Source of the DNA: Cyanobacteria bacterium SIG29
Lineage (GTDB): Bacteria; Cyanobacteriota; Vampirovibrionia; Gastranaerophilales; Gastranaerophilaceae
Assembly (NCBI GenBank): GCA_015152515.1
Contig: SUTV01000003.1
Span: forward strand, 124,001 to 188,000
DNA: 64,000 bases
Direction: 5' to 3'
In this document: positions 1 through 64,000 of the stretch, piece by piece
Layout: the number at the start of each line of letters is the position of its first letter
How positions within the stretch are numbered: the first letter of the stretch is position 1
Notes under the pieces: generated by a model
Told to the model about the DNA's origin: nothing
Databases searched by the model: none
Seen by the model: the letters and a program-made list of their open reading frames with translations, nothing else
Position numbers and translations under genes: made by a program

Positions 1-248
1 TAAACACTGTGAGAAAATCCTGAACCCAATTTATTTTCAGGATTAGATAACACTTCTTGCAAAGTACTATCTAAAAATTTATTTTCTTGAGCCCAACTAA
101 TAAAATCATTAGTTTGCTCAACTTCATTACCTTTGAAACTAGTCGATTTAACAAAAGTATCCGCAGTTAAACCCTTTGATAAATGCAATTTCGCAGGTGT
201 AAACTTATTTATATTACTAACAAATCCAACAGGATTTACATTTAACAT
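1..248 (-). CDS. Uncharacterised protein with SFKG motif (C-terminus cut off by window edge)
   Basis: The minus-strand frame opens with ATG at 248 and stays open to the window edge, giving 82 residues with the C-terminus missing. No family is recognised. Residues 36-40 read TSFKG, a short motif that also occurs near the N-terminus of three other proteins here (2718-5030, 58329-59111, 62772-63128). There is no signal peptide or membrane segment in the visible part. A weak AAGG lies just upstream of the ATG. Coding status is supported by the uninterrupted frame and by the shared motif; function is unknown. Confidence 0.6.
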   Translation of the reverse strand, partial: MLNVNPVGFVSNINKFTPAKLHLSKGLTADTFVKSTSFKGNEVEQTNDFISWAQENKFLDSTLQEVLSNPENKLGSGFSHSV

Positions 249-339
249 TACCTTAAGCCCCAATTACTACCATATAATAAGAAAAACAAATTAAGAGCTT
301 AAATTTACCATTAAAAAAATTTTTTATAAATTTGTTACA

Positions 340-1014
340 TTATTTTGTTGGTTGTTCTTTAAAATTAGGGAACATATTTAAAGTTCCATCAACATTACGC
401 CAATTAAACCAACCAACTTTTGCTTGTTTTGCTCTATCATTAACAGTAGCTAAAAGCCAATTTCCTCTAATAACAGTAAATGAAACAAATAATGGATAAT
501 TAACATTATCTATAACATTTGAATCTAAATCTTCTTTAGAATATAAAACTTTTTCTTCTTTTGATAAATCATTAAAAAATCTTATGCCATACTTTTTACC
601 ATACTTATAAAATAATTTTTTATAGGTATAAAAAGCACGCTTATCTTCATTATATACCCAGCCAGTTTCACCTGTTTCTTGATTTAGAAACACACAATAC
701 CAATCATTACCCGGATTTAAATCAACAGTTAATAAAGCAATATTATTTTCTGGAACATAAGCCACATAAGAAACTTTTCTTAAATCTACAGAATTTACAA
801 TGGCAGAACGCGAAATATTATCATAATTAACTTCACGCACAATTTTTGAATCAGTATATGGATATTGATAAACTGTATAATTTTTTGGCATATTTAAAAC
901 ACCAATGCCATAATATTTGATACTTTTAGAACTCATAGGAATAATATCAGCACTCACAGGCATTGATAAAAATGTAAAAATTATAAATAATACAGATACT
1001 ATAAACTTTTTCAT
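340..1014 (-). CDS. Secreted SH3-like domain protein of unknown function
   Basis: 224 residues starting with a clear Sec signal peptide (Lys-Lys, hydrophobic stretch, cleavage probably after VSA near residue 22). The mature part has a pattern like a bacterial SH3 domain (YQYPYTDSKIV, then WYCVFLNQETGETGWV), so it is probably periplasmic or surface exposed; this is inference from pattern, not a firm family match. There is no Shine-Dalgarno sequence, but a TATAAT box lies 6 bases before the ATG, inside the last codons of the upstream kinase gene, so the start may be leaderless. The ATG lies 2 bases beyond the upstream stop codon. Confidence 0.7.
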   Translation of the reverse strand: MKKFIVSVLFIIFTFLSMPVSADIIPMSSKSIKYYGIGVLNMPKNYTVYQYPYTDSKIVREVNYDNISRSAIVNSVDLRKVSYVAYVPENNIALLTVDLNPGNDWYCVFLNQETGETGWVYNEDKRAFYTYKKLFYKYGKKYGIRFFNDLSKEEKVLYSKEDLDSNVIDNVNYPLFVSFTVIRGNWLLATVNDRAKQAKVGWFNWRNVDGTLNMFPNFKEQPTK

Positions 1015-1016
1015 AA

Positions 1017-1550
1017 TTACATTATACCAAACTTTTGAACAAGAGCCTCAACCAATTTGTCGGTATTTTCTAATAATTCTTCGTATGTTCCTTCATTATG
1101 AATAACATAATCCCAATTTTTAATATTATCCAACCCAGTTTCCGTAGCATCATTTTTAGAAGATAAAACACCACGCTTACCTCTAGCTTCTTCAGATGCT
1201 TCCACTCGAACAGCAAATGCTCCCTTTGAACGGAATAAATTTAATTCATGTTCTACACGAATATCGGTAACAATAGTATCACCCTCATAAGCAATTATTG
1301 AATTTAACCAATAATCTGGACTTTGTGCCCTACCCCAATCGCCTAAATTTATAAGATCCTGACGATATATTGATTTATTTTTTTCAATTTCTTCTATTGT
1401 TAAACCTTTTTGCTGACCATATAACATTTTAATAGCATCAGCGATTCCTATCCTTTTAAAGGAAGGGAATCGCTCAAGTAAAATTTTTGCAACTGTATCT
1501 TTTCCAGAAAATTGTTTTCCTGAAAAAACTATTATTTTTTTAGCCATCAT
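1017..1550 (-). CDS. P-loop nucleoside/phosphomevalonate kinase-like protein
   Basis: 177 residues. A P-loop is at the N-terminus (G11-KQFS-G16-K17-D18-T19). The lid/substrate region includes TDIRVEHEL and an EARGKRG stretch. The pattern fits the small-molecule kinase group that contains phage deoxynucleoside-monophosphate kinases and animal-type phosphomevalonate kinases: SGKDT loop, then VRVEASEE, then NDATETGLD and WDYVIHNEG. I cannot choose the substrate from sequence alone. The start overlaps the 3' end of the S1 gene by 11 bases (ATGATGGCTAA context), so translation is probably coupled to rpsA. A second ATG immediately follows the first. Confidence 0.7.
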   Translation of the reverse strand: MMAKKIIVFSGKQFSGKDTVAKILLERFPSFKRIGIADAIKMLYGQQKGLTIEEIEKNKSIYRQDLINLGDWGRAQSPDYWLNSIIAYEGDTIVTDIRVEHELNLFRSKGAFAVRVEASEEARGKRGVLSSKNDATETGLDNIKNWDYVIHNEGTYEELLENTDKLVEALVQKFGIM

Positions 1551-2598
1551 TTTTAATGCTTAAACTAATACGTCTATCATCTGGATTGAATTTTAAAATA
1601 GTTGTTTGTACTTTATCGCCAACTTTTAAAATAACATTTTTTTGATTTTGATACTCTGTTAATTCATTATTTGGAAGTAAAGCTTCAACTCCAGAAAATA
1701 CTTCAACAAAAGCACCAAAATGTTTAATTCTAGTGATAGTACCTTCAATGTTATCGCCGTCTTTAATTTTATCTTTAGCTTCTACCCAAGGGTCTTTTTC
1801 AAGATTTTTCAAGCTTAAGCTAACTCTTTGTTTATCTTTATCGATAACAATAACTTCAACATTGATAATATCACCAACTTTTAAAATATCTGATGGATGA
1901 TCTACCCATCTCCAAGAAATTTGAGACAATGGTAATAAAGCATCTACACCACCGATATCAACGAACGCACCGAAATCAGTAATTCGAACAACTTCACCTT
2001 TAACAATTTGTCCAATTTCAATATTTTCAAATAAATCTCTTTTTGTTTCTTCCTTATCTTCAGAATAAACTTTTCTATTTGATAAAATGAAGTTACCTTG
2101 TTGAATATCCATTGTAAGAATTTTTAATTCTAATTTTTCACCAACTGCATTTTCAGTTGATTTTAATTTTAAATGACTAGAAGGAACAAATCCTCTAACA
2201 CCTTTAACTTCAACTAAAACACCGCCTTTAACAACAGAAACGATAACGCCTTCAACAACAGCATCTTCTGCTTTTAATTGTTCTAATTCTCTCCAATTAT
2301 ATGCCATAGCAACTTTTTTATATGAAAGCATAAATCTGCCTTCTTCATCTTCTTCACGAACAATTAAAAATTCATATTCATGATTTTTCTTTAAAGTTTC
2401 TTCAACATCAACTGTCTTATCAACTATTGCTTCTTTAACAGGAACAAAAGCGGCTGTTTTTGCACCAATATCAACAATAACGCCCGATGAATCATACGAA
2501 CAAACTATACCTTTAACCAAATCACCTTTTTGGAAACTATAATCATAGTTATTTAATAATGCTTCAAATTCAGCATCTGTACAAAATTGTTCTGTCAT
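1540..2598 (-). CDS. rpsA: 30S ribosomal protein S1 (four S1 domains)
   Basis: 352 residues with four OB-fold S1 repeats at about 24-93, 110-175, 193-262 and 280-350. They are recognisable by G-x-[VI]-x-x-[IV]-x-x-[FY]-G-[AV]-[FL]-V patterns such as RITDFGAFVDIG and RIKHFGAFVEV, each ending in ISLS/VSLS/FILS-type strands. S1 binds mRNA on the 30S subunit and promotes initiation on weakly structured or weak-SD messages. It is shorter than the six-domain proteobacterial form and closer to cyanobacterial or Gram-positive sizes. A GGGGTAAAAAAG leader precedes the ATG. The downstream kinase gene overlaps it. Confidence 0.93.
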   Translation of the reverse strand: MTEQFCTDAEFEALLNNYDYSFQKGDLVKGIVCSYDSSGVIVDIGAKTAAFVPVKEAIVDKTVDVEETLKKNHEYEFLIVREEDEEGRFMLSYKKVAMAYNWRELEQLKAEDAVVEGVIVSVVKGGVLVEVKGVRGFVPSSHLKLKSTENAVGEKLELKILTMDIQQGNFILSNRKVYSEDKEETKRDLFENIEIGQIVKGEVVRITDFGAFVDIGGVDALLPLSQISWRWVDHPSDILKVGDIINVEVIVIDKDKQRVSLSLKNLEKDPWVEAKDKIKDGDNIEGTITRIKHFGAFVEVFSGVEALLPNNELTEYQNQKNVILKVGDKVQTTILKFNPDDRRISLSIKNDG

Positions 2599-2717
2599 CT
2601 TTTTTACCCCGTTAAACTGCAGACATTTTTAATATGCCCATTATACAGTTTTTTCTACATATTGTAAATAATAGAGCCTACTCGGATTTGTCAAATACAG
2701 ATAGACATTAACCTTTA

Positions 2718-5030
2718 CTAACAAGGATTATTCCTAATTTCAGCGACAATAGAATTAATGAAGTTTTGTATAGTTTCACCATTTTCATCAAGACAAGGTT
2801 CAAACTTATGCAACATAGTTACTTTTTTATCTAATGGAATTTCTCTATCATTTTTTATTCTTTGATTTTCAATTAATGCAGAATAAATAATAAATGGATT
2901 ATATTCTTTTTTTCCATCAATTTGCATTGCTATTTTAGAATTAATAGTCACACCATCTAAATCAAGTCTTCCACCAGCAGCACTTCCATGTCCGCCACCA
3001 TTAAATAAAGACGCCAACATTGAAGCATAGTCAGTACCATCTTGAGAACGGAAAGACATTCTAATACCATTTTTATCAGCAAGGTTTGATTTTACATCAA
3101 TTTTTCCTTTTTCTTTATCTTGAATTAACAATACAGAAATTTTGTCATCTTGATATGGAGAAGCATACGGGTCTGAATTAAAGAAAGTAGGAGCTTCTCT
3201 TAGTTCGCCCATAATTTCTGAATATTTAAAACTATTTTGAATATCTATAAAGCTAACTTTACTATCAGTTTGTCTTGCACTTTCCCAAACATCATACATT
3301 TGATTGTAGTCAATACTAATAACACCAAATCCGGTTTCTGGGAATATTTGGCGACCTTCAATAGAATAATCAACCATTTTTTCTCTAGGAGCTAAAGAAT
3401 CAAAAGAACTAGCTTTATCTGCAATATCATAAACAACGTGTTCTCTTAACCATTTTTTATCAATAGTTGAACCAATTCTTGCAATTAACCATTTTGAAAG
3501 CCCTTCTGGTAAAAAATTAGGACGTTCTTTAACTGGTTTTGCAACATCTTCAGTTGTATAGTTTGCTGTTCTCGTAAAACAACTTGTGTCACTAGATGTG
3601 CCTGATATAATTCCAGCAACAAATTGTTTTGAATATTCTTTATCCTTCATTGTTTTATTGATTAAATTTGCTTCATCTGCAATAACTGTAACTAATTCAG
3701 TAGCAGCAGGCACACTTGGCGCAACCAATGCCAAATTTTTATTTTGAATTCCAAGCATATCTACACCACTTGTAGCTTTTGAATCTTTCCATTCTTGAGG
3801 TCTATATGGATGATGGTCTATAAAAATAACATTTTTTGCATTTTCAATATACTCTTTATAAGCAGAGCTAAATCTTGTTGGAGTAGCAATATCCATTAAA
3901 ATAACAAGGTCATATTTTTGTGGCAATTCACCTTCTTTTACTTCTGGGTCAAAATAAATTTCATTCCTTTTTAAATGTGCCAACTCATTTTTATAAACAT
4001 CTAACTGACTTTTTACCAAAGATGTTTGTTCTTGCGATTGTAATCGTTTAATATTTTCTTCTAAATTTCTAATTGTCTGTGCATTATATGGTCTTTTTAT
4101 ATTTTCAATACCTGGCAACTTATCCCTATATAGTCCAGGCAAATTATCATCAATACTACATTGAACATTTTTTTCTGGATATGCTGATTTTATTGCAGCA
4201 TGCATTCCCAAAACACAGCCAATCGTATCACCATCAGGTAAACAATGACCTAATAATAAAATATTTTTATTTTCAGGATTTTTTATTTCACTTGCAATGC
4301 TATCAATTGTCACCTGTAAATCATGCACTGCCCTTGTACCATTTTTTTCAGCTTCAACATTAAACATTTGTGTCAAAACATCAATAGGTGATGATTTTTT
4401 TTGATAAAGCATAACCATTTCTTTTATTTCAGGATCTTCAGAATCAAGTAAAAAATCAAAAGTTCTTTCTGCTTTTTTCCTTACAACTGCATCTTTTCCT
4501 GTATATGCTAAATTAACTCTTAATCCAATAGTAGGTGCTCCCTTTGAAGTACCAGCAATAACATTTGAAAGAGTAAATTGAAAATCCTTACCGTGTTTTT
4601 TCAATAACTTTGACAATGATGGAGAAATAGAATCTGGAACTCTGCCAATTTCACCAAATTGCGGGTCTTTAATCAATATTTTTTCTTGTTTAGCGAACTT
4701 TCTTATTTCAAAAGTTAATGGTTTTCCATCATACCATTCACTATCAGCCAATTTTTGAACATTTTTATCTTTATATTTATCATCAACAGCACCAAATTCT
4801 TCTTGATGGTGAGAAACCCCACGCACCTTCATTTGAATAGCCGGTTGATTTGGATTTGCCAGCTTCCCCTTAAAACTAACTCGAGTAACATTTCCCTGCT
4901 TCGATACAGATACTAAAGATTGTTCTTCTACTTTTTGTTCAAAAACATTTGAAACACTCTCTTTATAAATTTTACTTGAATGAGTTAAACTCCTAATACT
5001 CATGTCTGAATACGATACAGGTTTAATCAT
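2718..5030 (-). CDS. DHH/DHHA1 phosphoesterase with long N-terminal extension
   Basis: 770 residues from the ATG at 5030, chosen because AAGGGATGTAAC precedes it; a longer reading from 5066 lacks such a site. The NrnA/RecJ-type catalytic core starts only at about residue 261 (GHCLPDGD, motif I). It continues with MDIATP, D405-H-H (motif III), a D-T-S-C-F-T-R stretch, and the DHHA1 GGGH motif at 678-681. This suggests a manganese-dependent phosphodiesterase acting on short RNA/DNA or (c-di-)nucleotides. Typical NrnA proteins are about 320 residues, so roughly 260 N-terminal residues and further internal insertions are extra. VSFKG lies at residues 51-55. The substrate is unknown. Confidence 0.8.
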   Translation of the reverse strand: MIKPVSYSDMSIRSLTHSSKIYKESVSNVFEQKVEEQSLVSVSKQGNVTRVSFKGKLANPNQPAIQMKVRGVSHHQEEFGAVDDKYKDKNVQKLADSEWYDGKPLTFEIRKFAKQEKILIKDPQFGEIGRVPDSISPSLSKLLKKHGKDFQFTLSNVIAGTSKGAPTIGLRVNLAYTGKDAVVRKKAERTFDFLLDSEDPEIKEMVMLYQKKSSPIDVLTQMFNVEAEKNGTRAVHDLQVTIDSIASEIKNPENKNILLLGHCLPDGDTIGCVLGMHAAIKSAYPEKNVQCSIDDNLPGLYRDKLPGIENIKRPYNAQTIRNLEENIKRLQSQEQTSLVKSQLDVYKNELAHLKRNEIYFDPEVKEGELPQKYDLVILMDIATPTRFSSAYKEYIENAKNVIFIDHHPYRPQEWKDSKATSGVDMLGIQNKNLALVAPSVPAATELVTVIADEANLINKTMKDKEYSKQFVAGIISGTSSDTSCFTRTANYTTEDVAKPVKERPNFLPEGLSKWLIARIGSTIDKKWLREHVVYDIADKASSFDSLAPREKMVDYSIEGRQIFPETGFGVISIDYNQMYDVWESARQTDSKVSFIDIQNSFKYSEIMGELREAPTFFNSDPYASPYQDDKISVLLIQDKEKGKIDVKSNLADKNGIRMSFRSQDGTDYASMLASLFNGGGHGSAAGGRLDLDGVTINSKIAMQIDGKKEYNPFIIYSALIENQRIKNDREIPLDKKVTMLHKFEPCLDENGETIQNFINSIVAEIRNNPC

Positions 5031-5086
5031 GTTACATCCCTTCTTTATAAAAAGAAGAAAACTCATAATTTTATTTTTTGCTATAA

Positions 5087-5109
5087 AAAAAGCCCTAAAT
5101 GGGCTTTTT
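5087..5109 (-). terminator. Rho-independent terminator of the sigma factor gene
   Basis: AAAAAGCCC / GGGCTTTTT arms around a TAAAT loop. On the minus strand the stem is followed by a T run. It overlaps the stop codon of the sigma factor gene (stop 5108-5110). Confidence 0.85.
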
Positions 5110-5995
5110 AATAAACATAACTTTCAAATAAATCTAAAGAAAAATTATTATTTTTTAATTTATTCAAAGCTCTTGCTTCTGTTTGTCTAATACATTCTTT
5201 AGTTACACCATACATTTTCCCAATTTCTTCTAAAGTTTGTTTTTGGAAATTACATAAACCAAATCTTAAAGTTAATACTTTTTGTTCACGGTCTTTTAAA
5301 TTGTTTAACAATTTAACAACTTCTTTTTTCATTGAATCATATTCTATTTGAGATTGAACAGATGCTTTTTTATCTTCAATAATATCAGCCAATCTAACCT
5401 CTGAACCGTTTTGCATTTCATAATCACCTTCTAAAGATAAGGTCTTTTTATAAGCACCTAAATAATTATTAATTTTAGCTTCTTCCATATTCATTTTTTT
5501 AGCTACATCTTTAACTTGAACTTCACAATTAGCATTCTGTTCCATTTCTGCTTTTATCTTTGAATACTTTGATAAAGTTTCTTGAATATAAACAGGAATT
5601 TTTAAAGAATGAGATTGTTCTGATATTGCTTTAAACATAGCTTGTTTAATCCACCAACTAGCATAAGTCGCAAATCTATAACCAAATTTCCAATTGAATT
5701 TATCAACAGCAACCATTAAGCCAATGTTACCTTCTTGAATTAAATCCACCATTGGTAATTTACTTGTATGAATAGCTTTTCTTGCAATTATCAAAACTAA
5801 TTTTAAATTAGCTTTAATCAACTCTTGCTTTGCTTTTTTATCACCAGCTTGCGCTCTTTGCGCTAATTCTTGTTCTTCTTCAGGTGTTAAATTTTTATAT
5901 TTAGAAATTTCTTTTGCATAATCACTAATTTTTGAATCAGAAAATAAAGAAGATTGTAAATTTAACTCAGAATCACAAACACAATTCATAACCAT
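5108..5995 (-). CDS. RNA polymerase sigma-70 family factor (RpoD-like, no region 1.1)
   Basis: 295 residues. It shows a region 1.2-like start (SDYAKEISKYKNLTPEEEQELA), region 2 (NLKLVLIIARK, DLIQEGNIGLMVAVDKF, then FATYASWWIKQAM for -10 recognition), region 3, and a region 4 helix-turn-helix (TLEEIGKMYGVTKECIRQTEARALNKL). It lacks the acidic region 1.1 of large primary sigma factors, so it looks like a group 2/alternative RpoD-type factor; it could still be a compact housekeeping sigma. GGAG lies 9 bases before the ATG. It is followed by its own hairpin terminator and is divergent from the helicase gene. Confidence 0.9.
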   Translation of the reverse strand: MVMNCVCDSELNLQSSLFSDSKISDYAKEISKYKNLTPEEEQELAQRAQAGDKKAKQELIKANLKLVLIIARKAIHTSKLPMVDLIQEGNIGLMVAVDKFNWKFGYRFATYASWWIKQAMFKAISEQSHSLKIPVYIQETLSKYSKIKAEMEQNANCEVQVKDVAKKMNMEEAKINNYLGAYKKTLSLEGDYEMQNGSEVRLADIIEDKKASVQSQIEYDSMKKEVVKLLNNLKDREQKVLTLRFGLCNFQKQTLEEIGKMYGVTKECIRQTEARALNKLKNNNFSLDLFESYVY

Positions 5996-6290
5996 ATTAA
6001 AATACTCCAGCTTAATCTAATACACACAAAGTTACCCACACAAAAATGCATAGGAATAGCACCTAATTCTATAAGAACGGGAAAGAAAGAAAAGAAATTT
6101 TATTTTATCCGAATATATATTTTGTATATCTTTAATATATCACTTTGATTTTTCTTTTTCAATCCTTTTGTAAAGACATGTAAAGTTAAAATTAAAGTTT
6201 TAAGATTTTCTGTAATATATCTTAATTCTTTTTCAATTATAAAAAAGTCAAAAAATGTTATAAAATAAAGATAAAAGAAGAAATAATTAC

Positions 6291-9200
6291 ATGCTAATTA
6301 AGGGTACAACAAAAAACAAAACAAACTATTTAGTTCATAAATATAATGAGCTAATTTCTTGTGGCGTTAATGAAAAAAACATTTTAATTATCACTTTGAA
6401 CTCATTTAAAAAATCTCTTTTTCATAAAAACGCGAAAGTTTTAACATTTCAAGGACTTTGCTATAACGCATTTTTAGATAATAAAAAATACATTGCTTCT
6501 TTAATAAACAACAATGATGAAAATTACGAGCCAAATTTATGCGGATTAGAAATTTCTCAATTCATATTTAAACAAAGCATAAAAGAGGCTGATTTTAGTG
6601 ATTATATTTCTAAAGTCAACTTACTACACCAACTATTTAGAAGATATTCTTTAATAGTTAATAACGATTTATCAAACAAAGAAGTACTTGAACGCTCTAA
6701 ATTTTTAAAAGAAAGTTTTGCACTTGATGCACAAAAAGCAATAGATGATTACAAACTAAAAACTATTCAATATAAGAGTTTTGATTATCTAAGGCAAATG
6801 GCAATATTACCTTCAATTTATAAAAACACAGATTATTTTAAAAATATTGAATATTTAATTGTTGATGATGCAGATGAAATGCCATATGCTTTTTGGCAAT
6901 TCGTTGATGCTATAATGCCAAATTTAAAAGATTATTTTATAGCTTATGATGAAAATGGTTCATCAAGATGTGGTTATTTATGCGCATACAAAAACGGAAT
7001 TAAGGATTTTAAAGAGAATTATTCTCCAACTGAAATTACACTTGAGGACAAAAATTTATTCAACAATGAAGCAGAACTTTTTTATTACAATTTAAAAAAA
7101 GGGGAAAAAACAAAGTTTAACAATATACAATTTAATTCTGGCATACGAAGATTAGATATGTTAGATAAAGTAGTAAAAGAAATTAAAAACCTTATTTCAG
7201 AAGGCGTTAAACCAAATGAAATCGCAATTATTTCACCAATTATTGATGATATTTTATTACAAGCATTTTCAACTCTTAATTACCAAACTATTTCAGGAAA
7301 CGAAAAACTATCAAACATAAGCGAAATTAAACATCTTATTATTCTTTTAAAAATAGTTAATGGAATAGAAGTTAAAGATTATGAAATAAAGGATATTTTA
7401 ATAAATCTATTAAAAATCCCATACAAAAAATGCTTTAACATAATAAAAACTAAAAAATTATCACAAGATAGCATAAATAATGAAAATTATATAAAACTAA
7501 TTAGCACGCTAAATTCACTTCGAAAAACAAAGTATAATTTGTGCGAACAAATAAAAATTTTATGGGAGAACCTAATAAAATCTAACCCTATAAAATATGA
7601 CTTTTTTATGAAAGAAGCGCGTAATTTCGAATTAGCTTTTAATGGAAAAATCGAAAACATACAAGAACAATTTTTAATACAAATAGAAAATAGTGTAATT
7701 AGTGAAAATCCAGCAGAAACAATTTCTATAAACAATAATTGTGTACTCATTGGAACACCTCAAAAAGTTATTGATTATTCACTTCATACGAAATATCAAT
7801 TCTGGCTTGATATTTCAAACAATGAATGGCTAAAAGAAGATACTGGCACACTATATAATGCTTGGGGTTTAAGCAGAGATTTTAACAAAAAAGAATTTAC
7901 CTTTGAAGATAATCTTCTTTTAACAAGAGATAAAGCAGCAAGAATAGTTAGAAAGCTAATGTTCTGCTCAGATAAAGAAATTAAATTTTATTCAAGCCTA
8001 TATGACAACACAGGCAATGAGAATTTTGGCGGGCTCAATGATTTTATTGAAATAGAAATAGCAAACAAAAAACAAAACTTTGAAATTACACCAAGGGCTG
8101 ACCAAAAACCCGTATTAGAATACAAATCTGGTCAAATGGGGATAATGGCTGTTCCAGGAGCAGGTAAAACAACAATTCTTTTAGCCTTGATAACAAAATT
8201 AATAAAAGAAGGAATAAAAAGTGAAAACATTTTTGTTTTAACCTACATGGAATCTGCGGCTAAAAATTTCAAAGAAAGAATAAAATCAGCTCTTCCAGAT
8301 AATATAGACACTCCAAATATATCAACTATTCACGGTTTAGCCTTAAGAATAATTAAAGAAAATTCCAACTTTACAAAAGTTGGATTAGATGACAAATTTG
8401 AAATTTGTGATGACACAACAAAAGAACGAATTATCAAAGAAATTTTAAAAGATGAAGAAAAATTTGATAATTACCTAAGATGTTTATCAATAGTTAAACT
8501 TTCAAACAAGACTTCAATAAAAACAAAACATAAAGAAATCCAAGATTTTTTTGACTTCTATAAAAAATACAATTCGGCATTAAAAGAACAAAATATGATT
8601 GATTATGATGATATGCTTTACTTTGCTGTAAAAATTTTAGAAGAAGACAAAGAAGCGTTAAACTACTATCAAAATTTATGCCAATTTATTATTGAAGATG
8701 AAGCGCAAGATTCAAGTGAAATTCAACAAAGACTATTAAAGCTTTTAAGCGGAAAACATAAAAACCTTGTTCGTTGTGGAGATATTAACCAAGCCATAAC
8801 TTCAACCTTTACAAATAGCGATACTCAAGGGTTCAAAAACTTTTTGAATAACAACAAAAAAGTAGAAATGAATTCTTCTCAAAGATGTTCTAAACCAATA
8901 TATTCATTGGCAAATAAACTAATTAAAACAACATTAAAAGATGAAAATAAAAAACAAGCCTTTTATGAAATTGAAATGATAGGAACAAGCAACAATCCAA
9001 AAACTCAAACCGAGCCTAAATTCTTACTATTTGAAACAACAAAAGATGAAAAAGAATTTATTTTAGAAAAAGTAAAAGAAATTTTAAAAGAAGAAAAAAA
9101 TACATCTATTGCAATTCTTTTAAGATTAAACTCACAAGTTAATGAATACAATGAATTTTTCTTATCACAAGGTATTAAAACAACTGTTAGAACAGACTGT

Positions 9201-9956
9201 TTATCGCAGAAAAAAATATTTAAAATAATTTTAAATGTTTTAAAAATAATAAAAGAGCCTTTAAATAACAACTTAATTTTAGAATTCGCACAAAACTATG
9301 TAGACAAAGAAGATTTAAAGTTTATTAAAGAATTAAAAGAACCTTTTATTCACACACAAATAGATGACTTATACAGCGAAAAACTAAACCAATTATATTG
9401 GGATATAGATTATTGGCTAAATCAATCAACTTCATCTATTGAAGAAATTGCACAAAAAATCGGCTTTTACTATTCAAAAACATCAACAGATAAAGCAAAT
9501 ACTTATTTAGTTTCTACTTTTATAAAAAGAATAGGAAACGACCTTGAAAAAATAGAATATTGCGCTCAACGCCCATTAAGTGCTTATAAATTTTTTGAAG
9601 AAGAAATAATCGAAAATGAAACTAGCGTAAACATAATGACAATGCACAAATCAAAAGGTGATGAATTTGATTATGTATTTATACCTCAAACAAATGAAGA
9701 TAATTATCCATTAAACTTGCAAAATGTAAAACTAAAAAGTGGTGGGCATTTTGTCCAAACAATAAAATCGCAATTAGAAAATAGCACAATAAAAATGCCT
9801 GATATATTAAAACAAGAACAAATATTTGAAACCTTAAGATTATTATATGTTGGCATAACAAGAGCAAAATCTTGCTTATATATAACAAGCGCAAAAATAA
9901 ATAACAGAAAAAAGAAAATTACGCCTAGCGAAATTTTTACCACTTTAAATAATTAA
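6291..9956 (+). CDS. Double-core UvrD/PcrA-like SF1 helicase; first core degenerate
   Basis: 1221 residues. The second half is a complete superfamily 1A helicase: Walker A PGAGKTT at 622-628, motif Ia NIFVLTYMESAAKNFKER, DEAQD at 803-807, and motif VI LLYVGITRAK near 1184-1193. The first half repeats the same layout in damaged form: GTTKNKT at residues 5-11 (glycines lost, Lys-Thr kept), a motif Ia-like NILIITLNSFKKS, a TFQGLC stretch, and DDADE at 192-196 where DEAQD is expected. This suggests one motor plus one structural or DNA-scanning core, as in the AddB/RecC principle. No nuclease motif or Fe-S cysteine set was seen. Its role is probably in DNA repair, recombination or defence. Confidence 0.85.
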   Translation: MLIKGTTKNKTNYLVHKYNELISCGVNEKNILIITLNSFKKSLFHKNAKVLTFQGLCYNAFLDNKKYIASLINNNDENYEPNLCGLEISQFIFKQSIKEADFSDYISKVNLLHQLFRRYSLIVNNDLSNKEVLERSKFLKESFALDAQKAIDDYKLKTIQYKSFDYLRQMAILPSIYKNTDYFKNIEYLIVDDADEMPYAFWQFVDAIMPNLKDYFIAYDENGSSRCGYLCAYKNGIKDFKENYSPTEITLEDKNLFNNEAELFYYNLKKGEKTKFNNIQFNSGIRRLDMLDKVVKEIKNLISEGVKPNEIAIISPIIDDILLQAFSTLNYQTISGNEKLSNISEIKHLIILLKIVNGIEVKDYEIKDILINLLKIPYKKCFNIIKTKKLSQDSINNENYIKLISTLNSLRKTKYNLCEQIKILWENLIKSNPIKYDFFMKEARNFELAFNGKIENIQEQFLIQIENSVISENPAETISINNNCVLIGTPQKVIDYSLHTKYQFWLDISNNEWLKEDTGTLYNAWGLSRDFNKKEFTFEDNLLLTRDKAARIVRKLMFCSDKEIKFYSSLYDNTGNENFGGLNDFIEIEIANKKQNFEITPRADQKPVLEYKSGQMGIMAVPGAGKTTILLALITKLIKEGIKSENIFVLTYMESAAKNFKERIKSALPDNIDTPNISTIHGLALRIIKENSNFTKVGLDDKFEICDDTTKERIIKEILKDEEKFDNYLRCLSIVKLSNKTSIKTKHKEIQDFFDFYKKYNSALKEQNMIDYDDMLYFAVKILEEDKEALNYYQNLCQFIIEDEAQDSSEIQQRLLKLLSGKHKNLVRCGDINQAITSTFTNSDTQGFKNFLNNNKKVEMNSSQRCSKPIYSLANKLIKTTLKDENKKQAFYEIEMIGTSNNPKTQTEPKFLLFETTKDEKEFILEKVKEILKEEKNTSIAILLRLNSQVNEYNEFFLSQGIKTTVRTDCLSQKKIFKIILNVLKIIKEPLNNNLILEFAQNYVDKEDLKFIKELKEPFIHTQIDDLYSEKLNQLYWDIDYWLNQSTSSIEEIAQKIGFYYSKTSTDKANTYLVSTFIKRIGNDLEKIEYCAQRPLSAYKFFEEEIIENETSVNIMTMHKSKGDEFDYVFIPQTNEDNYPLNLQNVKLKSGGHFVQTIKSQLENSTIKMPDILKQEQIFETLRLLYVGITRAKSCLYITSAKINNRKKKITPSEIFTTLNN

Positions 9957-10011
9957 TTTTTGAAATTTAATTAATAATATTTTACACAAGCATGAATTTT
10001 TCAAAAAAAAA

Positions 10012-10020
10012 TGCTATAAT
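10012..10020 (+). promoter_or_regulatory. Extended -10 promoter (TGCTATAAT) for the BlaI-like operon
   Basis: TGCTATAAT, an extended -10 element, lies about 63 bases upstream of the BlaI-like start. The gene itself has a strong AAAGGAAGGG Shine-Dalgarno sequence. The same nine-base element recurs before bioD (30265) and at 54631. Confidence 0.55.
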
Positions 10021-10083
10021 AGTAGTAATTAATTAGTTTATTATTATTTTTTATATAAAAATTGAATATAAAAGGAAGGGTTC

Positions 10084-10428
10084 ATGGCGTTTACACACGG
10101 AAGTCTTGAAAGTGAAATTCTTAATGCTGTTTGGAACATGGAAGAAAACGGCTTAAATCCAATAGATATTTCTGTTAGCGAAGTATTGGCTGAAATAAAT
10201 AATACAGGAAACATCCGCGCATATACTACAGTTAAAACTGTAATGGATAGATTAGTTGATAAAAATTTATTAGAAAGACAAAAAAGCGGAAAAAAATTCT
10301 GCTATAAATCTGTTGAATCAAGAGAAAAAATGGCTACAACTGCTATTAATAAATTAGCAAATCAATTCTTTAATAACGATATTCGTTCTTTAATGAGAGC
10401 GCTTGAAAAACAATGCACAAACGTATAA
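10084..10428 (+). CDS. BlaI/MecI/CopY-family winged-helix repressor
   Basis: 114 residues with the family layout: an N-terminal winged helix-turn-helix (LESEILNAVW, then the recognition-helix region YTTVKTVMDRLVDKNLLERQKSGKKFCY) and a short C-terminal dimerisation helix. Members repress beta-lactamase or metal-export operons and are inactivated by cleavage from a BlaR1/MecR1 sensor protease. No BlaR1-like M56 peptidase is in this window. A strong GGAAGGG ribosome site is present. The downstream gene overlaps by 16 bases, so the two are probably translated together. The target genes could be this operon or the hydrolase genes that follow. Confidence 0.85.
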   Translation: MAFTHGSLESEILNAVWNMEENGLNPIDISVSEVLAEINNTGNIRAYTTVKTVMDRLVDKNLLERQKSGKKFCYKSVESREKMATTAINKLANQFFNNDIRSLMRALEKQCTNV

Positions 10429-10793
10429 AACAAGAATATAGTGAATTAAGAAAACAAGTTGCCGATATTTTTATTGCAGTTTTAACAGAAAAGTTGTGCG
10501 TTCGTGATGCTTTAGCGACTTTTCCAAAAGACTGTGAAGACAAAACTATTATTGCAGCTTGGCATGCGCTATGCCATTTAGAAGCAGACGAAGACCTTAG
10601 AAATAAGGATACAATGTATAAGCAAGAACAAGATGAATACATTGAATTTATTGCTTTTACTCTTCAAAAAGGTGAAGAATTACCAACAAATATAATAAAT
10701 GCTTATCTACCTTATCATAATGAAGCTCTAATTTCGCCAAGCAAAAGTTTTAAGGGGATTATCAAAAAATTAAAACGATTTTTATGTTGCTAA
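10413..10793 (+). CDS. Uncharacterised helical protein coupled to BlaI-like repressor
   Basis: 126 residues, not recognised. It overlaps the repressor gene by 16 bases and is in the same operon. The composition suggests an alpha-helical soluble protein. The C-terminus is basic and ends KKLKRFLCC, two terminal cysteines that could be lipidated, bind metal or form disulfides; this is speculation. There is no signal peptide. Its position suggests an effector or co-regulator of the BlaI-like protein. Confidence 0.6.
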   Translation: MHKRIKQEYSELRKQVADIFIAVLTEKLCVRDALATFPKDCEDKTIIAAWHALCHLEADEDLRNKDTMYKQEQDEYIEFIAFTLQKGEELPTNIINAYLPYHNEALISPSKSFKGIIKKLKRFLCC

Positions 10794-10864
10794 ACCACAT
10801 TGTTTAGTGTATTCCTTTTCTCTTTTAATTTTGTTAAAATTCAAATATAAAAAGGGAGAAGAAT

Positions 10865-11542
10865 ATGAGAAAACTAACTTATATTGGGCATAGTGCTTTT
10901 TTTATCGAAAAAGACTGGGATGGAATTTTAATAGACCCTTTTATTTCGGGGAATCCTACAGCAAATTTTGACTACAAAAAGAAAAGAATTTCTCATATAT
11001 TTGTAACTCACGCACACCATGACCATTTAGGTGATGCCATTGAAATTTCAAAAAACACAGGGGCAATAATTGTAGCATCATTCGAATTAGCAAATTATTG
11101 TATTAGCAAAGGCGCAAAAGCTATTGGAATTAACGCTGGAGCACACTTAAATTTCAAGTGGGGAAGTGTTCGAGCACTAAACGCAAGTCATTCTAGTTCT
11201 AACCCTGATTTAGCCTATGGTGGCGCTTGCCTAAGTTATTTATTTGATATTGATGGAACAACAATATATCATGCCGGCGATACTTCTTTAATTCCTGATT
11301 TTTCATTAATTGGTGAACTATACAACCCATATTATGCGCTTTTACCTATTGGTGGAATTTATACAATGGGTATGGAAGAAGCTGCTATTGCAGCAAAAAT
11401 GTTATATTCAATGGAAGTTATTCCAATGCACTATAACACCTTCCCACCAATAAAAGTTGATGTTCAAAAATTTGTAGATTTATTGGAAGCACAGGGGCAA
11501 AAATGCCTACCATTAAAAGCAAACGAATATGTTGAGTTATGA
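10865..11542 (+). CDS. UPF0173-type metal-dependent hydrolase (MBL fold), copy 1
   Basis: 225 residues. Metallo-beta-lactamase fold with H49-A-H51-H-D53-H54 metal motif, HAGDT at 136-140 and PMHYNT at 187-192, matching the UPF0173/YtkL-type metal-dependent hydrolases. The substrate is unknown. A strong AAGGGAGAAG site precedes the ATG. The protein differs from the copy at 11829-12506 at about 19 of 225 positions by my count. Its 3' end overlaps the remnant DUF3326 reading frame by 14 bases, mirroring the overlap seen at the intact second copy. Confidence 0.92.
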   Translation: MRKLTYIGHSAFFIEKDWDGILIDPFISGNPTANFDYKKKRISHIFVTHAHHDHLGDAIEISKNTGAIIVASFELANYCISKGAKAIGINAGAHLNFKWGSVRALNASHSSSNPDLAYGGACLSYLFDIDGTTIYHAGDTSLIPDFSLIGELYNPYYALLPIGGIYTMGMEEAAIAAKMLYSMEVIPMHYNTFPPIKVDVQKFVDLLEAQGQKCLPLKANEYVEL

Positions 11543-11627
11543 AATAACAAAAAACATATTAAAGAAGAATGATATAATAGAATTAGATACATACAAAGAA
11601 GCTTACAATTACCTAAAGGAAATATAA
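11529..11627 (+). pseudogene. Internally deleted DUF3326 remnant, still an open 32-codon frame
   Basis: The ATG overlaps the end of hydrolase copy 1, as in the intact copy. The frame reads MLSYE and then continues ITKNILKKNDIIELDTYK..., corresponding to the first few and the last ~28 residues of the DUF3326 protein encoded at 12487-13488. About 900 bases have been lost between them without breaking the frame. The stop codon lies directly against the next ATG (TAA then ATG at 11628). It could be a dead remnant, or a retained leader that couples translation to the chimeric gene. Confidence 0.8.
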
Positions 11628-12506
11628 ATGTTTAAAAATAAAACTGGTTTTACCCTTACAGAAGTACTTGTAACTCTAGCTATTGTTGGGGTAATAATAG
11701 CCATTTCAATACTAACAATAAGAATAGTGAAAACTTCACATAGTTCATCATCCTATTTTGAATTTAAAAACATTCCAAAAATTGCCGCAGAAATGATTGC
11801 GGGGAAAGATATAAAAATGAAAAAAAATATGGGAAGATTAACTTATATTGGACATAGTGCTTTTTTTATAGAAAAAGATGGGGAAGGAATTTTAATAGAC
11901 CCTTTTATTTCTGGAAATCCTGTTGCCAATTTTGATTATAAAAATAAAAGAATTTCTCATATATTTGTAACTCACGCACACCATGACCATTTAGGTGATG
12001 CCATTGAAATATCTAAAAATACAGGAGCAATAATTGTAGCTTCTTTTGAATTAGCAAATTATTGTATAGAAAAAGGTGCAAAAGCAATTGGTGTAAACGC
12101 TGGTGCACATTTGAATTTTAATTGGGGCAGTGTTCGAGCACTAAACGCAAGTCATTCTAGTTCAAACCCTGATTTAGCCTATGGTGGTGCTTGTCTAAGT
12201 TATTTATTTGATATTGATGGAACAACAATATATCATGCCGGCGATACTGGTTTAATTCCTGATTTTTCATTAATTGGGGAAATATATAATCCTTATTATG
12301 CAATACTACCTATTGGGGGAATCTATACAATGGGTATAGAAGAAGCAGCAATAGCTGCAAAAATGTTATACGCAACAGAAGTTATTCCAATGCACTATAA
12401 CACCTTCCCACCAATAAAAGTTGATATTACAAAATTTGTAAATCTATTGAAAGCACAAGGTCAAAAATGCTTACCATTAAAGGCAAATGAATATGTTGAG
12501 TTATGA
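11628..12506 (+). CDS. Chimera: type IV prepilin N-terminus fused to MBL-fold hydrolase (copy 2)
   Basis: 292 residues. Residues 1-60 are a prepilin start: a short basic leader, the G7|FTLTE cleavage site with Glu at +5, and a hydrophobic helix to about 34. They match the beginning of the intact pseudopilin at 13481. A short linker follows, and from M68 comes a complete UPF0173-type hydrolase with the same HAHHDH and HAGDT motifs as copy 1. If translated as one protein, the hydrolase would be membrane anchored with its catalytic domain outside the cytoplasm. Internal ATGs at 11817 and 11829 could give a free hydrolase, but no Shine-Dalgarno sequence precedes them, whereas copy 1 has a strong one. 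Confidence 0.8.
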   Translation: MFKNKTGFTLTEVLVTLAIVGVIIAISILTIRIVKTSHSSSSYFEFKNIPKIAAEMIAGKDIKMKKNMGRLTYIGHSAFFIEKDGEGILIDPFISGNPVANFDYKNKRISHIFVTHAHHDHLGDAIEISKNTGAIIVASFELANYCIEKGAKAIGVNAGAHLNFNWGSVRALNASHSSSNPDLAYGGACLSYLFDIDGTTIYHAGDTGLIPDFSLIGEIYNPYYAILPIGGIYTMGIEEAAIAAKMLYATEVIPMHYNTFPPIKVDITKFVNLLKAQGQKCLPLKANEYVEL

Positions 12507-13488
12507 TAAAACAAAACCATTAATTGCGTTTATCGTTCCAACAGGAATTGGCGCAAGCATTGGCGGATACGCAGGTGATGCTTCAACATATGCTAGAAAA
12601 TTCACAAAAGATTTTAACGTAATAGTTAACCCTAATGTAGTAAATGCTGCTTGTTTTTCTGGAATAAGCGAAAATATGCTTTATACAGAAGGATGGTCTC
12701 TTTCTCAATTCATAAAAGGAAATATCTATCTAATTCCATCTAAAAATAATAAAATTGGAATTATTTTTGACAAAGGAATTTCTCAAGGCATTTTAAATGT
12801 TCACTTTAATACAATAAACGCTGTAAAAACAGTATATGGAATAGAAATAGAAGCATACGAAATCACAGAAGAACCTTGCGAAGTAAAATTTTATAACACT
12901 GAAAGTGGAATTTCATCTGGTAGCGTATTAAACAACGAAACTCTTTTAAAAGCTGGGAAAAAACTTTTAGAAAAAGGAGTAAATGTTATTGCCGTTGTAT
13001 GCAAATTTGACGAACCACCAGAAGATAATTATAAAGATGGCGAAGGTGTGGATATTGTTGGCGGTGTTGAAGCTGTTATTTCCCATTATTTAGCAAGAGA
13101 ACTCCAAGTGCCAGTTGTTCACGCACCAGCTTTTGAAAATATAACTATCACAAAAGACTTAGTAGATGAAAAAGCAGCAGCCGAATATATTACACCAACT
13201 TTTTTACCTTGCTTACTAATAGCACTTAAAAATGCACCGTTATTTTCTACTAAAAAAGTGGAAGAGTATATTAATAGAAACGATTTAAAAGCGATTTTAT
13301 TACCATATAATGCACTAGGTTCATCAATTGTATCTGATGCAATAAAAAATAATATCAAAGTCCTTGCTATAAAAGAGAATTCATCTATTTTAAAAATAAC
13401 AAAAGATATATTAAATAAAAATGATATAATAGAATTAAATACATACAAAGAAGCATACAACTATTTAAAGGAAACAATGAATGTTTAA
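12487..13488 (+). CDS. DUF3326 family protein
   Basis: 333 residues. The N-terminal PTGIGASIGGYAGD (residues 18-31) and an overall alpha/beta pattern match DUF3326, a family I know mainly from cyanobacteria; biochemical function is unknown. Overlaps: 20 bases with the upstream hydrolase and 8 bases (ATGTTTAA) with the downstream pseudopilin, so the three genes are tightly coupled. Other notable stretches are DEPPEDNYKDGEGVDIVGG and LPYNALGSS, possible nucleotide- or sugar-binding loops (inference only). There are no membrane segments. Confidence 0.8.
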   Translation: MNMLSYDKTKPLIAFIVPTGIGASIGGYAGDASTYARKFTKDFNVIVNPNVVNAACFSGISENMLYTEGWSLSQFIKGNIYLIPSKNNKIGIIFDKGISQGILNVHFNTINAVKTVYGIEIEAYEITEEPCEVKFYNTESGISSGSVLNNETLLKAGKKLLEKGVNVIAVVCKFDEPPEDNYKDGEGVDIVGGVEAVISHYLARELQVPVVHAPAFENITITKDLVDEKAAAEYITPTFLPCLLIALKNAPLFSTKKVEEYINRNDLKAILLPYNALGSSIVSDAIKNNIKVLAIKENSSILKITKDILNKNDIIELNTYKEAYNYLKETMNV

Positions 13489-14491
13489 AAATAAAACTGG
13501 TTTTACTCTTGCAGAAGTACTTATAACTTTAACTGTAGTTGGGGTAATAATGGCTATTTCTGTACAAACTATAAGAATAGTAAAAGCCTCATATAGCTCA
13601 TTGGCTTATTTTGAATATAAAAACATTCAAAGAATCGCAGCAGAAATGATTGCAGGCAAACTACCTACAAATATCACTGTAAATGGTAGTTATATTCAAC
13701 CTCCATCAGAACTTGGATTATTAATGAATGGAAAAGGTTATGCAGCAATGCTTACGAAAAACGATACTCTTTTTTGTAGATATCTTGTAAGTTTAGCAAA
13801 CGTATCTGGTCCAGATAACTGTGATAACCAATTTACAGCAGAATTTAATAATACAACTAATGAACCTGAGATAAAAGACCTTAATGTTGATGCTCCAACA
13901 TTCATAACAACAAGTGGAAGAAGATATTACATTTCAGGAAGAACAACACACACAAAAGTTTCTGATATTTTTGGATATAGACTTATTGCTGTTGATTTAA
14001 ATGGCAATCAAAAACCAAACATAGCACAAAGAAAAAATAACTCAGATAGAAGAATTCCAGATATTGTAACCTTCTTATTATTAGATTCTGGAGATATCTT
14101 CCCATTAAGTCATGCAGCAGATAATACTGAAATGCCAGATGGAAGAATGGTTGTATATTTAAATTCCAAAATCAAAGGTTATTATTTTGCAAACATAAAT
14201 AGACCTGATGATAAAAAAGCTGTTGAATGTACAAAATTAAGAAATGAAGACGGCGAGCCTGCTTGTAATTTTTCAGTAGTTTATGTTCAAAATAAACATG
14301 ATGGAAAAGGACTTTCTTTCTATAGTTATAGGAAAGCATATTGTTCTGCACTAGGGGAAAAAGAATCTCTATACAAAACATACTGCGATGGAATTGGACA
14401 AGATTCACTGTGTCCACCTTCTTCAGATCCAAAACAATTTGACCTTTGCCGTGTAGAAAATATCAAACCAGCATTTAGATATAATTTCTAA
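13481..14491 (+). CDS. Type IV pilin-like protein / pseudopilin
   Basis: 336 residues. Prepilin leader MFKNKTG|FTLAE with Glu +5 and a hydrophobic helix of about 25 residues, the class III signal cut and N-methylated by a PilD-type peptidase. The rest is a large exported domain with paired cysteines (for example FCRYL...DNCDN and YCDGIGQDSLC), likely disulfides. It is longer than classical pilins (about 150 residues) and lacks the usual compact pilin C-terminus, so it is probably a minor pilin, a type II secretion pseudopilin or a lineage-specific surface protein. Its ATG overlaps the DUF3326 stop. Confidence 0.85.
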   Translation: MFKNKTGFTLAEVLITLTVVGVIMAISVQTIRIVKASYSSLAYFEYKNIQRIAAEMIAGKLPTNITVNGSYIQPPSELGLLMNGKGYAAMLTKNDTLFCRYLVSLANVSGPDNCDNQFTAEFNNTTNEPEIKDLNVDAPTFITTSGRRYYISGRTTHTKVSDIFGYRLIAVDLNGNQKPNIAQRKNNSDRRIPDIVTFLLLDSGDIFPLSHAADNTEMPDGRMVVYLNSKIKGYYFANINRPDDKKAVECTKLRNEDGEPACNFSVVYVQNKHDGKGLSFYSYRKAYCSALGEKESLYKTYCDGIGQDSLCPPSSDPKQFDLCRVENIKPAFRYNF

Positions 14492-14579
14492 AAATTTGTA
14501 AAATATTCATAAAATAATAACAAATTTTTTTATTACATATTTATAATATAACTGTGTTTATTTATGTAGGATTATTATT

Positions 14580-14981
14580 ATGAGTATGAAAGTTCCTGTT
14601 GAAATTCCATCTGGTTTGATAAGACCAAAACAAGATAAAAAAATGACTGTTGAAAACGCAGAACTTAAAATTGCCCTTCAGCAAGCAGCAGATAATGCTG
14701 ATTTAAACTTAACTGAAAGATTAGCAATAAATAAGAAATTTTTTCCAGATGGCGACGGGTTTGATACAACACCAAAATATGATGATATTTTAGAAATTAC
14801 AACTTATTATAAAAAAGATAGCGATGAAAAAGATAACTTTAATGAAGAAGCGCTTGAACTAGCATTAAGAACAACTGATGGAGTTGTAAAAGATACTCAT
14901 AGACAATCAAGTAAAAGTAGTTTCCAAACAAACCTAGAAAATGCGCTAAAAAAATTAGCGAAAGTAGTACAAGATTGGTAA
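14580..14981 (+). CDS. Uncharacterised small acidic protein
   Basis: 133 residues, not recognised. Soluble, no signal peptide. It contains a DGDGFD stretch near residues 57-62 that resembles a calcium-loop or dockerin-like segment but is too short to assign. The C-terminus is helical (TNLENALKKLAKVVQDW). A TATAAT box lies about 35 bases upstream, and TAGGATTATT before the ATG may serve as ribosome site. It is monocistronic, with a perfect hairpin terminator right after it. Confidence 0.65.
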   Translation: MSMKVPVEIPSGLIRPKQDKKMTVENAELKIALQQAADNADLNLTERLAINKKFFPDGDGFDTTPKYDDILEITTYYKKDSDEKDNFNEEALELALRTTDGVVKDTHRQSSKSSFQTNLENALKKLAKVVQDW

Positions 14982-14995
14982 TAAACATACATAAA

Positions 14996-15024
14996 AAAAG
15001 AGCCGTTTAATAAACGGCTCTTTT
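14996..15024. terminator. Bidirectional terminator between the 133-residue gene and ileS
   Basis: A perfect 14-bp inverted repeat (arms 14996-15009 and 15011-15024, core GAGCCGTTTA) starting with A4 and ending with T4. It serves convergent genes on both strands. Confidence 0.9.
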
Positions 15025-15031
15025 AATTTAT

Positions 15032-17872
15032 TTAGTCTTTATTTGTTATTGCATTATAACAATCTTCACAAATTGTCTCATATCCATCAATAGTGCCAAG
15101 TGGTCTATATTTCCAACATCTTTCACACTTTTCACCTTGTGCTTTTGTTACATAAACACTATATCCTTCTTCAGAATATTCATTCATAACATCTGTTGGT
15201 TTTTCTGTTACCACAAAGGCTTGTGATGTAATAAAGATATTACACAATTCTTTTTCATATTTTTTCAATAATTCAGCTTTATCAGAAATGATATAAACAG
15301 CTGTTTCAAGTGAACTACCAATTTTCTTATCAGCTCTTAATGGTTCAATAGCTTTTGTAGCAATTTCACGCGCTTTTAAGATTTGAGTAAATTCTTCTTC
15401 TAAAGCTGTATTATTCCATTCTTCTTTATATTCAGGCCAGTTTGATAATAAAATACTTTCCAAACCATCTTTTTGCATTTCTGGAGTATTATTCCAAATA
15501 TCTTCTGCTTGGTGAGGCATAACCGGAACTAAAATTCTAGTTAAAGCTTGAGCTATTTCATAAAGAACTGTTTGACAAGCGCGTCTAGATAATGATTTTT
15601 TACCACTTGTATATAATCTATCTTTTACAATATCTAAATAGAATGAGCTTAAATCAACAGCCGCAAAATTTTGTAGATATTGGAAATAACGATAAAATTC
15701 ATAAGTTTCAAACGCATCAGTTACATTTGCAATTAATGTATTTAATTTATGAAGTGCAAATTTATCAATAGCTTTTAAATCTTCATATTTCACATAATCT
15801 GTTTTTGGATCAAAATCATATATGTTACCAAGTAAAAATCTAGCTGTATTTCTAGTCTTTTTAAAGATTTCAACTAATTGTTTAATGATTGTATCACCAA
15901 TTTTAACATCATTTCTATAATCAATAGATGCTGCCCAAAGTCTTAATACATCAGCACCATAAACTTTAATTATTTCTTGAGGAACTACAACATTACCAAT
16001 TGATTTACTCATTTTTCTGCCTTCACCATCAAGAACAAAACCATGAGTTAAAACTGATTTATAAGGTGCTTTTCCTGTTGTAGCAACTGATGTTAATAAT
16101 GAAGATTGGAACCAACCTCTATGTTGGTCAGAACCTTCTAAATACATTTCAACTGGTAATTCACCAAGTTCTTCACTACGTTTATGAACAACAGCTCTAT
16201 GAGTAACACCAGAATCGAACCAAACATCCATAATATCTGTTTCTTTTCTAAAATGAACACCACCACATTTTGGACATTTATAACCTTGTGGCATAAGTTC
16301 TTCTACTGGATGATTTACCCAAGCGTCAGAGCTTTCTTTTTCAAATAATCTAGCAACAAATTCAATTGTTTCATCATTAACAATAACTTCCTTACAGTCT
16401 TCACAATAGAATACTGGTATTGGAACACCCCAAGCTCTTTGACGAGAAATACACCAGTCAGTTCTATTTTCTACCATGTTAGAAATTCTTGTTTCTCCAG
16501 CAGCAGGGAACCATTTAACTTTTTTAATTTCTTCTAAAGTTTGTTCTTTGAACATATCAACTTTAACAAACCATTGGTCAGTTGCTCTGTAAATAACAGG
16601 ATTTTTACATCTCCAACAATGTGGATAGCTGTGAGAAATATCATGTTTAGCTAATAATGCTTTTTTAGCTTCTAATTTTTCTATAACTAAAGTATTACCT
16701 TTATAATATGGAATACCTTCTAAATCTTCATCTTGGAATAATTCACTTCTTTGCCAAATACCTTTAGAATCAAGTGGAGAAAGTGTTTTTATACCATATT
16801 TTTGGCAAACTTCCCAGTCTTCTAAACCGTGTCCAGGAGCTGTATGAACACAACCAGTACCAGCATCTAATGTAACGTGATCACCAAGAATTACTTTACT
16901 TAATCTGTTATAAAGTGGATGGAATACATTTAAGTTTTCCATTTCGCCACCTTTTAAAGTACCGATAACTTTAATATCTGCTTCTTCCCAAGCAACATCT
17001 TTTAAGAATGCACCTAATAAATCTGTTGCTACAACATAACGGTCATTGTTATATTCAAATACTGTATATTCAAGTCTCGCATTTAAACAAACAGCTAAAT
17101 TTGATGGAATTGTCCAAGGAGTTGTTGTCCAAATAACAACATATAAATCTTTTTCTGATTTTTCATTAATAATTGAATAAACTTTTTCTTGGTCAGCACT
17201 ATCAAATTTAAAACGAACATAAATACTTGTTGAAGTATGGTCAGCATATTCAACTTCTGCTTCAGCCAAAGCAGTTTCACAAGAAGCACACCAATAAACA
17301 GGTTTTAAACCTTTTTGAACATAACCTTTTTTGAACATTTCACCAAAAACTCTGATTTGTTCAGCTTCAAATTTTGGAGCAATTGTTAAATAAGGCTCAG
17401 CCCAATTTCCCCAAACGCCTAAACGTTTAAAATCAGCTTCTTGACCTTTTAAGTTCTCTAGTGCAAATTCACGGCATTTTTTTCTAAGTTCACCAGGTGT
17501 TAATGCTTGTCTTCCACCTTTTATTGTTTTAACAACAGCATTTTCAATTGGTAACCCATGAGCATCATATCCAGGAACATAAGGTGCATAATAGCCTCTT
17601 TGAGATTTATATTTAATGATAATATCTTTTAAAATTTTATTTAAAGCGTGTCCGATATGGATTTTTCCAGAACTTAAATATGGAGGACCATCATGGAGAA
17701 TAAATTTATTAGCTTTATCTCTTTGTGCTAAATTCTTTTCATAAATTTTGTCATCTTCCCAAAACTTTTGAGTTATCGGCTCTTTTTGAGCTGCATTTGC
17801 TCTCATTTCAAGAGTTGTTTTAGGTAAATTTATACTATCTTTATAATCTTTTTTTTCTGTTGTTTCTGACAT
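15032..17872 (-). CDS. ileS: Isoleucyl-tRNA synthetase
   Basis: 946 residues from the ATG at 17872. AAGGTGG is 6 bases upstream of it, and the GTG three codons earlier lies within that ribosome site. Class I synthetase: HIGH motif at 72-75, CP1 editing region with WTTTPWTIPSN, KMSKS at 620-624, and a C-terminal zinc finger (CERCWKYRP ... CEDC). It charges tRNA-Ile and hydrolyses mischarged valine. Length and layout are normal for bacterial IleS of the zinc-containing type. No T-box leader was seen upstream. Confidence 0.97.
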   Translation of the reverse strand: MSETTEKKDYKDSINLPKTTLEMRANAAQKEPITQKFWEDDKIYEKNLAQRDKANKFILHDGPPYLSSGKIHIGHALNKILKDIIIKYKSQRGYYAPYVPGYDAHGLPIENAVVKTIKGGRQALTPGELRKKCREFALENLKGQEADFKRLGVWGNWAEPYLTIAPKFEAEQIRVFGEMFKKGYVQKGLKPVYWCASCETALAEAEVEYADHTSTSIYVRFKFDSADQEKVYSIINEKSEKDLYVVIWTTTPWTIPSNLAVCLNARLEYTVFEYNNDRYVVATDLLGAFLKDVAWEEADIKVIGTLKGGEMENLNVFHPLYNRLSKVILGDHVTLDAGTGCVHTAPGHGLEDWEVCQKYGIKTLSPLDSKGIWQRSELFQDEDLEGIPYYKGNTLVIEKLEAKKALLAKHDISHSYPHCWRCKNPVIYRATDQWFVKVDMFKEQTLEEIKKVKWFPAAGETRISNMVENRTDWCISRQRAWGVPIPVFYCEDCKEVIVNDETIEFVARLFEKESSDAWVNHPVEELMPQGYKCPKCGGVHFRKETDIMDVWFDSGVTHRAVVHKRSEELGELPVEMYLEGSDQHRGWFQSSLLTSVATTGKAPYKSVLTHGFVLDGEGRKMSKSIGNVVVPQEIIKVYGADVLRLWAASIDYRNDVKIGDTIIKQLVEIFKKTRNTARFLLGNIYDFDPKTDYVKYEDLKAIDKFALHKLNTLIANVTDAFETYEFYRYFQYLQNFAAVDLSSFYLDIVKDRLYTSGKKSLSRRACQTVLYEIAQALTRILVPVMPHQAEDIWNNTPEMQKDGLESILLSNWPEYKEEWNNTALEEEFTQILKAREIATKAIEPLRADKKIGSSLETAVYIISDKAELLKKYEKELCNIFITSQAFVVTEKPTDVMNEYSEEGYSVYVTKAQGEKCERCWKYRPLGTIDGYETICEDCYNAITNKD

Positions 17873-17983
17873 GTCTTCCACCTTTTAACTTTCCAGACAA
17901 CATTGTAGTATAAACATATTTAATAGACAAAATTATGATTAAAAATTTTATGTTATCATAATAAAAAAACTAGGGAGAAATAT

Positions 17984-20251
17984 ATGAGCCAAACATTGGA
18001 AAAAGAATTATTCAAATCAGTTGAAAAAAATACTCCTGATTATATAAAAAATAACAAATATATTGATATAGATAAAAAAGAAGAATTTACTTTTACACTA
18101 AAAAAAGAACATTTACTTCCTTATGATGAAAAAGAGAATCCAGAAGGTTTAAACCTTGATAATTGGTTAAACAACTACGAAAAAGAAGCTGCAGTTTCAA
18201 CTGCTGGAATTCGTGGACCACAAAACATTTTATTTCCATATGATGTTCGTTTTCCAATCAACATTATGGGGATTTTACTTGCAACATATGCAAAAGCACT
18301 AGTTGCTAATGAAAAATATGCAGGTAAAAAATTAATAAAATTAGTAGGAAGAGAAGTTAGATATAATTCAAATAAATTTCTAGATTTAATAGCAAGAGTT
18401 CAAGCATCTCAAGGTATTGAAACATTAACAACATACCAAAGAAAAACAATGCCTATATGGATGGCTTCTTTCCTTTGTTTTAAATTAGATTTATTAGGTG
18501 GTGAATACATCACATCAAGCCACGGTATTAGCGTTAAAAACGCAACAAAAGACCTAAATTCACAAGGTAGCCAATACTTGCCAGAAGAATCAATGGAATT
18601 TGTTAATAAAATCAAAGAAATCTTTGCAACTGTAAAAAAAGAAGGCAAATACGAAATTAAAATTGCAAAATCTGATGACAAATTAATCAACGAAGATTTT
18701 ATGAAAACTATCAACGACGGTATTAATTTGTATAAAGAATATTTAGAAAATGGCGTTGCAAACAAAGAAAATATTGAATTAATAAAGAACTTAAAAGAAA
18801 AAGTTATTATCGAAAATGTTGGAGGAAGTGCATATAACACTTTAAGCAAAATATTAAAAGCTTTTGACATAGATAACAAATTTGTGTGGATGAATATCGA
18901 TGAAGATCCATTCTTCCACGGAATTGGGAAATATGACACCGACCAAAAAGGTAATAAATGTTTCTATGATTATTCAGTTGACGCAACAGTATTAAGTAAA
19001 AAATCAGATGGAACACCATATTTCCCAGTTATTGATACTTTAAAATATGATGAAAAATTAAACCAATATCCAGTTGGCACAGTTGTATTAATTACAGACC
19101 CAGACCACGACCGTTTAACTGTTTGCCAAATTGAAAGCTCAAAAGCAATTGATTTCTTAAATAAAACAGGTATTAGTTATTCTAAACTTAATGATGACAG
19201 AATACTTTGTGTTTATACAGCAAATCAATCTTTCTTATTGATTATGGATTTTTGGGCAAAACAATTAAAAGAATCAAATCAATGGAATAATCATCCTCGT
19301 TTTATGATTAAAACAACAGCAAGTGCAAAATCTTGGGATGAATGGGCAGAATTCAACAATGTAAATGTAGTTAATGTTCCTGTTGGTTTCAAAGAAATTG
19401 CAAATATAATGAAAAAAGTTGAAAAACAAATTATTGATAACCCAGATAAAGATGTTGTTGTAACAGATGTATTCGGAAAAGAAATAAATCTTGGTAAAAA
19501 CCCTAGAATGTTATTTGGTGGCGAAGAATCAGGCGGTATGATTATAGGTGCAGAAGAACTTATAAAATCAAAAGCTGGTAGAATTGCAATCGCAATGAGA
19601 GAAAAAAGCGCGTCTGAAGCCATTATTGTAGCATCTGCTTTAGCTAGCAAACTAGAAAAAGAAAATAAAACTTTATCTGTAGCTCTAGATGAAATTTTTA
19701 CATCAAATAAAATCATAGCGAAATATGATATGAGAGAAGATATCTCATATTACAATGAATCAGAACCAGACATTGTTAAATTAACTCAAGCAAAAAAAGA
19801 TGGTGAAGCCTTAAGAACAAAAAATGACTTATTTTATTTAACAATGGCGTTAGCTGAATTTGACGGCAAAATCACTTTAGAAAATGTAAAATCAATTTTA
19901 AAATCAACTTTCAAAACACTAAACTTTGATAATTTAATTGATATTAAATTTGTAGGTGATGGCACATTCTTAAAATTCACTGATAAATTTATTGAAATTC
20001 GACCATCTGGCACAGATGCAAAAACAAAAGCATATGGTGCTGGTAGCGATAAAGAAAATATATCTGAATTTGCAAAAATTTTAGGTAATTATTCAGGCGA
20101 TTTAAATGAAGAATATCTTGCTTTAATCTCAAAAGATTATTACAATAATGCTAAAGATAAATCAATGGAAGAATATTTAAAATTCACAAACAAAGACTTT
20201 GACAATAGAATTTTTGAAATACCTGATTATTCAAAAACATTAAATATATAA
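17984..20251 (+). CDS. Long phosphohexomutase (phosphoglucomutase/phosphomannomutase family)
   Basis: 755 residues against roughly 450-580 for common members. The four active-site loops are present in order: catalytic serine loop TSSHGIS, metal loop DPDHDR, sugar loop GGEESGG and phosphate loop RPSGTDAKTK. The serine loop departs from the usual T-A-S-H-N-P. The N-terminus has STAGIRGPQN, equivalent to the family's FGTxGxRG. It probably interconverts hexose 1- and 6-phosphates for wall or storage polysaccharide. AGGGAGAAAT precedes the ATG. The PC4-like gene and priA follow closely and are probably co-transcribed. Confidence 0.88.
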   Translation: MSQTLEKELFKSVEKNTPDYIKNNKYIDIDKKEEFTFTLKKEHLLPYDEKENPEGLNLDNWLNNYEKEAAVSTAGIRGPQNILFPYDVRFPINIMGILLATYAKALVANEKYAGKKLIKLVGREVRYNSNKFLDLIARVQASQGIETLTTYQRKTMPIWMASFLCFKLDLLGGEYITSSHGISVKNATKDLNSQGSQYLPEESMEFVNKIKEIFATVKKEGKYEIKIAKSDDKLINEDFMKTINDGINLYKEYLENGVANKENIELIKNLKEKVIIENVGGSAYNTLSKILKAFDIDNKFVWMNIDEDPFFHGIGKYDTDQKGNKCFYDYSVDATVLSKKSDGTPYFPVIDTLKYDEKLNQYPVGTVVLITDPDHDRLTVCQIESSKAIDFLNKTGISYSKLNDDRILCVYTANQSFLLIMDFWAKQLKESNQWNNHPRFMIKTTASAKSWDEWAEFNNVNVVNVPVGFKEIANIMKKVEKQIIDNPDKDVVVTDVFGKEINLGKNPRMLFGGEESGGMIIGAEELIKSKAGRIAIAMREKSASEAIIVASALASKLEKENKTLSVALDEIFTSNKIIAKYDMREDISYYNESEPDIVKLTQAKKDGEALRTKNDLFYLTMALAEFDGKITLENVKSILKSTFKTLNFDNLIDIKFVGDGTFLKFTDKFIEIRPSGTDAKTKAYGAGSDKENISEFAKILGNYSGDLNEEYLALISKDYYNNAKDKSMEEYLKFTNKDFDNRIFEIPDYSKTLNI

Positions 20252-20268
20252 CTTTGAGAGGAAGAAAA

Positions 20269-20511
20269 ATGGCAGAAGAAGCAAAAATTTTGGCGACAAT
20301 TCCAAGAAGCGCAACAGAACAATTACAAATCAGTATTAATTCTTATAAAGAGAAAAAATATTTAGATTTAAGAATTTATTACACAACTGATGACGGCGCA
20401 AACTGGCTTCCAACAAAAAAAGGCGTAACTGTATCACCTGATAATTTACCATTATTAAAAGATGCAGTTGAAGAAGCTATGCAAGAACTTGCAAGTGAAT
20501 TAGAAGAATAA
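20269..20511 (+). CDS. PC4/p15-like single-stranded-DNA-binding protein
   Basis: 80 residues. The start ATG at 20269 follows GAGAGGAAGAAAA; an upstream in-frame TTG sits before that site. The sequence QISINSYKEKKYLDLRIYYT...WLPTKKGVTVSPDNLPLLKDAVEEA fits the PC4 coactivator C-terminal fold, a small dimeric ssDNA-binding domain found in scattered bacteria and phages. A role in transcription or replication restart is plausible given that priA begins directly after its stop codon (TAAATG). Confidence 0.8.
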   Translation: MAEEAKILATIPRSATEQLQISINSYKEKKYLDLRIYYTTDDGANWLPTKKGVTVSPDNLPLLKDAVEEAMQELASELEE

Positions 20512-22788
20512 ATGACAGAAAATAACAAAACAACAGAAAATAATACACAACAAGGCATATCAGGTAAATATGCCTTGTGTATTGTTGATGTTAAAAACTT
20601 AGGCACAAGAACTTTTTCATACATAATCCCTGAACATATAAAACCAAAAATTAAGGTTGGACAAGCTGTTTTAGTTCCTTTTGGAAGACGAAAACAACAT
20701 ATTATTGCTTTTGTTTCAGGTTTTTCAGATTACCTACAAAGCGATATTCAAGCAAAAGAAATTATTAAAATTATTGATAGAAGAGCTGTATTCACACTTG
20801 ATTATCTAAAAATGCTTGATTGGATTGCAAATTATTATTCTTGCGATATTAATGCCGTAATTCAAGCAGCTGTCCCAATGAAATTTTTAAGAGAAAATTC
20901 AGGGAAACAACAAAAAGAGAAACTTGAAAAATATGTAATTTTCAAAACAAAAGAAGGTGTTAATTCTAGACAATCAAAAATAATCGAAAGATTAGAACAA
21001 TTAGGTGAAGCACCATTAATAGACTTTGAAAAAGAAGTTAAAACAACAAGAACTACTATGATGAAACTTTATGAACAAGGCTTAGTAGATATTGTTGAAA
21101 GACAAATTTATAGAGACCCATTACTTGTTTTTAAAAATAAAAAAATTGACGAATTCCCGCCATTATCAGAAGAACAACAAAAAGCGTTTGACATAATCTC
21201 AAAAAAAATTGATGAAAAACAAACAAATCCTATTTTATTAAACGGAGTTACTGGTAGCGGAAAAACTGAGATTTATTTTAGAGCAATAAAAAAAGTTCTA
21301 GATGAAGGCAAAAATGTTTTATTTCTAGCACCAGAAATAGCGCTAGCCTCTCAATTAACATTAAGATTAATCAATCGTTTTAATTCAGAAGAAATTGCAA
21401 TATGGCATAGTAGCATTTCAGAAGGCGAAAAATTTGATGTTTGGAATAAATTAAGAGATAACAAAATTAGAATTATTATAGGCGCTAGAAGCGCAGTTTT
21501 TGCTCCATTAAAAAATATTGGTTTAATAATTATTGATGAAGAACACGAAAACACATACAAACAAACTGCTCCAGCACCTAGATATGACGCCAGATTAGTT
21601 GCGGGGAAAATGTGCCAAATTTATGGTGCTTCACTTATAAAAGGAAGTGCAACACCTGATGTAAGTTCATATTACAAAGCAAAAGCTACAAAAAATTTAA
21701 TCACATTAAATAATAGATTTAATAATGTAAATCTTGCTAACGTTACTATTGTAGATATGAGAGAAGAATTTTATAGAGAATCTAGAACAATCTTTTCAAA
21801 TACATTATTAAATGCTATTTATAAAGCGCTGGATGAAAAAAAACAAGTTATTTTATTGATAAATCGACGCGGTTTTTATACAAGTGCACAATGCAAAACT
21901 TGTGGTGAATTAATTAAATGTCCTAATTGTGATATTCCAATGATTTACCACGCTTCAGATAAAACTTTAAAATGCCACTGGTGCAACACATCTAAAGAAT
22001 TACCAGAACTTTGTACTTCTTGTAACTCTCCTGAAATCAAAATGGGTGGAATGGGAACAGAAAGAATTGAAACTATTGCAAAAAAATTGTTCAAACAAGC
22101 AAAAATAGAAAGAATTGATTCTGACATTTTATCTTCTAAAACAAAATATATAGATATTCTAGATAGATTTCAAAAAGGCGAAATTGACATTTTAATTGGA
22201 ACCCAAATGATTGCAAAAGGGCTAGATAATAAAAATGTAACATTAGTTGGAGTTATTGATGCAGATATTAGCTTTGCTTTCCCTGATTATAGAAGTGGAG
22301 AAAGAGGCTTCCAACTATTAATGCAAGTGGCAGGACGAGCTGGAAGAGGAGAACACGAAGGAAGAGTTATTTTCCAAACATATAACCCAGAACTTTATGC
22401 AATACAAAATGCAAAATCACAAAACTATCTTGATTTTTATAACAATGAAATTTCAAGACGAGAAATGTTTGACTATCCTCCATTTTGTCAAATAATAAAA
22501 ATTGTAATTTCTTCAACAGATGAAGCAAGAGCAGCTGTTTGCGCAAACGAAATTTCTGATAGATTAAGAATGCAAATTGATAAACACAATTTAACAGAAT
22601 ACATTGAAGTAAATGGTTCAATGAAATGTATCATGGCAAAAATTAATACAGAATACCGTTACCAAATTATTGTAAAAAATAAAATGTATAAACAAGGTCA
22701 ATACTTAGTATCAACCTTTATCAAAAATACATCTGCAGCAGATGATATCAAATTAATTATAGATATAGACCCAATTGATATTGTATAA
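20512..22788 (+). CDS. priA: Primosomal protein N' (replication restart helicase PriA)
   Basis: 758 residues. An N-terminal 3'-DNA-binding domain (RTFSYIIPEHIKPKIKVGQAVLVPFG) is followed by an SF2 helicase with Walker A GVTGSGKTE (245-253), DEEH at 342-345, and a cysteine-rich zinc region (CKTCGELIKCPNCDIP ... CHWCNTS ... CTSCNSP) inserted before the second motor half (GTQMIAKGLD, QVAGRAGR). It reloads the replisome at stalled forks. The start is immediately after the PC4-like stop, so the two are translationally linked. It is convergent with 22791-23489, two bases away. Confidence 0.96.
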   Translation: MTENNKTTENNTQQGISGKYALCIVDVKNLGTRTFSYIIPEHIKPKIKVGQAVLVPFGRRKQHIIAFVSGFSDYLQSDIQAKEIIKIIDRRAVFTLDYLKMLDWIANYYSCDINAVIQAAVPMKFLRENSGKQQKEKLEKYVIFKTKEGVNSRQSKIIERLEQLGEAPLIDFEKEVKTTRTTMMKLYEQGLVDIVERQIYRDPLLVFKNKKIDEFPPLSEEQQKAFDIISKKIDEKQTNPILLNGVTGSGKTEIYFRAIKKVLDEGKNVLFLAPEIALASQLTLRLINRFNSEEIAIWHSSISEGEKFDVWNKLRDNKIRIIIGARSAVFAPLKNIGLIIIDEEHENTYKQTAPAPRYDARLVAGKMCQIYGASLIKGSATPDVSSYYKAKATKNLITLNNRFNNVNLANVTIVDMREEFYRESRTIFSNTLLNAIYKALDEKKQVILLINRRGFYTSAQCKTCGELIKCPNCDIPMIYHASDKTLKCHWCNTSKELPELCTSCNSPEIKMGGMGTERIETIAKKLFKQAKIERIDSDILSSKTKYIDILDRFQKGEIDILIGTQMIAKGLDNKNVTLVGVIDADISFAFPDYRSGERGFQLLMQVAGRAGRGEHEGRVIFQTYNPELYAIQNAKSQNYLDFYNNEISRREMFDYPPFCQIIKIVISSTDEARAAVCANEISDRLRMQIDKHNLTEYIEVNGSMKCIMAKINTEYRYQIIVKNKMYKQGQYLVSTFIKNTSAADDIKLIIDIDPIDIV

Positions 22789-22790
22789 AT

Positions 22791-23489
22791 TTATAACAAT
22801 CCTTCGCAAAGTAAAAATCTACCCATAGGAATAACTTCACAATATTTTGCTAAAGATTGTACAAAACATTCATTTTCACAAAAACCACCTGATAAATATA
22901 TTTTAGAAGGTTTTTTAGCAAAATTCCACGCATTAAAAGCAATACCATGAATAAATTTAGATATTGCACTATTTGCATCAGAACCCTTTGCAATATCATC
23001 CATAATTTTTTCTAAACCAAAAATCCCACAAGTGATAACATATTTTTCATCAGATACTTTTAATTCTTTTACATCAACATTATAAAACTTTAAAAGCATT
23101 TCAATTGTTGCACCAGTTGAGCTTGAACAATTATTATTCCAATCCAAGTCTTTAAACTTTCCATCTTTAAAAGTTGCCCACTTAGAATCACGACTGCCCA
23201 TATCTAAAATAATAGAATCTTCTTCTATTTGTTTTCTAAAGCCTTGAATTAAAGCAATAACTTCATTTTCATAATCTTTTTTATCGTTTAACATACTCAA
23301 AGACATATGACCTGTTGCTTTATCAAATTTAAAATTGATATTTTTTAAACTTGATGAAGGTAAAACATAATAATTCAAACCATTTTCAGTTTTTAAAAGA
23401 TATTGAGAAAATTCCTTCATCAAATTTGAAGAAGTTTTTTCAATAATTTTAGACCAAGTTGTACCAGCATCAAGAACAATATTTGCCAT
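22791..23489 (-). CDS. BadF/HgdC-type 2-hydroxyacyl-CoA dehydratase activase-like ATPase
   Basis: 232 residues. ASKHA-fold ATPase: phosphate-1 LDAGTTWSK at 6-14, phosphate-2 LDMGSRDSKW, and adenosine loop YLSGGF near 198-203. Two cysteines, C121 (NNNCSSSTG) and C154 (VITCGIFG), correspond to the pair that holds the inter-subunit [4Fe-4S] cluster in HgdC-type activases. Such proteins inject a high-energy electron into a dehydratase/reductase partner. The normal CxAGTG is changed to CSSSTG. No dehydratase genes are nearby; the neighbour upstream overlaps by one base (TAATG) and is the likely partner. Confidence 0.78.
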   Translation of the reverse strand: MANIVLDAGTTWSKIIEKTSSNLMKEFSQYLLKTENGLNYYVLPSSSLKNINFKFDKATGHMSLSMLNDKKDYENEVIALIQGFRKQIEEDSIILDMGSRDSKWATFKDGKFKDLDWNNNCSSSTGATIEMLLKFYNVDVKELKVSDEKYVITCGIFGLEKIMDDIAKGSDANSAISKFIHGIAFNAWNFAKKPSKIYLSGGFCENECFVQSLAKYCEVIPMGRFLLCEGLL

Positions 23490-24214
23490 TATCTTAACCT
23501 CAAGAATGCTTCAATTTTAGCTTTAGTTGAATTAGTAATAACATCATCAATATCAATATAAAGCCCATTATATTTATCAGCCAAATATTTAGCCAATTGC
23601 GCTTTTGAACAAAAAGATTGAGAATAAAATACAGTCGGAACATCTTTATCTACAAACATTTCAAGTTCAATATCGGCAGGAGACATTGCTTCAACACATC
23701 TAGTCCAACCATAAAGATGCGTTTCATCTGGAAATAATTCCAAAATAGATAAATCATTTGGAGGCACACCCCAAAAACCAAACTTCGCTTTACAAGGCAT
23801 AACTTCAACATTTTGTTGTTCATAAATTCCTTTTGTAATTAACTCAACCTTTTGACGCAAAGGTAAATTAGATGTTGAAATACTAACATTTCTTTTAAAT
23901 GTTTTTTCCTCAAAAATAGTTGATTCTATTGGATAGCCCATGTCTTTTAATAATTCATAAGCAAACCAACCACTATCGCATTTATCTTTCCCAATCGGTG
24001 CAAGAATCATAAGCAAATCATTTTTATAATGAAAAGCACAATTAATAATATTTTTAATAATAGAACAATATGATTCAGGCAAAACATCTTGTTTCGCAAA
24101 ACCATAATCAATATCAAAATCTACCCATATAGCATTGGGGTACATTTTTTTATATTTATTTATTACCGTTGGATTTGGATAGCCCCAAAATCCTATTATA
24201 TTTTTTTGACTCAT
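23489..24214 (-). CDS. Uncharacterised internally repeated partner of the activase-like ATPase
   Basis: 241 residues from the ATG at 24214; a longer frame from 24250 is possible. No family is recognised with confidence. Two halves begin alike (IGFWGYPNPTVI near the N-terminus and FGFWGVPPNDLSI in the second half), suggesting an internal duplication. Several cysteines (KDKCDSGW, MPCKAK, WTRCVEAM, SQSFCSK) could ligate a cluster. A one-base overlap with the downstream activase indicates obligate co-expression. A TATAAT box 6 bases before the ATG and no Shine-Dalgarno sequence suggest a leaderless start. Confidence 0.65.
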   Translation of the reverse strand: MSQKNIIGFWGYPNPTVINKYKKMYPNAIWVDFDIDYGFAKQDVLPESYCSIIKNIINCAFHYKNDLLMILAPIGKDKCDSGWFAYELLKDMGYPIESTIFEEKTFKRNVSISTSNLPLRQKVELITKGIYEQQNVEVMPCKAKFGFWGVPPNDLSILELFPDETHLYGWTRCVEAMSPADIELEMFVDKDVPTVFYSQSFCSKAQLAKYLADKYNGLYIDIDDVITNSTKAKIEAFLRLR

Positions 24215-24220
24215 AAATAG

Positions 24221-24226
24221 ATTATA
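24221..24226 (-). promoter_or_regulatory. -10 box (TATAAT) 6 bases before the ATG at 24214
   Basis: On the minus strand TATAAT is followed by CTATTT and then ATG, which would place transcription start at about the A of the ATG. Divergent from a similar arrangement at 24259. Confidence 0.5.
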
Positions 24227-24258
24227 ATATAAATGATGATTTTTATTCATAAAGCTTG

Positions 24259-24264
24259 TATAAT
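24259..24264 (+). promoter_or_regulatory. -10 box (TATAAT) 6 bases before the Nudix ATG
   Basis: TATAAT then TTTTTT then ATG at 24271, with no Shine-Dalgarno sequence; consistent with a leaderless mRNA. No good -35 hexamer is visible. Confidence 0.5.
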
Positions 24265-24270
24265 TTTTTT

Positions 24271-24801
24271 ATGACTAAACTATTTGAGAAAAAACTAGGT
24301 TCACAAGAAATATATAAAGGAAAGGTTTTTACCATCACTAGCGATGATGTAGAATTATCTGATGGTTACAAATCAAAAAGAGAAATTGTTCACCACTCTG
24401 GTGGTGTTGTAATTGTTGCAGAAAAAGATAATAAAATATTTTTCGTAGAACAATATAGATACGCTACAAACCAAGCACTATATGAACTCCCAGCTGGAAA
24501 ACTCGATAAAAAGGGAGAAGATGTTTTATCTGCAGCAAAAAGAGAACTTGAAGAAGAAACAGGATATAACGCTGAAAACTGGGAAAGTCTAGGATATATT
24601 TGGACATCACCAGGTTTTTGTACAGAAAAATTATACCTATTTAAAGCAACAAACCTTACATTTAAAGGACAGCATCTTGATGAAGGTGAGATATTAAATT
24701 ATCATAGTTTTGAGAAAGAAGAAGTTTTCAATAAAATCAAAACTGGCGAAATTAACGACGCAAAAACAATTTGCGCATTAATGAGGGCATACAAACTATG
24801 A
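24271..24801 (+). CDS. Nudix hydrolase, ADP-ribose pyrophosphatase type
   Basis: 176 residues from the ATG at 24271; the in-frame TTG at 24256 overlaps the promoter box. The Nudix box reads GKLDKKGED...REL.EE.TGY, one residue longer between the first Gly and Glu than the strict consensus, with the REXXEE core intact. The ELPAGK and WTSPGF context (residues after the box) fits ADP-sugar pyrophosphatases. It overlaps the following HAD gene by four bases (ATGA). Confidence 0.9.
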   Translation: MTKLFEKKLGSQEIYKGKVFTITSDDVELSDGYKSKREIVHHSGGVVIVAEKDNKIFFVEQYRYATNQALYELPAGKLDKKGEDVLSAAKRELEEETGYNAENWESLGYIWTSPGFCTEKLYLFKATNLTFKGQHLDEGEILNYHSFEKEEVFNKIKTGEINDAKTICALMRAYKL

Positions 24802-25601
24802 TAAAACTTGTTGTAACAGATATAGATGGCACAATTCTTATTCCAGAAAAAGGAATAAATGAAAGCGTTAAACAATGTTTGAGAGAATTAAAAGAAAAAG
24901 GAATTCACGTTGCAATTGCAACAGGAAGATCTTTTGCTAGCGCAAAATATATTGCACAAGAAGTTGGAATAGAATGTCCATTAATTTGCTATCAAGGAGG
25001 GTTAATAAACTCTTTTGAAGGCGAAATTCTTGATGTTAAATATCTCGATGAAAAAATAGCTAGAGAAATTGTACAAGATTGCAGAAAAAGAAATATTCAC
25101 TTAAATGTATATATAGAAGACAAACTTTATGTAGAAGATGACAATGAATACATAAAAGATTACATTGGAGACAAAGGGATTGATTACTTTTTAGTTGATT
25201 CTTTTGATGAATTAGATTTTTCAAAATTAAATAAATTACTGGCGATTAATTACGACCCCAAATTTGTAGATGAATTAATTGAAGAATATAAAACAAAATA
25301 TCCTCAAATATATGTGGTACGTTCCTTTAAATATTTCTGTGAAATTGCAAACAAAGAAGCAACAAAAGGTAACGCTATAAAATTCTTAGCAAATAAATAC
25401 AATTTAAACATTGATGAGGTTTTAGCAATTGGTGACCAAAACAATGATATAGAAATGGTTCAAACAGCAGGTTGTGGAGTGGCTATGGGCAATGGAACTC
25501 CAGAAATAAAAGCAATTGCAAATCATATTACTGACCATGTTGAAAATGATGGTTTCATAAAAGCTATAAATAAATTTGTATGGGAGAAGGAAGATGTATA
25601 G
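24798..25601 (+). CDS. Cof-type HAD-superfamily phosphatase
   Basis: 267 residues from the ATG at 24798, which overlaps the Nudix stop (ATGA). Motif I DIDGT near residues 8-12, motif II ATGRS, a Lys before KGNAIKFL, and motif [11 protein letters not shown] near the C-terminus, with a C2-type cap between: the Cof/YwpJ sugar-phosphate phosphatase pattern. The substrate is not predictable. It overlaps ispF by eight bases, forming a Nudix-HAD-ispF operon. Confidence 0.92.
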
Positions 25602-26070
25602 AATTGGACAAGGTTTTGATATACATAAACTTGTTGAAGGTCGCAATTTAATACTTGGCGGAATAAAAATAGATTATGAAAAAGGTTTATTAGGTCATTC
25701 TGACGCTGATGCTTTACTTCATTCTATCATTGACTCACTTTTAGGCGCGCTAGCTCTAGGAGATATTGGAACACATTTCCCAGATAACGACCCACAATAT
25801 AAAGATATAGATAGCACAATTTTACTTAAAAAAGCATACCAATTAGTAAAAGATAAAGGGTATGTTATCAATAATTTAGATAATACAATTTTTGCCCAAG
25901 CACCTAAAATGAAGCCATATATTCCAGCTATGCAAGAAAATTTAGCTAAAATTTTAGAGCTTGATAAATCTCAAATTTCTATAAAAGCAAAAACTATGGA
26001 AGAACAAGATTCTGTAGGAGAGAAAAAAGCAATTTCTACCCAAAGCATAGTCTTATTAAGAAAAATCTAA
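25594..26070 (+). CDS. ispF: 2-C-methyl-D-erythritol 2,4-cyclodiphosphate synthase
   Basis: 158 residues from the ATG at 25594, preceded by GGAGAAGGAAG. Metal ligands D-x-H appear in GQGFDIHKL, then [31 protein letters not shown] and the C-terminal [20 protein letters not shown]. It cyclises CDP-ME-2-phosphate in the non-mevalonate isoprenoid pathway. Length is normal for the family. The end overlaps the convergent exbD-like gene by four bases (CTAA). Confidence 0.97.
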
Positions 26071-26456
26071 TATTCTGTTATTGAAATATTAGTAACACCA
26101 CTATTTCTAGCTTCATCCATTAATTTAACAACAGCACCATGTGTTGCATTTGGTTGCGTAATAATTAATAAACCATCTGTATTAACTTTTGCTTGTTGAG
26201 AAATTACAGACTGAATAGATTCAACAGATAATTCTTGTTCATCAAGCATATATTTATCATCATCTGTAACTGTAACTTTAATAAGTTTTGAATCTTTTAT
26301 TTCATCTTGAACTTCAATCATATTAGGAACTGCAAGATTTAAGCCTTGTTGGTCTAACAATGGTGCAATAACCATCATTATGATAAGCAAAACCAAAAAT
26401 ATATCTGTTAATGGTGTAATATTAATTTCATTAAATGTTTTTCTATCTCTTGCCAT
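26067..26456 (-). CDS. ExbD/TolR-family motor protein, copy B
   Basis: 129 residues. A short basic N-terminus, one membrane helix (about 17-37) carrying the conserved Asp in [19 protein letters not shown], and a periplasmic domain with [26 protein letters not shown]. With ExbB it uses the proton gradient to energise TonB. Last gene of the tonB-exbB-exbD-exbD set; AAGGAAAA ribosome site. Confidence 0.92.
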
Positions 26457-26468
26457 TATTAGTTTTCC

Positions 26469-26966
26469 TTACTCATCCCAATCTAAATCTTTAGGATTAA
26501 CAGTCGTTTTTTTAGAAACTGGTTTTTGTTGCTCTAATGATTTTTGCTCTTTTTTAGTTAAAGGTTCACCAGCTAAAATCAATTTAGAATATTGCGCACT
26601 TTGAGCAGCTTTCATAATCTTTTGAATTTCACTACTTTTTGTTTGAGTATCAGCTTTAACAACAACCTCTGCTTTTTCTAATTTAGGTTTCAATTCATTA
26701 AGTTCAACCAACAAATTATCAGGAGAAATAGGACGACCATTAATATAATAATTACCTTGTTTTGTCACAGAAATTTCAGCATTTTTCTGTTCAACAGCAA
26801 CACCTGAATTAATTTCTGGAATATTAATATTTTGATCAACCGATTGAAAAGAAGGAGCTATTACCATCATTATGATTAGCAATACCAAAAAGATATCGGT
26901 CAATGGTGTAATATTAATTTCAGTAAAAATACCTTTATTATTGTTATTTGAACTAGAAAATGACAT
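26469..26966 (-). CDS. ExbD/TolR-family motor protein, copy A
   Basis: 165 residues. The N-terminal membrane helix is almost identical to that of copy B ([23 protein letters not shown] with the key Asp), but the periplasmic domain differs and a C-terminal tail of about 35 residues rich in Lys/Gln and acidic residues (ending PKDLDWDE) is added. Two distinct ExbD subunits in one operon may mix in one motor or serve different tasks. Confidence 0.92.
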   Translation of the reverse strand: MSFSSSNNNNKGIFTEINITPLTDIFLVLLIIMMVIAPSFQSVDQNINIPEINSGVAVEQKNAEISVTKQGNYYINGRPISPDNLLVELNELKPKLEKAEVVVKADTQTKSSEIQKIMKAAQSAQYSKLILAGEPLTKKEQKSLEQQKPVSKKTTVNPKDLDWDE

Positions 26967-26975
26967 TTTTTAATC

Positions 26976-27611
26976 CTATACTAATGCGTTTGCTTCTATT
27001 TTTTCTTCTGAGTCAGTAAAGCTCAAGAATAATAATTTAATAAGTTGAAAATCGTCTTCGTATCTTTTAACTGTTGATTGGAATAAGTTATACAAAATAA
27101 CAGCAATAATCGCAACACCAAGACCGAAAGCTGTAGCGATTAACGCAGAACCAATACCCATAGCAACTGCTGCTGATTGATTACCTTGAGAAGCTAAATC
27201 TTGGAATGTATAAAGAATTCTAACTACAGTACCAAATAAACCTAAAAATGGACAAACACCGCCTACTGTACCTAAAATAGTCAAATATTTTTCTAATTTT
27301 CTTGTTGCTAAATTTGCTGAAATATCAAAAGAACGAGAAAAACCTTGTTTTTGTTCTGAAAAAATTCTAACTGCTTCTTCAGAAACTTCACCAATAACAC
27401 CGCCCAATTGAACGCTCAAATTTTTAGCTGAATCCAATCTTCTGTTTACTAATTCAGTTTTTAAAGCTCTAATAAATTTCACAACATCACGTTTGTTTTT
27501 GTTGTAAAAGTTGAATCTGTTAATTGCAACTGCTACAGTCAAAATTGAGCATAACAAGATAGGCAATAATACAGGCCAGTCTAGTTTAATTGAATGTAAT
27601 AATAATTCCAT
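26976..27611 (-). CDS. exbB: ExbB/TolQ/MotA-type proton channel protein
   Basis: 211 residues with three membrane segments: an N-terminal one after residue 12, and two near GTVGGVCPFLGLFGTVVRI and GIGSALIATAFGLGVAIIAVILYN. The GLFGTV and LIATAFGL signatures are those of ExbB/TolQ. It forms the pentameric proton-conducting stator around ExbD. GAGGAAATAA precedes the ATG. It sits between the tonB-like gene and two exbD-like genes, which makes the Ton rather than Tol assignment likely. Confidence 0.92.
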   Translation of the reverse strand: MELLLHSIKLDWPVLLPILLCSILTVAVAINRFNFYNKNKRDVVKFIRALKTELVNRRLDSAKNLSVQLGGVIGEVSEEAVRIFSEQKQGFSRSFDISANLATRKLEKYLTILGTVGGVCPFLGLFGTVVRILYTFQDLASQGNQSAAVAMGIGSALIATAFGLGVAIIAVILYNLFQSTVKRYEDDFQLIKLLFLSFTDSEEKIEANALV

Positions 27612-27631
27612 ATTTATTTCCTCTTTTCTAA

Positions 27632-28783
27632 TTAATATATTCCAAATACGTTGTAATCAAATGTGAATTGAATATCTACACTATTACCCTTAAAGTCAGG
27701 AGGTAATGGTCTAAATGGTGCCGTTAATTTAACTGCATCTAATGCAGCTTTATCAGCAGCAGGTAAACCTGATGAACGATGAACCTTCACATTAAGCAAT
27801 CTGCCATCACGAGCTATTGAGAATAATAAAACTACACGTTTACTTTCATTACCTTTTGGAGGATCCCAATTCATTTTTATACGTCTTTGAAGTTCCTTCA
27901 TATAAGGACCAAAATCAGGTTCTTTTATGGCATCAATACCTGGAGCACCTTTAGGATTTCCCGGACCTGGATTTCCAACATTGCCAGCACCTGAGCCAGT
28001 AGCATTGCTAAATCTACCGCCACCACCAACACTAGAACCAGAGCCACCACCTGAAGTTGTAGGTGAAAAACTTGGCGAAGGACTAGATGAAGCTGAAGCA
28101 CCTGATGATGAGCCAGCACCAACTTTTGGAGCAGCAGTAACTGGTGCTGTTGTAGTTGGTTGAGTTATCTGTGGAATAGATGATTTCGGAATTGGAATAT
28201 TGAAATCAGCCGGCAACTTTGAAGCTGGAGCAGGCGCAACTGGTTTTGGTTGCGGTCTTGGTGCCGGTGCTTTTGGTTTTGGTTGTTCTACAGGTTTTTG
28301 TACTACCGGTTGCGGAGCTGGTTTTTGCACAGCAGGTTGTGGTTTCGCAACAGGCTTTTGAACTACTGGTTTTTTCGCTGGTGGTGGAATTGGTTTTTTC
28401 GCCGGAGCCTTTGGCGCAGCAGTTTGAGGTAAAGATACTGCGCGTTTTGGATCATGTTTTCCACCAGCTTGCGAATTTTTATCAGCCCTATTTTTTGTAT
28501 TTTTATCTATTGGAGGGGCTTCTTTTTCTACAAGTACAAATTCTATATCTTTAGGTTTCATATCTGGTTTTTTGAACAAATCAAAATTAATTCCTAAAAA
28601 TTGTAATATCAAAGAAGATAATATTATAATCAAAACTACTAAAGGATGAAGTATAAGCGCAATTATCAATGCTTTTTCAAAAGAAATTTCTTCTTTATCT
28701 TTTCTAATAACTGCAGGAATTTCATATCTTGAGTTACGAACTCTTTTTGATTTTATATTATCTTCGTTATTAATTACTGACAT
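27632..28783 (-). CDS. tonB: TonB-family energy transducer
   Basis: 383 residues: a cytoplasmic N-terminus, a membrane helix about 38-64, a long Pro/Ala/Lys region (KPVVQKP, KPQPAVQKP type repeats) then a Gly/Ser-rich stretch, and a C-terminal TonB domain (MKELQRRIKMNWDPPKG ... VVLLFSIARDGRLLNVKVHRSSG ... AFRPLPPDFKG). It spans the periplasm and transmits motor force to outer-membrane receptors. No receptor is in this window. The Pro/Ala-rich middle is longer than in E. coli TonB (239 residues in total). Confidence 0.93.
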   Translation of the reverse strand: MSVINNEDNIKSKRVRNSRYEIPAVIRKDKEEISFEKALIIALILHPLVVLIIILSSLILQFLGINFDLFKKPDMKPKDIEFVLVEKEAPPIDKNTKNRADKNSQAGGKHDPKRAVSLPQTAAPKAPAKKPIPPPAKKPVVQKPVAKPQPAVQKPAPQPVVQKPVEQPKPKAPAPRPQPKPVAPAPASKLPADFNIPIPKSSIPQITQPTTTAPVTAAPKVGAGSSSGASASSSPSPSFSPTTSGGGSGSSVGGGGRFSNATGSGAGNVGNPGPGNPKGAPGIDAIKEPDFGPYMKELQRRIKMNWDPPKGNESKRVVLLFSIARDGRLLNVKVHRSSGLPAADKAALDAVKLTAPFRPLPPDFKGNSVDIQFTFDYNVFGIY

Positions 28784-28851
28784 TCCCTAAATTCCCATTT
28801 GATAGTATTTTATCAAAAAATGTTTAAGAAAACAAATAGCCTATTTACTAT

Positions 28852-29613
28852 CTAATATGGTGAATTAGATGATACCGTAATTGGTTGTTCTAAAACAATG
28901 TTTAGTTGAGCATTTTGTGGCAATTCAATATTTCCACCTCTCTCAGTAAAGGTTTTAACAAGACCTAAACCACCACCAAGAGCAGTACCATATATAGCAC
29001 CTTTACCAACACTACCGCCAGATAAAGCACCCATAGCAGTACCTAATACAGCACCTGTAGCACTACCAACGGCAGCATCTTTAGCAAATTCTTTGGTTGT
29101 ATCTTTAGCTGTACCTGCTTTTAAGATACCACTGCCATCATCAGTTTGAATATGAGCAGATAATGGTATCATTTGACCTGTTGGGGTATAAATATTAGTA
29201 AATTTTATCTGAAGTTGACCATTTCTTTGACCCAATCCACCTTTTTTAGCAAGTATAACTGTACCATTTATTCTACTTCCAGCAGGTGCTATTAAATGTT
29301 TACCATAATAAAAATCTGAACCCAAGTACATAGAAACACTATCGCCAATTTTAGCTGTTTCAGAACTAATTGGACTCATCAATGTTGCAGGGAAAGAAGT
29401 ATTAGCTGGAACCATTACAACATTCCCTTGTAATTGATTCATATTATAAGATGTATTTTGATATCCTTGAGGTTGATATGAATTAACTGGTAAAGGATAT
29501 TGTGTTTGATATTCATAATTTTCAGCAGGAGCATACTGAACATTTGCTAAAACACAACTAGGCATAAAAACCATTACACCTAACATAGACATAGATAATA
29601 ATTTTTTCCTCAT
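28852..29613 (-). CDS. Exported VirB10/TrbI-like beta-domain protein with glycine zipper
   Basis: 253 residues. Signal sequence 1-23 (MRKKLLSMSMLGVMVFMPSCVLA; the Cys may allow lipidation). A Gln/Tyr-rich linker is followed by a beta domain (VMVPANTSFPATL...IAPAGSRINGTVILAK...GQLQIKFTNIYTPTG) resembling the C-terminal barrel of VirB10/TrbI. It ends with a glycine-zipper region (AVGSATGAVLGTAMGALSGG) able to insert in membrane. Strong AAAGGAGAAT site. Downstream lies the Ton operon, so a role in an envelope-spanning complex is possible. Confidence 0.7.
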   Translation of the reverse strand: MRKKLLSMSMLGVMVFMPSCVLANVQYAPAENYEYQTQYPLPVNSYQPQGYQNTSYNMNQLQGNVVMVPANTSFPATLMSPISSETAKIGDSVSMYLGSDFYYGKHLIAPAGSRINGTVILAKKGGLGQRNGQLQIKFTNIYTPTGQMIPLSAHIQTDDGSGILKAGTAKDTTKEFAKDAAVGSATGAVLGTAMGALSGGSVGKGAIYGTALGGGLGLVKTFTERGGNIELPQNAQLNIVLEQPITVSSNSPY

Positions 29614-29668
29614 ATATTCTCCTTTTTACTATCTTTCATTTTTTAAAACGAAATAAAAAAAATTAAGT

Positions 29669-30208
29669 TCATTTTGCAATAATATCTTCTTCTATAATCA
29701 TAAATAATTCAGCACCAGGTAAAACCACAGTATGTTGCCCCATTTCTAAAACATTTAAAGGTACAGCTTTTAAAAATGGTCTCATACCAAAATTATAATG
29801 CGGAACTCTTTTATAATATGTAGCTTGAGTAGTTTTTCCACCAAGATAATTATTATTTTCACTATAAATATGACCTTTAACCTTATATACTTTTTTATCA
29901 GGTGTAACCATTTTATAAATTAAAATTTTCAAAGCCCCATCACGACCTTGAACAGGCTCTAGAACTTCTTCAACTTCTCCATAAATTTTTGTATTAGCAG
30001 GAATAACATTTGTTTCATAAACATACATATCTTGTGTGTTCATAAAAACAACTTCATCCTCAGCATCAGCCATTAGGGTTGAAATTTCAGCTATATTCAA
30101 TACTCTTAAAAAAGTACCTGCACGAACCTTAACAACCTCATCTGCATTTGCAAAAGAAGAAACAAGTCCTATAAAAGCTATAAATAAAATCAATAATTTT
30201 CTAATCAT
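29669..30208 (-). CDS. Exported beta-domain protein, diverged relative of the preceding one
   Basis: 179 residues, signal peptide about 1-22 (ends FANA). The mature part follows the same order of motifs as 28852-29613: VRAGTFLRVL, VIPANTKIYGEVEEV, GRDGALKILIYKMVTPDKK, KGHI. No glycine zipper. The two are probably old paralogues and adjacent in one operon. There is no Shine-Dalgarno sequence; TAAACT lies 6 bases before the ATG. Function unknown; a VirB10-like envelope role is inference. Confidence 0.65.
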   Translation of the reverse strand: MIRKLLILFIAFIGLVSSFANADEVVKVRAGTFLRVLNIAEISTLMADAEDEVVFMNTQDMYVYETNVIPANTKIYGEVEEVLEPVQGRDGALKILIYKMVTPDKKVYKVKGHIYSENNNYLGGKTTQATYYKRVPHYNFGMRPFLKAVPLNVLEMGQHTVVLPGAELFMIIEEDIIAK

Positions 30209-30264
30209 AATAATAGTTTACCATATTTTTTACATCTTATGAAGGAAGATTAGAATATAAAATT

Positions 30265-30273
30265 TGCTATAAT
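30265..30273 (+). promoter_or_regulatory. Extended -10 promoter (TGCTATAAT) 7 bases before bioD ATG
   Basis: TGCTATAAT followed by CTTGATT and ATG at 30281; no Shine-Dalgarno sequence. Consistent with leaderless initiation. Confidence 0.55.
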
Positions 30274-30280
30274 CTTGATT

Positions 30281-30988
30281 ATGAATAACATATTCATAAC
30301 AGGTATTAATAGCGGTTGTGGTAAAACAGTAATATCAGCGGGTATTACTGCTGTTATGCAATCTTTAGGCTATAAAACTGGTGTTTATAAACCAATTCAA
30401 TTAGGCGCTATTAATAAAGAAAAATATCTACTTTCACCTGATTTGGCTTTTGTTAAAATGTTAGACCCATATATAACAACGCATTCAACATATATGTTTT
30501 GCGAAAAAGCACTACCAACGGTTTTAAATCATAATATTGAATTTCAAAATATAGCAAAAGATTATAATCTACTTTCACAAAAAACCGATACTTTAGTTGT
30601 TGAAGCAACTGGAGGTCTTATGACTCCGTTAAATAAAAATTTATTTTCATATCATCTTCCGCTTAACCTAAACTTACCTGTAATTTTTGTTGTAAGCCCT
30701 TCTAATGATTCTGTTAATAATTATTTTAACGAAATCAACACAGCTAAAACTGCAGGATTAAATATATTAGGTGTAATTATAAATAAATTTCCAGTTTATA
30801 GCGAAAATCCAGAAGTAAAAGCTTTTCCATCATTAATAGAAAATTATTGTGATGTAAAAGTTTTAGGTCTAATCAGAAACTTTAAAGGCAGAAGTGTACA
30901 AAGCAACACTTTAATCAATGAAATTCTTAACGGTATAGATTTAGAAGATGTTTTCAGAATGAAAATCCCAAAGCTTAATGGTTATTAA
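30281..30988 (+). CDS. bioD: ATP-dependent dethiobiotin synthetase
   Basis: 235 residues from the ATG at 30281 (an in-frame TTG at 30275 falls within the promoter spacer). P-loop FITGINSGCGKTV, YKPIQLG, and the VEATGGLMTPL loop (VEGAGGLxxP in typical BioD), then INKFP for nucleotide binding. It closes the ureido ring in biotin synthesis. No bioA/B/F is nearby, although a BioY-like transporter is at 44879-45532. The 3' end overlaps the convergent PBP gene by four bases (TTAA). Confidence 0.85.
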   Translation: MNNIFITGINSGCGKTVISAGITAVMQSLGYKTGVYKPIQLGAINKEKYLLSPDLAFVKMLDPYITTHSTYMFCEKALPTVLNHNIEFQNIAKDYNLLSQKTDTLVVEATGGLMTPLNKNLFSYHLPLNLNLPVIFVVSPSNDSVNNYFNEINTAKTAGLNILGVIINKFPVYSENPEVKAFPSLIENYCDVKVLGLIRNFKGRSVQSNTLINEILNGIDLEDVFRMKIPKLNGY

Positions 30989-33036
30989 TCCTCTTCTTCT
31001 TCTTTTTTATTATCCTTTTTCTTTACCTTGTCAAAAAGATTTTCATTAATTTGAACAGGAATTTCTTCAAATACACTTTCATCTACTTCTTTTTTTTGAC
31101 CGAATGGAAGTATTGATAGAATTCCATTACCTTCTTCTTTCTTAGTTTCTTTTTCTTGTTGTTTTAACAGCTCTTCATATGGAATTTCTTCAAAATCTAT
31201 AGTGAAATCAACAGGAGGATAACCGAACTCTGGCGCACCATATTTTTCTGTTGCAACAATCATCATATCCTTCCAAATACGAGCTGGAGCACTACCACCA
31301 GTTAAACCAATACTTGTATTATCATCTTTGCCCATAAATACACCAGTAACTAAATCAGGTGTATAACCAATAAACCAAGCATCTCTATTTTCATTTGTAG
31401 TACCTGTTTTGCCACCCATCGGTTTATCAATATTAGCGCCACGACCTGTACCATTAGTAATTACTTTTCGAAGCATTGCAGTCATAATTCCTGCTGTTTC
31501 TTTATCTAGAACCTTTGTAATCTTTGTTCTTGGCGCTTCATAAACAATTTTACCTCTTTTTGTTTCAATTCTTTTAATAGAATAAGGTTGAACTCTATAA
31601 CCACCATTTGCAAAGTTACCATAAGCAACTACCATATCATATAATTTAACCCCATTTGAACCAAGAGAAATTGTATAATCATATGTTAATGGAGTTGTAA
31701 TACCAAGTGCTTTTGCCATATCAAGAACTAATTGAACACCAACATCTTGAATAAGTTTAACAGCTACAACATTAGATGAAATTGCAAGTGCTTTATATAA
31801 AGGAATAATTCCTTTATATTTTTCACCATAATTATGTGGGCTCCATTCACCAATAGTAACAGGTGTATCTTCAACTTTATCTGTTGGCATCCAACCTTTA
31901 TGAACAGCTGCCGCATATACAATTGGTTTAAAAGCAGAACCAGGTGGTCTAATAGCTTGCGTTACTCTATCATATTGGCTTTCTATATAATTTTTACCAC
32001 CACAATATGCAATAATTTCACCAGTTGTAGGAGAAAAAGTAAATAAAGCAGCATTATGTTTTGAATTTTTCAAACCAAACAATGCCAAATTCTTTTCGAT
32101 AGATTCATTTGCTGCAACTTGAGCAGTATAGTCTAAAGTTGTAATAATTTTATAACCACCTTGTGTTATTTCTTCTTCTTCAAAACCTAAAGTTTCAAGT
32201 TCTTTTAAAACATAATCAATAAAATATGGTGCAACATTAACCTTTGATAAAGTTGGCTTTTTATTTAAAACAATTTTTTCTTTCAAAGCAGCTTCATATT
32301 GCTTTTTATTAATTGTTTTCATTATGTACATTCTTTTAAGAACTTTATTTCTGCGTTTTTCTGCAAGTTTCATATTTTTATATGGAGAATATACAGAAGG
32401 CGCTTGAGGCAAACCTGCGATTAAAGCACACTCTGCCAAAGTTAATTGTGATAAATCCTTATTAAAATAAGTTGAAGCAGCTGCACCAACCCCATAAGCA
32501 CCAGAACCTAAATAAACATTATTTAAATACATTTCTAAAATTTTGTCTTTAGAAATAGTTTTTTCAATTCTAGCAGCAACTTGAATTTCTTTTAATTTTC
32601 TAGTTATTGTTTTTTCATTTGATAAAAATAAAACTCTAGCAAGCTGTTGAGTAATAGTACTAGCACCTTGACTAGCTTTTTTATTAATAACATTTACTAT
32701 CGCAGAACGAACAATACCAAAAATATCATATCCACTATGAGAATAAAAATTCTTATCTTCTGTAGAAATAACTGCATCTTTTAAAAATTTTGGTATTTGT
32801 TCAATTGAAACTTGTTCATAATGAAAAGTTTGGAAAGTTTTTATTAAATGTTCATCTGCAGAATAAACCTGAGTAACAATATTTCTTTGATAATTGTTCA
32901 AATTAGGGATTGGCTCTAAACTATTCAAATACATTTTTACAGCCGCATAACCTGCAAGTACAACCGCCACCATCATAACAAAAATTGTTTTTAAAATAAT
33001 AAAAAATGGTTTTTCTTTTTTCTTCTTTGCAGTCAT
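30985..33036 (-). CDS. Class A penicillin-binding protein (PBP1a type)
   Basis: 683 residues from the ATG at 33036, which follows TTGAGGATAAAA; an in-frame TTG in that leader is unlikely. N-terminal membrane anchor (about 15-35), glycosyltransferase 51 domain (STEDKNFYSHSGYD, GASTITQQLAR, EIQVAARIEKTISKDKILEMYLN), then transpeptidase with S-A-F-K (PPGSAFKP), SSN and KTGT (GGKTGTTNENRDAWFIGYTP). An acidic/Lys C-terminal tail follows. It polymerises and cross-links peptidoglycan in the periplasm. Confidence 0.95.
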   Translation of the reverse strand: MTAKKKKEKPFFIILKTIFVMMVAVVLAGYAAVKMYLNSLEPIPNLNNYQRNIVTQVYSADEHLIKTFQTFHYEQVSIEQIPKFLKDAVISTEDKNFYSHSGYDIFGIVRSAIVNVINKKASQGASTITQQLARVLFLSNEKTITRKLKEIQVAARIEKTISKDKILEMYLNNVYLGSGAYGVGAAASTYFNKDLSQLTLAECALIAGLPQAPSVYSPYKNMKLAEKRRNKVLKRMYIMKTINKKQYEAALKEKIVLNKKPTLSKVNVAPYFIDYVLKELETLGFEEEEITQGGYKIITTLDYTAQVAANESIEKNLALFGLKNSKHNAALFTFSPTTGEIIAYCGGKNYIESQYDRVTQAIRPPGSAFKPIVYAAAVHKGWMPTDKVEDTPVTIGEWSPHNYGEKYKGIIPLYKALAISSNVVAVKLIQDVGVQLVLDMAKALGITTPLTYDYTISLGSNGVKLYDMVVAYGNFANGGYRVQPYSIKRIETKRGKIVYEAPRTKITKVLDKETAGIMTAMLRKVITNGTGRGANIDKPMGGKTGTTNENRDAWFIGYTPDLVTGVFMGKDDNTSIGLTGGSAPARIWKDMMIVATEKYGAPEFGYPPVDFTIDFEEIPYEELLKQQEKETKKEEGNGILSILPFGQKKEVDESVFEEIPVQINENLFDKVKKKDNKKEEEED

Positions 33037-33112
33037 TTTTATCCTCAAAGTTTTATAATATTATGATAATATTTTAACAGATAAATTTTTTAATTAACGA
33101 AATTGTAAACAA

Positions 33113-33493
33113 ATGTCTATAAAATCAATATATTACGAATTTTTATCATATTTTATCCCTCAACGCGTTAAATATAATGTTGAAGGTAAATGTAATAAAT
33201 GTGGTAATTGTTGCAAACAAATAAGAGCATATGGTCTAAAAAACGAAAAAGAACTTAAATTTATGCAATTTATCTTTCCTTGGTATAAAAGATTTTTTAT
33301 TGTAGGCAAAGATGAAAATAATGATTTTATTTTAAGTTGCAAATACCTAGCAAACAACGGAGAATGTAGCGTGTATAAAACAAGACCATTTGTTTGTAGA
33401 AATTACCCAAGTAAAAAAATTTTTTTCAATGCACAAATGCCAGATGGTTGCGGATTTAAAATTACAAAAAAAGAATTTAAGGACTATTTATAA
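33113..33493 (+). CDS. YkgJ-family cysteine-cluster protein
   Basis: 126 residues. An N-terminal CNKCGNCC cluster (Cys near 28-35), a later CKYL...GECSVYKTRPFVCRNYP, and a final C match the zinc/iron-chelating YkgJ (UPF0153) pattern. Metal role unknown. It is divergent from the PBP gene, and its 3' end overlaps the convergent OGT gene by 17 bases. No clear ribosome site. Confidence 0.85.
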   Translation: MSIKSIYYEFLSYFIPQRVKYNVEGKCNKCGNCCKQIRAYGLKNEKELKFMQFIFPWYKRFFIVGKDENNDFILSCKYLANNGECSVYKTRPFVCRNYPSKKIFFNAQMPDGCGFKITKKEFKDYL

Positions 33494-35054
33494 AATCCTG
33501 CCAAACTTTTTTATATTTTAATTCTAAATCACAAGTAAAATCTTTAGCATTAACTCTTATATCTGAATTATTCATTTTAGTTCTTAAAGTGTGTCTTAAA
33601 GTAGCTAATTTATCTTTATCATTTGCCAATTTAAGAGCAGAATTAATATATTCTTCACCACTATGTGCATTAAATTCTTCAAAACCTAAAAGTGAATTAA
33701 TTCTACCAGCACCTCTTGATTGAATTCCATCACCAATCAATGTAATTGTAGGCACACCCATTAATGCTGTTTCAATAGAAATAGACATACCACTAAATGG
33801 ATATGGATCAAGAGAAATATCTGCATTCAAATATGCTTTATAATGTGGAGATTCACTCTTAGATTCATATATAACTCTATCTTCAGAAATTCCCAATTTT
33901 TTAAACTTTAGTTTTAATTGTTTTATAATTCGTTTAGTCATTTGAGTTCTATAAATTAACAATTTAGAAGTTAAATCTTTTTTCAATATTTGAGCCCAAA
34001 TAAACAAAATTGCATCACTAAATTTAGAAGTACAATTAAAGCTACCATAAGTAATATAACCATTTTCTTTATAAGGACAATCATTTATATCTGGCAAAGA
34101 TTTTTCTGCAAAAATATGATAGCCCTTATCTAAATACAATGGTTTTTCTGTATATAAATATGCTTTTTCTTCAGGGATTGAATATCTATCTGCCAAAATA
34201 TAATCAATTTCTTTTATACCTAAAGTATTTAGATATCCCAAATATGAAATAATAATTGGAGCTGGTTTATACAAACAAGAAAATGTTTTTAAATGAGTAT
34301 AACCACCCAAATCTACAAGAATATCAATACCCTCGTCATAAATCATTTGTGCGATTTCTTCATCCTTTTTGTTTGCACAAGAAACCATTTTTATTCCTGT
34401 TTCTTTAATTTTTTGGGTTGTTGAATCATTTTTATCAGAACCATTAAAGATAACAAAATTAAATTCATTTTGATTATGATTTTCCCAAATTGGTAAAATA
34501 TAATTCATCATAGTATGTGCATGACAATCAGATGACAAATAACCAATATTTAACTTTTTATTTGGATTTTTCTTTTTATCTTCGTGAGAATATTTTTTGA
34601 TATTTTTAAACAAATGATTTTTTACCATTCCAACAAGATATTCAGCTTCTTCTTTAATATCTTCTTGCTCATAAAAAGAAGACTTTGTCATAGCAAACAA
34701 CTTACAAGAAACATCATATTTACCAACTTCAAAATTGATAGCCTTATTATGATAATCAATGCTTTTATCAACATCTAAATAATAATAAGAATGTGCTAAT
34801 CTTGAAAAAACACTAACTTGTCCTTGAGGATATTCCTTTAAATATTCTTCATAATAATATGTAGCTTTATCAATATCATCTAAAGCATAATATGCATTAG
34901 CAAAACGAATATATAAAGAAGCCAAAGCTCTTGAATCCAATGATTTTGAATACATAAGTTGTGCTAACTTATAAATTTTTATAGCTTCTTTATACTCTTT
35001 TTCATTGAATAAAGCTTGCCCTTTATCCATCAAATCTTTGTAAGTTTCTGTCAA
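33477..35054 (-). CDS. TPR-OGT/SPINDLY-like O-GlcNAc-type glycosyltransferase
   Basis: 525 residues. N-terminal TPR helices (residues about 1-130: DLMDKGQALFNEKEYKEAIKIY and similar) and a C-terminal OGT domain (NIGYLSSDCHAHTMMNYILPI, VDLGGYTHL, YGSFNCTSKFSDAI, LDPYPFSGMSISIETALMGVPTITLIGD, RGAGRINSLLG). The start is TTG with CGGAGAG 7 bases before it and an in-frame stop just upstream, so TTG initiation is well supported. It probably transfers a sugar from a UDP-sugar to Ser/Thr of proteins. Followed at close spacing from gpsA. Confidence 0.88.
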   Translation of the reverse strand: MTETYKDLMDKGQALFNEKEYKEAIKIYKLAQLMYSKSLDSRALASLYIRFANAYYALDDIDKATYYYEEYLKEYPQGQVSVFSRLAHSYYYLDVDKSIDYHNKAINFEVGKYDVSCKLFAMTKSSFYEQEDIKEEAEYLVGMVKNHLFKNIKKYSHEDKKKNPNKKLNIGYLSSDCHAHTMMNYILPIWENHNQNEFNFVIFNGSDKNDSTTQKIKETGIKMVSCANKKDEEIAQMIYDEGIDILVDLGGYTHLKTFSCLYKPAPIIISYLGYLNTLGIKEIDYILADRYSIPEEKAYLYTEKPLYLDKGYHIFAEKSLPDINDCPYKENGYITYGSFNCTSKFSDAILFIWAQILKKDLTSKLLIYRTQMTKRIIKQLKLKFKKLGISEDRVIYESKSESPHYKAYLNADISLDPYPFSGMSISIETALMGVPTITLIGDGIQSRGAGRINSLLGFEEFNAHSGEEYINSALKLANDKDKLATLRHTLRTKMNNSDIRVNAKDFTCDLELKYKKVWQDFINSP

Positions 35055-35066
35055 AATGACTCTCCG

Positions 35067-36074
35067 TTATTTTAATTTATACTCTTCTTCTTGTTTTAAT
35101 TTTCTATTCATAAGTTTATTTAAAACTTCATCAGGAGTAATATCTGTGTAAACAGCTTCATAAATAGCAGAAGAAACAGGCACTTCTAACCCTAGTTTTT
35201 CTGCTAATTCACATAGAGCTTTAGAAGTTTTTACACCTTCTGCAACAGAACCTAATTCAGCCAAAATATCATCTATTTTTTTACCTTTACCAAGCATAGA
35301 ACCAACTGTAAAATTACGGCTAAATGGGCTTGAACAAGTTGCAATTAAATCACCCATGCCAGATAATCCATACAAAGTTGAAGGACTAGCACCAAGTGAA
35401 ACACTAACTCTAACTATTTCTGCCATACCACGAGTTAATAATGAACCACGACAATTATCACCTAATCCCATTGCATCTGCAAAACCAGAAGCAATAGCAA
35501 TAACGTTTTTCAAACTTCCGCCTAATTCAACTCCAACAACATCAGAATTTGTATATAATCTAAATTTTGATGGAACATTACAATATTTTTGTACATACTC
35601 AGCAGCTTCCATATCATCTGACGCAACAGACGCTGCAGTTGGGCAACCATTTAAAATTTCTTTTGCTAATGTTGGACCAGATAAAATAACCAATTTAGAT
35701 GTTGGAAGCTCATCTTTTATAACTTCAGACATTCTTTTTAAAGAAGGTAATTCTAAACCTTTTGAAAGATTTACAAGTATTTGCTCATCTTTAAGCCCAG
35801 CTTCTTTCAATTGTTTACAAACAGGGCGAATACCAGATGTAGCAACAACTAACAAAATTATTTCAGCACCATCAATAGCTTGTTTAAGGTCATCAGTAAC
35901 AACAACTTTTTCATCTAATTGTACAGGTAATGGTTTTGTTGTTCTTTTATATTGTCTTAACTCATCAGAAATATCAGAGGTTCTTCCCCAAACACATACT
36001 TCATCAAAATTATCATTTAAAAGCCAAGCTAAAGTTAACCCCCAGCATCCTGGTCCTAAAACTGTTAATTTCAT
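35067..36074 (-). CDS. gpsA: Glycerol-3-phosphate dehydrogenase [NAD(P)+]
   Basis: 335 residues. Rossmann GPGCWG near the N-terminus, LVNLSKGLE, LSGPTLAKEI, the catalytic-Lys region GGSLKNVIAIASG, and LYGLSGMGDLIATCSSPFSRNF. Makes glycerol-3-phosphate for phospholipids. GGAGG lies 9 bases before the ATG; the murE stop is immediately upstream. Length is normal. Confidence 0.96.
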   Translation of the reverse strand: MKLTVLGPGCWGLTLAWLLNDNFDEVCVWGRTSDISDELRQYKRTTKPLPVQLDEKVVVTDDLKQAIDGAEIILLVVATSGIRPVCKQLKEAGLKDEQILVNLSKGLELPSLKRMSEVIKDELPTSKLVILSGPTLAKEILNGCPTAASVASDDMEAAEYVQKYCNVPSKFRLYTNSDVVGVELGGSLKNVIAIASGFADAMGLGDNCRGSLLTRGMAEIVRVSVSLGASPSTLYGLSGMGDLIATCSSPFSRNFTVGSMLGKGKKIDDILAELGSVAEGVKTSKALCELAEKLGLEVPVSSAIYEAVYTDITPDEVLNKLMNRKLKQEEEYKLK

Positions 36075-37541
36075 TTATAATACCTCCGAAAATATTTTTC
36101 TTGCTTCTTCTCTATCATCAAAATGAATTGTTTCATTCTTCAAAATTTGATAATCTTCATGTCCTTTACCTGCAATTACTATAACATCCTCTGGATTAGA
36201 AATTGATTTTAAAAATTTAATTGCAACGCCTCTATCCGCTTCAACAAAAATTCTTTGAGTATCAACTGTTTTAATTCCAGTCATAATATCAGATATAATT
36301 AATTGAGGGTCTTCACTTCTAGGATTATCAGATGTTACAACAACTTTATCTGATAATTCATCAGCTATTTTACCCATTTTAGGACGTTTTGTAGTATCTC
36401 TATCACCACCACAACCAAATAAACAAATTAATTTTGAAGTATTTGGTGTTAATTCTCTTGCTGCTTTTAGTACATTTTCAAGCCCATCAGGAGTATGCGC
36501 ATAATCAACAATTACTAATGGAGTTTTATTAACTATTTCAAATCTACCGGCAACACTCTTAGTATTTTCTAAAGCTTTTATAATAACTTTATAATCAATA
36601 CCCATTGATAAAGCACCAGCAAATGCAGCCAAAGCATTATAAACGCTAAACATACCATTCAAATGAAGATTCATTTTTTCTTTTTTACCATTAAATACAA
36701 CAGTAAGTTTTGCACCATCAACAGAAAAATCTATATCTTCTGCTTTTACATCAGCCTGATTTTTAACACCATAAGTTAAAACCTTAACATCAGATGGAAC
36801 AACATCAATAAAATCTTTTGCATATTCATCATCAGCATTTATAACAGCAAAAGCACCCTTCTTTAGATTTTCAAATAAAATGGCTTTAGCCTTAAAGTAA
36901 TTGCGCATTGTAATATGATAATCTAAATGGTCTTGAGTTAAATTTGTAAAAATAGCACCATCAAAATCACAACAACCAACTCTTTTTTGTTCTAAAGAGT
37001 GAGAACTTACTTCCATTACAACATTTTTAATATTCTCATCAATTATTAATCTTAAATCACGTTGCAACTCTGGAGGTTGAGGAGTTGTATGTTTTGCTTC
37101 TTTATATTCATCTTTACTAGATAATTTATAACCCAATGTACCAATCAACGCACATTTTTCGTCATTTTCTTCTAAAATTCTTTGCACTAAATGAGTTACA
37201 GTTGTTTTTCCATTTGTACCTGTAACACCAAATAAATTAATATTTTTAGATGGTTCATTATAAAAAGCAGAAGCAATATTTGCCATAGTTCTTTTTGTAT
37301 CATCAACTATTATTTGAGGAACATCAATAGGAAGTTCTTCTTCACAAAATAAAGCAACAGCACCTTTATCTACAGCGCCTTGTGCATATTTATGACCATC
37401 CGAAGCTTCACCTCTAATACAAATAAAAATATCACCTTTTTGTGTTGTCAAAGAATTATATGAAAGTCCACTAATTTCGACATCTTTCATATTCTTTGTT
37501 TTAAAATTATCTAAAAGTTTAACTAAATTATTTAATAACAT
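36075..37541 (-). CDS. murE: UDP-N-acetylmuramoyl-L-alanyl-D-glutamate ligase (meso-DAP-adding MurE)
   Basis: 488 residues. Mur ligase P-loop GVTGTNGKTTVTH, the EVSSHSLEQKRV motif, VVDYAHTPDGLENVL, and DNPRSEDP. The DNPR motif marks meso-diaminopimelate specificity, in line with a Gram-negative-type wall. A carbamylated lysine position is in the expected MRNYFKAKAILF segment. AAGGTGG precedes the ATG. Part of rsmH-ftsL-ftsI-murE-gpsA. Confidence 0.96.
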   Translation of the reverse strand: MLLNNLVKLLDNFKTKNMKDVEISGLSYNSLTTQKGDIFICIRGEASDGHKYAQGAVDKGAVALFCEEELPIDVPQIIVDDTKRTMANIASAFYNEPSKNINLFGVTGTNGKTTVTHLVQRILEENDEKCALIGTLGYKLSSKDEYKEAKHTTPQPPELQRDLRLIIDENIKNVVMEVSSHSLEQKRVGCCDFDGAIFTNLTQDHLDYHITMRNYFKAKAILFENLKKGAFAVINADDEYAKDFIDVVPSDVKVLTYGVKNQADVKAEDIDFSVDGAKLTVVFNGKKEKMNLHLNGMFSVYNALAAFAGALSMGIDYKVIIKALENTKSVAGRFEIVNKTPLVIVDYAHTPDGLENVLKAARELTPNTSKLICLFGCGGDRDTTKRPKMGKIADELSDKVVVTSDNPRSEDPQLIISDIMTGIKTVDTQRIFVEADRGVAIKFLKSISNPEDVIVIAGKGHEDYQILKNETIHFDDREEARKIFSEVL

Positions 37542-37559
37542 ACCCGTACCACCTTTTTT

Positions 37560-39278
37560 CTATTCTACAACATTTTTATCCGGTGGGATATTCAAAATTC
37601 TTGCAGATTGATAAGCAATTTCTTTAAAAACAGGAGCCGCAACTGTATTACCCCAAACTGGTCCACCAGCTGAAGCTGAATCGACAACAACATAAATTAA
37701 AATTTGAGGGTCACTAGCTGGTAAAAATCCAACAACAGAAGCATACAACTCATCAGAATAACCCTTTTTATTTTCCTTTGGTTTTCTTGATGTACCTGTT
37801 TTACCAGCAACAGAATATTTTTCTAAATTCATAACCGATTTAGAATTAGCAACACTTTTTGCTAAAAGTTGAGTAACAATTTTAGCTGTATCAGGACTAA
37901 TAACCTGAACTTTTTTAACCTTTTCCGCCTCTTCTTCAGGAGAATATTTAATAACATGAGGAGTTACTCTAACACCACCATTTGCAATTGCACCAACAGC
38001 ACTAACCATTTGCATAGCTGTAACAGAAGCACCATAACCATAACCCATTGTAGCGTGTCTTGATTTATCCCATTTATGAGGTTTTGGGAAAATCCCAGAA
38101 GATTCACCAGCTAAATCAATGCCAGTCTTTTTACCAATACCAAACGCTGACAATATTGAATAAAATTCCACAGGAGACATCATCAACGCAATATTTGCAC
38201 TACCAACGTTACTAGAGTGTTCTAATAAATAAACCAAACCAATCATACCTGGATTTGGATGCTTATTATAATCATAATTTTGAATGTGCCAATTACCAAT
38301 TTGCATTTTACCAGTATCTAAAACTTTAGTATTTGGTTTTATTTTGCCACTTTCAAGCCCCGCTGCAACAGTTAAAATTTTAAATGTAGAACCTGGAGGG
38401 AAAACATCAGTCAATGACCAATTTTTTAATTTTAAGGCAGATGTTTTTTTATAATTATTTGGATTATATCTAGGATAAACTGCATAGCCTAAAATTTCAC
38501 CGTTTTTAGGTGTCATAACAATAGCAGCACCACGAGAAGCTTTCTTTTGATTAATCATATTTATAAGCTCACGCTCACAAACATGTTGAATAGCAGAATC
38601 TATTGTTAAAGTAACAGTTTTTCCAACTTTTGGAGTTGCAGCAGAAACAGAATCTACACCTATTTCATAAATAATATCACCTCTAGGTGTTCGCTGAACT
38701 TGAACATTTTTTTCTACATCTTCTAACTGTTTTTTCGCAGTTAATTCAACACCAGAAGCAGTATCAGCATCAGGATTATAATACCCAATTATATGAGCAG
38801 CAAGCTCATCTTGAGGATAAACCCTTTCATTTTTCTTATCAAGACTAATTTCTCTCAAACCTAATTTTTTAATTTTTTCAGCCGTTTGTCTATCAACATC
38901 TTTTTTCAATAAAATAACAGTAGAACCACGATTAATAGCATTTACAATTGTTTTTTTATCAACCCCAATATATGGAGATAAAATTTCTGCAAGTTCTTCT
39001 GGAGTATGGTCAAAATATTCTCTATGCGCATATAAATTATAAGATGTTTGGTCAACCGCTAAACGAACACCATTTCTATCAACAATTTGACCACGCATTA
39101 TAAAGCTTTTACTGTATCTTTGATTTTTAGCCTTTGCTTTATAATGACGAATATCTACGATTTGAAGTAAAAATAAATAACAAATTACAGCAGCAAAAAC
39201 AAGTAATATTAAAGCGTGAGCCCACTTTATACGTTTTTCAATTTGCTTTATTGTTTCATTTTCACTTTTTCGACTCAT
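37560..39278 (-). CDS. ftsI: Class B penicillin-binding protein (FtsI/PBP3 type)
   Basis: 572 residues. N-terminal membrane helix about 20-40, a dimerisation region with RGQIVDRNGVRLA, and a transpeptidase with PPGSTFK (catalytic Ser), HSSNVGS (SxN) and AGKTGTSRK (KTG). Position between an FtsL-like gene and murE supports the septal FtsI role. SD-like AGGGAATTTT. No PASTA domains. Confidence 0.95.
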   Translation of the reverse strand: MSRKSENETIKQIEKRIKWAHALILLVFAAVICYLFLLQIVDIRHYKAKAKNQRYSKSFIMRGQIVDRNGVRLAVDQTSYNLYAHREYFDHTPEELAEILSPYIGVDKKTIVNAINRGSTVILLKKDVDRQTAEKIKKLGLREISLDKKNERVYPQDELAAHIIGYYNPDADTASGVELTAKKQLEDVEKNVQVQRTPRGDIIYEIGVDSVSAATPKVGKTVTLTIDSAIQHVCERELINMINQKKASRGAAIVMTPKNGEILGYAVYPRYNPNNYKKTSALKLKNWSLTDVFPPGSTFKILTVAAGLESGKIKPNTKVLDTGKMQIGNWHIQNYDYNKHPNPGMIGLVYLLEHSSNVGSANIALMMSPVEFYSILSAFGIGKKTGIDLAGESSGIFPKPHKWDKSRHATMGYGYGASVTAMQMVSAVGAIANGGVRVTPHVIKYSPEEEAEKVKKVQVISPDTAKIVTQLLAKSVANSKSVMNLEKYSVAGKTGTSRKPKENKKGYSDELYASVVGFLPASDPQILIYVVVDSASAGGPVWGNTVAAPVFKEIAYQSARILNIPPDKNVVE

Positions 39279-39340
39279 ACCAAAATTCCCTATCTAAAAG
39301 GTATCACAAAATAAAGCAAAGAAAAAATAATTAACTAAAA

Positions 39341-39787
39341 TTAATAACCAATAGTCCAATTATAATTAACAGGAATTGGTTGATTTTTATGAACTTCCAC
39401 ATCACTAACAGCAGGAATTTCCATAACTTTCTTTGCAATATCTAAAGCAGAATTATCAGCGATAATTGAATCAACTCTATTAAAAGAATGCATATTATCT
39501 AACTTGTTTTGAAGCTCAATATTTTCATTTGTCAAAGCAACAATTTCTCTACCAAGAGAATTCATATGTTTTTCTTTATCAGAAACAAAATAATAACTAA
39601 CCAAAGATAAAACAACTAAGCATAATAAAACAGAGCTTAAAAATTTATTGATTTTTTCATTATTAGAAGTTCTAGAAAAATGTTTTGGGAAGTGTCCATA
39701 AATCACAGGACTAGCAACAGGACTAGCATTAACTTGCTGCCCGTACATATATGTTGTATCAACATATCTAATTGAACTTCTGCTCAA
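39341..39787 (-). CDS. FtsL-like single-pass division protein (by position and topology)
   Basis: 148 residues: a cytoplasmic N-terminus of about 45, one membrane helix (FLSSVLLCLVVLSLVSYYFV), then a short coiled coil (SLGREIVALTNENIELQNKLDN) and a periplasmic tail. Size, topology and location between rsmH and ftsI match FtsL, but the sequence is too variable for a direct match. It starts with TTG, supported by GGGGAGATAAAG directly before it. Confidence 0.7.
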   Translation of the reverse strand: MSRSSIRYVDTTYMYGQQVNASPVASPVIYGHFPKHFSRTSNNEKINKFLSSVLLCLVVLSLVSYYFVSDKEKHMNSLGREIVALTNENIELQNKLDNMHSFNRVDSIIADNSALDIAKKVMEIPAVSDVEVHKNQPIPVNYNWTIGY

Positions 39788-39806
39788 CTTTATCTCCCCT
39801 GAATGA

Positions 39807-40736
39807 CTATTTGTTTATTCTTTTAGCAATTCTCAATTTTGCCGACCTAGACGGTGGATTAACCTTAACTTCTTCCTCACTTGCAACATATGGTTTCTTG
39901 TTAATTAGTTCAAGCAATGGCTCGTTATAATCAAACACACCCTGTTCCCCAACCCATTCCCTTGAATAGTGTTTAAAAAATTGTTTAACTATTCTATCTT
40001 CCAAGGAATGGAATGTTACTATAGATAGTATAGCATTATTACCCAATAATGTAAGCACATCATTTAATGTATTTTTTATATTGTCAAGTTCGTGATTTAC
40101 TTCAATTCTAATTGCTTGAAAAACTCTTGTTGCAGGATGAATTTTAGATTTAATTCTAGGAGTAGCTTCAAATATAATATTTACAAGGTCTTTAGTCGTT
40201 TCTATCTTATTTGTTCTTCTAACCTCAACAATTTTTTTTGCAATCCTCTTAGAAAAGCGTTCTTCCCCATATTCACTGAATATACGAACCAATTCATCTT
40301 CTTTATAATCATTAACTACATCATAAGCAGAGAAACTAGCCGATTGATTAAATCTCATGTCTAATTTTGACTCACTTAAAAAGCTGAAACCTCTTTCTTT
40401 TGAGGTTAATTGAGGCACAGATGCGCCCAAATCAAATACAACACCACCAGTTATTTCTTTTATATTATTTTCTGCTAAATATTTCTTAATGTTTGTATAA
40501 GAATCGTTTACAATCGTTAAGTTTTCGTAATCTTTTAGCCTTTCAGAAGAAGCATTAATTGCGGCAATATCCACATCAAAGGAAATTAATTTGCCTGTTT
40601 TACCAATTTTTTGCAAAATCAGTTCACTATAACCACCGCCACCAAGTGTAGCGTCGATATACAATTTCCCCTCTTCGCATTGAAGCCCATCAACAGCTTC
40701 TCTTGCCATTACAGGATAATGTTTAAATTCCTGCAT
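39807..40736 (-). CDS. rsmH: 16S rRNA (cytosine1402-N4)-methyltransferase
   Basis: 309 residues from the ATG at 40736, with GAGGGGATTATC just before it; an in-frame TTG at 40757 is less likely. SAM-binding DATLGGGGYSELIL, GVVFDLGASVPQLTSKERGFSF, LDMRF, RVFQAIRIEVNHELD and SFHSLEDRIVKQFF are diagnostic of RsmH/MraW. First gene of the division/wall cluster. Confidence 0.97.
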   Translation of the reverse strand: MQEFKHYPVMAREAVDGLQCEEGKLYIDATLGGGGYSELILQKIGKTGKLISFDVDIAAINASSERLKDYENLTIVNDSYTNIKKYLAENNIKEITGGVVFDLGASVPQLTSKERGFSFLSESKLDMRFNQSASFSAYDVVNDYKEDELVRIFSEYGEERFSKRIAKKIVEVRRTNKIETTKDLVNIIFEATPRIKSKIHPATRVFQAIRIEVNHELDNIKNTLNDVLTLLGNNAILSIVTFHSLEDRIVKQFFKHYSREWVGEQGVFDYNEPLLELINKKPYVASEEEVKVNPPSRSAKLRIAKRINK

Positions 40737-40791
40737 GATAATCCCCTCTTTTAGCAAATCATATCATGAGCATATTTATTTGCATATAAAA

Positions 40792-40815
40792 AGCTCAGAT
40801 TAATTAATCTGAGCT
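40792..40815 (-). terminator. prfA terminator (24-base perfect palindrome)
   Basis: Arms AGCTCAGATTAA and TTAATCTGAGCT; on the minus strand followed by TTTTTAT. It overlaps the prfA stop codon (40800-40802). Confidence 0.85.
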
Positions 40816-41882
40816 AATTTTTCAAGTTTTAATTTTTGGTCATGTGTCATCAATAGACTTAATAAATCATCTAAATCACCATCAATAACAGTCCAAACAT
40901 TCAAGTTTTGACCAATTCTATGGTCTGTTAAGCGACCTTGTGGAAAGTTATATGTTCTAATACGTTCACTTCTATCCCCAGTACCAACTTGAGAACGTCT
41001 TAAATCAGTAACTTCCTTCATTTGTTTTTGAACTTCAATATCATAAAGTTTTGCTTTTAAGATTTGCAAAGCTCTTTCTTTATTTTGAAGTTGAGAACGT
41101 TCTTCTGTACAGAAAATCATAATACCTGTTGGTTTATGGAAAACACGAGCAGCAGTTTCAACCTTGTTTACGTTTTGACCACCTGCGCCACCACTTCTAG
41201 CTGTAGATATTTCAATATCATTCATATTTAATTCAACTTCAACATCATCAACTTCTGGCATAACTGCAACTGTAGCAGTTGAAGTATGAACTCTACCTTG
41301 AGATTCTGTAGCAGGAACTCTTTGAACTCTGTGAACACCAGATTCATATTTTAATTTTGAATAAATGCTATCACCTTTAATTGAAATAATAACTTCTGAT
41401 ACGCCACCAGCTTCACAATCAGTTTTTGATAAAACTTGTGTTTGCCAACCTTGTTTATCCGCATATCTCAAATACATTCTCATAAGGTCACCAGCAAAAA
41501 TGTTTGCTTCATCACCACCTGCGCTACCACGAATTTCAAGCATAATATCTTTATCATCCATTGGGTCACGAGGAAGTAAAAGCACTTTCATTTTTTCTTT
41601 TAATTCTTCCATTTTTACTTCATTTTCAGCAATTTCACTACGAAGAAATTCTCTCATAGATTCATCTGTTTCACCTTTTAAAAGTTCTTCGCCATCTTTA
41701 ACAGCAGCATCTGCTTCTTTCCAAGCGTGATATGTTTCAACTGTTTCTTCCATTGCTTTTCTTTGTTTAGAAAGAGCTTTAAATCTATTATAATCTTGAA
41801 TAACTTCAGGATCAGATAATAACTGACCTAACTCTACATATTTGCTTTCAATTTGCAAAATTTTATCTATCATATCTTTCAT
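40800..41882 (-). CDS. prfA: Peptide chain release factor 1
   Basis: 360 residues. The GGQ loop appears in [17 protein letters not shown], and the codon-recognition region contains [12 protein letters not shown], the RF1 (PxT) type that reads UAA/UAG. Length is normal. The Shine-Dalgarno AAAGGAAATTAATT lies within the 3' end of thyX, indicating co-transcription. Its methyltransferase prmC is separate at 61180-62022. Confidence 0.96.
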
Positions 41883-41884
41883 AA

Positions 41885-42586
41885 TTAATTTCCTTTAACA
41901 GGCATTCTGCCACAAGATTTATCTTCATCACAGAAGCCAAATCTTTCACATTTTGGAACCAAATAGTCTTTTAACCAAGGTTCTTCTTTAATTATTTCGT
42001 CACACATTCTTTTTACAAGAATTCTTATTTCTTTTTGAGCTCTTGTGCACAATCTTAGATTAGCCAAATGAATCATTTCTCTTAAATTCAAACTAGCAAC
42101 CATTGAAGTTGAACAAGCATTAGGTAAAACAGCGCGAGCATCTTCAGCAGGAATACCGGCTTCTGTTAATTCTAAATAAAATTCAGAAATTTTACCCATA
42201 AACTCATCAAATTTTTTATTTAATTCTTCATTTTTCTGAATTGTATCAGGAGTTAAATAATCAAATTGTCCTTTCTCTTTAACATATCTTTGAGATTTTT
42301 GAGAAAAAGACATATGTCTATGTCTAACAAGTTGATGAGAGCATGCTCTTGAAATATTACTAATAGCGAAACTAATTTGAATATGTTCAATAGTTGAATA
42401 ATGACCAGATGAAATAACCCTTGAAATAAGTTTAAGCATTTTTTCTTCATCTTGAGCATTATCGCAATCATAAATATTTAACGGAGAATCTGCACTATAA
42501 CAAGTTCTACAAGCCGTATAAATCGTTTTAAGCATGTTTTCTGGTTTAGAAATCAATCTAACTTGTGCAAATTTTTCTTCCGTCAT
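41885..42586 (-). CDS. thyX: Flavin-dependent thymidylate synthase
   Basis: 233 residues. The ThyX signature RHR-x7-S is present ([11 protein letters not shown]), plus [23 protein letters not shown] and [22 protein letters not shown]. It makes dTMP with FAD and methylene-folate. AGGAGG precedes the ATG. It lies between rpmE and prfA, which are adjacent in many bacteria. Confidence 0.96.
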
Positions 42587-42610
42587 ATTTTCCTCCTATA
42601 TACGCAAAAA

Positions 42611-42629
42611 ACCCACTTATTAAGCGGGT
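42611..42629 (-). terminator. Second hairpin in the rpmE-thyX gap
   Basis: ACCCACTTA / TAAGCGGGT arms (one G-T wobble on the minus strand) followed on the minus strand by a run of T. In tandem with the stronger hairpin at 42639; its T run ends about 20 bases before thyX. Confidence 0.6.
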
Positions 42630-42638
42630 ATTAAAAAA

Positions 42639-42664
42639 GCAGTGCTTTCATAGAAAAGCACTGC
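42639..42664 (-). terminator. rpmE terminator
   Basis: GCAGTGCTTT / AAAGCACTGC 10-bp perfect stem; on the minus strand followed by TTTTTT. Confidence 0.85.
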
Positions 42665-42671
42665 AAATAAG

Positions 42672-42872
42672 CTATTTTTGTTGATATCTTTTTTTGAATT
42701 TTTCAATTCTACCTTCAGTATCAACGATTTTTTGGTTGCCTGTATAGAATGGGTGACAATTGTTACAAATTTCAACTGTTAAGTTATCAACAACTGAACC
42801 TGTTTCAATTTCATTACCACATACGCATTTTATAACTGTTTTTTTGTAATCTGGATGTATGTCTTTTTTCAT
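42672..42872 (-). CDS. rpmE: 50S ribosomal protein L31 (zinc-binding type)
   Basis: 66 residues. [11 protein letters not shown] start, CVCGN and [13 protein letters not shown]; cysteines C16, C18, C37 and C40 in the zinc-binding (C+) pattern. HPFYTG is the L31 signature. An upstream GGTATTTAAA serves as ribosome site. It ends in a strong terminator. Confidence 0.97.
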
Positions 42873-43046
42873 TTTAAATACCTCTATATATTATTTTCTT
42901 TGCTATAGAATTATAAACAGCTAAAAAATATATATCAAGTAGATTTTCTTCAAATGCAAATTTTGTAAAATATTTTAATATAATAGATGGATTGAAATTA
43001 TAAAATTGTGGTATTATATTAATATGTGGAAGTGTATAAATACAAG

Positions 43047-43058
43047 TCACATATGTGA
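43047..43058. promoter_or_regulatory. 12-base palindrome in the pseudopilin leader
   Basis: TCACATATGTGA, perfect dyad, 16 bases before the ATG at 43075. Could be a regulator site or part of an mRNA hairpin near the ribosome site (ATAAGGA). The bound factor is unknown. Confidence 0.35.
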
Positions 43059-43074
43059 GTATAAGGATTAATAA

Positions 43075-43722
43075 ATGAAAAAAGCATTTACTCTTTCAGA
43101 AGCTCTGGTAACGTTAGCTATTTTAGGTGTTTTGGCAGCTATACTAATTCCGGTTTTAGATAATGTAAGACCAGACAAAGATAAAATTACATACAAAAAA
43201 GCATTGTACAGTTTGCAAGGTGCTGTTTCTAACGCGATGGACAGTACTGAATATGCTATGGCAAACAATTCAGCAGCATTTTGGAAAGATACAGCATTCC
43301 AAGAAGGTGGTTATGTTGGTGCACACGCTTTTTGCCAAGCAGTAGCAAGTTCATTAAACACCGCTGGCAAAGTAAACTGTCAAACATCAGGTTATGACAA
43401 CTGCAAAAATTCTAGTGCAAGTTGTTATGACAGCCCTAACTTTGTAACAACAGATGGTATTCGTTTCTGGGGTCTTGAAGGCTATAACTGGAACGAAGAT
43501 GGCACTGGTGGTAACGCACGTGTAGTTTATGTTGACCGTGCTATTGGAACAAGTGAACTAAAAGCCGTTCAAAGAACTAGAGAAAAAACTGGCGATGATG
43601 TTTATGGTATGAAAATCAGAATATGGCACGATGGTAAAGTTGATACCGGTGATAGTGCAAAATATGATTTTGAAAATGAACTTATCGAAAACTCGTTGCA
43701 AGTTACTCAAAATAAATACTAA
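43075..43722 (+). CDS. Type IV pilin-like protein / pseudopilin
   Basis: 215 residues. MKKAFTLSEALVTLAILGVLAAILIP is a class III prepilin start (cleavage before F5, Glu at +5; here the residue before the cut is Ala rather than Gly). The globular part has four cysteines (FCQA, VNCQTSGYDNCKNSSASCY), likely disulfide-bonded, and GIRFWGLEGYNW, a pattern similar to G-type pseudopilins. ATAAGGA lies 7 bases before the ATG. Monocistronic, with its own terminator. Confidence 0.85.
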   Translation: MKKAFTLSEALVTLAILGVLAAILIPVLDNVRPDKDKITYKKALYSLQGAVSNAMDSTEYAMANNSAAFWKDTAFQEGGYVGAHAFCQAVASSLNTAGKVNCQTSGYDNCKNSSASCYDSPNFVTTDGIRFWGLEGYNWNEDGTGGNARVVYVDRAIGTSELKAVQRTREKTGDDVYGMKIRIWHDGKVDTGDSAKYDFENELIENSLQVTQNKY

Positions 43723-43726
43723 TTTT

Positions 43727-43754
43727 AAAAGAACCGACATAAGTCGGTTCTTTT
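43727..43754 (+). terminator. Pseudopilin terminator
   Basis: AAAAGAACCGAC / GTCGGTTCTTTT perfect 12-bp stem, ATAA loop, followed by T. A TATAAT box for the next gene begins at 43759. Confidence 0.9.
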
Positions 43755-43791
43755 TTGATATAATAATTTTATTAGATATTAGGAGAAAAGT

Positions 43792-44601
43792 ATGAGCGAA
43801 AAAATACAAGCACAAATTGGTATTCTTGGCGGAAGTGGATTTTATAGTTTTTTTGAAGAAGCAGGTACTCCTTTTGAAGAAGTAGTCATTGACACTCCTT
43901 ATGGACAACCTTCAGACCCAATTACTATTGGTGAACTTTATGGTAAAAAAGTAGCTTTTATACCAAGACACGGAAGAGACCACAGATTTTTACCTCATAC
44001 AGTTAATTATAGAGCTAATGTTTGGGCATTAAAATCACTAGGTTGTACAAGAGTTATTTCACCTTGTGCTGCAGGTAGCTTACAAACCCATGTTAAACCG
44101 GGTGATTTTGTAGTTTGCGATCAATTTGTTGATTGGACTGACGGAAGAAAAAACACCTTCTTTGAAGGACCTATTTGCGTTCACCCTAGCGCTGCTGATC
44201 CATACTGTCCAGAACTTAGAAAAATTGCAATCGAACAAGCTAAAAAATTAGGAATTAATGTTCACGAAAAAGGAACTGTTGTTGTAATTAACGGACCAAG
44301 ATTTTCAACAAAAGCTGAATCAAAATTTTTCACCAATCAAGGTTGGGAAGTAATAAATATGAGCCAATATCCTGAAGTTCATTTAGTACATGAACTTGAT
44401 ATGTGTCCAATTACAATTGCCCTAATTACAGATTATGATGCTGGACTAGTAGGGGATGTTCCACCAGTAACGCACCAGGAAGTTATGCAAGTATTTAAAT
44501 CAAATATTGCAAATCTTAAAAAATTATTAGTTGCAATTATAGAAAACATTCCAGATGAAAGAAATAACTGTGAATGTCATAATATTTCACATACTTCATA
44601 A
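43792..44601 (+). CDS. mtnP: S-methyl-5'-thioadenosine / purine nucleoside phosphorylase (MTAP type)
   Basis: 269 residues. GILGGSGFY phosphate loop, RHGRDHRFLPHTVNYRANVWALK, CAAGSLQ, VINGPRFSTKAE and NMSQYPE for base/ribose recognition; TDYDAGL follows. This is the trimeric MTAP/PNP family; NMSQYPE-type sequences occur in MTA, methylthioinosine and hypoxanthine-acting members, so substrate is not certain. AGGAGAAAAGT precedes the ATG. A TATAAT promoter (43759-43764) sits between this gene and the preceding terminator. Confidence 0.88.
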   Translation: MSEKIQAQIGILGGSGFYSFFEEAGTPFEEVVIDTPYGQPSDPITIGELYGKKVAFIPRHGRDHRFLPHTVNYRANVWALKSLGCTRVISPCAAGSLQTHVKPGDFVVCDQFVDWTDGRKNTFFEGPICVHPSAADPYCPELRKIAIEQAKKLGINVHEKGTVVVINGPRFSTKAESKFFTNQGWEVINMSQYPEVHLVHELDMCPITIALITDYDAGLVGDVPPVTHQEVMQVFKSNIANLKKLLVAIIENIPDERNNCECHNISHTS

Positions 44602-44612
44602 AAGGATTTAAT

Positions 44613-44876
44613 ATGCTATCACTATTAGTATCTTGTTTTTTTAGAGCGATATATTTAATAATACTTATTGTAGTTTTACTTAGTTGGGTGCCAATTTTTG
44701 ACATTAGAAAAGAACCAATAGCAACTTTAGTAAAAATCTATATGACAATTATGGCTCCTTTTAAAGCAATTATTCCACCAATAGGAATGATTGATATTTC
44801 ACCAATCGTAGCTTTTATATTATTACAAATTGCAGAACAAATTATAGTTAGAGCATTATCATCTTTCGGGTTATAA
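44613..44876 (+). CDS. YggT family membrane protein
   Basis: 87 residues, two membrane helices (about 3-25 and 60-83) separated by a short loop with VKIYMTIMAPFKAIIPP, the YggT signature. Small inner-membrane protein; homologues near division genes are linked to septum/thylakoid organisation in cyanobacteria. AAAGGATTTAAT site. Probably an operon with the phosphorylase gene. Confidence 0.88.
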   Translation: MLSLLVSCFFRAIYLIILIVVLLSWVPIFDIRKEPIATLVKIYMTIMAPFKAIIPPIGMIDISPIVAFILLQIAEQIIVRALSSFGL

Positions 44877-44878
44877 AA

Positions 44879-45532
44879 TTAGCCCATAATCAACCATAAA
44901 GCTTTTCGGCATCCTTTCGCAATAATAAGTGCAAGGATGCCAAATACTATATCATAAAGTATTTTGGACAATGATTGATAATAAATCCAATTAGAAACAA
45001 AATAAATTGAATCATGTCTAAACAAAGCGATTATTGCCATATAGAAAATACCAATAACATGCACTATTAAAACTGCAAGCAAAACTGCCTTAATTAAATT
45101 TATTATAGTATTTCCGCGTTTTAGCTCGCCAGCAGCCAATATTACCGCAAAAATATAAGCAAAAATATAACCAAAATTATATTGGAAAACATATGATAAT
45201 CCCCCACCCAAAGCAAAGATTGGGAAATATGGAGTCAATCCCAAGAAAATATATATTAATACAGCCAATAATCCCCAACATTCACCTAATAAACCTGCTA
45301 CAAATAATAAAACAGGAATTTGAGGGATATATTCAAACTTCAAATAATTACCAAGCCCAGTATCAGAAGGTAAATTCAAATTAATTTTTATTTGTGTAAA
45401 AGTTGCAATAATCAATAAAACAACGCAAAAAATCACAAGAGCAAGTGTTCCCAAACAAAACCTTATTCTTCCATTCTCACTATGAAATTTTTTTATACCA
45501 GCTCTTAGGCGTTTATTCATCATAACAAACAT
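44879..45532 (-). CDS. bioY: BioY-like biotin transporter S component
   Basis: 217 residues, about six hydrophobic helices. PQIPVLLFVAGLLGECWGLLAVLIYIFLGL followed by PIFALGGGLSYVFQYNFGYIFAYIFAV follows the BioY pattern (a conserved Gly-rich loop between helices). An energy-coupling module is not present nearby. Start choice is ambiguous: ATG codons at 45532, 45523 and 45520 all lie inside the end of rimI (overlap up to 20 bases). Confidence 0.78.
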   Translation of the reverse strand: MFVMMNKRLRAGIKKFHSENGRIRFCLGTLALVIFCVVLLIIATFTQIKINLNLPSDTGLGNYLKFEYIPQIPVLLFVAGLLGECWGLLAVLIYIFLGLTPYFPIFALGGGLSYVFQYNFGYIFAYIFAVILAAGELKRGNTIINLIKAVLLAVLIVHVIGIFYMAIIALFRHDSIYFVSNWIYYQSLSKILYDIVFGILALIIAKGCRKALWLIMG

Positions 45533-46040
45533 TAACCTTGTTAATATTCTCTTTTAAAGAATTAAAATTATCTTTAAATTTATCATACCAAATATTTTGT
45601 GTGAACATAATAATAGCATTTTCGCCATTATCTTGATAATAATTTTTTCTCATTCCAATAGATTCAAACAAAAACTTTTCATATAAAGAAATTGCAGGAA
45701 TATTACTCTCTCTAACTTCTAAAGTAATATACTTAATCATATTTTTATAACAATCTTCGATTGCTTTTATAAGAATAATTTGTGCTAATTGCATATTTCT
45801 ATAATCTGGATGTACAGCCAAAGTAGTTATATGCGCTTCTTCTAAAATCTGCCACAACCCAATATATGCCAAAATAATACCATCTTCATTTTTTATACAA
45901 TAATAATACGCCAAATTATTTGCCAATTCATTATAAAAAGAATCTTTCGACCAATGATGATTTGGATGCACAAGTTTTTCTATTTCAAAAACAGCATCAA
46001 CATCATCCTTTAGCATTTTTAATACTTGTACTTTTTGCAT
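45513..46040 (-). CDS. rimI: GNAT acetyltransferase, RimI-like
   Basis: 175 residues. GNAT fold: AHITTLAVHPDYRNMQLAQIIL (acetyl-CoA loop, normally R/Q-x-x-G-x-G/A; here R-N-M-Q-L-A), ITLEVRESNIPAISLYEKFLFESIGMRKNYYQDNGENAIIM. LEVRESN...A..LY..F is characteristic of RimI, which acetylates the N-terminal Ala of S18. AGAGGAATTT site. The C-terminal part is longer than in E. coli RimI (148 residues). Confidence 0.85.
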   Translation of the reverse strand: MQKVQVLKMLKDDVDAVFEIEKLVHPNHHWSKDSFYNELANNLAYYYCIKNEDGIILAYIGLWQILEEAHITTLAVHPDYRNMQLAQIILIKAIEDCYKNMIKYITLEVRESNIPAISLYEKFLFESIGMRKNYYQDNGENAIIMFTQNIWYDKFKDNFNSLKENINKVNVCYDE

Positions 46041-46153
46041 AAATTCCTCTAAAAAAATATTAACACAAGTTAAAACATTTTATTAAAGTAACAAATTATA
46101 TATTCACAATTGTTGATATAAAAAAATAAGTGTATTTTCAATAGGAGTATTTT

Positions 46154-46732
46154 ATGTCTTTCCCAAATATAAATAAATTAAATATGCAAACAACACAACC
46201 TAATAAAAATCAATCATTAGAAGCAAAAAATCCAAAAGAAAGCAAAAGAAAAATATCAGGAAGAGAATTACTTGATTTACCTTGCAATTATACAATTTCC
46301 TCAAAAAGTTCTTCCAGAGGAATAAACGTTTCTGTAGAAGACTTATTTAACTTACAATTTTATGACGCAACAACTCTTTCTGATGGTTCTAAATTAATTC
46401 GTCCTGTTTGTTTATCACTAGGCAAAGTTGATATAACACCAACTGAAAATTTTAAAGAATATAAAATGACCATATATCCACAATATTATTCAAATAAAGA
46501 AAAAAAATCAGAAAGAACAATCACAGAAGAAGAACTTTTAGGAAATAAATTTTTATACAAAGGTCGTATAAGAAAAGCTACAAAAGAAGAACTTAAAGAA
46601 TTAAAAAAGCAAGGAAAATCAAATTTAAAATATGTAATTTCTTATATAGATAAAGATGATGTTCCACATAAAAAAGCTGTTTCTGAAAGTGGATGTTTAA
46701 GAATTTTTCAAGAAAATCTTCTTTATATGTAA
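46154..46732 (+). CDS. Uncharacterised soluble protein
   Basis: 192 residues, not recognised. The N-terminal 35 residues are Asn/Gln/Lys-rich and probably disordered. The rest is beta-rich with charged strands (YKMTIYPQYYSNKEKKSERTITEEELLGNKFLYKGRIRKATKEELKEL). No signal peptide. TAGGAGTATTTT precedes the ATG. The hemW ATG follows 12 bases after its stop. Confidence 0.6.
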   Translation: MSFPNINKLNMQTTQPNKNQSLEAKNPKESKRKISGRELLDLPCNYTISSKSSSRGINVSVEDLFNLQFYDATTLSDGSKLIRPVCLSLGKVDITPTENFKEYKMTIYPQYYSNKEKKSERTITEEELLGNKFLYKGRIRKATKEELKELKKQGKSNLKYVISYIDKDDVPHKKAVSESGCLRIFQENLLYM

Positions 46733-46738
46733 TATAAT
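46733..46738 (+). promoter_or_regulatory. -10 box (TATAAT) 6 bases before hemW ATG
   Basis: TATAAT, then CATATT, then ATG at 46745; it starts right at the end of the preceding gene, with no Shine-Dalgarno sequence. Leaderless start likely. Confidence 0.5.
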
Positions 46739-46744
46739 CATATT

Positions 46745-47827
46745 ATGATTAAACACGCATATATTCATATACCTTTTTGTATAAGAAAGTGTCATTATTG
46801 TTCATTTGTTTCCGGTTTTGATATTAAAAGAAAAAATGAATATCTAAATGCACTATTTTTAGAAATCACAAAAAAATATAATAATGAAGAATTATCCACA
46901 ATATATTTTGGTGGAGGAACACCTTCTTTACTTGAAATAGAAGATTTAAACAATATTCTTTCATATTTTAAATTTAACGATAAAACAGAAATTACAATTG
47001 AAATAAACCCAGAAACAGCCGATTTAGAAAAACTAATAAATTTAAGAGAAAACGGTTTTAACAGAATTTCTTTAGGCGTACAAACATTTAATAATGAAAT
47101 TTTAAAACTAATTGGAAGAAATCATTCTGAAGAAATTATTTATAATTCAATAAATAATATAAAAAAAGCTGGATTTGAGAATTTTAGCATTGATTTAATA
47201 TATGGACTTCCAACTCAAACCATAGAAAATTTTAAAACAGACTTAAACAAAGCAATCCAAACCGAATGTAAAAACATTTCAAGTTATGGATTAAAAATAG
47301 AAGAAAATTCCTATTTCGGCAAAAATACTCCAACCAATTTGCCAAATGAAGATATGCAAGCAGAAATGTTTTTATTAATGTGCAATATTTTAAAAGAAAA
47401 TAATTTTGAACATTATGAAATAAGTAATTTTGCAAAAAAAGGATTTTATTCAAATCATAATTGTGCTTATTGGAAAAATAAAAATTATTATGGTTTTGGC
47501 TTAAACGCTAGTGGCTATGAGAAAAATATACGTTATAAAAATATCAGCAATTTTAACGAATATATTAAAAATCCATTATTACTTGAAGAAGAAGAAATTT
47601 TGACAGAAAAAGAAACAATGGAAAATGAAATTTTCCTAGCCTTAAGGCTAAAATCAGGTGTAAATATTGAAGAAATAAATAAAAAATACAATATTAATTT
47701 TGAGAAAAAATATTCTCTCATTATTGAAAAATACAAGGATTATTTAGTTATAAAAAATAATCACTGCAAATTAACAGAAAAAGGTATATTAATTAGCAAC
47801 AATATAATGAGTGAATTTATTGATTAA
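46745..47827 (+). CDS. hemW: HemW-like radical SAM protein
   Basis: 360 residues. HIPFC-IRK-C-HY-C at C12, C16 and C19 binds the radical-SAM [4Fe-4S] cluster; FGGGTPSLL, EINPETADLEK and RISLGVQTFNNEILKLIGRNHS follow, all typical of the HemN/HemW group. Homologues act as heme chaperones rather than true coproporphyrinogen oxidases, and true HemN needs an extra N-terminal region absent here. The stop overlaps the convergent gene by four bases (TTAA). Confidence 0.9.
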   Translation: MIKHAYIHIPFCIRKCHYCSFVSGFDIKRKNEYLNALFLEITKKYNNEELSTIYFGGGTPSLLEIEDLNNILSYFKFNDKTEITIEINPETADLEKLINLRENGFNRISLGVQTFNNEILKLIGRNHSEEIIYNSINNIKKAGFENFSIDLIYGLPTQTIENFKTDLNKAIQTECKNISSYGLKIEENSYFGKNTPTNLPNEDMQAEMFLLMCNILKENNFEHYEISNFAKKGFYSNHNCAYWKNKNYYGFGLNASGYEKNIRYKNISNFNEYIKNPLLLEEEEILTEKETMENEIFLALRLKSGVNIEEINKKYNINFEKKYSLIIEKYKDYLVIKNNHCKLTEKGILISNNIMSEFID

Positions 47828-48528
47828 CACTCTTTTTGTTGCATGCCTGTTTTAGCACCTGAAACAATAAATGATAAAGGTAATGCTTTAGAAACAACTG
47901 AAGAAATTGTTTTTGAATCTTTTAAAAGCATGCTTGCTGTTAAACAAATATCATCAGAATGAACAAGCATATCCTCAGGTTTTACTTGATGTTTGACCTC
48001 TTCTTTAAAAATTTTATTATTAACTATATTCATAACCTTATTACCAACAGCCATACCACCAGTTAAAGATATTAAAGTAACAGCAGCTTTTGGAAGAAAA
48101 GAAAGCACAACATTTGCTATTTTTGCAGGTTTTGAATTTGAATTTATTTTAGGTAACTTAAAATTAGATTTTTCTAATAATTTATTACCAAGTGCTAAAG
48201 TTGAAATAGGGAATAAAGTATTTCCTATTAATTGTTGAGAAGCCTCTCTTAATTTAGGCACAATATTTTCTTTATTATCATCAGCGATTAAGCCACCAGC
48301 CAAACCACCAAGAACAGCGCCTGTACCAATTAATAAAGCATCTTTTTCACCATATGCAAGTTTTGAAAGAGTTAAAGCAGGATTTCCTTTTTTTGCCATT
48401 GCATAAATACCAGCAACACTTCCAGCAATACCAAGTGCACTACCAGCAACAGAAGCAAGTGTTACCTTACTTTTATTATATTTATTAATGTTTGACTCAT
48501 TATGAACTTTATAATTTGAGGAAATCAT
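47824..48528 (-). CDS. Uncharacterised glycine-zipper membrane protein
   Basis: 234 residues, not recognised. Glycine-rich hydrophobic segments (VAGSALGIAGSVAGIYAMA about 28-46, LLIGTGAVLGGLAGGLIA about 66-83, and FLPKAAVTLISLTGGMAVGNKVMN) suggest membrane insertion or packing by glycine zippers. The N-terminus is polar (Asn/Lys/Ser) without a signal peptide. AAGGTATTT lies before the ATG. Ends Lys-Glu-Cys. Confidence 0.6.
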   Translation of the reverse strand: MISSNYKVHNESNINKYNKSKVTLASVAGSALGIAGSVAGIYAMAKKGNPALTLSKLAYGEKDALLIGTGAVLGGLAGGLIADDNKENIVPKLREASQQLIGNTLFPISTLALGNKLLEKSNFKLPKINSNSKPAKIANVVLSFLPKAAVTLISLTGGMAVGNKVMNIVNNKIFKEEVKHQVKPEDMLVHSDDICLTASMLLKDSKTISSVVSKALPLSFIVSGAKTGMQQKEC

Positions 48529-48631
48529 AAATACCTTATTAATCGTCTTTGCACCGACTTAAAAACTCCTAAATAAATTTTGTTGCTAAAGTATTAACAC
48601 ATATTTACATTTTTTATATTAAAATTAAAGA

Positions 48632-49387
48632 ATGATTGATACACATTCACACATAAATTTTGAAGATTATAAAAACAATTTTAATGGTTTTATAAAAGAA
48701 TTAAACGAAAATGAAATTAAAAACGTTATAATTCCGGGTGTTGAACCATCAACTTTCAATGAAATCATTTCTCTTTGTGATGAATACGATATGTTATACG
48801 GTGCTATTGGCATACATCCATCTGAAGCAAAGACTTATAACGACAATGTAGAAAAAGAAATCTACAATTTATGTAACCATAAAAAAATAATTGCAATCGG
48901 TGAAATTGGTTTAGATTACTATTGGGAAACAGAAACAAAAGAACTTCAAAAAGAAGTTTTTAGAAAACAACTACAAATTGCACAAAACCTTCAAATTCCT
49001 GTTTTAATTCACGATAGAGAGGCCCACGAAGATACATTCGAAATATTAAACGAATTCAAACTTAAAAATGTTATTTTCCATTGTTTTTCAGGAACCCCAG
49101 ATTTCGCGAAGAAATGTATAGAAAAAAATTATTACATTGCAATCGGCGGAGTTGTGACCTTTAAAAATGCAAAAGATTTAAAAGAAGTTGCAAAAATAAC
49201 ACCACTTGATAAACTTCTTTTAGAAACAGATGCACCATATTTGGCACCTGTTCCATATAGAGGAAAACTTAATTCTCCAGCATATTTAAAATACATCGCA
49301 CAAGAAATAGCAAATTTAAAAAATATTGAAATTGATGAAGTAAAAAAACAAACAACACTTAACGCAAAAAGGATTTTTAATATATAA
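48632..49387 (+). CDS. tatD: TatD family metal-dependent DNase
   Basis: 251 residues. D-T-H5-S-H7 at the start, GEIGLDYYW, VFRKQLQIAQNLQIPVLIHDREAHED, HCFSG and ETDAPYLAPVPYRGKLNSPAYL: the complete TatD/YcfH amidohydrolase pattern with two metals. It acts as a 3'-5' exonuclease or D-aminoacyl-tRNA deacylase-like enzyme. No ribosome site; TATATT lies 11 bases before the ATG. tlyA begins directly after its stop. Confidence 0.93.
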   Translation: MIDTHSHINFEDYKNNFNGFIKELNENEIKNVIIPGVEPSTFNEIISLCDEYDMLYGAIGIHPSEAKTYNDNVEKEIYNLCNHKKIIAIGEIGLDYYWETETKELQKEVFRKQLQIAQNLQIPVLIHDREAHEDTFEILNEFKLKNVIFHCFSGTPDFAKKCIEKNYYIAIGGVVTFKNAKDLKEVAKITPLDKLLLETDAPYLAPVPYRGKLNSPAYLKYIAQEIANLKNIEIDEVKKQTTLNAKRIFNI

Positions 49388-50194
49388 ATGGCGAAAGAAA
49401 GATTAGATAAAATATTAACAGATAAAGGTTTTTTCGAAACAAAAAGCAAAGCCCAAGCTTCAATAATGGCTGGTGATGTAAAAGTTGATGGCATTGTTAT
49501 TACCAAAGCTGGCTTTCAGTTAGAGCCAAAAGAAAATACAATCTTTGAAATCAAATCAATGCCATTTGTTTCTCGTGGTGGTTTTAAATTAGATAAAGCT
49601 ATTAAAGCTTTTAATATAGACTTAACCAACAAAGTTTGCTTAGATGCAGGCGCATCAACTGGAGGCTTTACCGATTGTATGCTACAAAATGGTGCAAAAA
49701 AAGTTTACAGCGTTGATGTTGGCTATGGTCAAATCGCTTGGAAATTAAGAACAAACGACAAAGTAAAAGTAATTGAAAGAGTTAATATAAAAAATTGTTC
49801 ACTTGATGAAATTTATTCACAAGATGAAGAAAAAGCTACTTTTTTAACTATGGATTTGTCCTTTATTTCAATAACAAAAGTAATAGAAAATATAATTAAA
49901 CTAGCAAACCAAAATGAATTTGAAATAGTTTCCTTAATAAAACCTCAATTTGAAGCAGGCAAAGAACAAGTTGGAAAAAATGGTGTTGTAAGAGAAAAAG
50001 AAATTCATATTGAAGTTATTAATAACGTACTTGAATATTGTAGAGCACAAAATTTATTTATAAAAGATTTAACCTTTTCTCCAATAAAAGGCCCTGCAGG
50101 AAACATAGAATATCTTGTTTATTTAACAAACAAAGAAATACAAAATAACATAGATGTTGAACAAATTGTAAAAGAAGCTCACGAAACAACTTAA
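49388..50194 (+). CDS. tlyA: TlyA-family rRNA 2'-O-methyltransferase
   Basis: 268 residues. An N-terminal S4 RNA-binding domain (residues about 3-60, RLDKILTDKGFFETKSKAQASIMAGDVKVDG) and an FtsJ-type methyltransferase (SRGGFKLDKAIKAF, LDAGASTGGFTDCMLQNGAKKVYSVDVGYGQ, SLIKPQFEAGKEQVGKNGVV). Known members methylate 16S and 23S rRNA at C1409/C1920. Its ATG follows the tatD TAA (TAAATG). It abuts the convergent XRE gene with no gap. Confidence 0.94.
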   Translation: MAKERLDKILTDKGFFETKSKAQASIMAGDVKVDGIVITKAGFQLEPKENTIFEIKSMPFVSRGGFKLDKAIKAFNIDLTNKVCLDAGASTGGFTDCMLQNGAKKVYSVDVGYGQIAWKLRTNDKVKVIERVNIKNCSLDEIYSQDEEKATFLTMDLSFISITKVIENIIKLANQNEFEIVSLIKPQFEAGKEQVGKNGVVREKEIHIEVINNVLEYCRAQNLFIKDLTFSPIKGPAGNIEYLVYLTNKEIQNNIDVEQIVKEAHETT

Positions 50195-50425
50195 TTACTG
50201 ATTAACAGCTAAATTTAATTTTTGTTGAACAGGTTCAGCTTCAAATAAATCACCAACACTACAACTAATTGTTTCACATAATCTGTCCATATTCTCATAT
50301 GATGGCTGAGTACGGCCACTAGCCCAAGAATAAACTGTTTGTTGCGGAAGATTTAAAACTTTTGCAAGTTTATATAAACTCCACCCTTTTTTCGATTTTA
50401 AAGTTTCTTTTATCTTAATTTTCAT
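50195..50425 (-). CDS. XRE-family helix-turn-helix regulator
   Basis: 76 residues from the ATG at 50425, preceded by GGAGGAGAC; longer in-frame starts upstream lack this site. The XRE/Cro helix-turn-helix is at about 15-60 (WSLYKLAKVLNLPQQTVYSWASGRTQPSYENMDRLCETISCSVGDLF). Short tail, so a minimal repressor. An inverted repeat upstream (50445-50474) is a likely autoregulatory site. Confidence 0.88.
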   Translation of the reverse strand: MKIKIKETLKSKKGWSLYKLAKVLNLPQQTVYSWASGRTQPSYENMDRLCETISCSVGDLFEAEPVQQKLNLAVNQ

Positions 50426-50444
50426 GTCTCCTCCGCATTTATTC

Positions 50445-50474
50445 AACATATGCATATAACATTATACATATGTT
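50445..50474. promoter_or_regulatory. Inverted repeat, candidate operator for the XRE regulator
   Basis: AACATATG and CATATGTT, separated by 14 bases, 20 bases upstream of the XRE start codon. Spacing of half-site centres is about two helical turns. Operator function is inference. Confidence 0.45.
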
Positions 50475-50670
50475 ACAAAAGTTAATATAGTATATGAGAA
50501 TATATTTCATCCTTTTGTATGAAAGAAAAAAATAAAATTCGTATAAAATAAGTACATGTAATAATATTTTGCAATAATTCTAATTATAAAATTGTTAAAC
50601 TATTAGTTTTTTTGACAAATTGGGTATATAATATAGTAAGGTTTTTAGAACCAAATTAAGAGGATTTTAT

Positions 50671-51384
50671 ATGAAAAAGTTATTTATACTTGGTTTAGTT
50701 TTTTTAATAATAAGCATAATTGGTGTGTCTAATATAGCAAAAGCAGACACAACTGATACTCAAACTGTAAAAGGTGCAATTGAAAAATACAAAAACAAAA
50801 ATTTCTTAGGTTGTATTTCTGATTTAAGAATGATAACAGATAAAGATAAAACAAATACTGTTGCTTGGTATTATTTAGGCAATGCTTATATGCATATTTC
50901 TATGAAAGATGATGCACACCAAGCATTTGATAAAGTTGTTAGTTTAAATACTGTTCCAAAATTAACTTCATATGCTATCCAAGCAAAATTATGTATGGAA
51001 AACAGTCAAAAATGTACATATCAAGACTTCACAAGAGAAGAAATTGCTAAATTAAGACAAAATCCTGTTGAGTTTTTAGATCAATACTTTGAGAACTTAA
51101 ATAGTCAAACAAAAAACCAAGAAGATGTTGAAATAGAAAAATTAATAGATGGTGGATATAACAACAATATACACCCAGAAGCAAGCGAAGTAATTTTGCA
51201 AGAACGTACAAAAATTGAACAATCAAAATCAAACAAAAGAGCAATGGTTCCAAATGATTCTATGAATATGGATACAGCTAGAATGTCAATGTTAATTGAA
51301 GAACATAACAATAGCGAATTTGTTGAAGACTTATCTGCAAAAAAAATGCGTAAAATGATGAAAAACGCAACTCAAAATTTCTAA
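50671..51384 (+). CDS. Exported TPR-repeat protein
   Basis: 237 residues. Signal peptide about 1-25 (ends NIAKA). TPR-like helices at about 35-110 (AIEKYKNKNFLGCISDLRMI, AWYYLGNAYMHISMKDDAHQAFDKVV). The C-terminal half is charged and less ordered. AAGAGGATTTT precedes the ATG. The next TPR gene starts two bases after its stop (TAAAATG), so the pair is probably an operon. Confidence 0.8.
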   Translation: MKKLFILGLVFLIISIIGVSNIAKADTTDTQTVKGAIEKYKNKNFLGCISDLRMITDKDKTNTVAWYYLGNAYMHISMKDDAHQAFDKVVSLNTVPKLTSYAIQAKLCMENSQKCTYQDFTREEIAKLRQNPVEFLDQYFENLNSQTKNQEDVEIEKLIDGGYNNNIHPEASEVILQERTKIEQSKSNKRAMVPNDSMNMDTARMSMLIEEHNNSEFVEDLSAKKMRKMMKNATQNF

Positions 51385-51385
51385 A

Positions 51386-52063
51386 ATGAACAATCTAGAA
51401 ATAAAAGAATTATTTTATAAAAATAAAAACTACTCCAAGATAAAAGAATTGCTAAAAAATTCCAATGATTCTTGGAGTTTTAATATACTAGGGAAAATTG
51501 CACTTGATGAACAAAACGAAAAATTAGCACTTGAATATTTTGAAAAAGCTAATAATATTTATGCTTGTGCATATTGCAAATTTCTAAGTGGAGAATTAGA
51601 AGAAGCAAAAATACTTCTTTTACTGATACAAGATAATTCTTCTGCAAGAAATTGGTTACTTTCTATTATAGGTCTTTTGCTAAATGAATTTCTAATTGAG
51701 CCAACATACTTTGAAATAAGAAACTATTATGAACAAGATTTAGAAATGCTTTTTAAATTCAAACAAAAAGAATTTATAGAAAAAATTATCAAAAAAAATT
51801 CTTTTTTAGAAAATTACAACAAAGAAATTTATAAATACAGTGCAAGAGTTCTTTTAAACAATAATTATTTAGAACAATCAAAATTACTTTTAAAAAAAAG
51901 TTTAGATATTTTTTACAATGATCCTGAAACTCATTTTTTATTAGGTGAAATATACGAAAAAGAGAACAATACATATATGGCTGAAACTCACTATAAGAAA
52001 GCAATTGAAGTAGCTGGTGAATACGAACCGGCGAAACAAAAAATCAACCATTTATCTAACTGA
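51386..52063 (+). CDS. TPR-repeat protein, cytoplasmic
   Basis: 225 residues made of helical repeats; the clearest TPR units are near 24-60 (WSFNILGKIALDEQNEKLALEYFEKANNIY) and at the C-terminus (PETHFLLGEIYEKENNTYMAETHYKKAIEVAGEYEPAKQ). No signal peptide or membrane segment. A scaffold role, perhaps with its exported neighbour, is inference. Confidence 0.75.
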   Translation: MNNLEIKELFYKNKNYSKIKELLKNSNDSWSFNILGKIALDEQNEKLALEYFEKANNIYACAYCKFLSGELEEAKILLLLIQDNSSARNWLLSIIGLLLNEFLIEPTYFEIRNYYEQDLEMLFKFKQKEFIEKIIKKNSFLENYNKEIYKYSARVLLNNNYLEQSKLLLKKSLDIFYNDPETHFLLGEIYEKENNTYMAETHYKKAIEVAGEYEPAKQKINHLSN

Positions 52064-52126
52064 TTGTATAATTTATATTATCGTGTAAAATAAATAATAT
52101 AGAGTCTTATTAGGAGAAGTAAAGCA

Positions 52127-54571
52127 ATGTTTGAACGTTTTACGGAAAAGGCTATAAAAGTAATAATGCTTGCACAAGAAGAAGCAAGAAGACTAGGTCA
52201 CAATTTTGTAGGTACAGAGCAAGTTCTATTAGGTCTGATTGGTGAAGGCACTGGTGTTGCTGCAAAAACACTTAAAGCAATGGGTGTAACACTAAAAGAT
52301 GCAAGAGTAGAAGTTGAAAAAATTATTGGCAGAGGTTCTGGCTTTGTTGCGGTAGAAATTCCTTTTACGCCTCGAGCAAAAAGAGTATTAGAATTGTCTT
52401 GGGATGAAGCAAGACAACTTGGACACAATTATATAGGAACTGAACACCTACTTCTTGGTTTAATTCGAGAAGGCGAAGGTGTTGCAGCTAGAGTTCTAGA
52501 AAATTTAGGCGTTGATTTAAACAAAGTTAGAAGCAACGTAATAAAAATGCTTGGAGAATCAAAACCAACACAAGCAACAGCAACTGCTGGAAGCACAACA
52601 TCAGGAAAAACGAAAACACCAAGCTTAGATGAATTCGGAACAGACCTTACTTTAGCAGCTCAAGAACAACGTCTTGACCCTGTTGTAGGTAGAGAAAAAG
52701 AAATTGAACGTGTAATTCAAATTCTTGCAAGAAGAACAAAAAACAATCCAGTATTACTTGGTGAACCGGGTGTTGGTAAAACAGCTGTTGTTGAAGGTTT
52801 AGCTGCAAGAATAGTTAATAGCGAAGTTCCTGATATTTTAGAAGGCAAAAAAGTTATACAATTAGATATGGGTTTACTTGTTGCCGGTACAAAATACAGA
52901 GGTGAATTTGAAGAACGTCTTAAAAAGATTATGGATGAAATTCGTCAAGCAGGAAATATTATTCTTATCATTGACGAAATGCATACTTTAATCGGTGCTG
53001 GTGCTGCAGAAGGTGCAATTGACGCAGCTAATATTTTAAAACCAGCTCTATCAAGAGGCGAAATTCAAGTTATTGGTGCAACAACTTTAGAAGAATACAG
53101 AAAATATGTAGAAAAAGATTCTGCACTAGAACGTAGATTCCAATCTATTATTATTGAAGAACCTTCTGTTGATGACACAATCGAAATCATTAAAGGTTTA
53201 AAACCAAAATATGAAGAACACCATAAATTAAGAATTTCTGATGAAGCAATTATTGCAGCAACAGAACTTTCTTACAAATATATTACAGATAGATTCTTAC
53301 CAGATAAAGCTATCGACATCATTGACGAAGCTGCTTCTAAATTAAGAATTCAAACAAGCGCACTTCCACCAGAAGGCAAAGAGCTTGAAAAACAACTAAA
53401 AAATATTATTAAACAAAAAGAAGAAGCTATCAGAAATCAAGAATTTGAAACTGCTTCAAATTTAAGAGATGATGAAGCTGACTTAAAAGAAAAAATTCGT
53501 GAAATGTCTTTAAAATGGAGAGAAGACAACGACGAAAACAAACCAACAGTAACTCAAGAACAAGTTGCTCAAGTTGTTAGTATTATGACAGGTATTCCAA
53601 CAACAAAAATCACAGAAGGCGAAAGCGAAAGATTATTAAAATTGGAAGAAACTCTTCATAGCAGAGTTATTGGTCAAGACCAAGCTGTTGTAGCATTATC
53701 AAAAGCAATTAGACGTGCTAGAGTTGGTTTGAAAGCACCAAATAGACCAATCGGTAGCTTTATTTTCTCAGGTCCAACCGGTGTTGGTAAAACTGAGTTA
53801 GCAAAAGCTTTATCTGAAGCAGTATTTGGAAGCGAAGACAATATGATTCGTGTTGATATGTCTGAGTTTATGGAAAAACATTCAACTGCGAAATTAATTG
53901 GTTCACCTCCAGGATATGTTGGTTATGATGATGGTGGTCACTTAACAGAAATCATCAGAAAGAAACCTTATAGCGTAATTCTTTTTGACGAAATCGAAAA
54001 AGCGCACCCAGATGTATTCAACATTATGCTTCAAATTTTAGATGATGGTCGTTTGACTGACTCTAAAGGAAGACATATTAACTTCAAAAATACAATCATC
54101 ATTATGACATCAAACGTTGGTGCTAGTATGATTACAACAACAAGTAAACTTGGTTTCTCTGTTGCTGAAGATGAACAAAAAGATAAGTACGAAAAACTAA
54201 AAGATACAGTAATGGAAGAAATGAAAAAATCATTCCGTCCTGAATTCTTAAACAGAATTGATGACATTATTGTATTTGCTCACTTATCTAAACCTGAAAT
54301 CAGAGAAATTGTTGATTTAATGTTGAATGATTTATTCAAACGTCTAGAATCTCAACAATTAACAATTGAAGTGACTGATGAAGTTAAAGATTACTTAGGT
54401 GAAGCTGGTTATTCTGAAGCATACGGTGCTAGACCATTAAGAAGATTAATCCAAAAACGTATTGAAGACGGCTTAGCGGAAGAAATTCTTTCTGGCAAAT
54501 ACAGCTCAGGCAACAAAATTGTTCTTAAACTTAAAGATGAAAAAATCATTTTTGAGTGTGAAGAAAAATAA
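52127..54571 (+). CDS. clpC: ClpC-type AAA+ unfoldase of the Clp protease
   Basis: 814 residues. Two N-terminal Clp_N repeats ([28 protein letters not shown] and [28 protein letters not shown]), AAA-1 with GEPGVGKT at 212-219, a middle UVR-like segment ([24 protein letters not shown]), and AAA-2 with GPTGVGKTE near 548-556. Layout and size match ClpC of cyanobacteria/Gram-positives. It unfolds substrates for ClpP (not in window). TGTATAAT at 52065-52072 and AGGAGAAG before the ATG. Terminator follows. Confidence 0.97.
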
Positions 54572-54587
54572 GAAAAAACAGTATAAA

Positions 54588-54619
54588 AAAAGTCCTCCAA
54601 ATAGGGGGGCTTTTTTTTT
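54588..54619 (+). terminator. clpC terminator
   Basis: GTCCTCC / GGGGGGC stem (two G-T wobbles) flanked by A and T runs, AAATA loop, nine Ts. Confidence 0.85.
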
Positions 54620-54630
54620 GAAGTCAATAA

Positions 54631-54639
54631 TGCTATAAT
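54631..54639 (+). promoter_or_regulatory. Extended -10 promoter (TGCTATAAT) downstream of clpC
   Basis: TGCTATAAT, identical to the elements before bioD and the BlaI-like gene; 6 bases before an ATG (54646). Confidence 0.55.
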
Positions 54640-54645
54640 GTAGGC

Positions 54646-54696
54646 ATGAGAAAAATATTATTAAACTGTTTATCATCTTATTCATCTGACACCTGA
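54646..54696 (+). CDS. Possible 16-codon leader peptide, leaderless
   Basis: Short frame MRKILLNCLSSYSSDT ending TGA, whose ATG is 6 bases after a perfect extended -10 box. Its 3' end runs into a nested hairpin at 54687-54723. Could be an upstream regulatory peptide for the small membrane protein at 54759, or chance. Nothing supports it beyond the promoter spacing. Confidence 0.3.
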   Translation: MRKILLNCLSSYSSDT

Positions 54697-54723
54697 AGTG
54701 AGTGCCCCTCATTTATAGTGTCA
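54687..54723. promoter_or_regulatory. Nested inverted repeat in the leader of the 75-residue membrane protein
   Basis: Outer arms TGACAC / GTGTCA, inner arms TGAG / CTCA, separated by symmetrical 6-base internal loops and a 6-base TGCCCC apical loop. No T run follows. Candidate structured mRNA leader or protein-binding dyad upstream of 54759. Confidence 0.45.
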
Positions 54724-54758
54724 CATTTTAATTTTTAGAATAAGAAAAGGCGGTTTTT

Positions 54759-54986
54759 ATGCATAAGTTTGCAACGTGTTTTTCAGTAATATTTTTATTA
54801 CTATCAATAGCTATGCTTTTTAGCGTATTATATTTCAATATGCCACAATTATTAAGTGGTAACAAAATAGTTTTATTTGTATTTTTAAACTCTATAATGC
54901 TTGTTGGAGTTGGTTTATTCTTTATCGGATTTAAAGAAAGAATTTTACTATATTTAGACAATTATAGAAGAGAAAAACAAATTTAA
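54759..54986 (+). CDS. Small two-helix membrane protein
   Basis: 75 residues, unknown. Membrane helices about 7-27 and 36-58 (KIVLFVFLNSIMLVGVGLFFIGF), then a basic cytoplasmic tail (YRREKQI). AAAAGGCGG lies upstream of the ATG. Transcribed from the promoter at 54631 through a structured leader. The stop overlaps the convergent lipA by four bases (TTAA). Confidence 0.65.
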   Translation: MHKFATCFSVIFLLLSIAMLFSVLYFNMPQLLSGNKIVLFVFLNSIMLVGVGLFFIGFKERILLYLDNYRREKQI

Positions 54987-55831
54987 TCTTTATTGAAAAC
55001 CTCATAAGCTTTATATGAACTTCTTGTTAAAGGAGAGAAAAAGGTGTGTTTTATACCTATTTTCTTTGCTATAACAGATAGTTCATCATATTCTTTAGGT
55101 TCATAATATTTAGCGACTTCTAAATGCTCTTTTGTTGGAGCAATATACTGTCCAATAGTAACAATATCACATTTTATTTTGGCTAAATCTTCAAAAGTTT
55201 GAATTAATTCATCTTTAGTTTCACCCAAACCAACCATCAAACCAGTTTTTGTCAAAATATCAGAATTACATTTTATATAATACAAAAAGTCTAAAGAGCG
55301 TTCATAATTTGCCTGTGGACGAGCTTTTTTATATAAGCTAGGCACTGTTTCAATATTATGATTAAACACATCAGGATTAGCTTTTATAACTGTATCTATT
55401 GCATTTTTATCGCCTTGAAAATCAGGAGTTAAAACTTCTATTTTAATATCATCTGAAAGCTTTTTTATTTCATAAATAACATTAGCAAAGTGGTTTGCAC
55501 CACCATCTAATAAATCATCACGAGTAACAGAAGTTATAACAACATAACTCAAACCAAGTTCTTTTACAGCCTTTGCAACTTCAAATGGCTCATTAGGATT
55601 TAATTGTTGCGGTTTTGCACAAGTAATATTACAAAAACGACAATTACGAGTACAATTATTACCCATTATCAAAAAGGTAGCTGTATTTTTAGAATAACAT
55701 TCACTTTTATTAGGACATCTTGCCGCTTCACACACAGTATTTAAACAATGTGATTTTAAAATATGCCTAACGGTTTTTGTTTTTTCTGTATCAATAATTC
55801 CTCGTTTTAGATAATCAGGTAATCTAACCAC
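54983..55831 (-). CDS. lipA: Lipoyl synthase
   Basis: 282 residues. Auxiliary-cluster cysteines C34, C39, C45 (CEAARCPNKSEC) and radical-SAM cysteines C60, C64, C67 (CTRNCRFCNI) are both complete; the C-terminal RSSYKA includes the conserved RSSY serine that ligates the auxiliary cluster. Inserts sulfur to make lipoyl groups. It starts with GTG, with GGAG 7 bases before it. No octanoyltransferase gene is adjacent. Confidence 0.96.
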   Translation of the reverse strand: MVRLPDYLKRGIIDTEKTKTVRHILKSHCLNTVCEAARCPNKSECYSKNTATFLIMGNNCTRNCRFCNITCAKPQQLNPNEPFEVAKAVKELGLSYVVITSVTRDDLLDGGANHFANVIYEIKKLSDDIKIEVLTPDFQGDKNAIDTVIKANPDVFNHNIETVPSLYKKARPQANYERSLDFLYYIKCNSDILTKTGLMVGLGETKDELIQTFEDLAKIKCDIVTIGQYIAPTKEHLEVAKYYEPKEYDELSVIAKKIGIKHTFFSPLTRSSYKAYEVFNKD

Positions 55832-55844
55832 TTTTTAACTCCAA

Positions 55845-56240
55845 TTATTCTTCTATAATTTCAATTTCATTACCATCTGGATCTTTTATAAAAGCAATTT
55901 TCTTAAATGAAGAATTACCTTTTTCATCTTTTAATTCAAGTTCAAAAGGTTCATACAAAAAATCATAACCCATTTCTTTTGCTTTCAAACAAAATTCACT
56001 CATATTATTAGTTGCAAAAGCGAAATGTCCGAACCCAGAACCATTAGAATAACCTTCTGCTGGAGTTTCATAATTATAAGTCAATTCTATTTGACACTCT
56101 TTTTCACTTTCGCCTAAAAAATACAAATCACAATCTTCTAAAGAATTTTTGTTTAACAAGTTTAAACCCAATAATTCCTTATAAAAACGCAAAGATTTTT
56201 CTATATCTTTTACTCTAATCATTGAATGTAAAAAGTTCAT
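55845..56240 (-). CDS. gloA: Glyoxalase I-like (VOC superfamily) protein
   Basis: 131 residues. HSMIRVKDIEKSLRFYKELLGL, then CQIELTYNYET, GFGHFAFATNN and FIKDPDGNEIEIIEE: the paired VOC beta-alpha-beta-beta-beta modules with His/Glu metal ligands at the expected places (H5, E74 region, H near 91, E near 126). Likely lactoylglutathione lyase or a related thiol-dependent enzyme. AGGAGTAGAGT site. Close upstream of lipA. Confidence 0.88.
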   Translation of the reverse strand: MNFLHSMIRVKDIEKSLRFYKELLGLNLLNKNSLEDCDLYFLGESEKECQIELTYNYETPAEGYSNGSGFGHFAFATNNMSEFCLKAKEMGYDFLYEPFELELKDEKGNSSFKKIAFIKDPDGNEIEIIEE

Positions 56241-56278
56241 ACTCTACTCCTATCAAATATGAAACAATTATATAACAA

Positions 56279-56959
56279 TCATTTTACAGTTAAAAGTTCT
56301 TTAGTATCATCATCAAAAAATACTTCAATCATTTCGCTTTCATTTGGTATTTCAATTGTATCTACTATATTAGAAGGCGTTTTTTGAAAAAAATCATTAA
56401 AATAAGTAAAACCAACAAATATAGAAACTATCACCAAAGATGTTAGCATAATACCCAACATAACAGCAGCACGCCTATAAACATTATCAAAAGAATCTCT
56501 AGTTTCTTCCTTTAATTTTTTAATTATTTTTTTAGAATAATTAATACTTAAATTATTTTTATATGTCATAAAAGATTGTTTAATATTATTTTTCAAGACA
56601 TACGCACTTGCTAATTCAGCCCTTGCAGGTTTAGATTTTAATAAATATTTTCTAAATTTAATACTTTCATCATAACAAAGCTCATCATCAATATATGGTG
56701 AAATATTTTGATAAAATACTTCGTATTCTCTAATATTAAAAGTTTTTCCTGCTTCTATTTGTTCAAATTCTGATAATAATTTTTCATATTCAAAATGAAG
56801 ATTATTAATTATTTCCTTCATTTGTAGATATTTTTGATAACAATCACTACAATCAATAAAATGATTTTCAACAAAAATTTTATCTTCAATATCTAACTTA
56901 TTTTCAACATACAAAGAAAGCATTGAAACAACTTTTTTACATGTAGATTTGTCTATCAT
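56279..56959 (-). CDS. Anti-sigma factor with zinc-finger domain
   Basis: 226 residues. The N-terminal ZAS motif HFIDCSDC (H-x3-C-x2-C near 29-36) is the zinc anti-sigma signature, with an upstream Cys at residue 7 as possible fourth ligand. One membrane helix (VMLGIMLTSLVIVSIFVGFTYF about 167-189) and an outside C-terminal tail. It follows the ECF sigma gene by 11 bases, with AAGGAGG before the ATG: a typical membrane-bound partner that holds the sigma factor inactive. Confidence 0.85.
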   Translation of the reverse strand: MIDKSTCKKVVSMLSLYVENKLDIEDKIFVENHFIDCSDCYQKYLQMKEIINNLHFEYEKLLSEFEQIEAGKTFNIREYEVFYQNISPYIDDELCYDESIKFRKYLLKSKPARAELASAYVLKNNIKQSFMTYKNNLSINYSKKIIKKLKEETRDSFDNVYRRAAVMLGIMLTSLVIVSIFVGFTYFNDFFQKTPSNIVDTIEIPNESEMIEVFFDDDTKELLTVK

Positions 56960-56971
56960 TTTACCTCCTTG

Positions 56972-57580
56972 TTATGCCAAATAATGCTTTAAGCATTCTT
57001 GCAACTTATTTCTAGCACGCGATATTCTAGATTTAACAGTACCAACATTTGTTTGCGTTATTTTGGCAATTTCCTCATAACTTAAACCTTGTAATTCACG
57101 CAAAATTATTACTAAACGAAAATGTTCAGGAAGTTCACAAATAGTATCTCGAATAATATCTGTAAGTTCTTTCCCTAAAGTTTTTTCATCAGGCTTTAGT
57201 GTATTATCACAAATATGCAAAAGCGAATTTTCATTTTCATCATCAATTGTCCAAAAATTATCAAGAGATATAGCGTCAGGTCTTCGCTGTTTTTTTCTTA
57301 AATCATCATAAAAAAGATTAGAAATAATTTGAGCCAACCAAGATTTAAAATATTTTGGATTTTTCAAATTTTTTATATTTCTAGACATACGAAACAAAGC
57401 TTCTTGAGTCAAATCAGAAAGAGTTTCTTTACTTGCACCAAGATAACAAAAAGAAGCGAAAATATTCTTTTGTTCTCTTTTGATAATTTCTTCAAGTGCG
57501 TCGTAATCACCCTGTTGAGCAAACAAAATCAAATCAATCAAATTCATTTCTTTATATTTTTTCTTTGATAACCCAGTCAA
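56972..57580 (-). CDS. ECF-type sigma factor (sigma-E family)
   Basis: 202 residues. Region 2 (NIFASFCYLGASKETLSDLTQEALFRMSRNIKNLKNPKYFKSWLAQIISNLFYDDLRKKQR) and region 4 (LPEHFRLVIILRELQGLSYEEIAKITQTNVGTVKSRISRARNKLQE). No region 3, so ECF. It starts with TTG (GGGG 6 bases upstream) or with the ATG at codon 12. Paired with the downstream zinc anti-sigma. The regulon is not known; no consensus ECF promoter was identified here. Confidence 0.93.
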   Translation of the reverse strand: MTGLSKKKYKEMNLIDLILFAQQGDYDALEEIIKREQKNIFASFCYLGASKETLSDLTQEALFRMSRNIKNLKNPKYFKSWLAQIISNLFYDDLRKKQRRPDAISLDNFWTIDDENENSLLHICDNTLKPDEKTLGKELTDIIRDTICELPEHFRLVIILRELQGLSYEEIAKITQTNVGTVKSRISRARNKLQECLKHYLA

Positions 57581-57636
57581 TATATACCCCTGTAATTTGA
57601 ATCTATTTTTTGTATAATTTAAAATAATTAAAAATA

Positions 57637-58158
57637 ATGTTTGAAACTATGACCAAACAGAATAAACAAGTAGATATATATTTAAACCATATGAAAATAA
57701 ACAAACTAAGACTTGCAAATAGAACAAAATATTTAATAGTGAATTTAGAAAATTTTAAAACAACTGATGAACTATTAGATAAAATTGGCTACGAACTTGA
57801 AAATGGAACAGATATTATCCAAATAAATGAAATCCCAAACAACGCTCAAAAAACAATTATTATTGGCAAGAAAATACGAGAATTATGTTCTATTTATAAT
57901 GTACTTTTAATTATAAAAAGCAGAATTGATATTGCTCAAATAATTGAAGCAGATGGAATATTTTTAGAAAAAAATGATATTCCTATTCACAATGCAAAAG
58001 AATTAGTGAACGAAACAATGATTTTTGGAACGAAATCAAACACAAAAAACGAAATTAACGAAGCAATAACTAATAATTTTGATTACATCATCACAAAAGA
58101 AAATACAAATATAGCAAGCATTTCGTACTTTTATTTAGATAATATAAATATTTTTTAA
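57637..58158 (+). CDS. ThiE-like protein, probably degenerate
   Basis: 173 residues. Resembles thiamine-phosphate synthase in segments (IGYELENGTDIIQINEI, YNVLLIIKSRIDIAQIIEADGIFLEKNDIPIHNAKEL, IIFGTKS-like MIFGTKSNTKNEI). However, the usual ThiE landmarks Q-L-R-x-K, N-D, G-V-H-L-G-Q-x-D and I-G-x-S are altered (IKSR for INDR, GIFLEKND for GVHLGQED), and it is about 35 residues short. It may be inactive or have a new role. TGTATAAT at 57611-57618, no ribosome site. Confidence 0.65.
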   Translation: MFETMTKQNKQVDIYLNHMKINKLRLANRTKYLIVNLENFKTTDELLDKIGYELENGTDIIQINEIPNNAQKTIIIGKKIRELCSIYNVLLIIKSRIDIAQIIEADGIFLEKNDIPIHNAKELVNETMIFGTKSNTKNEINEAITNNFDYIITKENTNIASISYFYLDNINIF

Positions 58159-58210
58159 AAAAACGCTTGACTATAAATTATGCTTTAGATAAACTAATAA
58201 TTGTTGAAAG

Positions 58211-58286
58211 GCTCCCATCGTCTAGAGGCCTAGGACACATCCCTTTCACGGATGCGGCAGGGGTTCAAATCCCCTTGGGAGTACCA
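58211..58286 (+). tRNA. tRNA-Glu (anticodon TTC)
   Basis: 76 bases including encoded CCA. Acceptor GCTCCCA pairs with TGGGAGT (first pair G-T); anticodon stem CATCC/GGATG with loop CTTTCAC; T arm GGGG-TTCAAAT-CCCC. Followed by a hairpin terminator. Confidence 0.95.
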
Positions 58287-58293
58287 TTTTAAA

Positions 58294-58318
58294 AGAGCTA
58301 TAAGGCTCTATTTTTTTT
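58294..58318 (+). terminator. tRNA-Glu terminator
   Basis: AGAGC / GCTCT stem, TATAAG loop, then A and eight Ts. Confidence 0.8.
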
Positions 58319-58328
58319 GCTTATTTTT

Positions 58329-59111
58329 TTACCATCTAAAATAATCATCTAAATCACTAGCAAATTCAGCCAATTCACGAACTTTTTCTTGTGATAATGG
58401 TTTATCCATATCTTCATCTTTTAAAATTGTATATAAGTGATACCATAAAAAAGTTCTATCTGTACCATTATGACACCCAAAATATATTGGCAATGGCACA
58501 TCTGGATTATCACCATTTAATGTTTTAACAAACATTTTCAAACTGTCTGTTTTTCCATCAGAATTTCCATTTGCATAAATTTCAGGATGTTTAATTAAAT
58601 TTTGTATTAAATCACCATTAATATCAAACACACTTAAAGGTGTAGAAGAAACTGTTGCCAAATCCTTATAAACAAGACCAGATTTTTCAACAGCATCTTT
58701 TTCATAATAAGGAACAAGTCCAAAGACACTTTTTATTCCTGCCTTTTTAACTGAATCAAGTTCTTCAGGAGTACAACGCAACTGAAAACCAGAATATAAC
58801 TCATTTTGTCTTCTTTCTCTTAAAGCAGGCAAACCTAACTTTTGCAATTTAGAAAAGTCTACTTTGTAATTATTTTCTTTCTGTGTATAACCAGGCTTTT
58901 TCCAATAATCATCTGTATTTTTCTTCTGAGGTTTCAAATGCATTGTTTGTTTTTCTTTTGCAATTTGATCAATATAATAAAAATAAGGTCCTAATTTTTC
59001 TTCAAAATGTGCACGAATAACATCATGTGTAATATCTTGTTTACTAGGAATATATCTATCTTTGTAAACCAAATCACCACGAAAAGAGACACTAGAACAA
59101 TTTATATTCAT
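58329..59111 (-). CDS. Putative CX5R protein phosphatase with N-terminal SFRG motif
   Basis: 260 residues. The C213-H-N-G-T-D-R219-T loop is a CX5R phosphatase signature with Thr after Arg, preceded by PLPIYFG as the entry strand; a general-acid Asp could be in an upstream loop. The domain resembles tyrosine/dual-specificity phosphatases that start with a GLR-type strand (VKKAGIKSVFGLV, residues 121-133). VSFRG is at 8-12. No signal peptide. AAGGTAAAGTT precedes the ATG. Substrate unknown: phosphoprotein or phosphoinositide. Confidence 0.65.
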   Translation of the reverse strand: MNINCSSVSFRGDLVYKDRYIPSKQDITHDVIRAHFEEKLGPYFYYIDQIAKEKQTMHLKPQKKNTDDYWKKPGYTQKENNYKVDFSKLQKLGLPALRERRQNELYSGFQLRCTPEELDSVKKAGIKSVFGLVPYYEKDAVEKSGLVYKDLATVSSTPLSVFDINGDLIQNLIKHPEIYANGNSDGKTDSLKMFVKTLNGDNPDVPLPIYFGCHNGTDRTFLWYHLYTILKDEDMDKPLSQEKVRELAEFASDLDDYFRW

Positions 59112-59176
59112 AACTTTACCTTAATTTATCACTGACTTTATAAAACTTATAAAGATAAATAATTTACAAGAATAGG

Positions 59177-60262
59177 TTATTTATTAAATTTTTTTACAAC
59201 TTGCGACCATAAAGTTTGTGCTTTACTAATATTTTCAGCAACAGGAGAATAACCTTCAAGCGTTAAAGCATCTGTTGAATCATTTTCAAAATAATCTAAC
59301 ATCCTTTTATACATAACATTAAGGTTATCTTCTACAACAGGTAATCTCCATTCAGTTCTTTTTCCATCTTTTTTAATATCACAACGAATTTCTGGAAGCT
59401 TTTTACAAGCACCATCTGGTGTGAACTGTGCATCATAATCAACAATAACATCTGGTTCGTTATCATCATCATCTAAATAAACTTTAACAAGACGTTCTCT
59501 TCTTTTATCTAATCTATCACCCATTTGCAAATCTGAATTTATAGCAATACCACCTTCAATTCCTTTAACTTCAGACAAATTAACACTAACTCTACTTTCA
59601 GTTTGAGAATCAGGGGTAGCTGTCATTGTAGAACCAACAAAATCTGTCAAACCAGTAGAATACACTATTTGCAATGCATGGGGAAGTTCTTGTGCTGGTG
59701 GGTCAATTGTTAAAACTTCGTTCTGTTTATTATATTCAACCTCAACCTTTTGTATTTTAAATGTTTTATCAATACTATCAAATTCTTCACGGTATTGTTC
59801 AACTAATTCAGGATTTGGAACAGGTTGACCTTGAAGTTTTGATAATAAATTTTTTGTAAGAGTAGTTATTTGTGAATAATACCAATTAGATGCAACAACA
59901 GCCTGCATACCTTTTTGTTTTAACACAGAAAGCATTTGCTGGTAAGCATTTTGATCTGGGGTAACTGGTTTTGGTAAAATTATTTTTTTTGAACCTCTTT
60001 GTGCTAAATCATTAAAAAGAGCAGGTATCAACTGAGGAATAAGAGCAATTTCTGTTATAGTTTGTTGAACAACTTCATCAGGAACATCTTTAATAGAGCT
60101 ATAAGTAGGTGTATCACCAAGTTTATAAGTATCAGAAAGTTTTAATTCATCAATTTTAGGGTCAACAACCCCAACTAAATTTGCATTAAACTCTTTCTCT
60201 TTATATTTTCTTCCTACAAGACCATTACCATAACGGCCTGCGCCAATTAAAACTACATCCAT
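59177..60262 (-). CDS. Gfo/Idh/MocA-like Rossmann oxidoreductase, unknown substrate
   Basis: 361 residues from the ATG at 60262 (an in-frame TTG 12 codons upstream is less likely, since the Rossmann strand starts at the ATG). N-terminal VVLIGAGRYGNG dinucleotide loop and LPKPVTPDQN, which corresponds to the E-K-P catalytic segment of this family (Leu-Pro replaces the acidic residue). The C-terminal domain (acidic, VNLSEVKGIEGGIAINSD) is not recognised and may give specificity. Monocistronic by spacing. Confidence 0.7.
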   Translation of the reverse strand: MDVVLIGAGRYGNGLVGRKYKEKEFNANLVGVVDPKIDELKLSDTYKLGDTPTYSSIKDVPDEVVQQTITEIALIPQLIPALFNDLAQRGSKKIILPKPVTPDQNAYQQMLSVLKQKGMQAVVASNWYYSQITTLTKNLLSKLQGQPVPNPELVEQYREEFDSIDKTFKIQKVEVEYNKQNEVLTIDPPAQELPHALQIVYSTGLTDFVGSTMTATPDSQTESRVSVNLSEVKGIEGGIAINSDLQMGDRLDKRRERLVKVYLDDDDNEPDVIVDYDAQFTPDGACKKLPEIRCDIKKDGKRTEWRLPVVEDNLNVMYKRMLDYFENDSTDALTLEGYSPVAENISKAQTLWSQVVKKFNK

Positions 60263-60333
60263 TAAAATATATTCTCTCAAATAAACACAATTGTACAAAA
60301 CTACGAAAGGAAATTTTTTGCGCTTAACGCAAT

Positions 60334-60356
60334 AAAAAAAGAGCCTTATCGGCTCT
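60334..60356 (-). terminator. tRNA-Val terminator
   Basis: AGAGCC / GGCTCT stem with TTATC loop; minus-strand T run after it. Confidence 0.8.
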
Positions 60357-60363
60357 ATTTAAA

Positions 60364-60439
60364 TGGTGGGCGTTAAGAGACTTGAACTCCTGACATCCTC
60401 CTTGTAAGGGAGGCGCTCTACCAACTGAGCTAAACGCCC
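60364..60439 (-). tRNA. tRNA-Val (anticodon TAC)
   Basis: 76 bases with encoded CCA. Acceptor GGGCGTT pairs with AACGCCC; D arm GCTC/GAGC; anticodon stem CCTCC/GGAGG with loop CTTACAA; T arm AGGAG/CTCT-type with TTCAAGT loop. Confidence 0.95.
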
Positions 60440-60491
60440 TCAGCAATATTATAATATCGCATAAATTTTTTAAGTCAATAGCAAAATAAAA

Positions 60492-60517
60492 AAAAGAGGA
60501 AAATAATTTCCTCTTTT
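60492..60517 (-). terminator. Rubrerythrin terminator
   Basis: AAAAGAGGAAA / TTTCCTCTTTT 11-bp perfect stem; minus-strand T run follows. Confidence 0.85.
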
Positions 60518-60538
60518 ATTTTGGCAGTTTCTCTTAGA

Positions 60539-61084
60539 CTAGAATAATCTTTTTAATAAACCTTGGAAGCCTTGTCCATGACGAGCTTCATCTTTAGCCA
60601 TTTCGTGTACTGTATCATGGATTGCATCATAGCCTAATTCTTTTGCTCTTTTTGCAATTTCCATTTTTGCTGAACAAGCACCAGACTCAGCTTCTGCTCT
60701 CATTTCTAAGTTTTTCTTTGTTGATGAAGTTACAACTTCGCCTAATAATTCAGCAAATTTTGCAGCGTGTTCTGCTTCTTCAAATGCATATCTTTTGAAT
60801 GCTTCTGCAACTTCAGGATAGCCTTCTCTTTCAGCTTGTCTGCTCATTGCTAAATACATACCAACTTCTGTACATTCACCAACAAAATGGTCTTTTAAAC
60901 CTTGAACAACAATTTCATCTGCACCTTTAGCAACACCGATAACATGCTCTGTTACCCATGTTAAACCAGCTTTTTCATCCAATTTATTAAATTTATCAGC
61001 ACTAACTCCGCATAATGGACATTTTTCTGGAGCTTGATCACCTTCATGAGTGTATCCACATACTGAACATACAAATTTTGACAT
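60539..61084 (-). CDS. Reverse rubrerythrin (N-terminal rubredoxin + diiron ferritin-like domain)
   Basis: 181 residues. Rubredoxin cysteines CSVCGY and CPLCGV in the first 26 residues come before the four-helix diiron domain ([77 protein letters not shown]), the reverse of classical rubrerythrin. A peroxide or O2 scavenger typical of anaerobes, and of cyanobacterial relatives. AGAGGTAAAAT site, its own terminator. Confidence 0.92.
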
Positions 61085-61179
61085 ATTTTACCTCTTTCAT
61101 TTAATTTTTGTCTTTTTCATTTACTGAATTTATCATACCACAATAATTTAAAAAAGAAAAGTGATATTTATTATCATTT

Positions 61180-62022
61180 TTAAGTTTTATTAAAATTATA
61201 TCTTGAAATTATAATTCTTGGAATTAAATTATAATCATTTATAACTCTTATATCCTCATAACCATTTGCTCTTAGCAAATTTTGTACCAATTCTGATTGA
61301 TTAATACCAATTTCAAAAACTAAATAACCACTTAAATATTTTTTTGCTTCTACAGAAATTCTTTCATAGAATTCAATACCCTTTTCATCTTTTGTAAATA
61401 AAGCATTATATGGATCAAAATCTCTAACTTCTACAGCCAAAGTATCTTTATCACTCAAAGGGATATATGGTGGATTTGAAACTATAATATCATATTGACC
61501 AGTAACATTTTCAAATACATCTGAACTATAAAAATTTACCCTATCATGCACATTGTGAAACAGGGCATTTTTTCTTGCAATTTCAAGAGCTTCAACGGAA
61601 ATATCAACACTTTCGGCGATAATATTTTTATTTTCCATAACTAAAGTTATTGGAATACATCCACTCCCAGAACCAATATCAAGTATTTTTGGATTTTCGA
61701 ATTCTTTTGCTAAAACTAAAGTTTCTTGCACTAAAAGTTCTGTTTCTGGACGCGGAATAAGAGTATGTTCATTTACAAAAAATTTTTTGTTCCAAAAATA
61801 TGCCTGTCCAACTATCTGCTGAATAGGTTTTCGAGTAGAAAGTCTTTCTTCTAAAACTTTTTGATATTTTGTAATTTGCCAGTTCTCAAGAGTTTTACCC
61901 AACATAAAATTTTTGTAGGAAAAGCCGAAAAGCACATCCAAAGCGAAATCAACTTCAGATACAGCCTCGTCAAATTCAAAACCATTTTTTAAATATCTAT
62001 CAATAAAACCTTTTCTATACAT
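61180..62022 (-). CDS. prmC: Release factor glutamine methyltransferase
   Basis: 280 residues. SAM motif ILDIGSGSGCIPITL, the catalytic SNPPYIP, and an N-terminal helical domain with LIPRPETELLV: diagnostic of PrmC, which methylates the GGQ glutamine of RF1/RF2. prfA is far away (40.8 kb), not adjacent as in many genomes. There is no Shine-Dalgarno sequence; TAAAAT lies 6 bases before the ATG, another possible leaderless start. Confidence 0.95.
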   Translation of the reverse strand: MYRKGFIDRYLKNGFEFDEAVSEVDFALDVLFGFSYKNFMLGKTLENWQITKYQKVLEERLSTRKPIQQIVGQAYFWNKKFFVNEHTLIPRPETELLVQETLVLAKEFENPKILDIGSGSGCIPITLVMENKNIIAESVDISVEALEIARKNALFHNVHDRVNFYSSDVFENVTGQYDIIVSNPPYIPLSDKDTLAVEVRDFDPYNALFTKDEKGIEFYERISVEAKKYLSGYLVFEIGINQSELVQNLLRANGYEDIRVINDYNLIPRIIISRYNFNKT

Positions 62023-62058
62023 AGCTATATTTTACAGCAAGACAAGAAAAAGCCCAAA

Positions 62059-62232
62059 TTAACGAAATAAATCTTTAAGTTTAAACTTATCTTTTTTATT
62101 TACTAAATTAGCAAAAAACATCTGTTTTAAAATAGGATTTGTCTGTAAAACATTAGAAACGACAGAATGTGGCTGTTTTTTTTCCACATCTGTCGTTTTT
62201 ATATTTAATTTAGTAATTTTATTTTCATCCAT
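62059..62232 (-). CDS. Small uncharacterised protein (57 residues)
   Basis: The minus-strand frame from the ATG at 62232 to TAA at 62059-62061 encodes a Lys-rich soluble 57-residue peptide beginning MDENKITKLNIK and ending KDKFKLKDLFR. No match is recognised. It fills most of an otherwise empty 269-base gap between mscL and prmC. A strong hairpin (62157-62198) lies inside it. No clear ribosome site. Coding status is plausible from frame length, not proven. Confidence 0.4.
   Translation of the reverse strand: MDENKITKLNIKTTDVEKKQPHSVVSNVLQTNPILKQMFFANLVNKKDKFKLKDLFR
62157..62198. repeat. Strong hairpin inside the 57-codon frame
   Basis: AAACGACAGAATGTGG and CCACATCTGTCGTTT pair over 15 bp with one bulge, around a loop containing eight Ts; the plus strand then continues TTTTTATATTT like a terminator for plus-strand transcripts. 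Confidence 0.6.
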
Positions 62233-62291
62233 ACTTATATAAAATCAAATTTCAAATAAAATTGCTACTTTTAAAACAAATTATAAACTAA

Positions 62292-62768
62292 TTATTGTAA
62301 TTCAGAAGCACAATGAGGACATTTTTTTGCATTGATATTGATTGTTGAACAACAGAAAGGACATTCTTTTGTTGTTGGTTCAACAGCTTCTGCAGCACAA
62401 GTTTCTTCTTTTTTTTCTGCTTTTAATTTATTAATAGCTTTAACTAACATAAATACAGCAAAAGAAACAATTAAAAAGCTAATTAAAGTATTAATAAAAA
62501 CACCATAATTAATTGTTACTAAACCAGCTGCTTGAGCTTCTTCAAGTGTTGCATAATGTTCACTTGTAGGAATAACAGGAATATATAAATTTTTAAAATC
62601 TACATTTCCTAAAACATAACCGATAGGAGGCATAATAATATCTTTTACCAAAGAATTAACAATAGGAGAGAAAGCCCCACCTATAATTATACCAACTGCC
62701 ATATCAATAACATTACCTTTTACGGCAAATTCTTTAAATTCACCTAAAAAACCTTTTACTGTCTTCAT
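62292..62768 (-). CDS. mscL: Large-conductance mechanosensitive channel with C-terminal zinc ribbon
   Basis: 158 residues. MscL core: [33 protein letters not shown] (TM1, channel constriction) and [28 protein letters not shown] (TM2). The usual C-terminal helix is followed by an added zinc ribbon, CPFC...CPHC, at the very end. Opens under membrane tension. AGAGGTTAGTTT ribosome site overlaps the end of the upstream gene. Confidence 0.92.
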
Positions 62769-62771
62769 AAA

Positions 62772-63128
62772 CTAACCTCTTTTTATTGTCTTTTCAACCT
62801 TTTGAACTGCATCACTGATAGATAATTCTGCCAAATTATAATATTCAGTAAGATGTCCTAATATTCCTTGTATTGTTTGCCAACCTGGTTCTTTATTCAT
62901 TTTCTTTAAGTCATCACCAGTAATATATATTTCTACTTTATCACCTTTAGCTGCGGCATCAGCTAAAGAATATCCAGATGATGCATTTTTATAATAGCTT
63001 GTAACATCTCGCATAGCAAGCTGTCCATTTTTTCTTCTTGTTTCTAGACGTTCATTAACTTTTTTCATTTTCGCTGGTTTACCAGAGATGGCTATCACTT
63101 TTCCGAAAGAAACATTTGTCGTTTTCAA
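62772..63128 (-). CDS. Uncharacterised protein with N-terminal VSFGK motif
   Basis: 118 residues, unrecognised. VSFGK at residues 6-10 recalls the SFKG/SFRG motif of other proteins here. Basic, helical, ends KVEKTIKRG. TTG start: AAGGGG lies 7 bases before it and an in-frame TGA is two codons upstream, so no ATG is available. The four-base spacing to mscL suggests a two-gene operon. Confidence 0.65.
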   Translation of the reverse strand: MKTTNVSFGKVIAISGKPAKMKKVNERLETRRKNGQLAMRDVTSYYKNASSGYSLADAAAKGDKVEIYITGDDLKKMNKEPGWQTIQGILGHLTEYYNLAELSISDAVQKVEKTIKRG

Positions 63129-63189
63129 AATTCAACCCCTTATAAACACACTATTTCTAAATATAGTATTGCATGAAAATAAAAAAATT

Positions 63190-63198
63190 TGCTAGAAT
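63190..63198 (+). promoter_or_regulatory. Extended -10 promoter (TGCTAGAAT) for the glutamate dehydrogenase gene
   Basis: TGCTAGAAT, 43 bases upstream of the ATG at 63242. The mRNA leader includes AAAGGGAAAT as ribosome site. Confidence 0.5.
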
Positions 63199-63241
63199 GT
63201 AAAGTAATGTGTTGTGTTTATTAACAAAGGGAAATCTTCTT

Positions 63242-64000
63242 ATGAAAGAGATGATGTCTGATGCTTTTCTTATGGAACAAAGACAGTTAGAGCGTATTGG
63301 GGATTTAATGAATCTTGATAAGAACATTATAGAAAGATTAAAATTCCCGAAAAGAACTCTAATCGTATCGCTACCAATAAAAATGGACAATGGCGAAACA
63401 AAATGTTTTACTGGCTACCGTGTTCAACACGATACTGCTAGAGGTCCTGCAAAAGGTGGTATTAGATACAACAGCGAAGTAGATTTAGGCGAAGTTTCTG
63501 CACTAGCAATGCTTATGACTTGGAAATGTTCACTTATGAATTTACCTTTTGGAGGCGCAAAAGGTGGCATTTGTTGTAATCCAAATGAATTATCATTAGG
63601 TGAACTTGAAAGATTAACAAGAAGATACACTTCTGAAATTTTACAAATGATAGGACCAGAAAAAGATATTCCGGCACCAGATGTTGGTAGCAATGAAAAA
63701 ACAATGGGTTGGATAATGGATACATACAGCAATTATCACGGATACTGTATACCTGGAGTTGTGACAGGAAAACCTGTTGAAATAGGCGGTTCACTTGGCA
63801 GAAGACAAGCAACCGGCGCAGGAGTTGCTTACACAACTAGAAACTGCATTAATAATATTTTAAACAATTCAAAAGAACACTACGATATTGTAATTCAAGG
63901 TTTTGGAAATGTTGGTTCAAATGCTGCTAAATACTTGCATGATATGGGACATAAAATCATTGCAGTTAGTGATGTTTTTGGTGGGATTTACAACAAAAAT
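63242..64000 (+). CDS. gdhA: Glutamate dehydrogenase (Glu/Leu/Phe/Val family), 3' end beyond window
   Basis: 253 residues visible, open at the window edge. Substrate-binding part: GYRVQHDTARGPAKGGIRY, MTWKCSLMNLPFGGAKGGI with the catalytic lysine segment, PAPDVGS; then the Rossmann start VIQGFGNVGSNAA. The layout fits the hexameric family (NAD- or NADP-dependent, coenzyme not decided). AAAGGGA site. No truncation signs other than the window end. Confidence 0.93.
   Translation, partial: MKEMMSDAFLMEQRQLERIGDLMNLDKNIIERLKFPKRTLIVSLPIKMDNGETKCFTGYRVQHDTARGPAKGGIRYNSEVDLGEVSALAMLMTWKCSLMNLPFGGAKGGICCNPNELSLGELERLTRRYTSEILQMIGPEKDIPAPDVGSNEKTMGWIMDTYSNYHGYCIPGVVTGKPVEIGGSLGRRQATGAGVAYTTRNCINNILNNSKEHYDIVIQGFGNVGSNAAKYLHDMGHKIIAVSDVFGGIYNKN

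Follow-up and report, generated by a model that had tools for sequence, protein, structure and literature searches.

A prepilin N-terminus joined in frame to a UPF0173 hydrolase at a tandem-duplication junction in a Gastranaerophilales genome

Modular pilins carry functional domains grafted onto a pilin module, and the main text of PMC8179133 counts more than 1,200 such proteins in 264 architectures, with PilB of Streptococcus sanguinis as one example; that main text does not mention lactamase-fold domains. In the genome of Cyanobacteria bacterium SIG29, a single reading frame joins the beginning of a prepilin to a hydrolase of the metallo-beta-lactamase fold, and our literature search found no paper describing a prepilin-UPF0173 fusion. 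Is this gene the passive scar of a rearrangement, or has it been kept as a working, exported protein? We addressed the question in a window of 64 kb (the whole stretch of DNA analysed) lying inside a 190 kb contig. The MAG comprises 1.54 Mb in 13 contigs, with 82.5% completeness and 3.8% contamination, and the organism, a gut bacterium, belongs to Candidatus Gastranaerophilales, a non-photosynthetic relative of Cyanobacteria. The fusion is known from this one MAG, the single genome available for its species.

The features of the locus are collected in Table 1. An earlier note, made from the letters of the sequence, had proposed that residues 1-60 copy the start of the neighbouring pilin including its cleavage site, that a full UPF0173 hydrolase with intact motifs follows, and that the frame is kept across the junction. 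All three claims hold. Over the first 60 residues, 46 are identical to the pilin at 13481 (77%, E 6e-23), the codons differing by 14 non-synonymous and 11 synonymous changes. A class III prepilin signal is present, with matches to PF07963 (N_methyl, residues 3-27, E 1e-6, 28.5 bits against a cutoff of 21.2) and TIGR02532 (residues 6-26, 27.5 bits, cutoff 16.3). The hydrolase domain is full-length, matching NF001911/PRK00685 at residues 70-291 of 292 (251.3 bits, cutoff 144), and the seven ligands of its binuclear metal site (H116, H118, D120, H121, H176, D206 and H256), which are invariant in 27 aligned sequences, are intact. The unfused hydrolase at 10865 matches residues 59-292 at 90% identity, and the two hydrolase copies are 90-92% identical.

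In an AF2 model computed from a hydrolase-only alignment (A3), a helix at residues 10-36, of low confidence, lies separate from the core and is followed by a flexible linker, and the hydrolase core is mostly above pLDDT 90. The modelled core is closest to 3x2z, with a TM-score of 0.94 (normalised to the target) and 39% identity. Judged by its sequence, the UPF0173 half is typical of its family: like the UPF0173/PRK00685 hydrolases of solved structure (TM_1162, 3x2z; Igni18, 6hrg; and 7e3w), it has the whole domain, the metal ligands and the fold. Unlike the fusion, those solved proteins and 35 aligned relatives in the genus start at the hydrolase and have no prepilin anchor. Compared with the prepilin-like protein of the same operon, the fusion shares the first 60 residues, whereas the hydrolase replaces that protein's 276-residue body.

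Table 1. Features of the fusion locus, in window coordinates.
Feature	Position	Strand	Remarks
Conserved -10-like element TTTGTTAAAAT before copy 1	10830..10840	+	in 34/35 relatives
Shine-Dalgarno (SD) of copy 1, GGGAG	10854..10858	+	
Hydrolase copy 1, unfused, canonical	10865..11542	+	
32-codon remnant of the copy-1 DUF3326 gene after in-frame internal deletion	11529..11627	+	overlaps copy-1 stop, ends beside fusion ATG
SD of the fusion start, AAAGGA	11615..11620	+	identical to that before the pilin at 13481
Fusion ORF, prepilin N-terminus plus UPF0173 metallo-beta-lactamase-fold hydrolase	11628..12506	+	292 aa, ATG start, no internal stop
Pilin-derived part: leader MFKNKTG/FTLTE (7 residues, predicted cleavage site at the slash), membrane helix ~10-36, amphipathic helix 46-57	11628..11807	+	direct repeat of 13481-13660; PF07963; AF2 helices
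Junction/linker DIKMKKN, from the former hydrolase 5' leader	11808..11828	+	former SD GGGAGAAG changed to TGAAAAAA
Hydrolase copy 2 (fused)	11829..12506	+	metal ligands all intact
DUF3326 gene, intact copy (PF11805)	12487..13488	+	
Full-length large prepilin-like protein, donor homologue of the anchor	13481..14491	+	

Across the genus, the hydrolase-DUF3326-pilin operon is present in single copy. The genus-wide gene order (10084-14491 in the window; L066-L086 in relatives) runs from a repressor of the BlaI/MecI-CopY type through an unknown 126-aa protein to the UPF0173 hydrolase, DUF3326 and the large prepilin-like protein, and the order hydrolase-DUF3326-prepilin also occurs in the more distant L091. 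In the papers we found, UPF0173, DUF3326 and a pilin are not described as functionally linked.

In SIG29, there are two tandem copies of the stretch from the hydrolase leader (position -20) to pilin codon 60, and the fusion lies exactly where they meet. The earlier note had considered that the fusion might be the breakpoint of a tandem duplication, and this is borne out by the coincidence of the repeat ends with the junction and by a tree that pairs the hydrolase copies as sisters with 100% bootstrap, beside the nearest species, G031. By our reading, copy 1 lost most of its DUF3326 gene after the duplication, through an in-frame deletion between copy 1 and the fusion that had previously been missed. 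The 26 C-terminal codons of the DUF3326 remnant are strongly constrained (omega 0.04), which would mean either that the deletion is very recent or that the short ORF serves translational coupling. The constraint is best read as marking a recent deletion, with some of the signal predating the present arrangement. The position of the remnant likely provides translational coupling into the fusion ATG, preserving the chain of coupled starts.

A search of related genomes, as the earlier note had advised, found the fusion unique to SIG29 among 41 genomes of the genus, and the same fusion was also absent among the matches listed from 383 genomes of the order. In L091 (query 8-288), what looked like an N-terminal extension is an open frame that lacks a class III motif, and the hydrolase there has a normal SD-ATG; this case was set aside. 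Between the two hydrolase copies of SIG29, identical tracts at codons 40-60, 101-111, 123-149 and 184-199 are clustered (P 0.001). In the tracts around the active-site motifs (window 10865-12503), 1 of 75 codons differs and there are almost no synonymous differences, a pattern that suggests gene conversion; we do not take it as established, because the species pair L008-L015 clusters equally strongly.

How might such a gene be expressed? The -10-like TTTGNTANAAT element is kept by copy 1 and by 34 of 35 relatives and is gone before hydrolase copy 2. Likewise, the hydrolase SD is retained in 35/35 relatives and lost at the copy-2 ATG 11829, where GGGAGAAG has become TGAAAAAA; the 20-nt leaders of copies 2 and 1 differ at 4 positions, every one a G of the SD. 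That the internal ATGs are without the ribosome site of copy 1, as noted earlier, therefore stands for 11829, whose SD is erased, and needs qualifying for 11817, which keeps a GGGG ~12 nt upstream at poor SD spacing. The fusion ATG 11628 is preceded by AAAGGA at a spacing of ~7 nt. A sigma-70 scan found promoter-like sites no more often than in shuffled sequences (27 versus 28.8), and the case for a promoter is therefore based on how widely the element is conserved among species. A conserved GTATTCC box lies ~20-30 nt upstream of the -10-like element (10805-10840 in the window; relatives have it ahead of the hydrolase), and could be a -35 element or an operator for the repressor encoded by the BlaI-like gene.

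Selection on the two halves was estimated with a codon model that assumes equal time on the two sister copies. An unconstrained branch model of the pilin part was rejected, as synonymous sites of the outgroup are saturated and changes cannot be polarised; the test of the pilin segment thus depends on the equal-time assumption and is powerless without it. Under this model, hydrolase copy 2 has an omega of 0.09 (0.05 when the identical tracts are removed), with omega=1 rejected at p ~1e-17 or less; the dN/dS comparison of the hydrolase copies that the earlier note had called for thus reveals strong purifying selection on copy 2. Having lost its own promoter element and SD, a hydrolase dependent on those signals should have ceased to be expressed and then decayed, and a low omega is seen instead. 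Also under the equal-time model, the fused pilin segment has an omega of 0.19-0.21, and omega=1 is rejected at p 5e-4 to 9e-4; the true pilin has an omega of 0.04-0.06 and the background 0.03. On these estimates, the fused segment is relaxed ~3- to 5-fold relative to the intact pilin, yet still read as protein.

What has been kept and what has changed in this segment can be followed residue by residue. G7, F8, T9 and E12 are retained together with the membrane helix, whose hydrophobicity (KD 2.96) exceeds that of all 32 orthologues (2.27-2.84). Beyond the helix, the fusion carries Y38H and L41S at residues kept in 32/32 and 31/32 pilins, respectively, which fits the expectation for an anchor freed from pilin packing. 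Among residues that bear on filament incorporation, E12 (mature E5) is kept and the pilin-invariant Y38 and L41 are lost. In a neutral simulation starting from the pilin, an uninterrupted frame, the motif and the helix all survive in ~5e-4 of runs (t=1).

Our preferred explanation, to which we give a probability of roughly 0.57, is that tandem duplication of the hydrolase-DUF3326-pilin operon made one gene that would be driven by the copy-1 promoter and started at ATG 11628, and whose product would be a membrane-anchored, outward-facing hydrolase, with copy 1 remaining cytoplasmic. The observed structure, origin, sequence constraint and lost independent signals support it; the start of translation and the topology, cleavage, location and substrate of the product are what we infer. 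Processing by PilD and display outside the membrane, which the earlier note proposed for a start at the first ATG, are part of this predicted route. The duplication would have placed the leader of hydrolase copy 2 directly after pilin codon 60. Transcription would come from the promoter before copy 1, and translation would begin at ATG 11628 by means of the SD AAAGGA. The class III prepilin signal and helix would then insert N-in/C-out, as in prepilins, and prepilin peptidase would probably cleave after G7. The hydrolase would fold outside the membrane, tethered to the outer surface of the inner membrane or, perhaps, carried by a type IV filament, and copy 1 would retain its cytoplasmic job.

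The machinery for such a route is partly present in the assembly. The MAG contains PilB/T-like and PilC-like genes (type IV pilus motor and platform), and no prepilin peptidase was found in it at 82.5% completeness. The enzyme is present in 37/40 genomes of the genus, and the block recA-peptidase-sigma of G031 is missing from the MAG as a whole. A true loss of the peptidase is unproven, as the adjacent recA and sigma genes are missing too; because of this, and because 37 of 40 congeners carry the enzyme, a gap in the assembly is likelier than a loss.

Could the hybrid instead be an evolutionary by-product? The fusion would then be recent, arising either from two full copies that had long diverged or from unequal recombination involving a diverged allele; its low omega would be a legacy of the time before it formed, and the hybrid would be transient and unused. 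We consider this unlikely, although several observations agree with it: the fusion is unique to one genome, the DUF3326 remnant is still constrained, so that at least one deletion is recent, and an omega of ~0.2 in the pilin part would fit a segment that evolved neutrally for ~14% of the time and as a pilin for the remainder. The purifying signal could partly predate the fusion. Nevertheless, extra events are needed, whereas a single tandem duplication yields the fusion at once. With only ~10-14% of the divergence following the fusion, ~1 change is expected in the 20-nt leader and four SD substitutions are seen, which is improbable (P 0.01-0.03, from a small sample and in an AT-rich genome where Gs mutate fast). 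Furthermore, the hydrophobicity of the membrane helix has increased instead of decaying, and hydrolase copy 2 is constrained without signals of its own.

That last constraint would equally be expected if copy 2, strongly selected by itself, served as another cytoplasmic hydrolase whose translation began at ATG 11817 or ATG 11829, or through reinitiation, with the pilin part untranslated or irrelevant. Both ATGs are in frame and 11817 has its GGGG ~12 nt before it; we regard an internal start as improbable all the same, given that the SD at 11829 has been erased where every one of 35 relatives keeps it, that a good SD precedes 11628, and that codon-level constraint on the pilin part needs translation in that frame. 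An assembly artefact, in which divergent alleles of two strains were mis-joined, is very improbable. The contamination of the MAG (3.8%) and the difference of ~11% between the copies would be compatible with it, but it needs two independent non-homologous joints, the fusion and the DUF3326 deletion, both keeping the frame within a 190 kb contig, and then SD-directed substitutions after the joint. In addition, the copies are sisters to each other, and neither is nearer to another species.

Weighed together, the data suggest that the fusion is more than a passive scar and that the hybrid has been maintained as a functional protein, probably an exported one. The suggestion in the earlier note that frame retention makes a functional chimera possible is strengthened by purifying selection on both halves, by the disappearance of the promoter element and SD that belonged to the hydrolase itself, and by the retained anchor. 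A fuller version, which we advance tentatively and at somewhat short of even odds, is that a one-step duplication gave a cytoplasmic metallo-hydrolase the prepilin alpha-1 helix encoded by its operon partner and so made it an exported enzyme, anchored in the membrane or to a pilus, and that the anchor has since been selected, the internal start removed and the packing residues relaxed.

Like modular pilins as described in the main text of PMC8179133, the fusion has an N-terminal class III signal and alpha-1 helix and a C-terminal, unrelated functional domain that is expected to face outward. Modular pilins as described there have an alpha-1 helix and a globular beta-sheet before the graft, whereas 60 pilin residues precede the junction here, an alpha-1 segment with no beta-sheet module. 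It also differs from them in that the graft is a metallo-hydrolase of cytoplasmic type and that the tandem-duplication origin is still visible. We therefore place the fusion, provisionally, as a variant of the modular pilin, outside the tested members.

Although modular pilins are common, the events that create them can seldom be seen. In SIG29, the donor, the recipient, the unfused copy and the breakpoint all lie within 4 kb, and nearly every congener shows the pre-fusion state of the operon. With the fusion, it would be possible to ask cleanly whether export and cleavage need more of a pilin than its alpha-1 segment. If the protein is exported, one duplication would have relocated an enzyme in a single step. 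Igni18, a UPF0173 protein, is a metal-dependent promiscuous hydrolase whose activity changes with the metal supplied (PMC7846560). We speculate that, upon export, the change of compartment would alter the metal met by a promiscuous UPF0173 enzyme and could change its activity. If the fuller version is true, the locus would be a natural example, its history still legible, of the birth of modular pilins or anchored enzymes.

Follow-up and report, generated by a model that had tools for sequence, protein, structure and literature searches.

A conserved gene pair of Gastranaerophilales encoding a divergent activase and a two-domain partner with the predicted fold of dehydratase and DCCP subunits

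In this study, two overlapping genes of Cyanobacteria bacterium SIG29, encoding an activase-like ATPase and a 241-residue partner, were investigated computationally. They constitute a real and conserved two-gene system, which is a compact form of a known machinery and does not stand outside the dehydratase world. The pair is probably related to the double-cubane-cluster protein (DCCP) and its reductase (DCCP-R), but compact and independent of CoA; ATP would power the transfer of electrons at low potential to a [4Fe-4S] cluster with three invariant cysteines as ligands. The gene pair, its conservation, the co-occurrence of its members, both predicted folds and the conservation of the cysteines were established by computation. 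A preliminary description of the locus had called the ATPase an orphan activase found with its partner instead of dehydratase subunits. The term orphan is misleading: the two genes are a conserved pair, and a second activase and three DUF2229 proteins are encoded elsewhere in the genome. The other phrase is wrong in spirit, since the partner itself has the dehydratase-subunit fold.

The window, which is the whole 64,000-nucleotide stretch analysed, lies on contig 1 of the 1.54 Mb genome, and Candidatus Gastranaerophilales are the close relatives of this genome in the named collection. The activase gene (232 aa) occupies positions 22791-23489 and the partner gene (241 aa) positions 23489-24214, both on the minus strand. 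The stop codon of the partner and the start codon of the activase share one base in the junction TAATG, in agreement with the one-base overlap described previously. A further ATG lies upstream of the partner at 24250, and the start at 24214 is favoured by the relatives. The flanking genes, namely, NUDIX and HAD hydrolases (Pfam) and a priA-like gene (by eye), run on the opposite strand, and the activase and partner therefore stand alone. Elsewhere in the window, at 26067-28783 on the minus strand, two ExbD-like proteins, one ExbB/TolQ-like protein and one proline-rich TonB-like protein are encoded consecutively, as judged by eye.

The two genes occur together almost without exception. Among 147 relatives, the activase was detected in 86 (E 4e-12 or better), the partner in 86 and both in 85; a larger tally for the activase (97/147) arises because weak matches to other ATPases are counted. 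The two genomes with a single gene (G092 and G107) carry it at a contig end, where the missing gene would fall off. Across 386 genomes of the phylum, 74 contained the activase, 74 the partner and 73 both, with one gene present in two genomes (the partner only in G449 and the activase only in G407). The two genes lie on the same contig in 54 of the 73 pair-bearing genomes and on separate contigs in the other 19 (8 of genus g8 and 11 of genus g25), and genera g6, g8 and g10 include some species with both genes and others with neither. This co-occurrence strongly indicates that the two genes function together whether or not they are adjacent, with the reservation that counts from related genomes are not independent. 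The genome scan found 429 relatives, and the named ones among the 80 of 429 listed are Gastranaerophilales, Cyanobacteria or Avigastranaerophilus. An adjacent pair is also present in G156, a member of another class, as 1 of 18 genomes of that class. Of the 86 relatives with the partner, 3 (G002, G026 and G028) have a full-length match to HGD-D (PF06050), and the pair therefore normally occurs without canonical dehydratases; genomes lacking 2-hydroxyacyl-CoA dehydratases were the setting in which the preliminary description had proposed to look for it. A literature search combining Gastranaerophilales with dehydratase activase returned no paper, and none on the pair was among the papers listed by a broader search.

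The ATPase is of the HgdC/BadF kind, as had been proposed. Its predicted model (pLDDT 91.9) matched DCCP-R (Z 20.0), MbdPQ (19.9), HadI (19.6) and HgdC (18.9) over 214-216 residues, followed after the activases by type II pantothenate kinase (Z 16.7). In these model comparisons, DCCP-R is in a near tie with the other activases. The protein carries a DAGTTWSK phosphate motif and a GSRD motif, and it is called a divergent activase-like protein here given scores below the curated family cut-offs for TIGR00241 (48.2 bits, cut-off 125.4) and PF01869 (23.2 bits, cut-off 31.5). Its relative in G156 passes the Pfam cut-off (33.9 vs 31.5), and all 45 members of the activase alignment matched TIGR00241 at E <= 0.001. 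Two activators of known structure, HadI (2-hydroxyisocaproyl-CoA dehydratase) and HgdC (2-hydroxyglutaryl-CoA dehydratase), were matched at E 7e-7 and 1e-6, respectively. The retention of two cluster-type cysteines, claimed earlier, was confirmed by alignment with the cluster cysteines of the solved activases 4eht and 1hux: C121 (codon 23127-23129, minus strand) is kept in 119/119 sequences and C154 (23028-23030, minus strand) in 118/118 with a residue at that position. Both are cluster ligands by homology and sit at helix starts in the model, preceding helices 126-135 and 155-167. Two extra conserved cysteines occur in the motif SGGFCENxCF, C204 (118/118) and C208 (116/118); this loop reads GGVAxN in relatives.

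The partner is an internally repeated protein. The repeats noted in the preliminary description were found at residues 8-13 (GFWGYP; 24176-24193, minus strand) and 146-151 (GFWGVP; 23762-23779, minus strand), and the N half aligned to the C half with a score of 29.1 that was equalled by 0/200 column shuffles, so that the internal repeat exceeds chance and the proposed duplication is sustained. Known families were matched weakly at best. Within the window, the partner matched shikimate kinase (E 0.036) and HGD-D (E 0.089; 12.8 bits vs a cut-off of 28.4) in Pfam, an HGD-D match at E <= 1 was obtained for 2 of 46 family members, and Pfam otherwise gave scattered weak matches. Sequence searches of NCBIfam and PDB gave nothing credible, and a PDB search with the partner profile was also empty. 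Compared with a dehydratase/DCCP profile, the whole-length score was equalled by 2/150 shuffles, that of the N half (against 15 subunits) by 0/150 and that of the C half alone, which is not significant, by 13/150; the hhalign probability against dehydratase/DCCP subunits was 3.7%. At the sequence level, the likeness to known families is marginal. Sequence homology alone being too weak, the assignment of the partner rests on the predicted folds and the N-half profile.

An AlphaFold2 model of the partner built with 46 relatives (pLDDT 92.6, pTM 0.87) returned four Foldseek matches at E < 0.001, namely, MbdN of 3-methylbenzoyl-CoA reductase (two entries) and DCCP (two entries). Structural alignment gave Z scores of 13.8 for BzdN, 13.7 for DCCP (6eno, 231 residues), 13.2 for HadC and 12.9 for MbdN, covering 227-231 of the 241 residues at an rmsd of 3.8-4.0 A, and the top unrelated chain reached Z 6.2. 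From these fold matches, the partner is therefore a shortened, two-domain subunit of the dehydratase/benzoyl-CoA-reductase/DCCP type, with two alpha/beta domains and without the central helical domain. The internal repeat is consistent with the pseudo-twofold of such subunits: according to the excerpt of PMC11971306 used here, BzdN and BzdO each have similar alpha/beta domains at the N and C termini. The family found is hence the one expected; a family of unrelated function, which had been named in advance as counting against the proposal, was not the outcome. The earlier idea of an activase with a new acceptor stands as regards the tight coupling to one partner, but a new kind of acceptor protein is not supported, given its benzoyl-CoA reductase/2-hydroxyacyl-CoA dehydratase/DCCP fold. 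The same excerpt describes a middle domain of three helices in BzdN and BzdO that helps to form the CoA channel (PMC11971306). This domain comprises approximately 70 residues in BzdN vs one helix at the same place in the partner model, and residues 100 to 144 of the partner correspond to 43-59 connecting residues across all 138 distinct sequences.

The several cysteines mentioned in the preliminary description number six, of which C50, C79, C173 and C202 are conserved among relatives and C59 and C141 are not. C50 (codon 24065-24067), C79 (23978-23980) and C202 (23609-23611), all on the minus strand, are each cysteine in 138/138 distinct sequences. The ligands given in the excerpt of PMC11971306 are Cys36/73/100/263/293/327 for the [8Fe-9S] cluster of BzdN and Cys95/128/380 plus water for the [4Fe-4S] cluster of BzdO. 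In an alignment of 15 dehydratase/DCCP subunits, no cysteine is invariant apart from C78, C108 and C335 of YjiM, which we equate with the proximal-cubane ligand set. The N-half profile comparison places C50 and C79 on YjiM C78 and C108 (BzdN Cys73 and Cys100). C202 is matched to YjiM C335 and BzdN Cys327; it lies in QSFC after strand 3 of the second domain, as Cys327 lies in QKFC (a QxFC motif in both), and the C-half profile alignment agrees with this placement, although this alignment alone is not significant (13/150 shuffles). C173 (codon 23696-23698, minus strand) is near a distal-cubane ligand; its position after strand 2 fits BzdN Cys263, and its spacing to the last cysteine (29 vs 34) fits Cys293. 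The first distal ligand position (YjiM Cys40) is occupied by Gly11, and at most four of the six cysteine ligands of DCCP are present. A double cubane is unlikely in the partner because of this glycine and the loss of one further ligand. The tryptophans of the GFWG loops could occupy the space of the lost sub-cluster, like Trp46 in BzdO.

C173 is usual but dispensable, which bears on the role of the predicted cluster. It is cysteine in 127/138 sequences and lost in 11, and one genus has Ala or Ser at this position in all 9 members seen. Three fixed cysteines and one dispensable cysteine are the pattern expected of a catalytic [4Fe-4S] cluster with three cysteine ligands. Alternatively, the partner could be an electron relay whose cluster is fully ligated by C50, C79, C173 and C202 and which hands ATP-energised electrons to a third protein whose gene lies elsewhere. 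The frequency of the fourth cysteine suits a relay, as do its ligand-like shift by two residues in 5 of those 9 members (GWTRC to GWCRA) and the lack of a consistent operon partner. However, six sequences lack a cysteine at both 171 and 173, whereas the other three cysteines are never lost. K78, W148, W170, R172, E175, E185, Q199 and K204 are also conserved in the partner, and the abundance of invariant polar residues and tryptophans suggests a pocket rather than a relay. We therefore regard a relay as unlikely.

Under the preferred reading of a compact DCCP/DCCP-R relative, the cluster type, the electron transfer and the substrate class are what we infer by analogy with the known systems. The activase dimer would hold one [4Fe-4S] cluster between its subunits through C121 and C154 of each. 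A ferredoxin or flavodoxin would reduce the activase, which would then dock on the partner, and ATP binding and hydrolysis would push single electrons of very low potential into the [4Fe-4S] cluster of the partner. This cluster would sit in the cleft between the two alpha/beta domains, held by C50, C79 and C202; an open fourth iron, or one loosely ligated by C173, would let it bind substrate. The substrate should be small and without CoA, because the CoA-channel domain is missing, and the eight residues from K78 to K204 listed above would line its pocket. A bolder version is offered tentatively, with rather less than even confidence. The pair would be among the smallest ATP-driven electron-injection enzymes, a CoA-independent reductase with one substrate-binding [4Fe-4S] cluster on three cysteines, and its substrate in gut Gastranaerophilales would be a small anionic metabolite. 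It would represent a further step in the series from DCCP (double cubane) through BzdNO (double cubane plus single cluster) to Had (two single clusters).

The remaining activation machinery of the genome was considered as a competing destination for the activase. SIG29 has a second, canonical activase of 331 aa with a cysteine-rich tail (169 bits to PF01869; L005:1279-2274, minus strand). Its three DUF2229 proteins are encoded at L118:3179-4252 and 5292-6485 (plus strand) and L004:1447-2571 (minus strand); together, these genes on three contigs are a split CoA-activase-like system. The PF06050 matches of SIG29 are C-terminal only, inside the DUF2229 proteins. The activase of the pair might mainly serve the DUF2229, CoA-activase-like proteins, with the 241-aa protein as an accessory subunit; in favour of this, no activase gene turned up next to the three DUF2229 genes in SIG29. 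However, the second activase could serve them, relatives without the pair keep C-terminal HGD-D matches of the DUF2229 kind, and the activase and partner occur together in 73 genomes but singly in 2, which makes this arrangement improbable. Canonical systems were observed in a few relatives. G028 (L211:3779-6606, plus strand), and also G002 and G026, in the same genus, carry a canonical HGD-D pair with an activase. The adjoining genes resemble those of glycosyltransferases and acyltransferases (by eye), and the encoded enzyme is perhaps a dehydratase that acts in sugar or surface-polymer metabolism. Two genomes of the same class, G129 (L217) and G124 (L218), have a full-length HGD-D match within frames of 722 and 703 aa. 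A weak activase match in G124 falls within a frame as long as the HGD-D-bearing one, suggesting an activase-dehydratase fusion.

The neighbourhoods of 97 loci gave neither a consistent operon partner nor a substrate hint, and PADLOC returned no match for anti-phage defence. The commonest neighbour was a glutamate/aspartate symporter at 27/97 loci (L070, L099, L102 and L198 among them), with some loci being the same contig counted twice; its top NCBIfam model was GltP, under the cut-off. Its association with the pair extends to another family and to both orientations, and the linkage may be ancestral. The symporter was rejected as a functional partner because it is present in 112/147 relatives, many without the pair. 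In G156, the pair is followed on the other strand by NifU/IscU-like and class-V aminotransferase (IscS-like) genes. Ferritin and desulfoferrodoxin genes adjoin the unlinked activase of G079 (L114:4985-6569, minus strand), three loci (L168, L178 and L181) carry a rubrerythrin gene within a few genes downstream of the pair, and complex-I-type hydrogenase-like subunits occur near the pair in one case. These four kinds of neighbours were too scattered to serve as clues.

The IscU/IscS-like genes bear on one further alternative, in which the partner would be a TudS-like sulfur-transfer or desulfurising enzyme whose cluster is kept reduced by the activase. They stand next to the pair in the sole genome found outside the class, and TudS, according to excerpts of PMC11971306 and PMC10611767, has one domain of the fold and binds its [4Fe-4S] cluster through three cysteines, leaving one iron open. 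However, the IscU/IscS neighbourhood occurs in one genome only, and TudS consists of one domain and is not known to need an activase; we consider this alternative quite improbable.

The pair matters for what a compact version of this machinery could reveal. The potentials that activase-driven enzymes attain require nitrogenase-like machinery in other systems. The known activase-driven enzymes with assigned substrates act on CoA esters. If the preferred reading is true, a version lacking the CoA domain would allow the essential parts of the machinery to be tested, along with the ability of the fold to reduce free small molecules. In addition, a role would be assigned to a gene pair conserved across a whole order of gut bacteria, the non-photosynthetic relatives of cyanobacteria, for which the literature searches found no description. 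The physiological role of DCCP is itself stated as unclear in the excerpt of PMC11971306.

Among the known systems, DCCP:DCCP-R (YjiM/YjiL in E. coli, NCBIfam NF040772) likewise consists of one acceptor gene and one activase gene, and its folds are those of the pair (partner Z 13.7, activase Z 20.0). The invariant cysteines of the DCCP family align with C50, C79 and C202, the last by motif and fold position. DCCP has 383-421 aa vs 241 aa in the partner, which lacks the central helical domain, has Gly11 in place of YjiM Cys40 and retains no more than four of the six ligands, and a double cubane is not expected. The class I benzoyl-CoA reductases BzdN/BzdO and MbdN/MbdO share the fold of the partner (Z 13.8 for BzdN and 12.9 for MbdN), and Q199-S-F-C202 resembles Gln324-K-F-Cys327 of BzdN. 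Unlike BzdN/BzdO, the pair has neither a second subunit type nor a CoA channel domain, and the site of the catalytic His131 of BzdO, three residues after Cys128, is Gly (117) or Ala (21) in the 138 partner sequences. The 2-hydroxyacyl-CoA dehydratases HgdABC and HadBCI (PF06050 and PF01869) have the activase family and the subunit fold in common with the pair (HadC Z 13.2, HadI 19.6), but possess two acceptor subunits and a CoA-binding domain, whereas the pair has one acceptor, no such domain and a PF06050 score below the cut-off. TudS, a thiouracil/4-thio-UMP desulfidase, is a small relative with the same fold, in which three cysteines bind a [4Fe-4S] cluster according to the excerpts cited (PMC11971306, PMC10611767); it is a single domain, whereas the partner has two alpha/beta domains and an adjacent ATPase.
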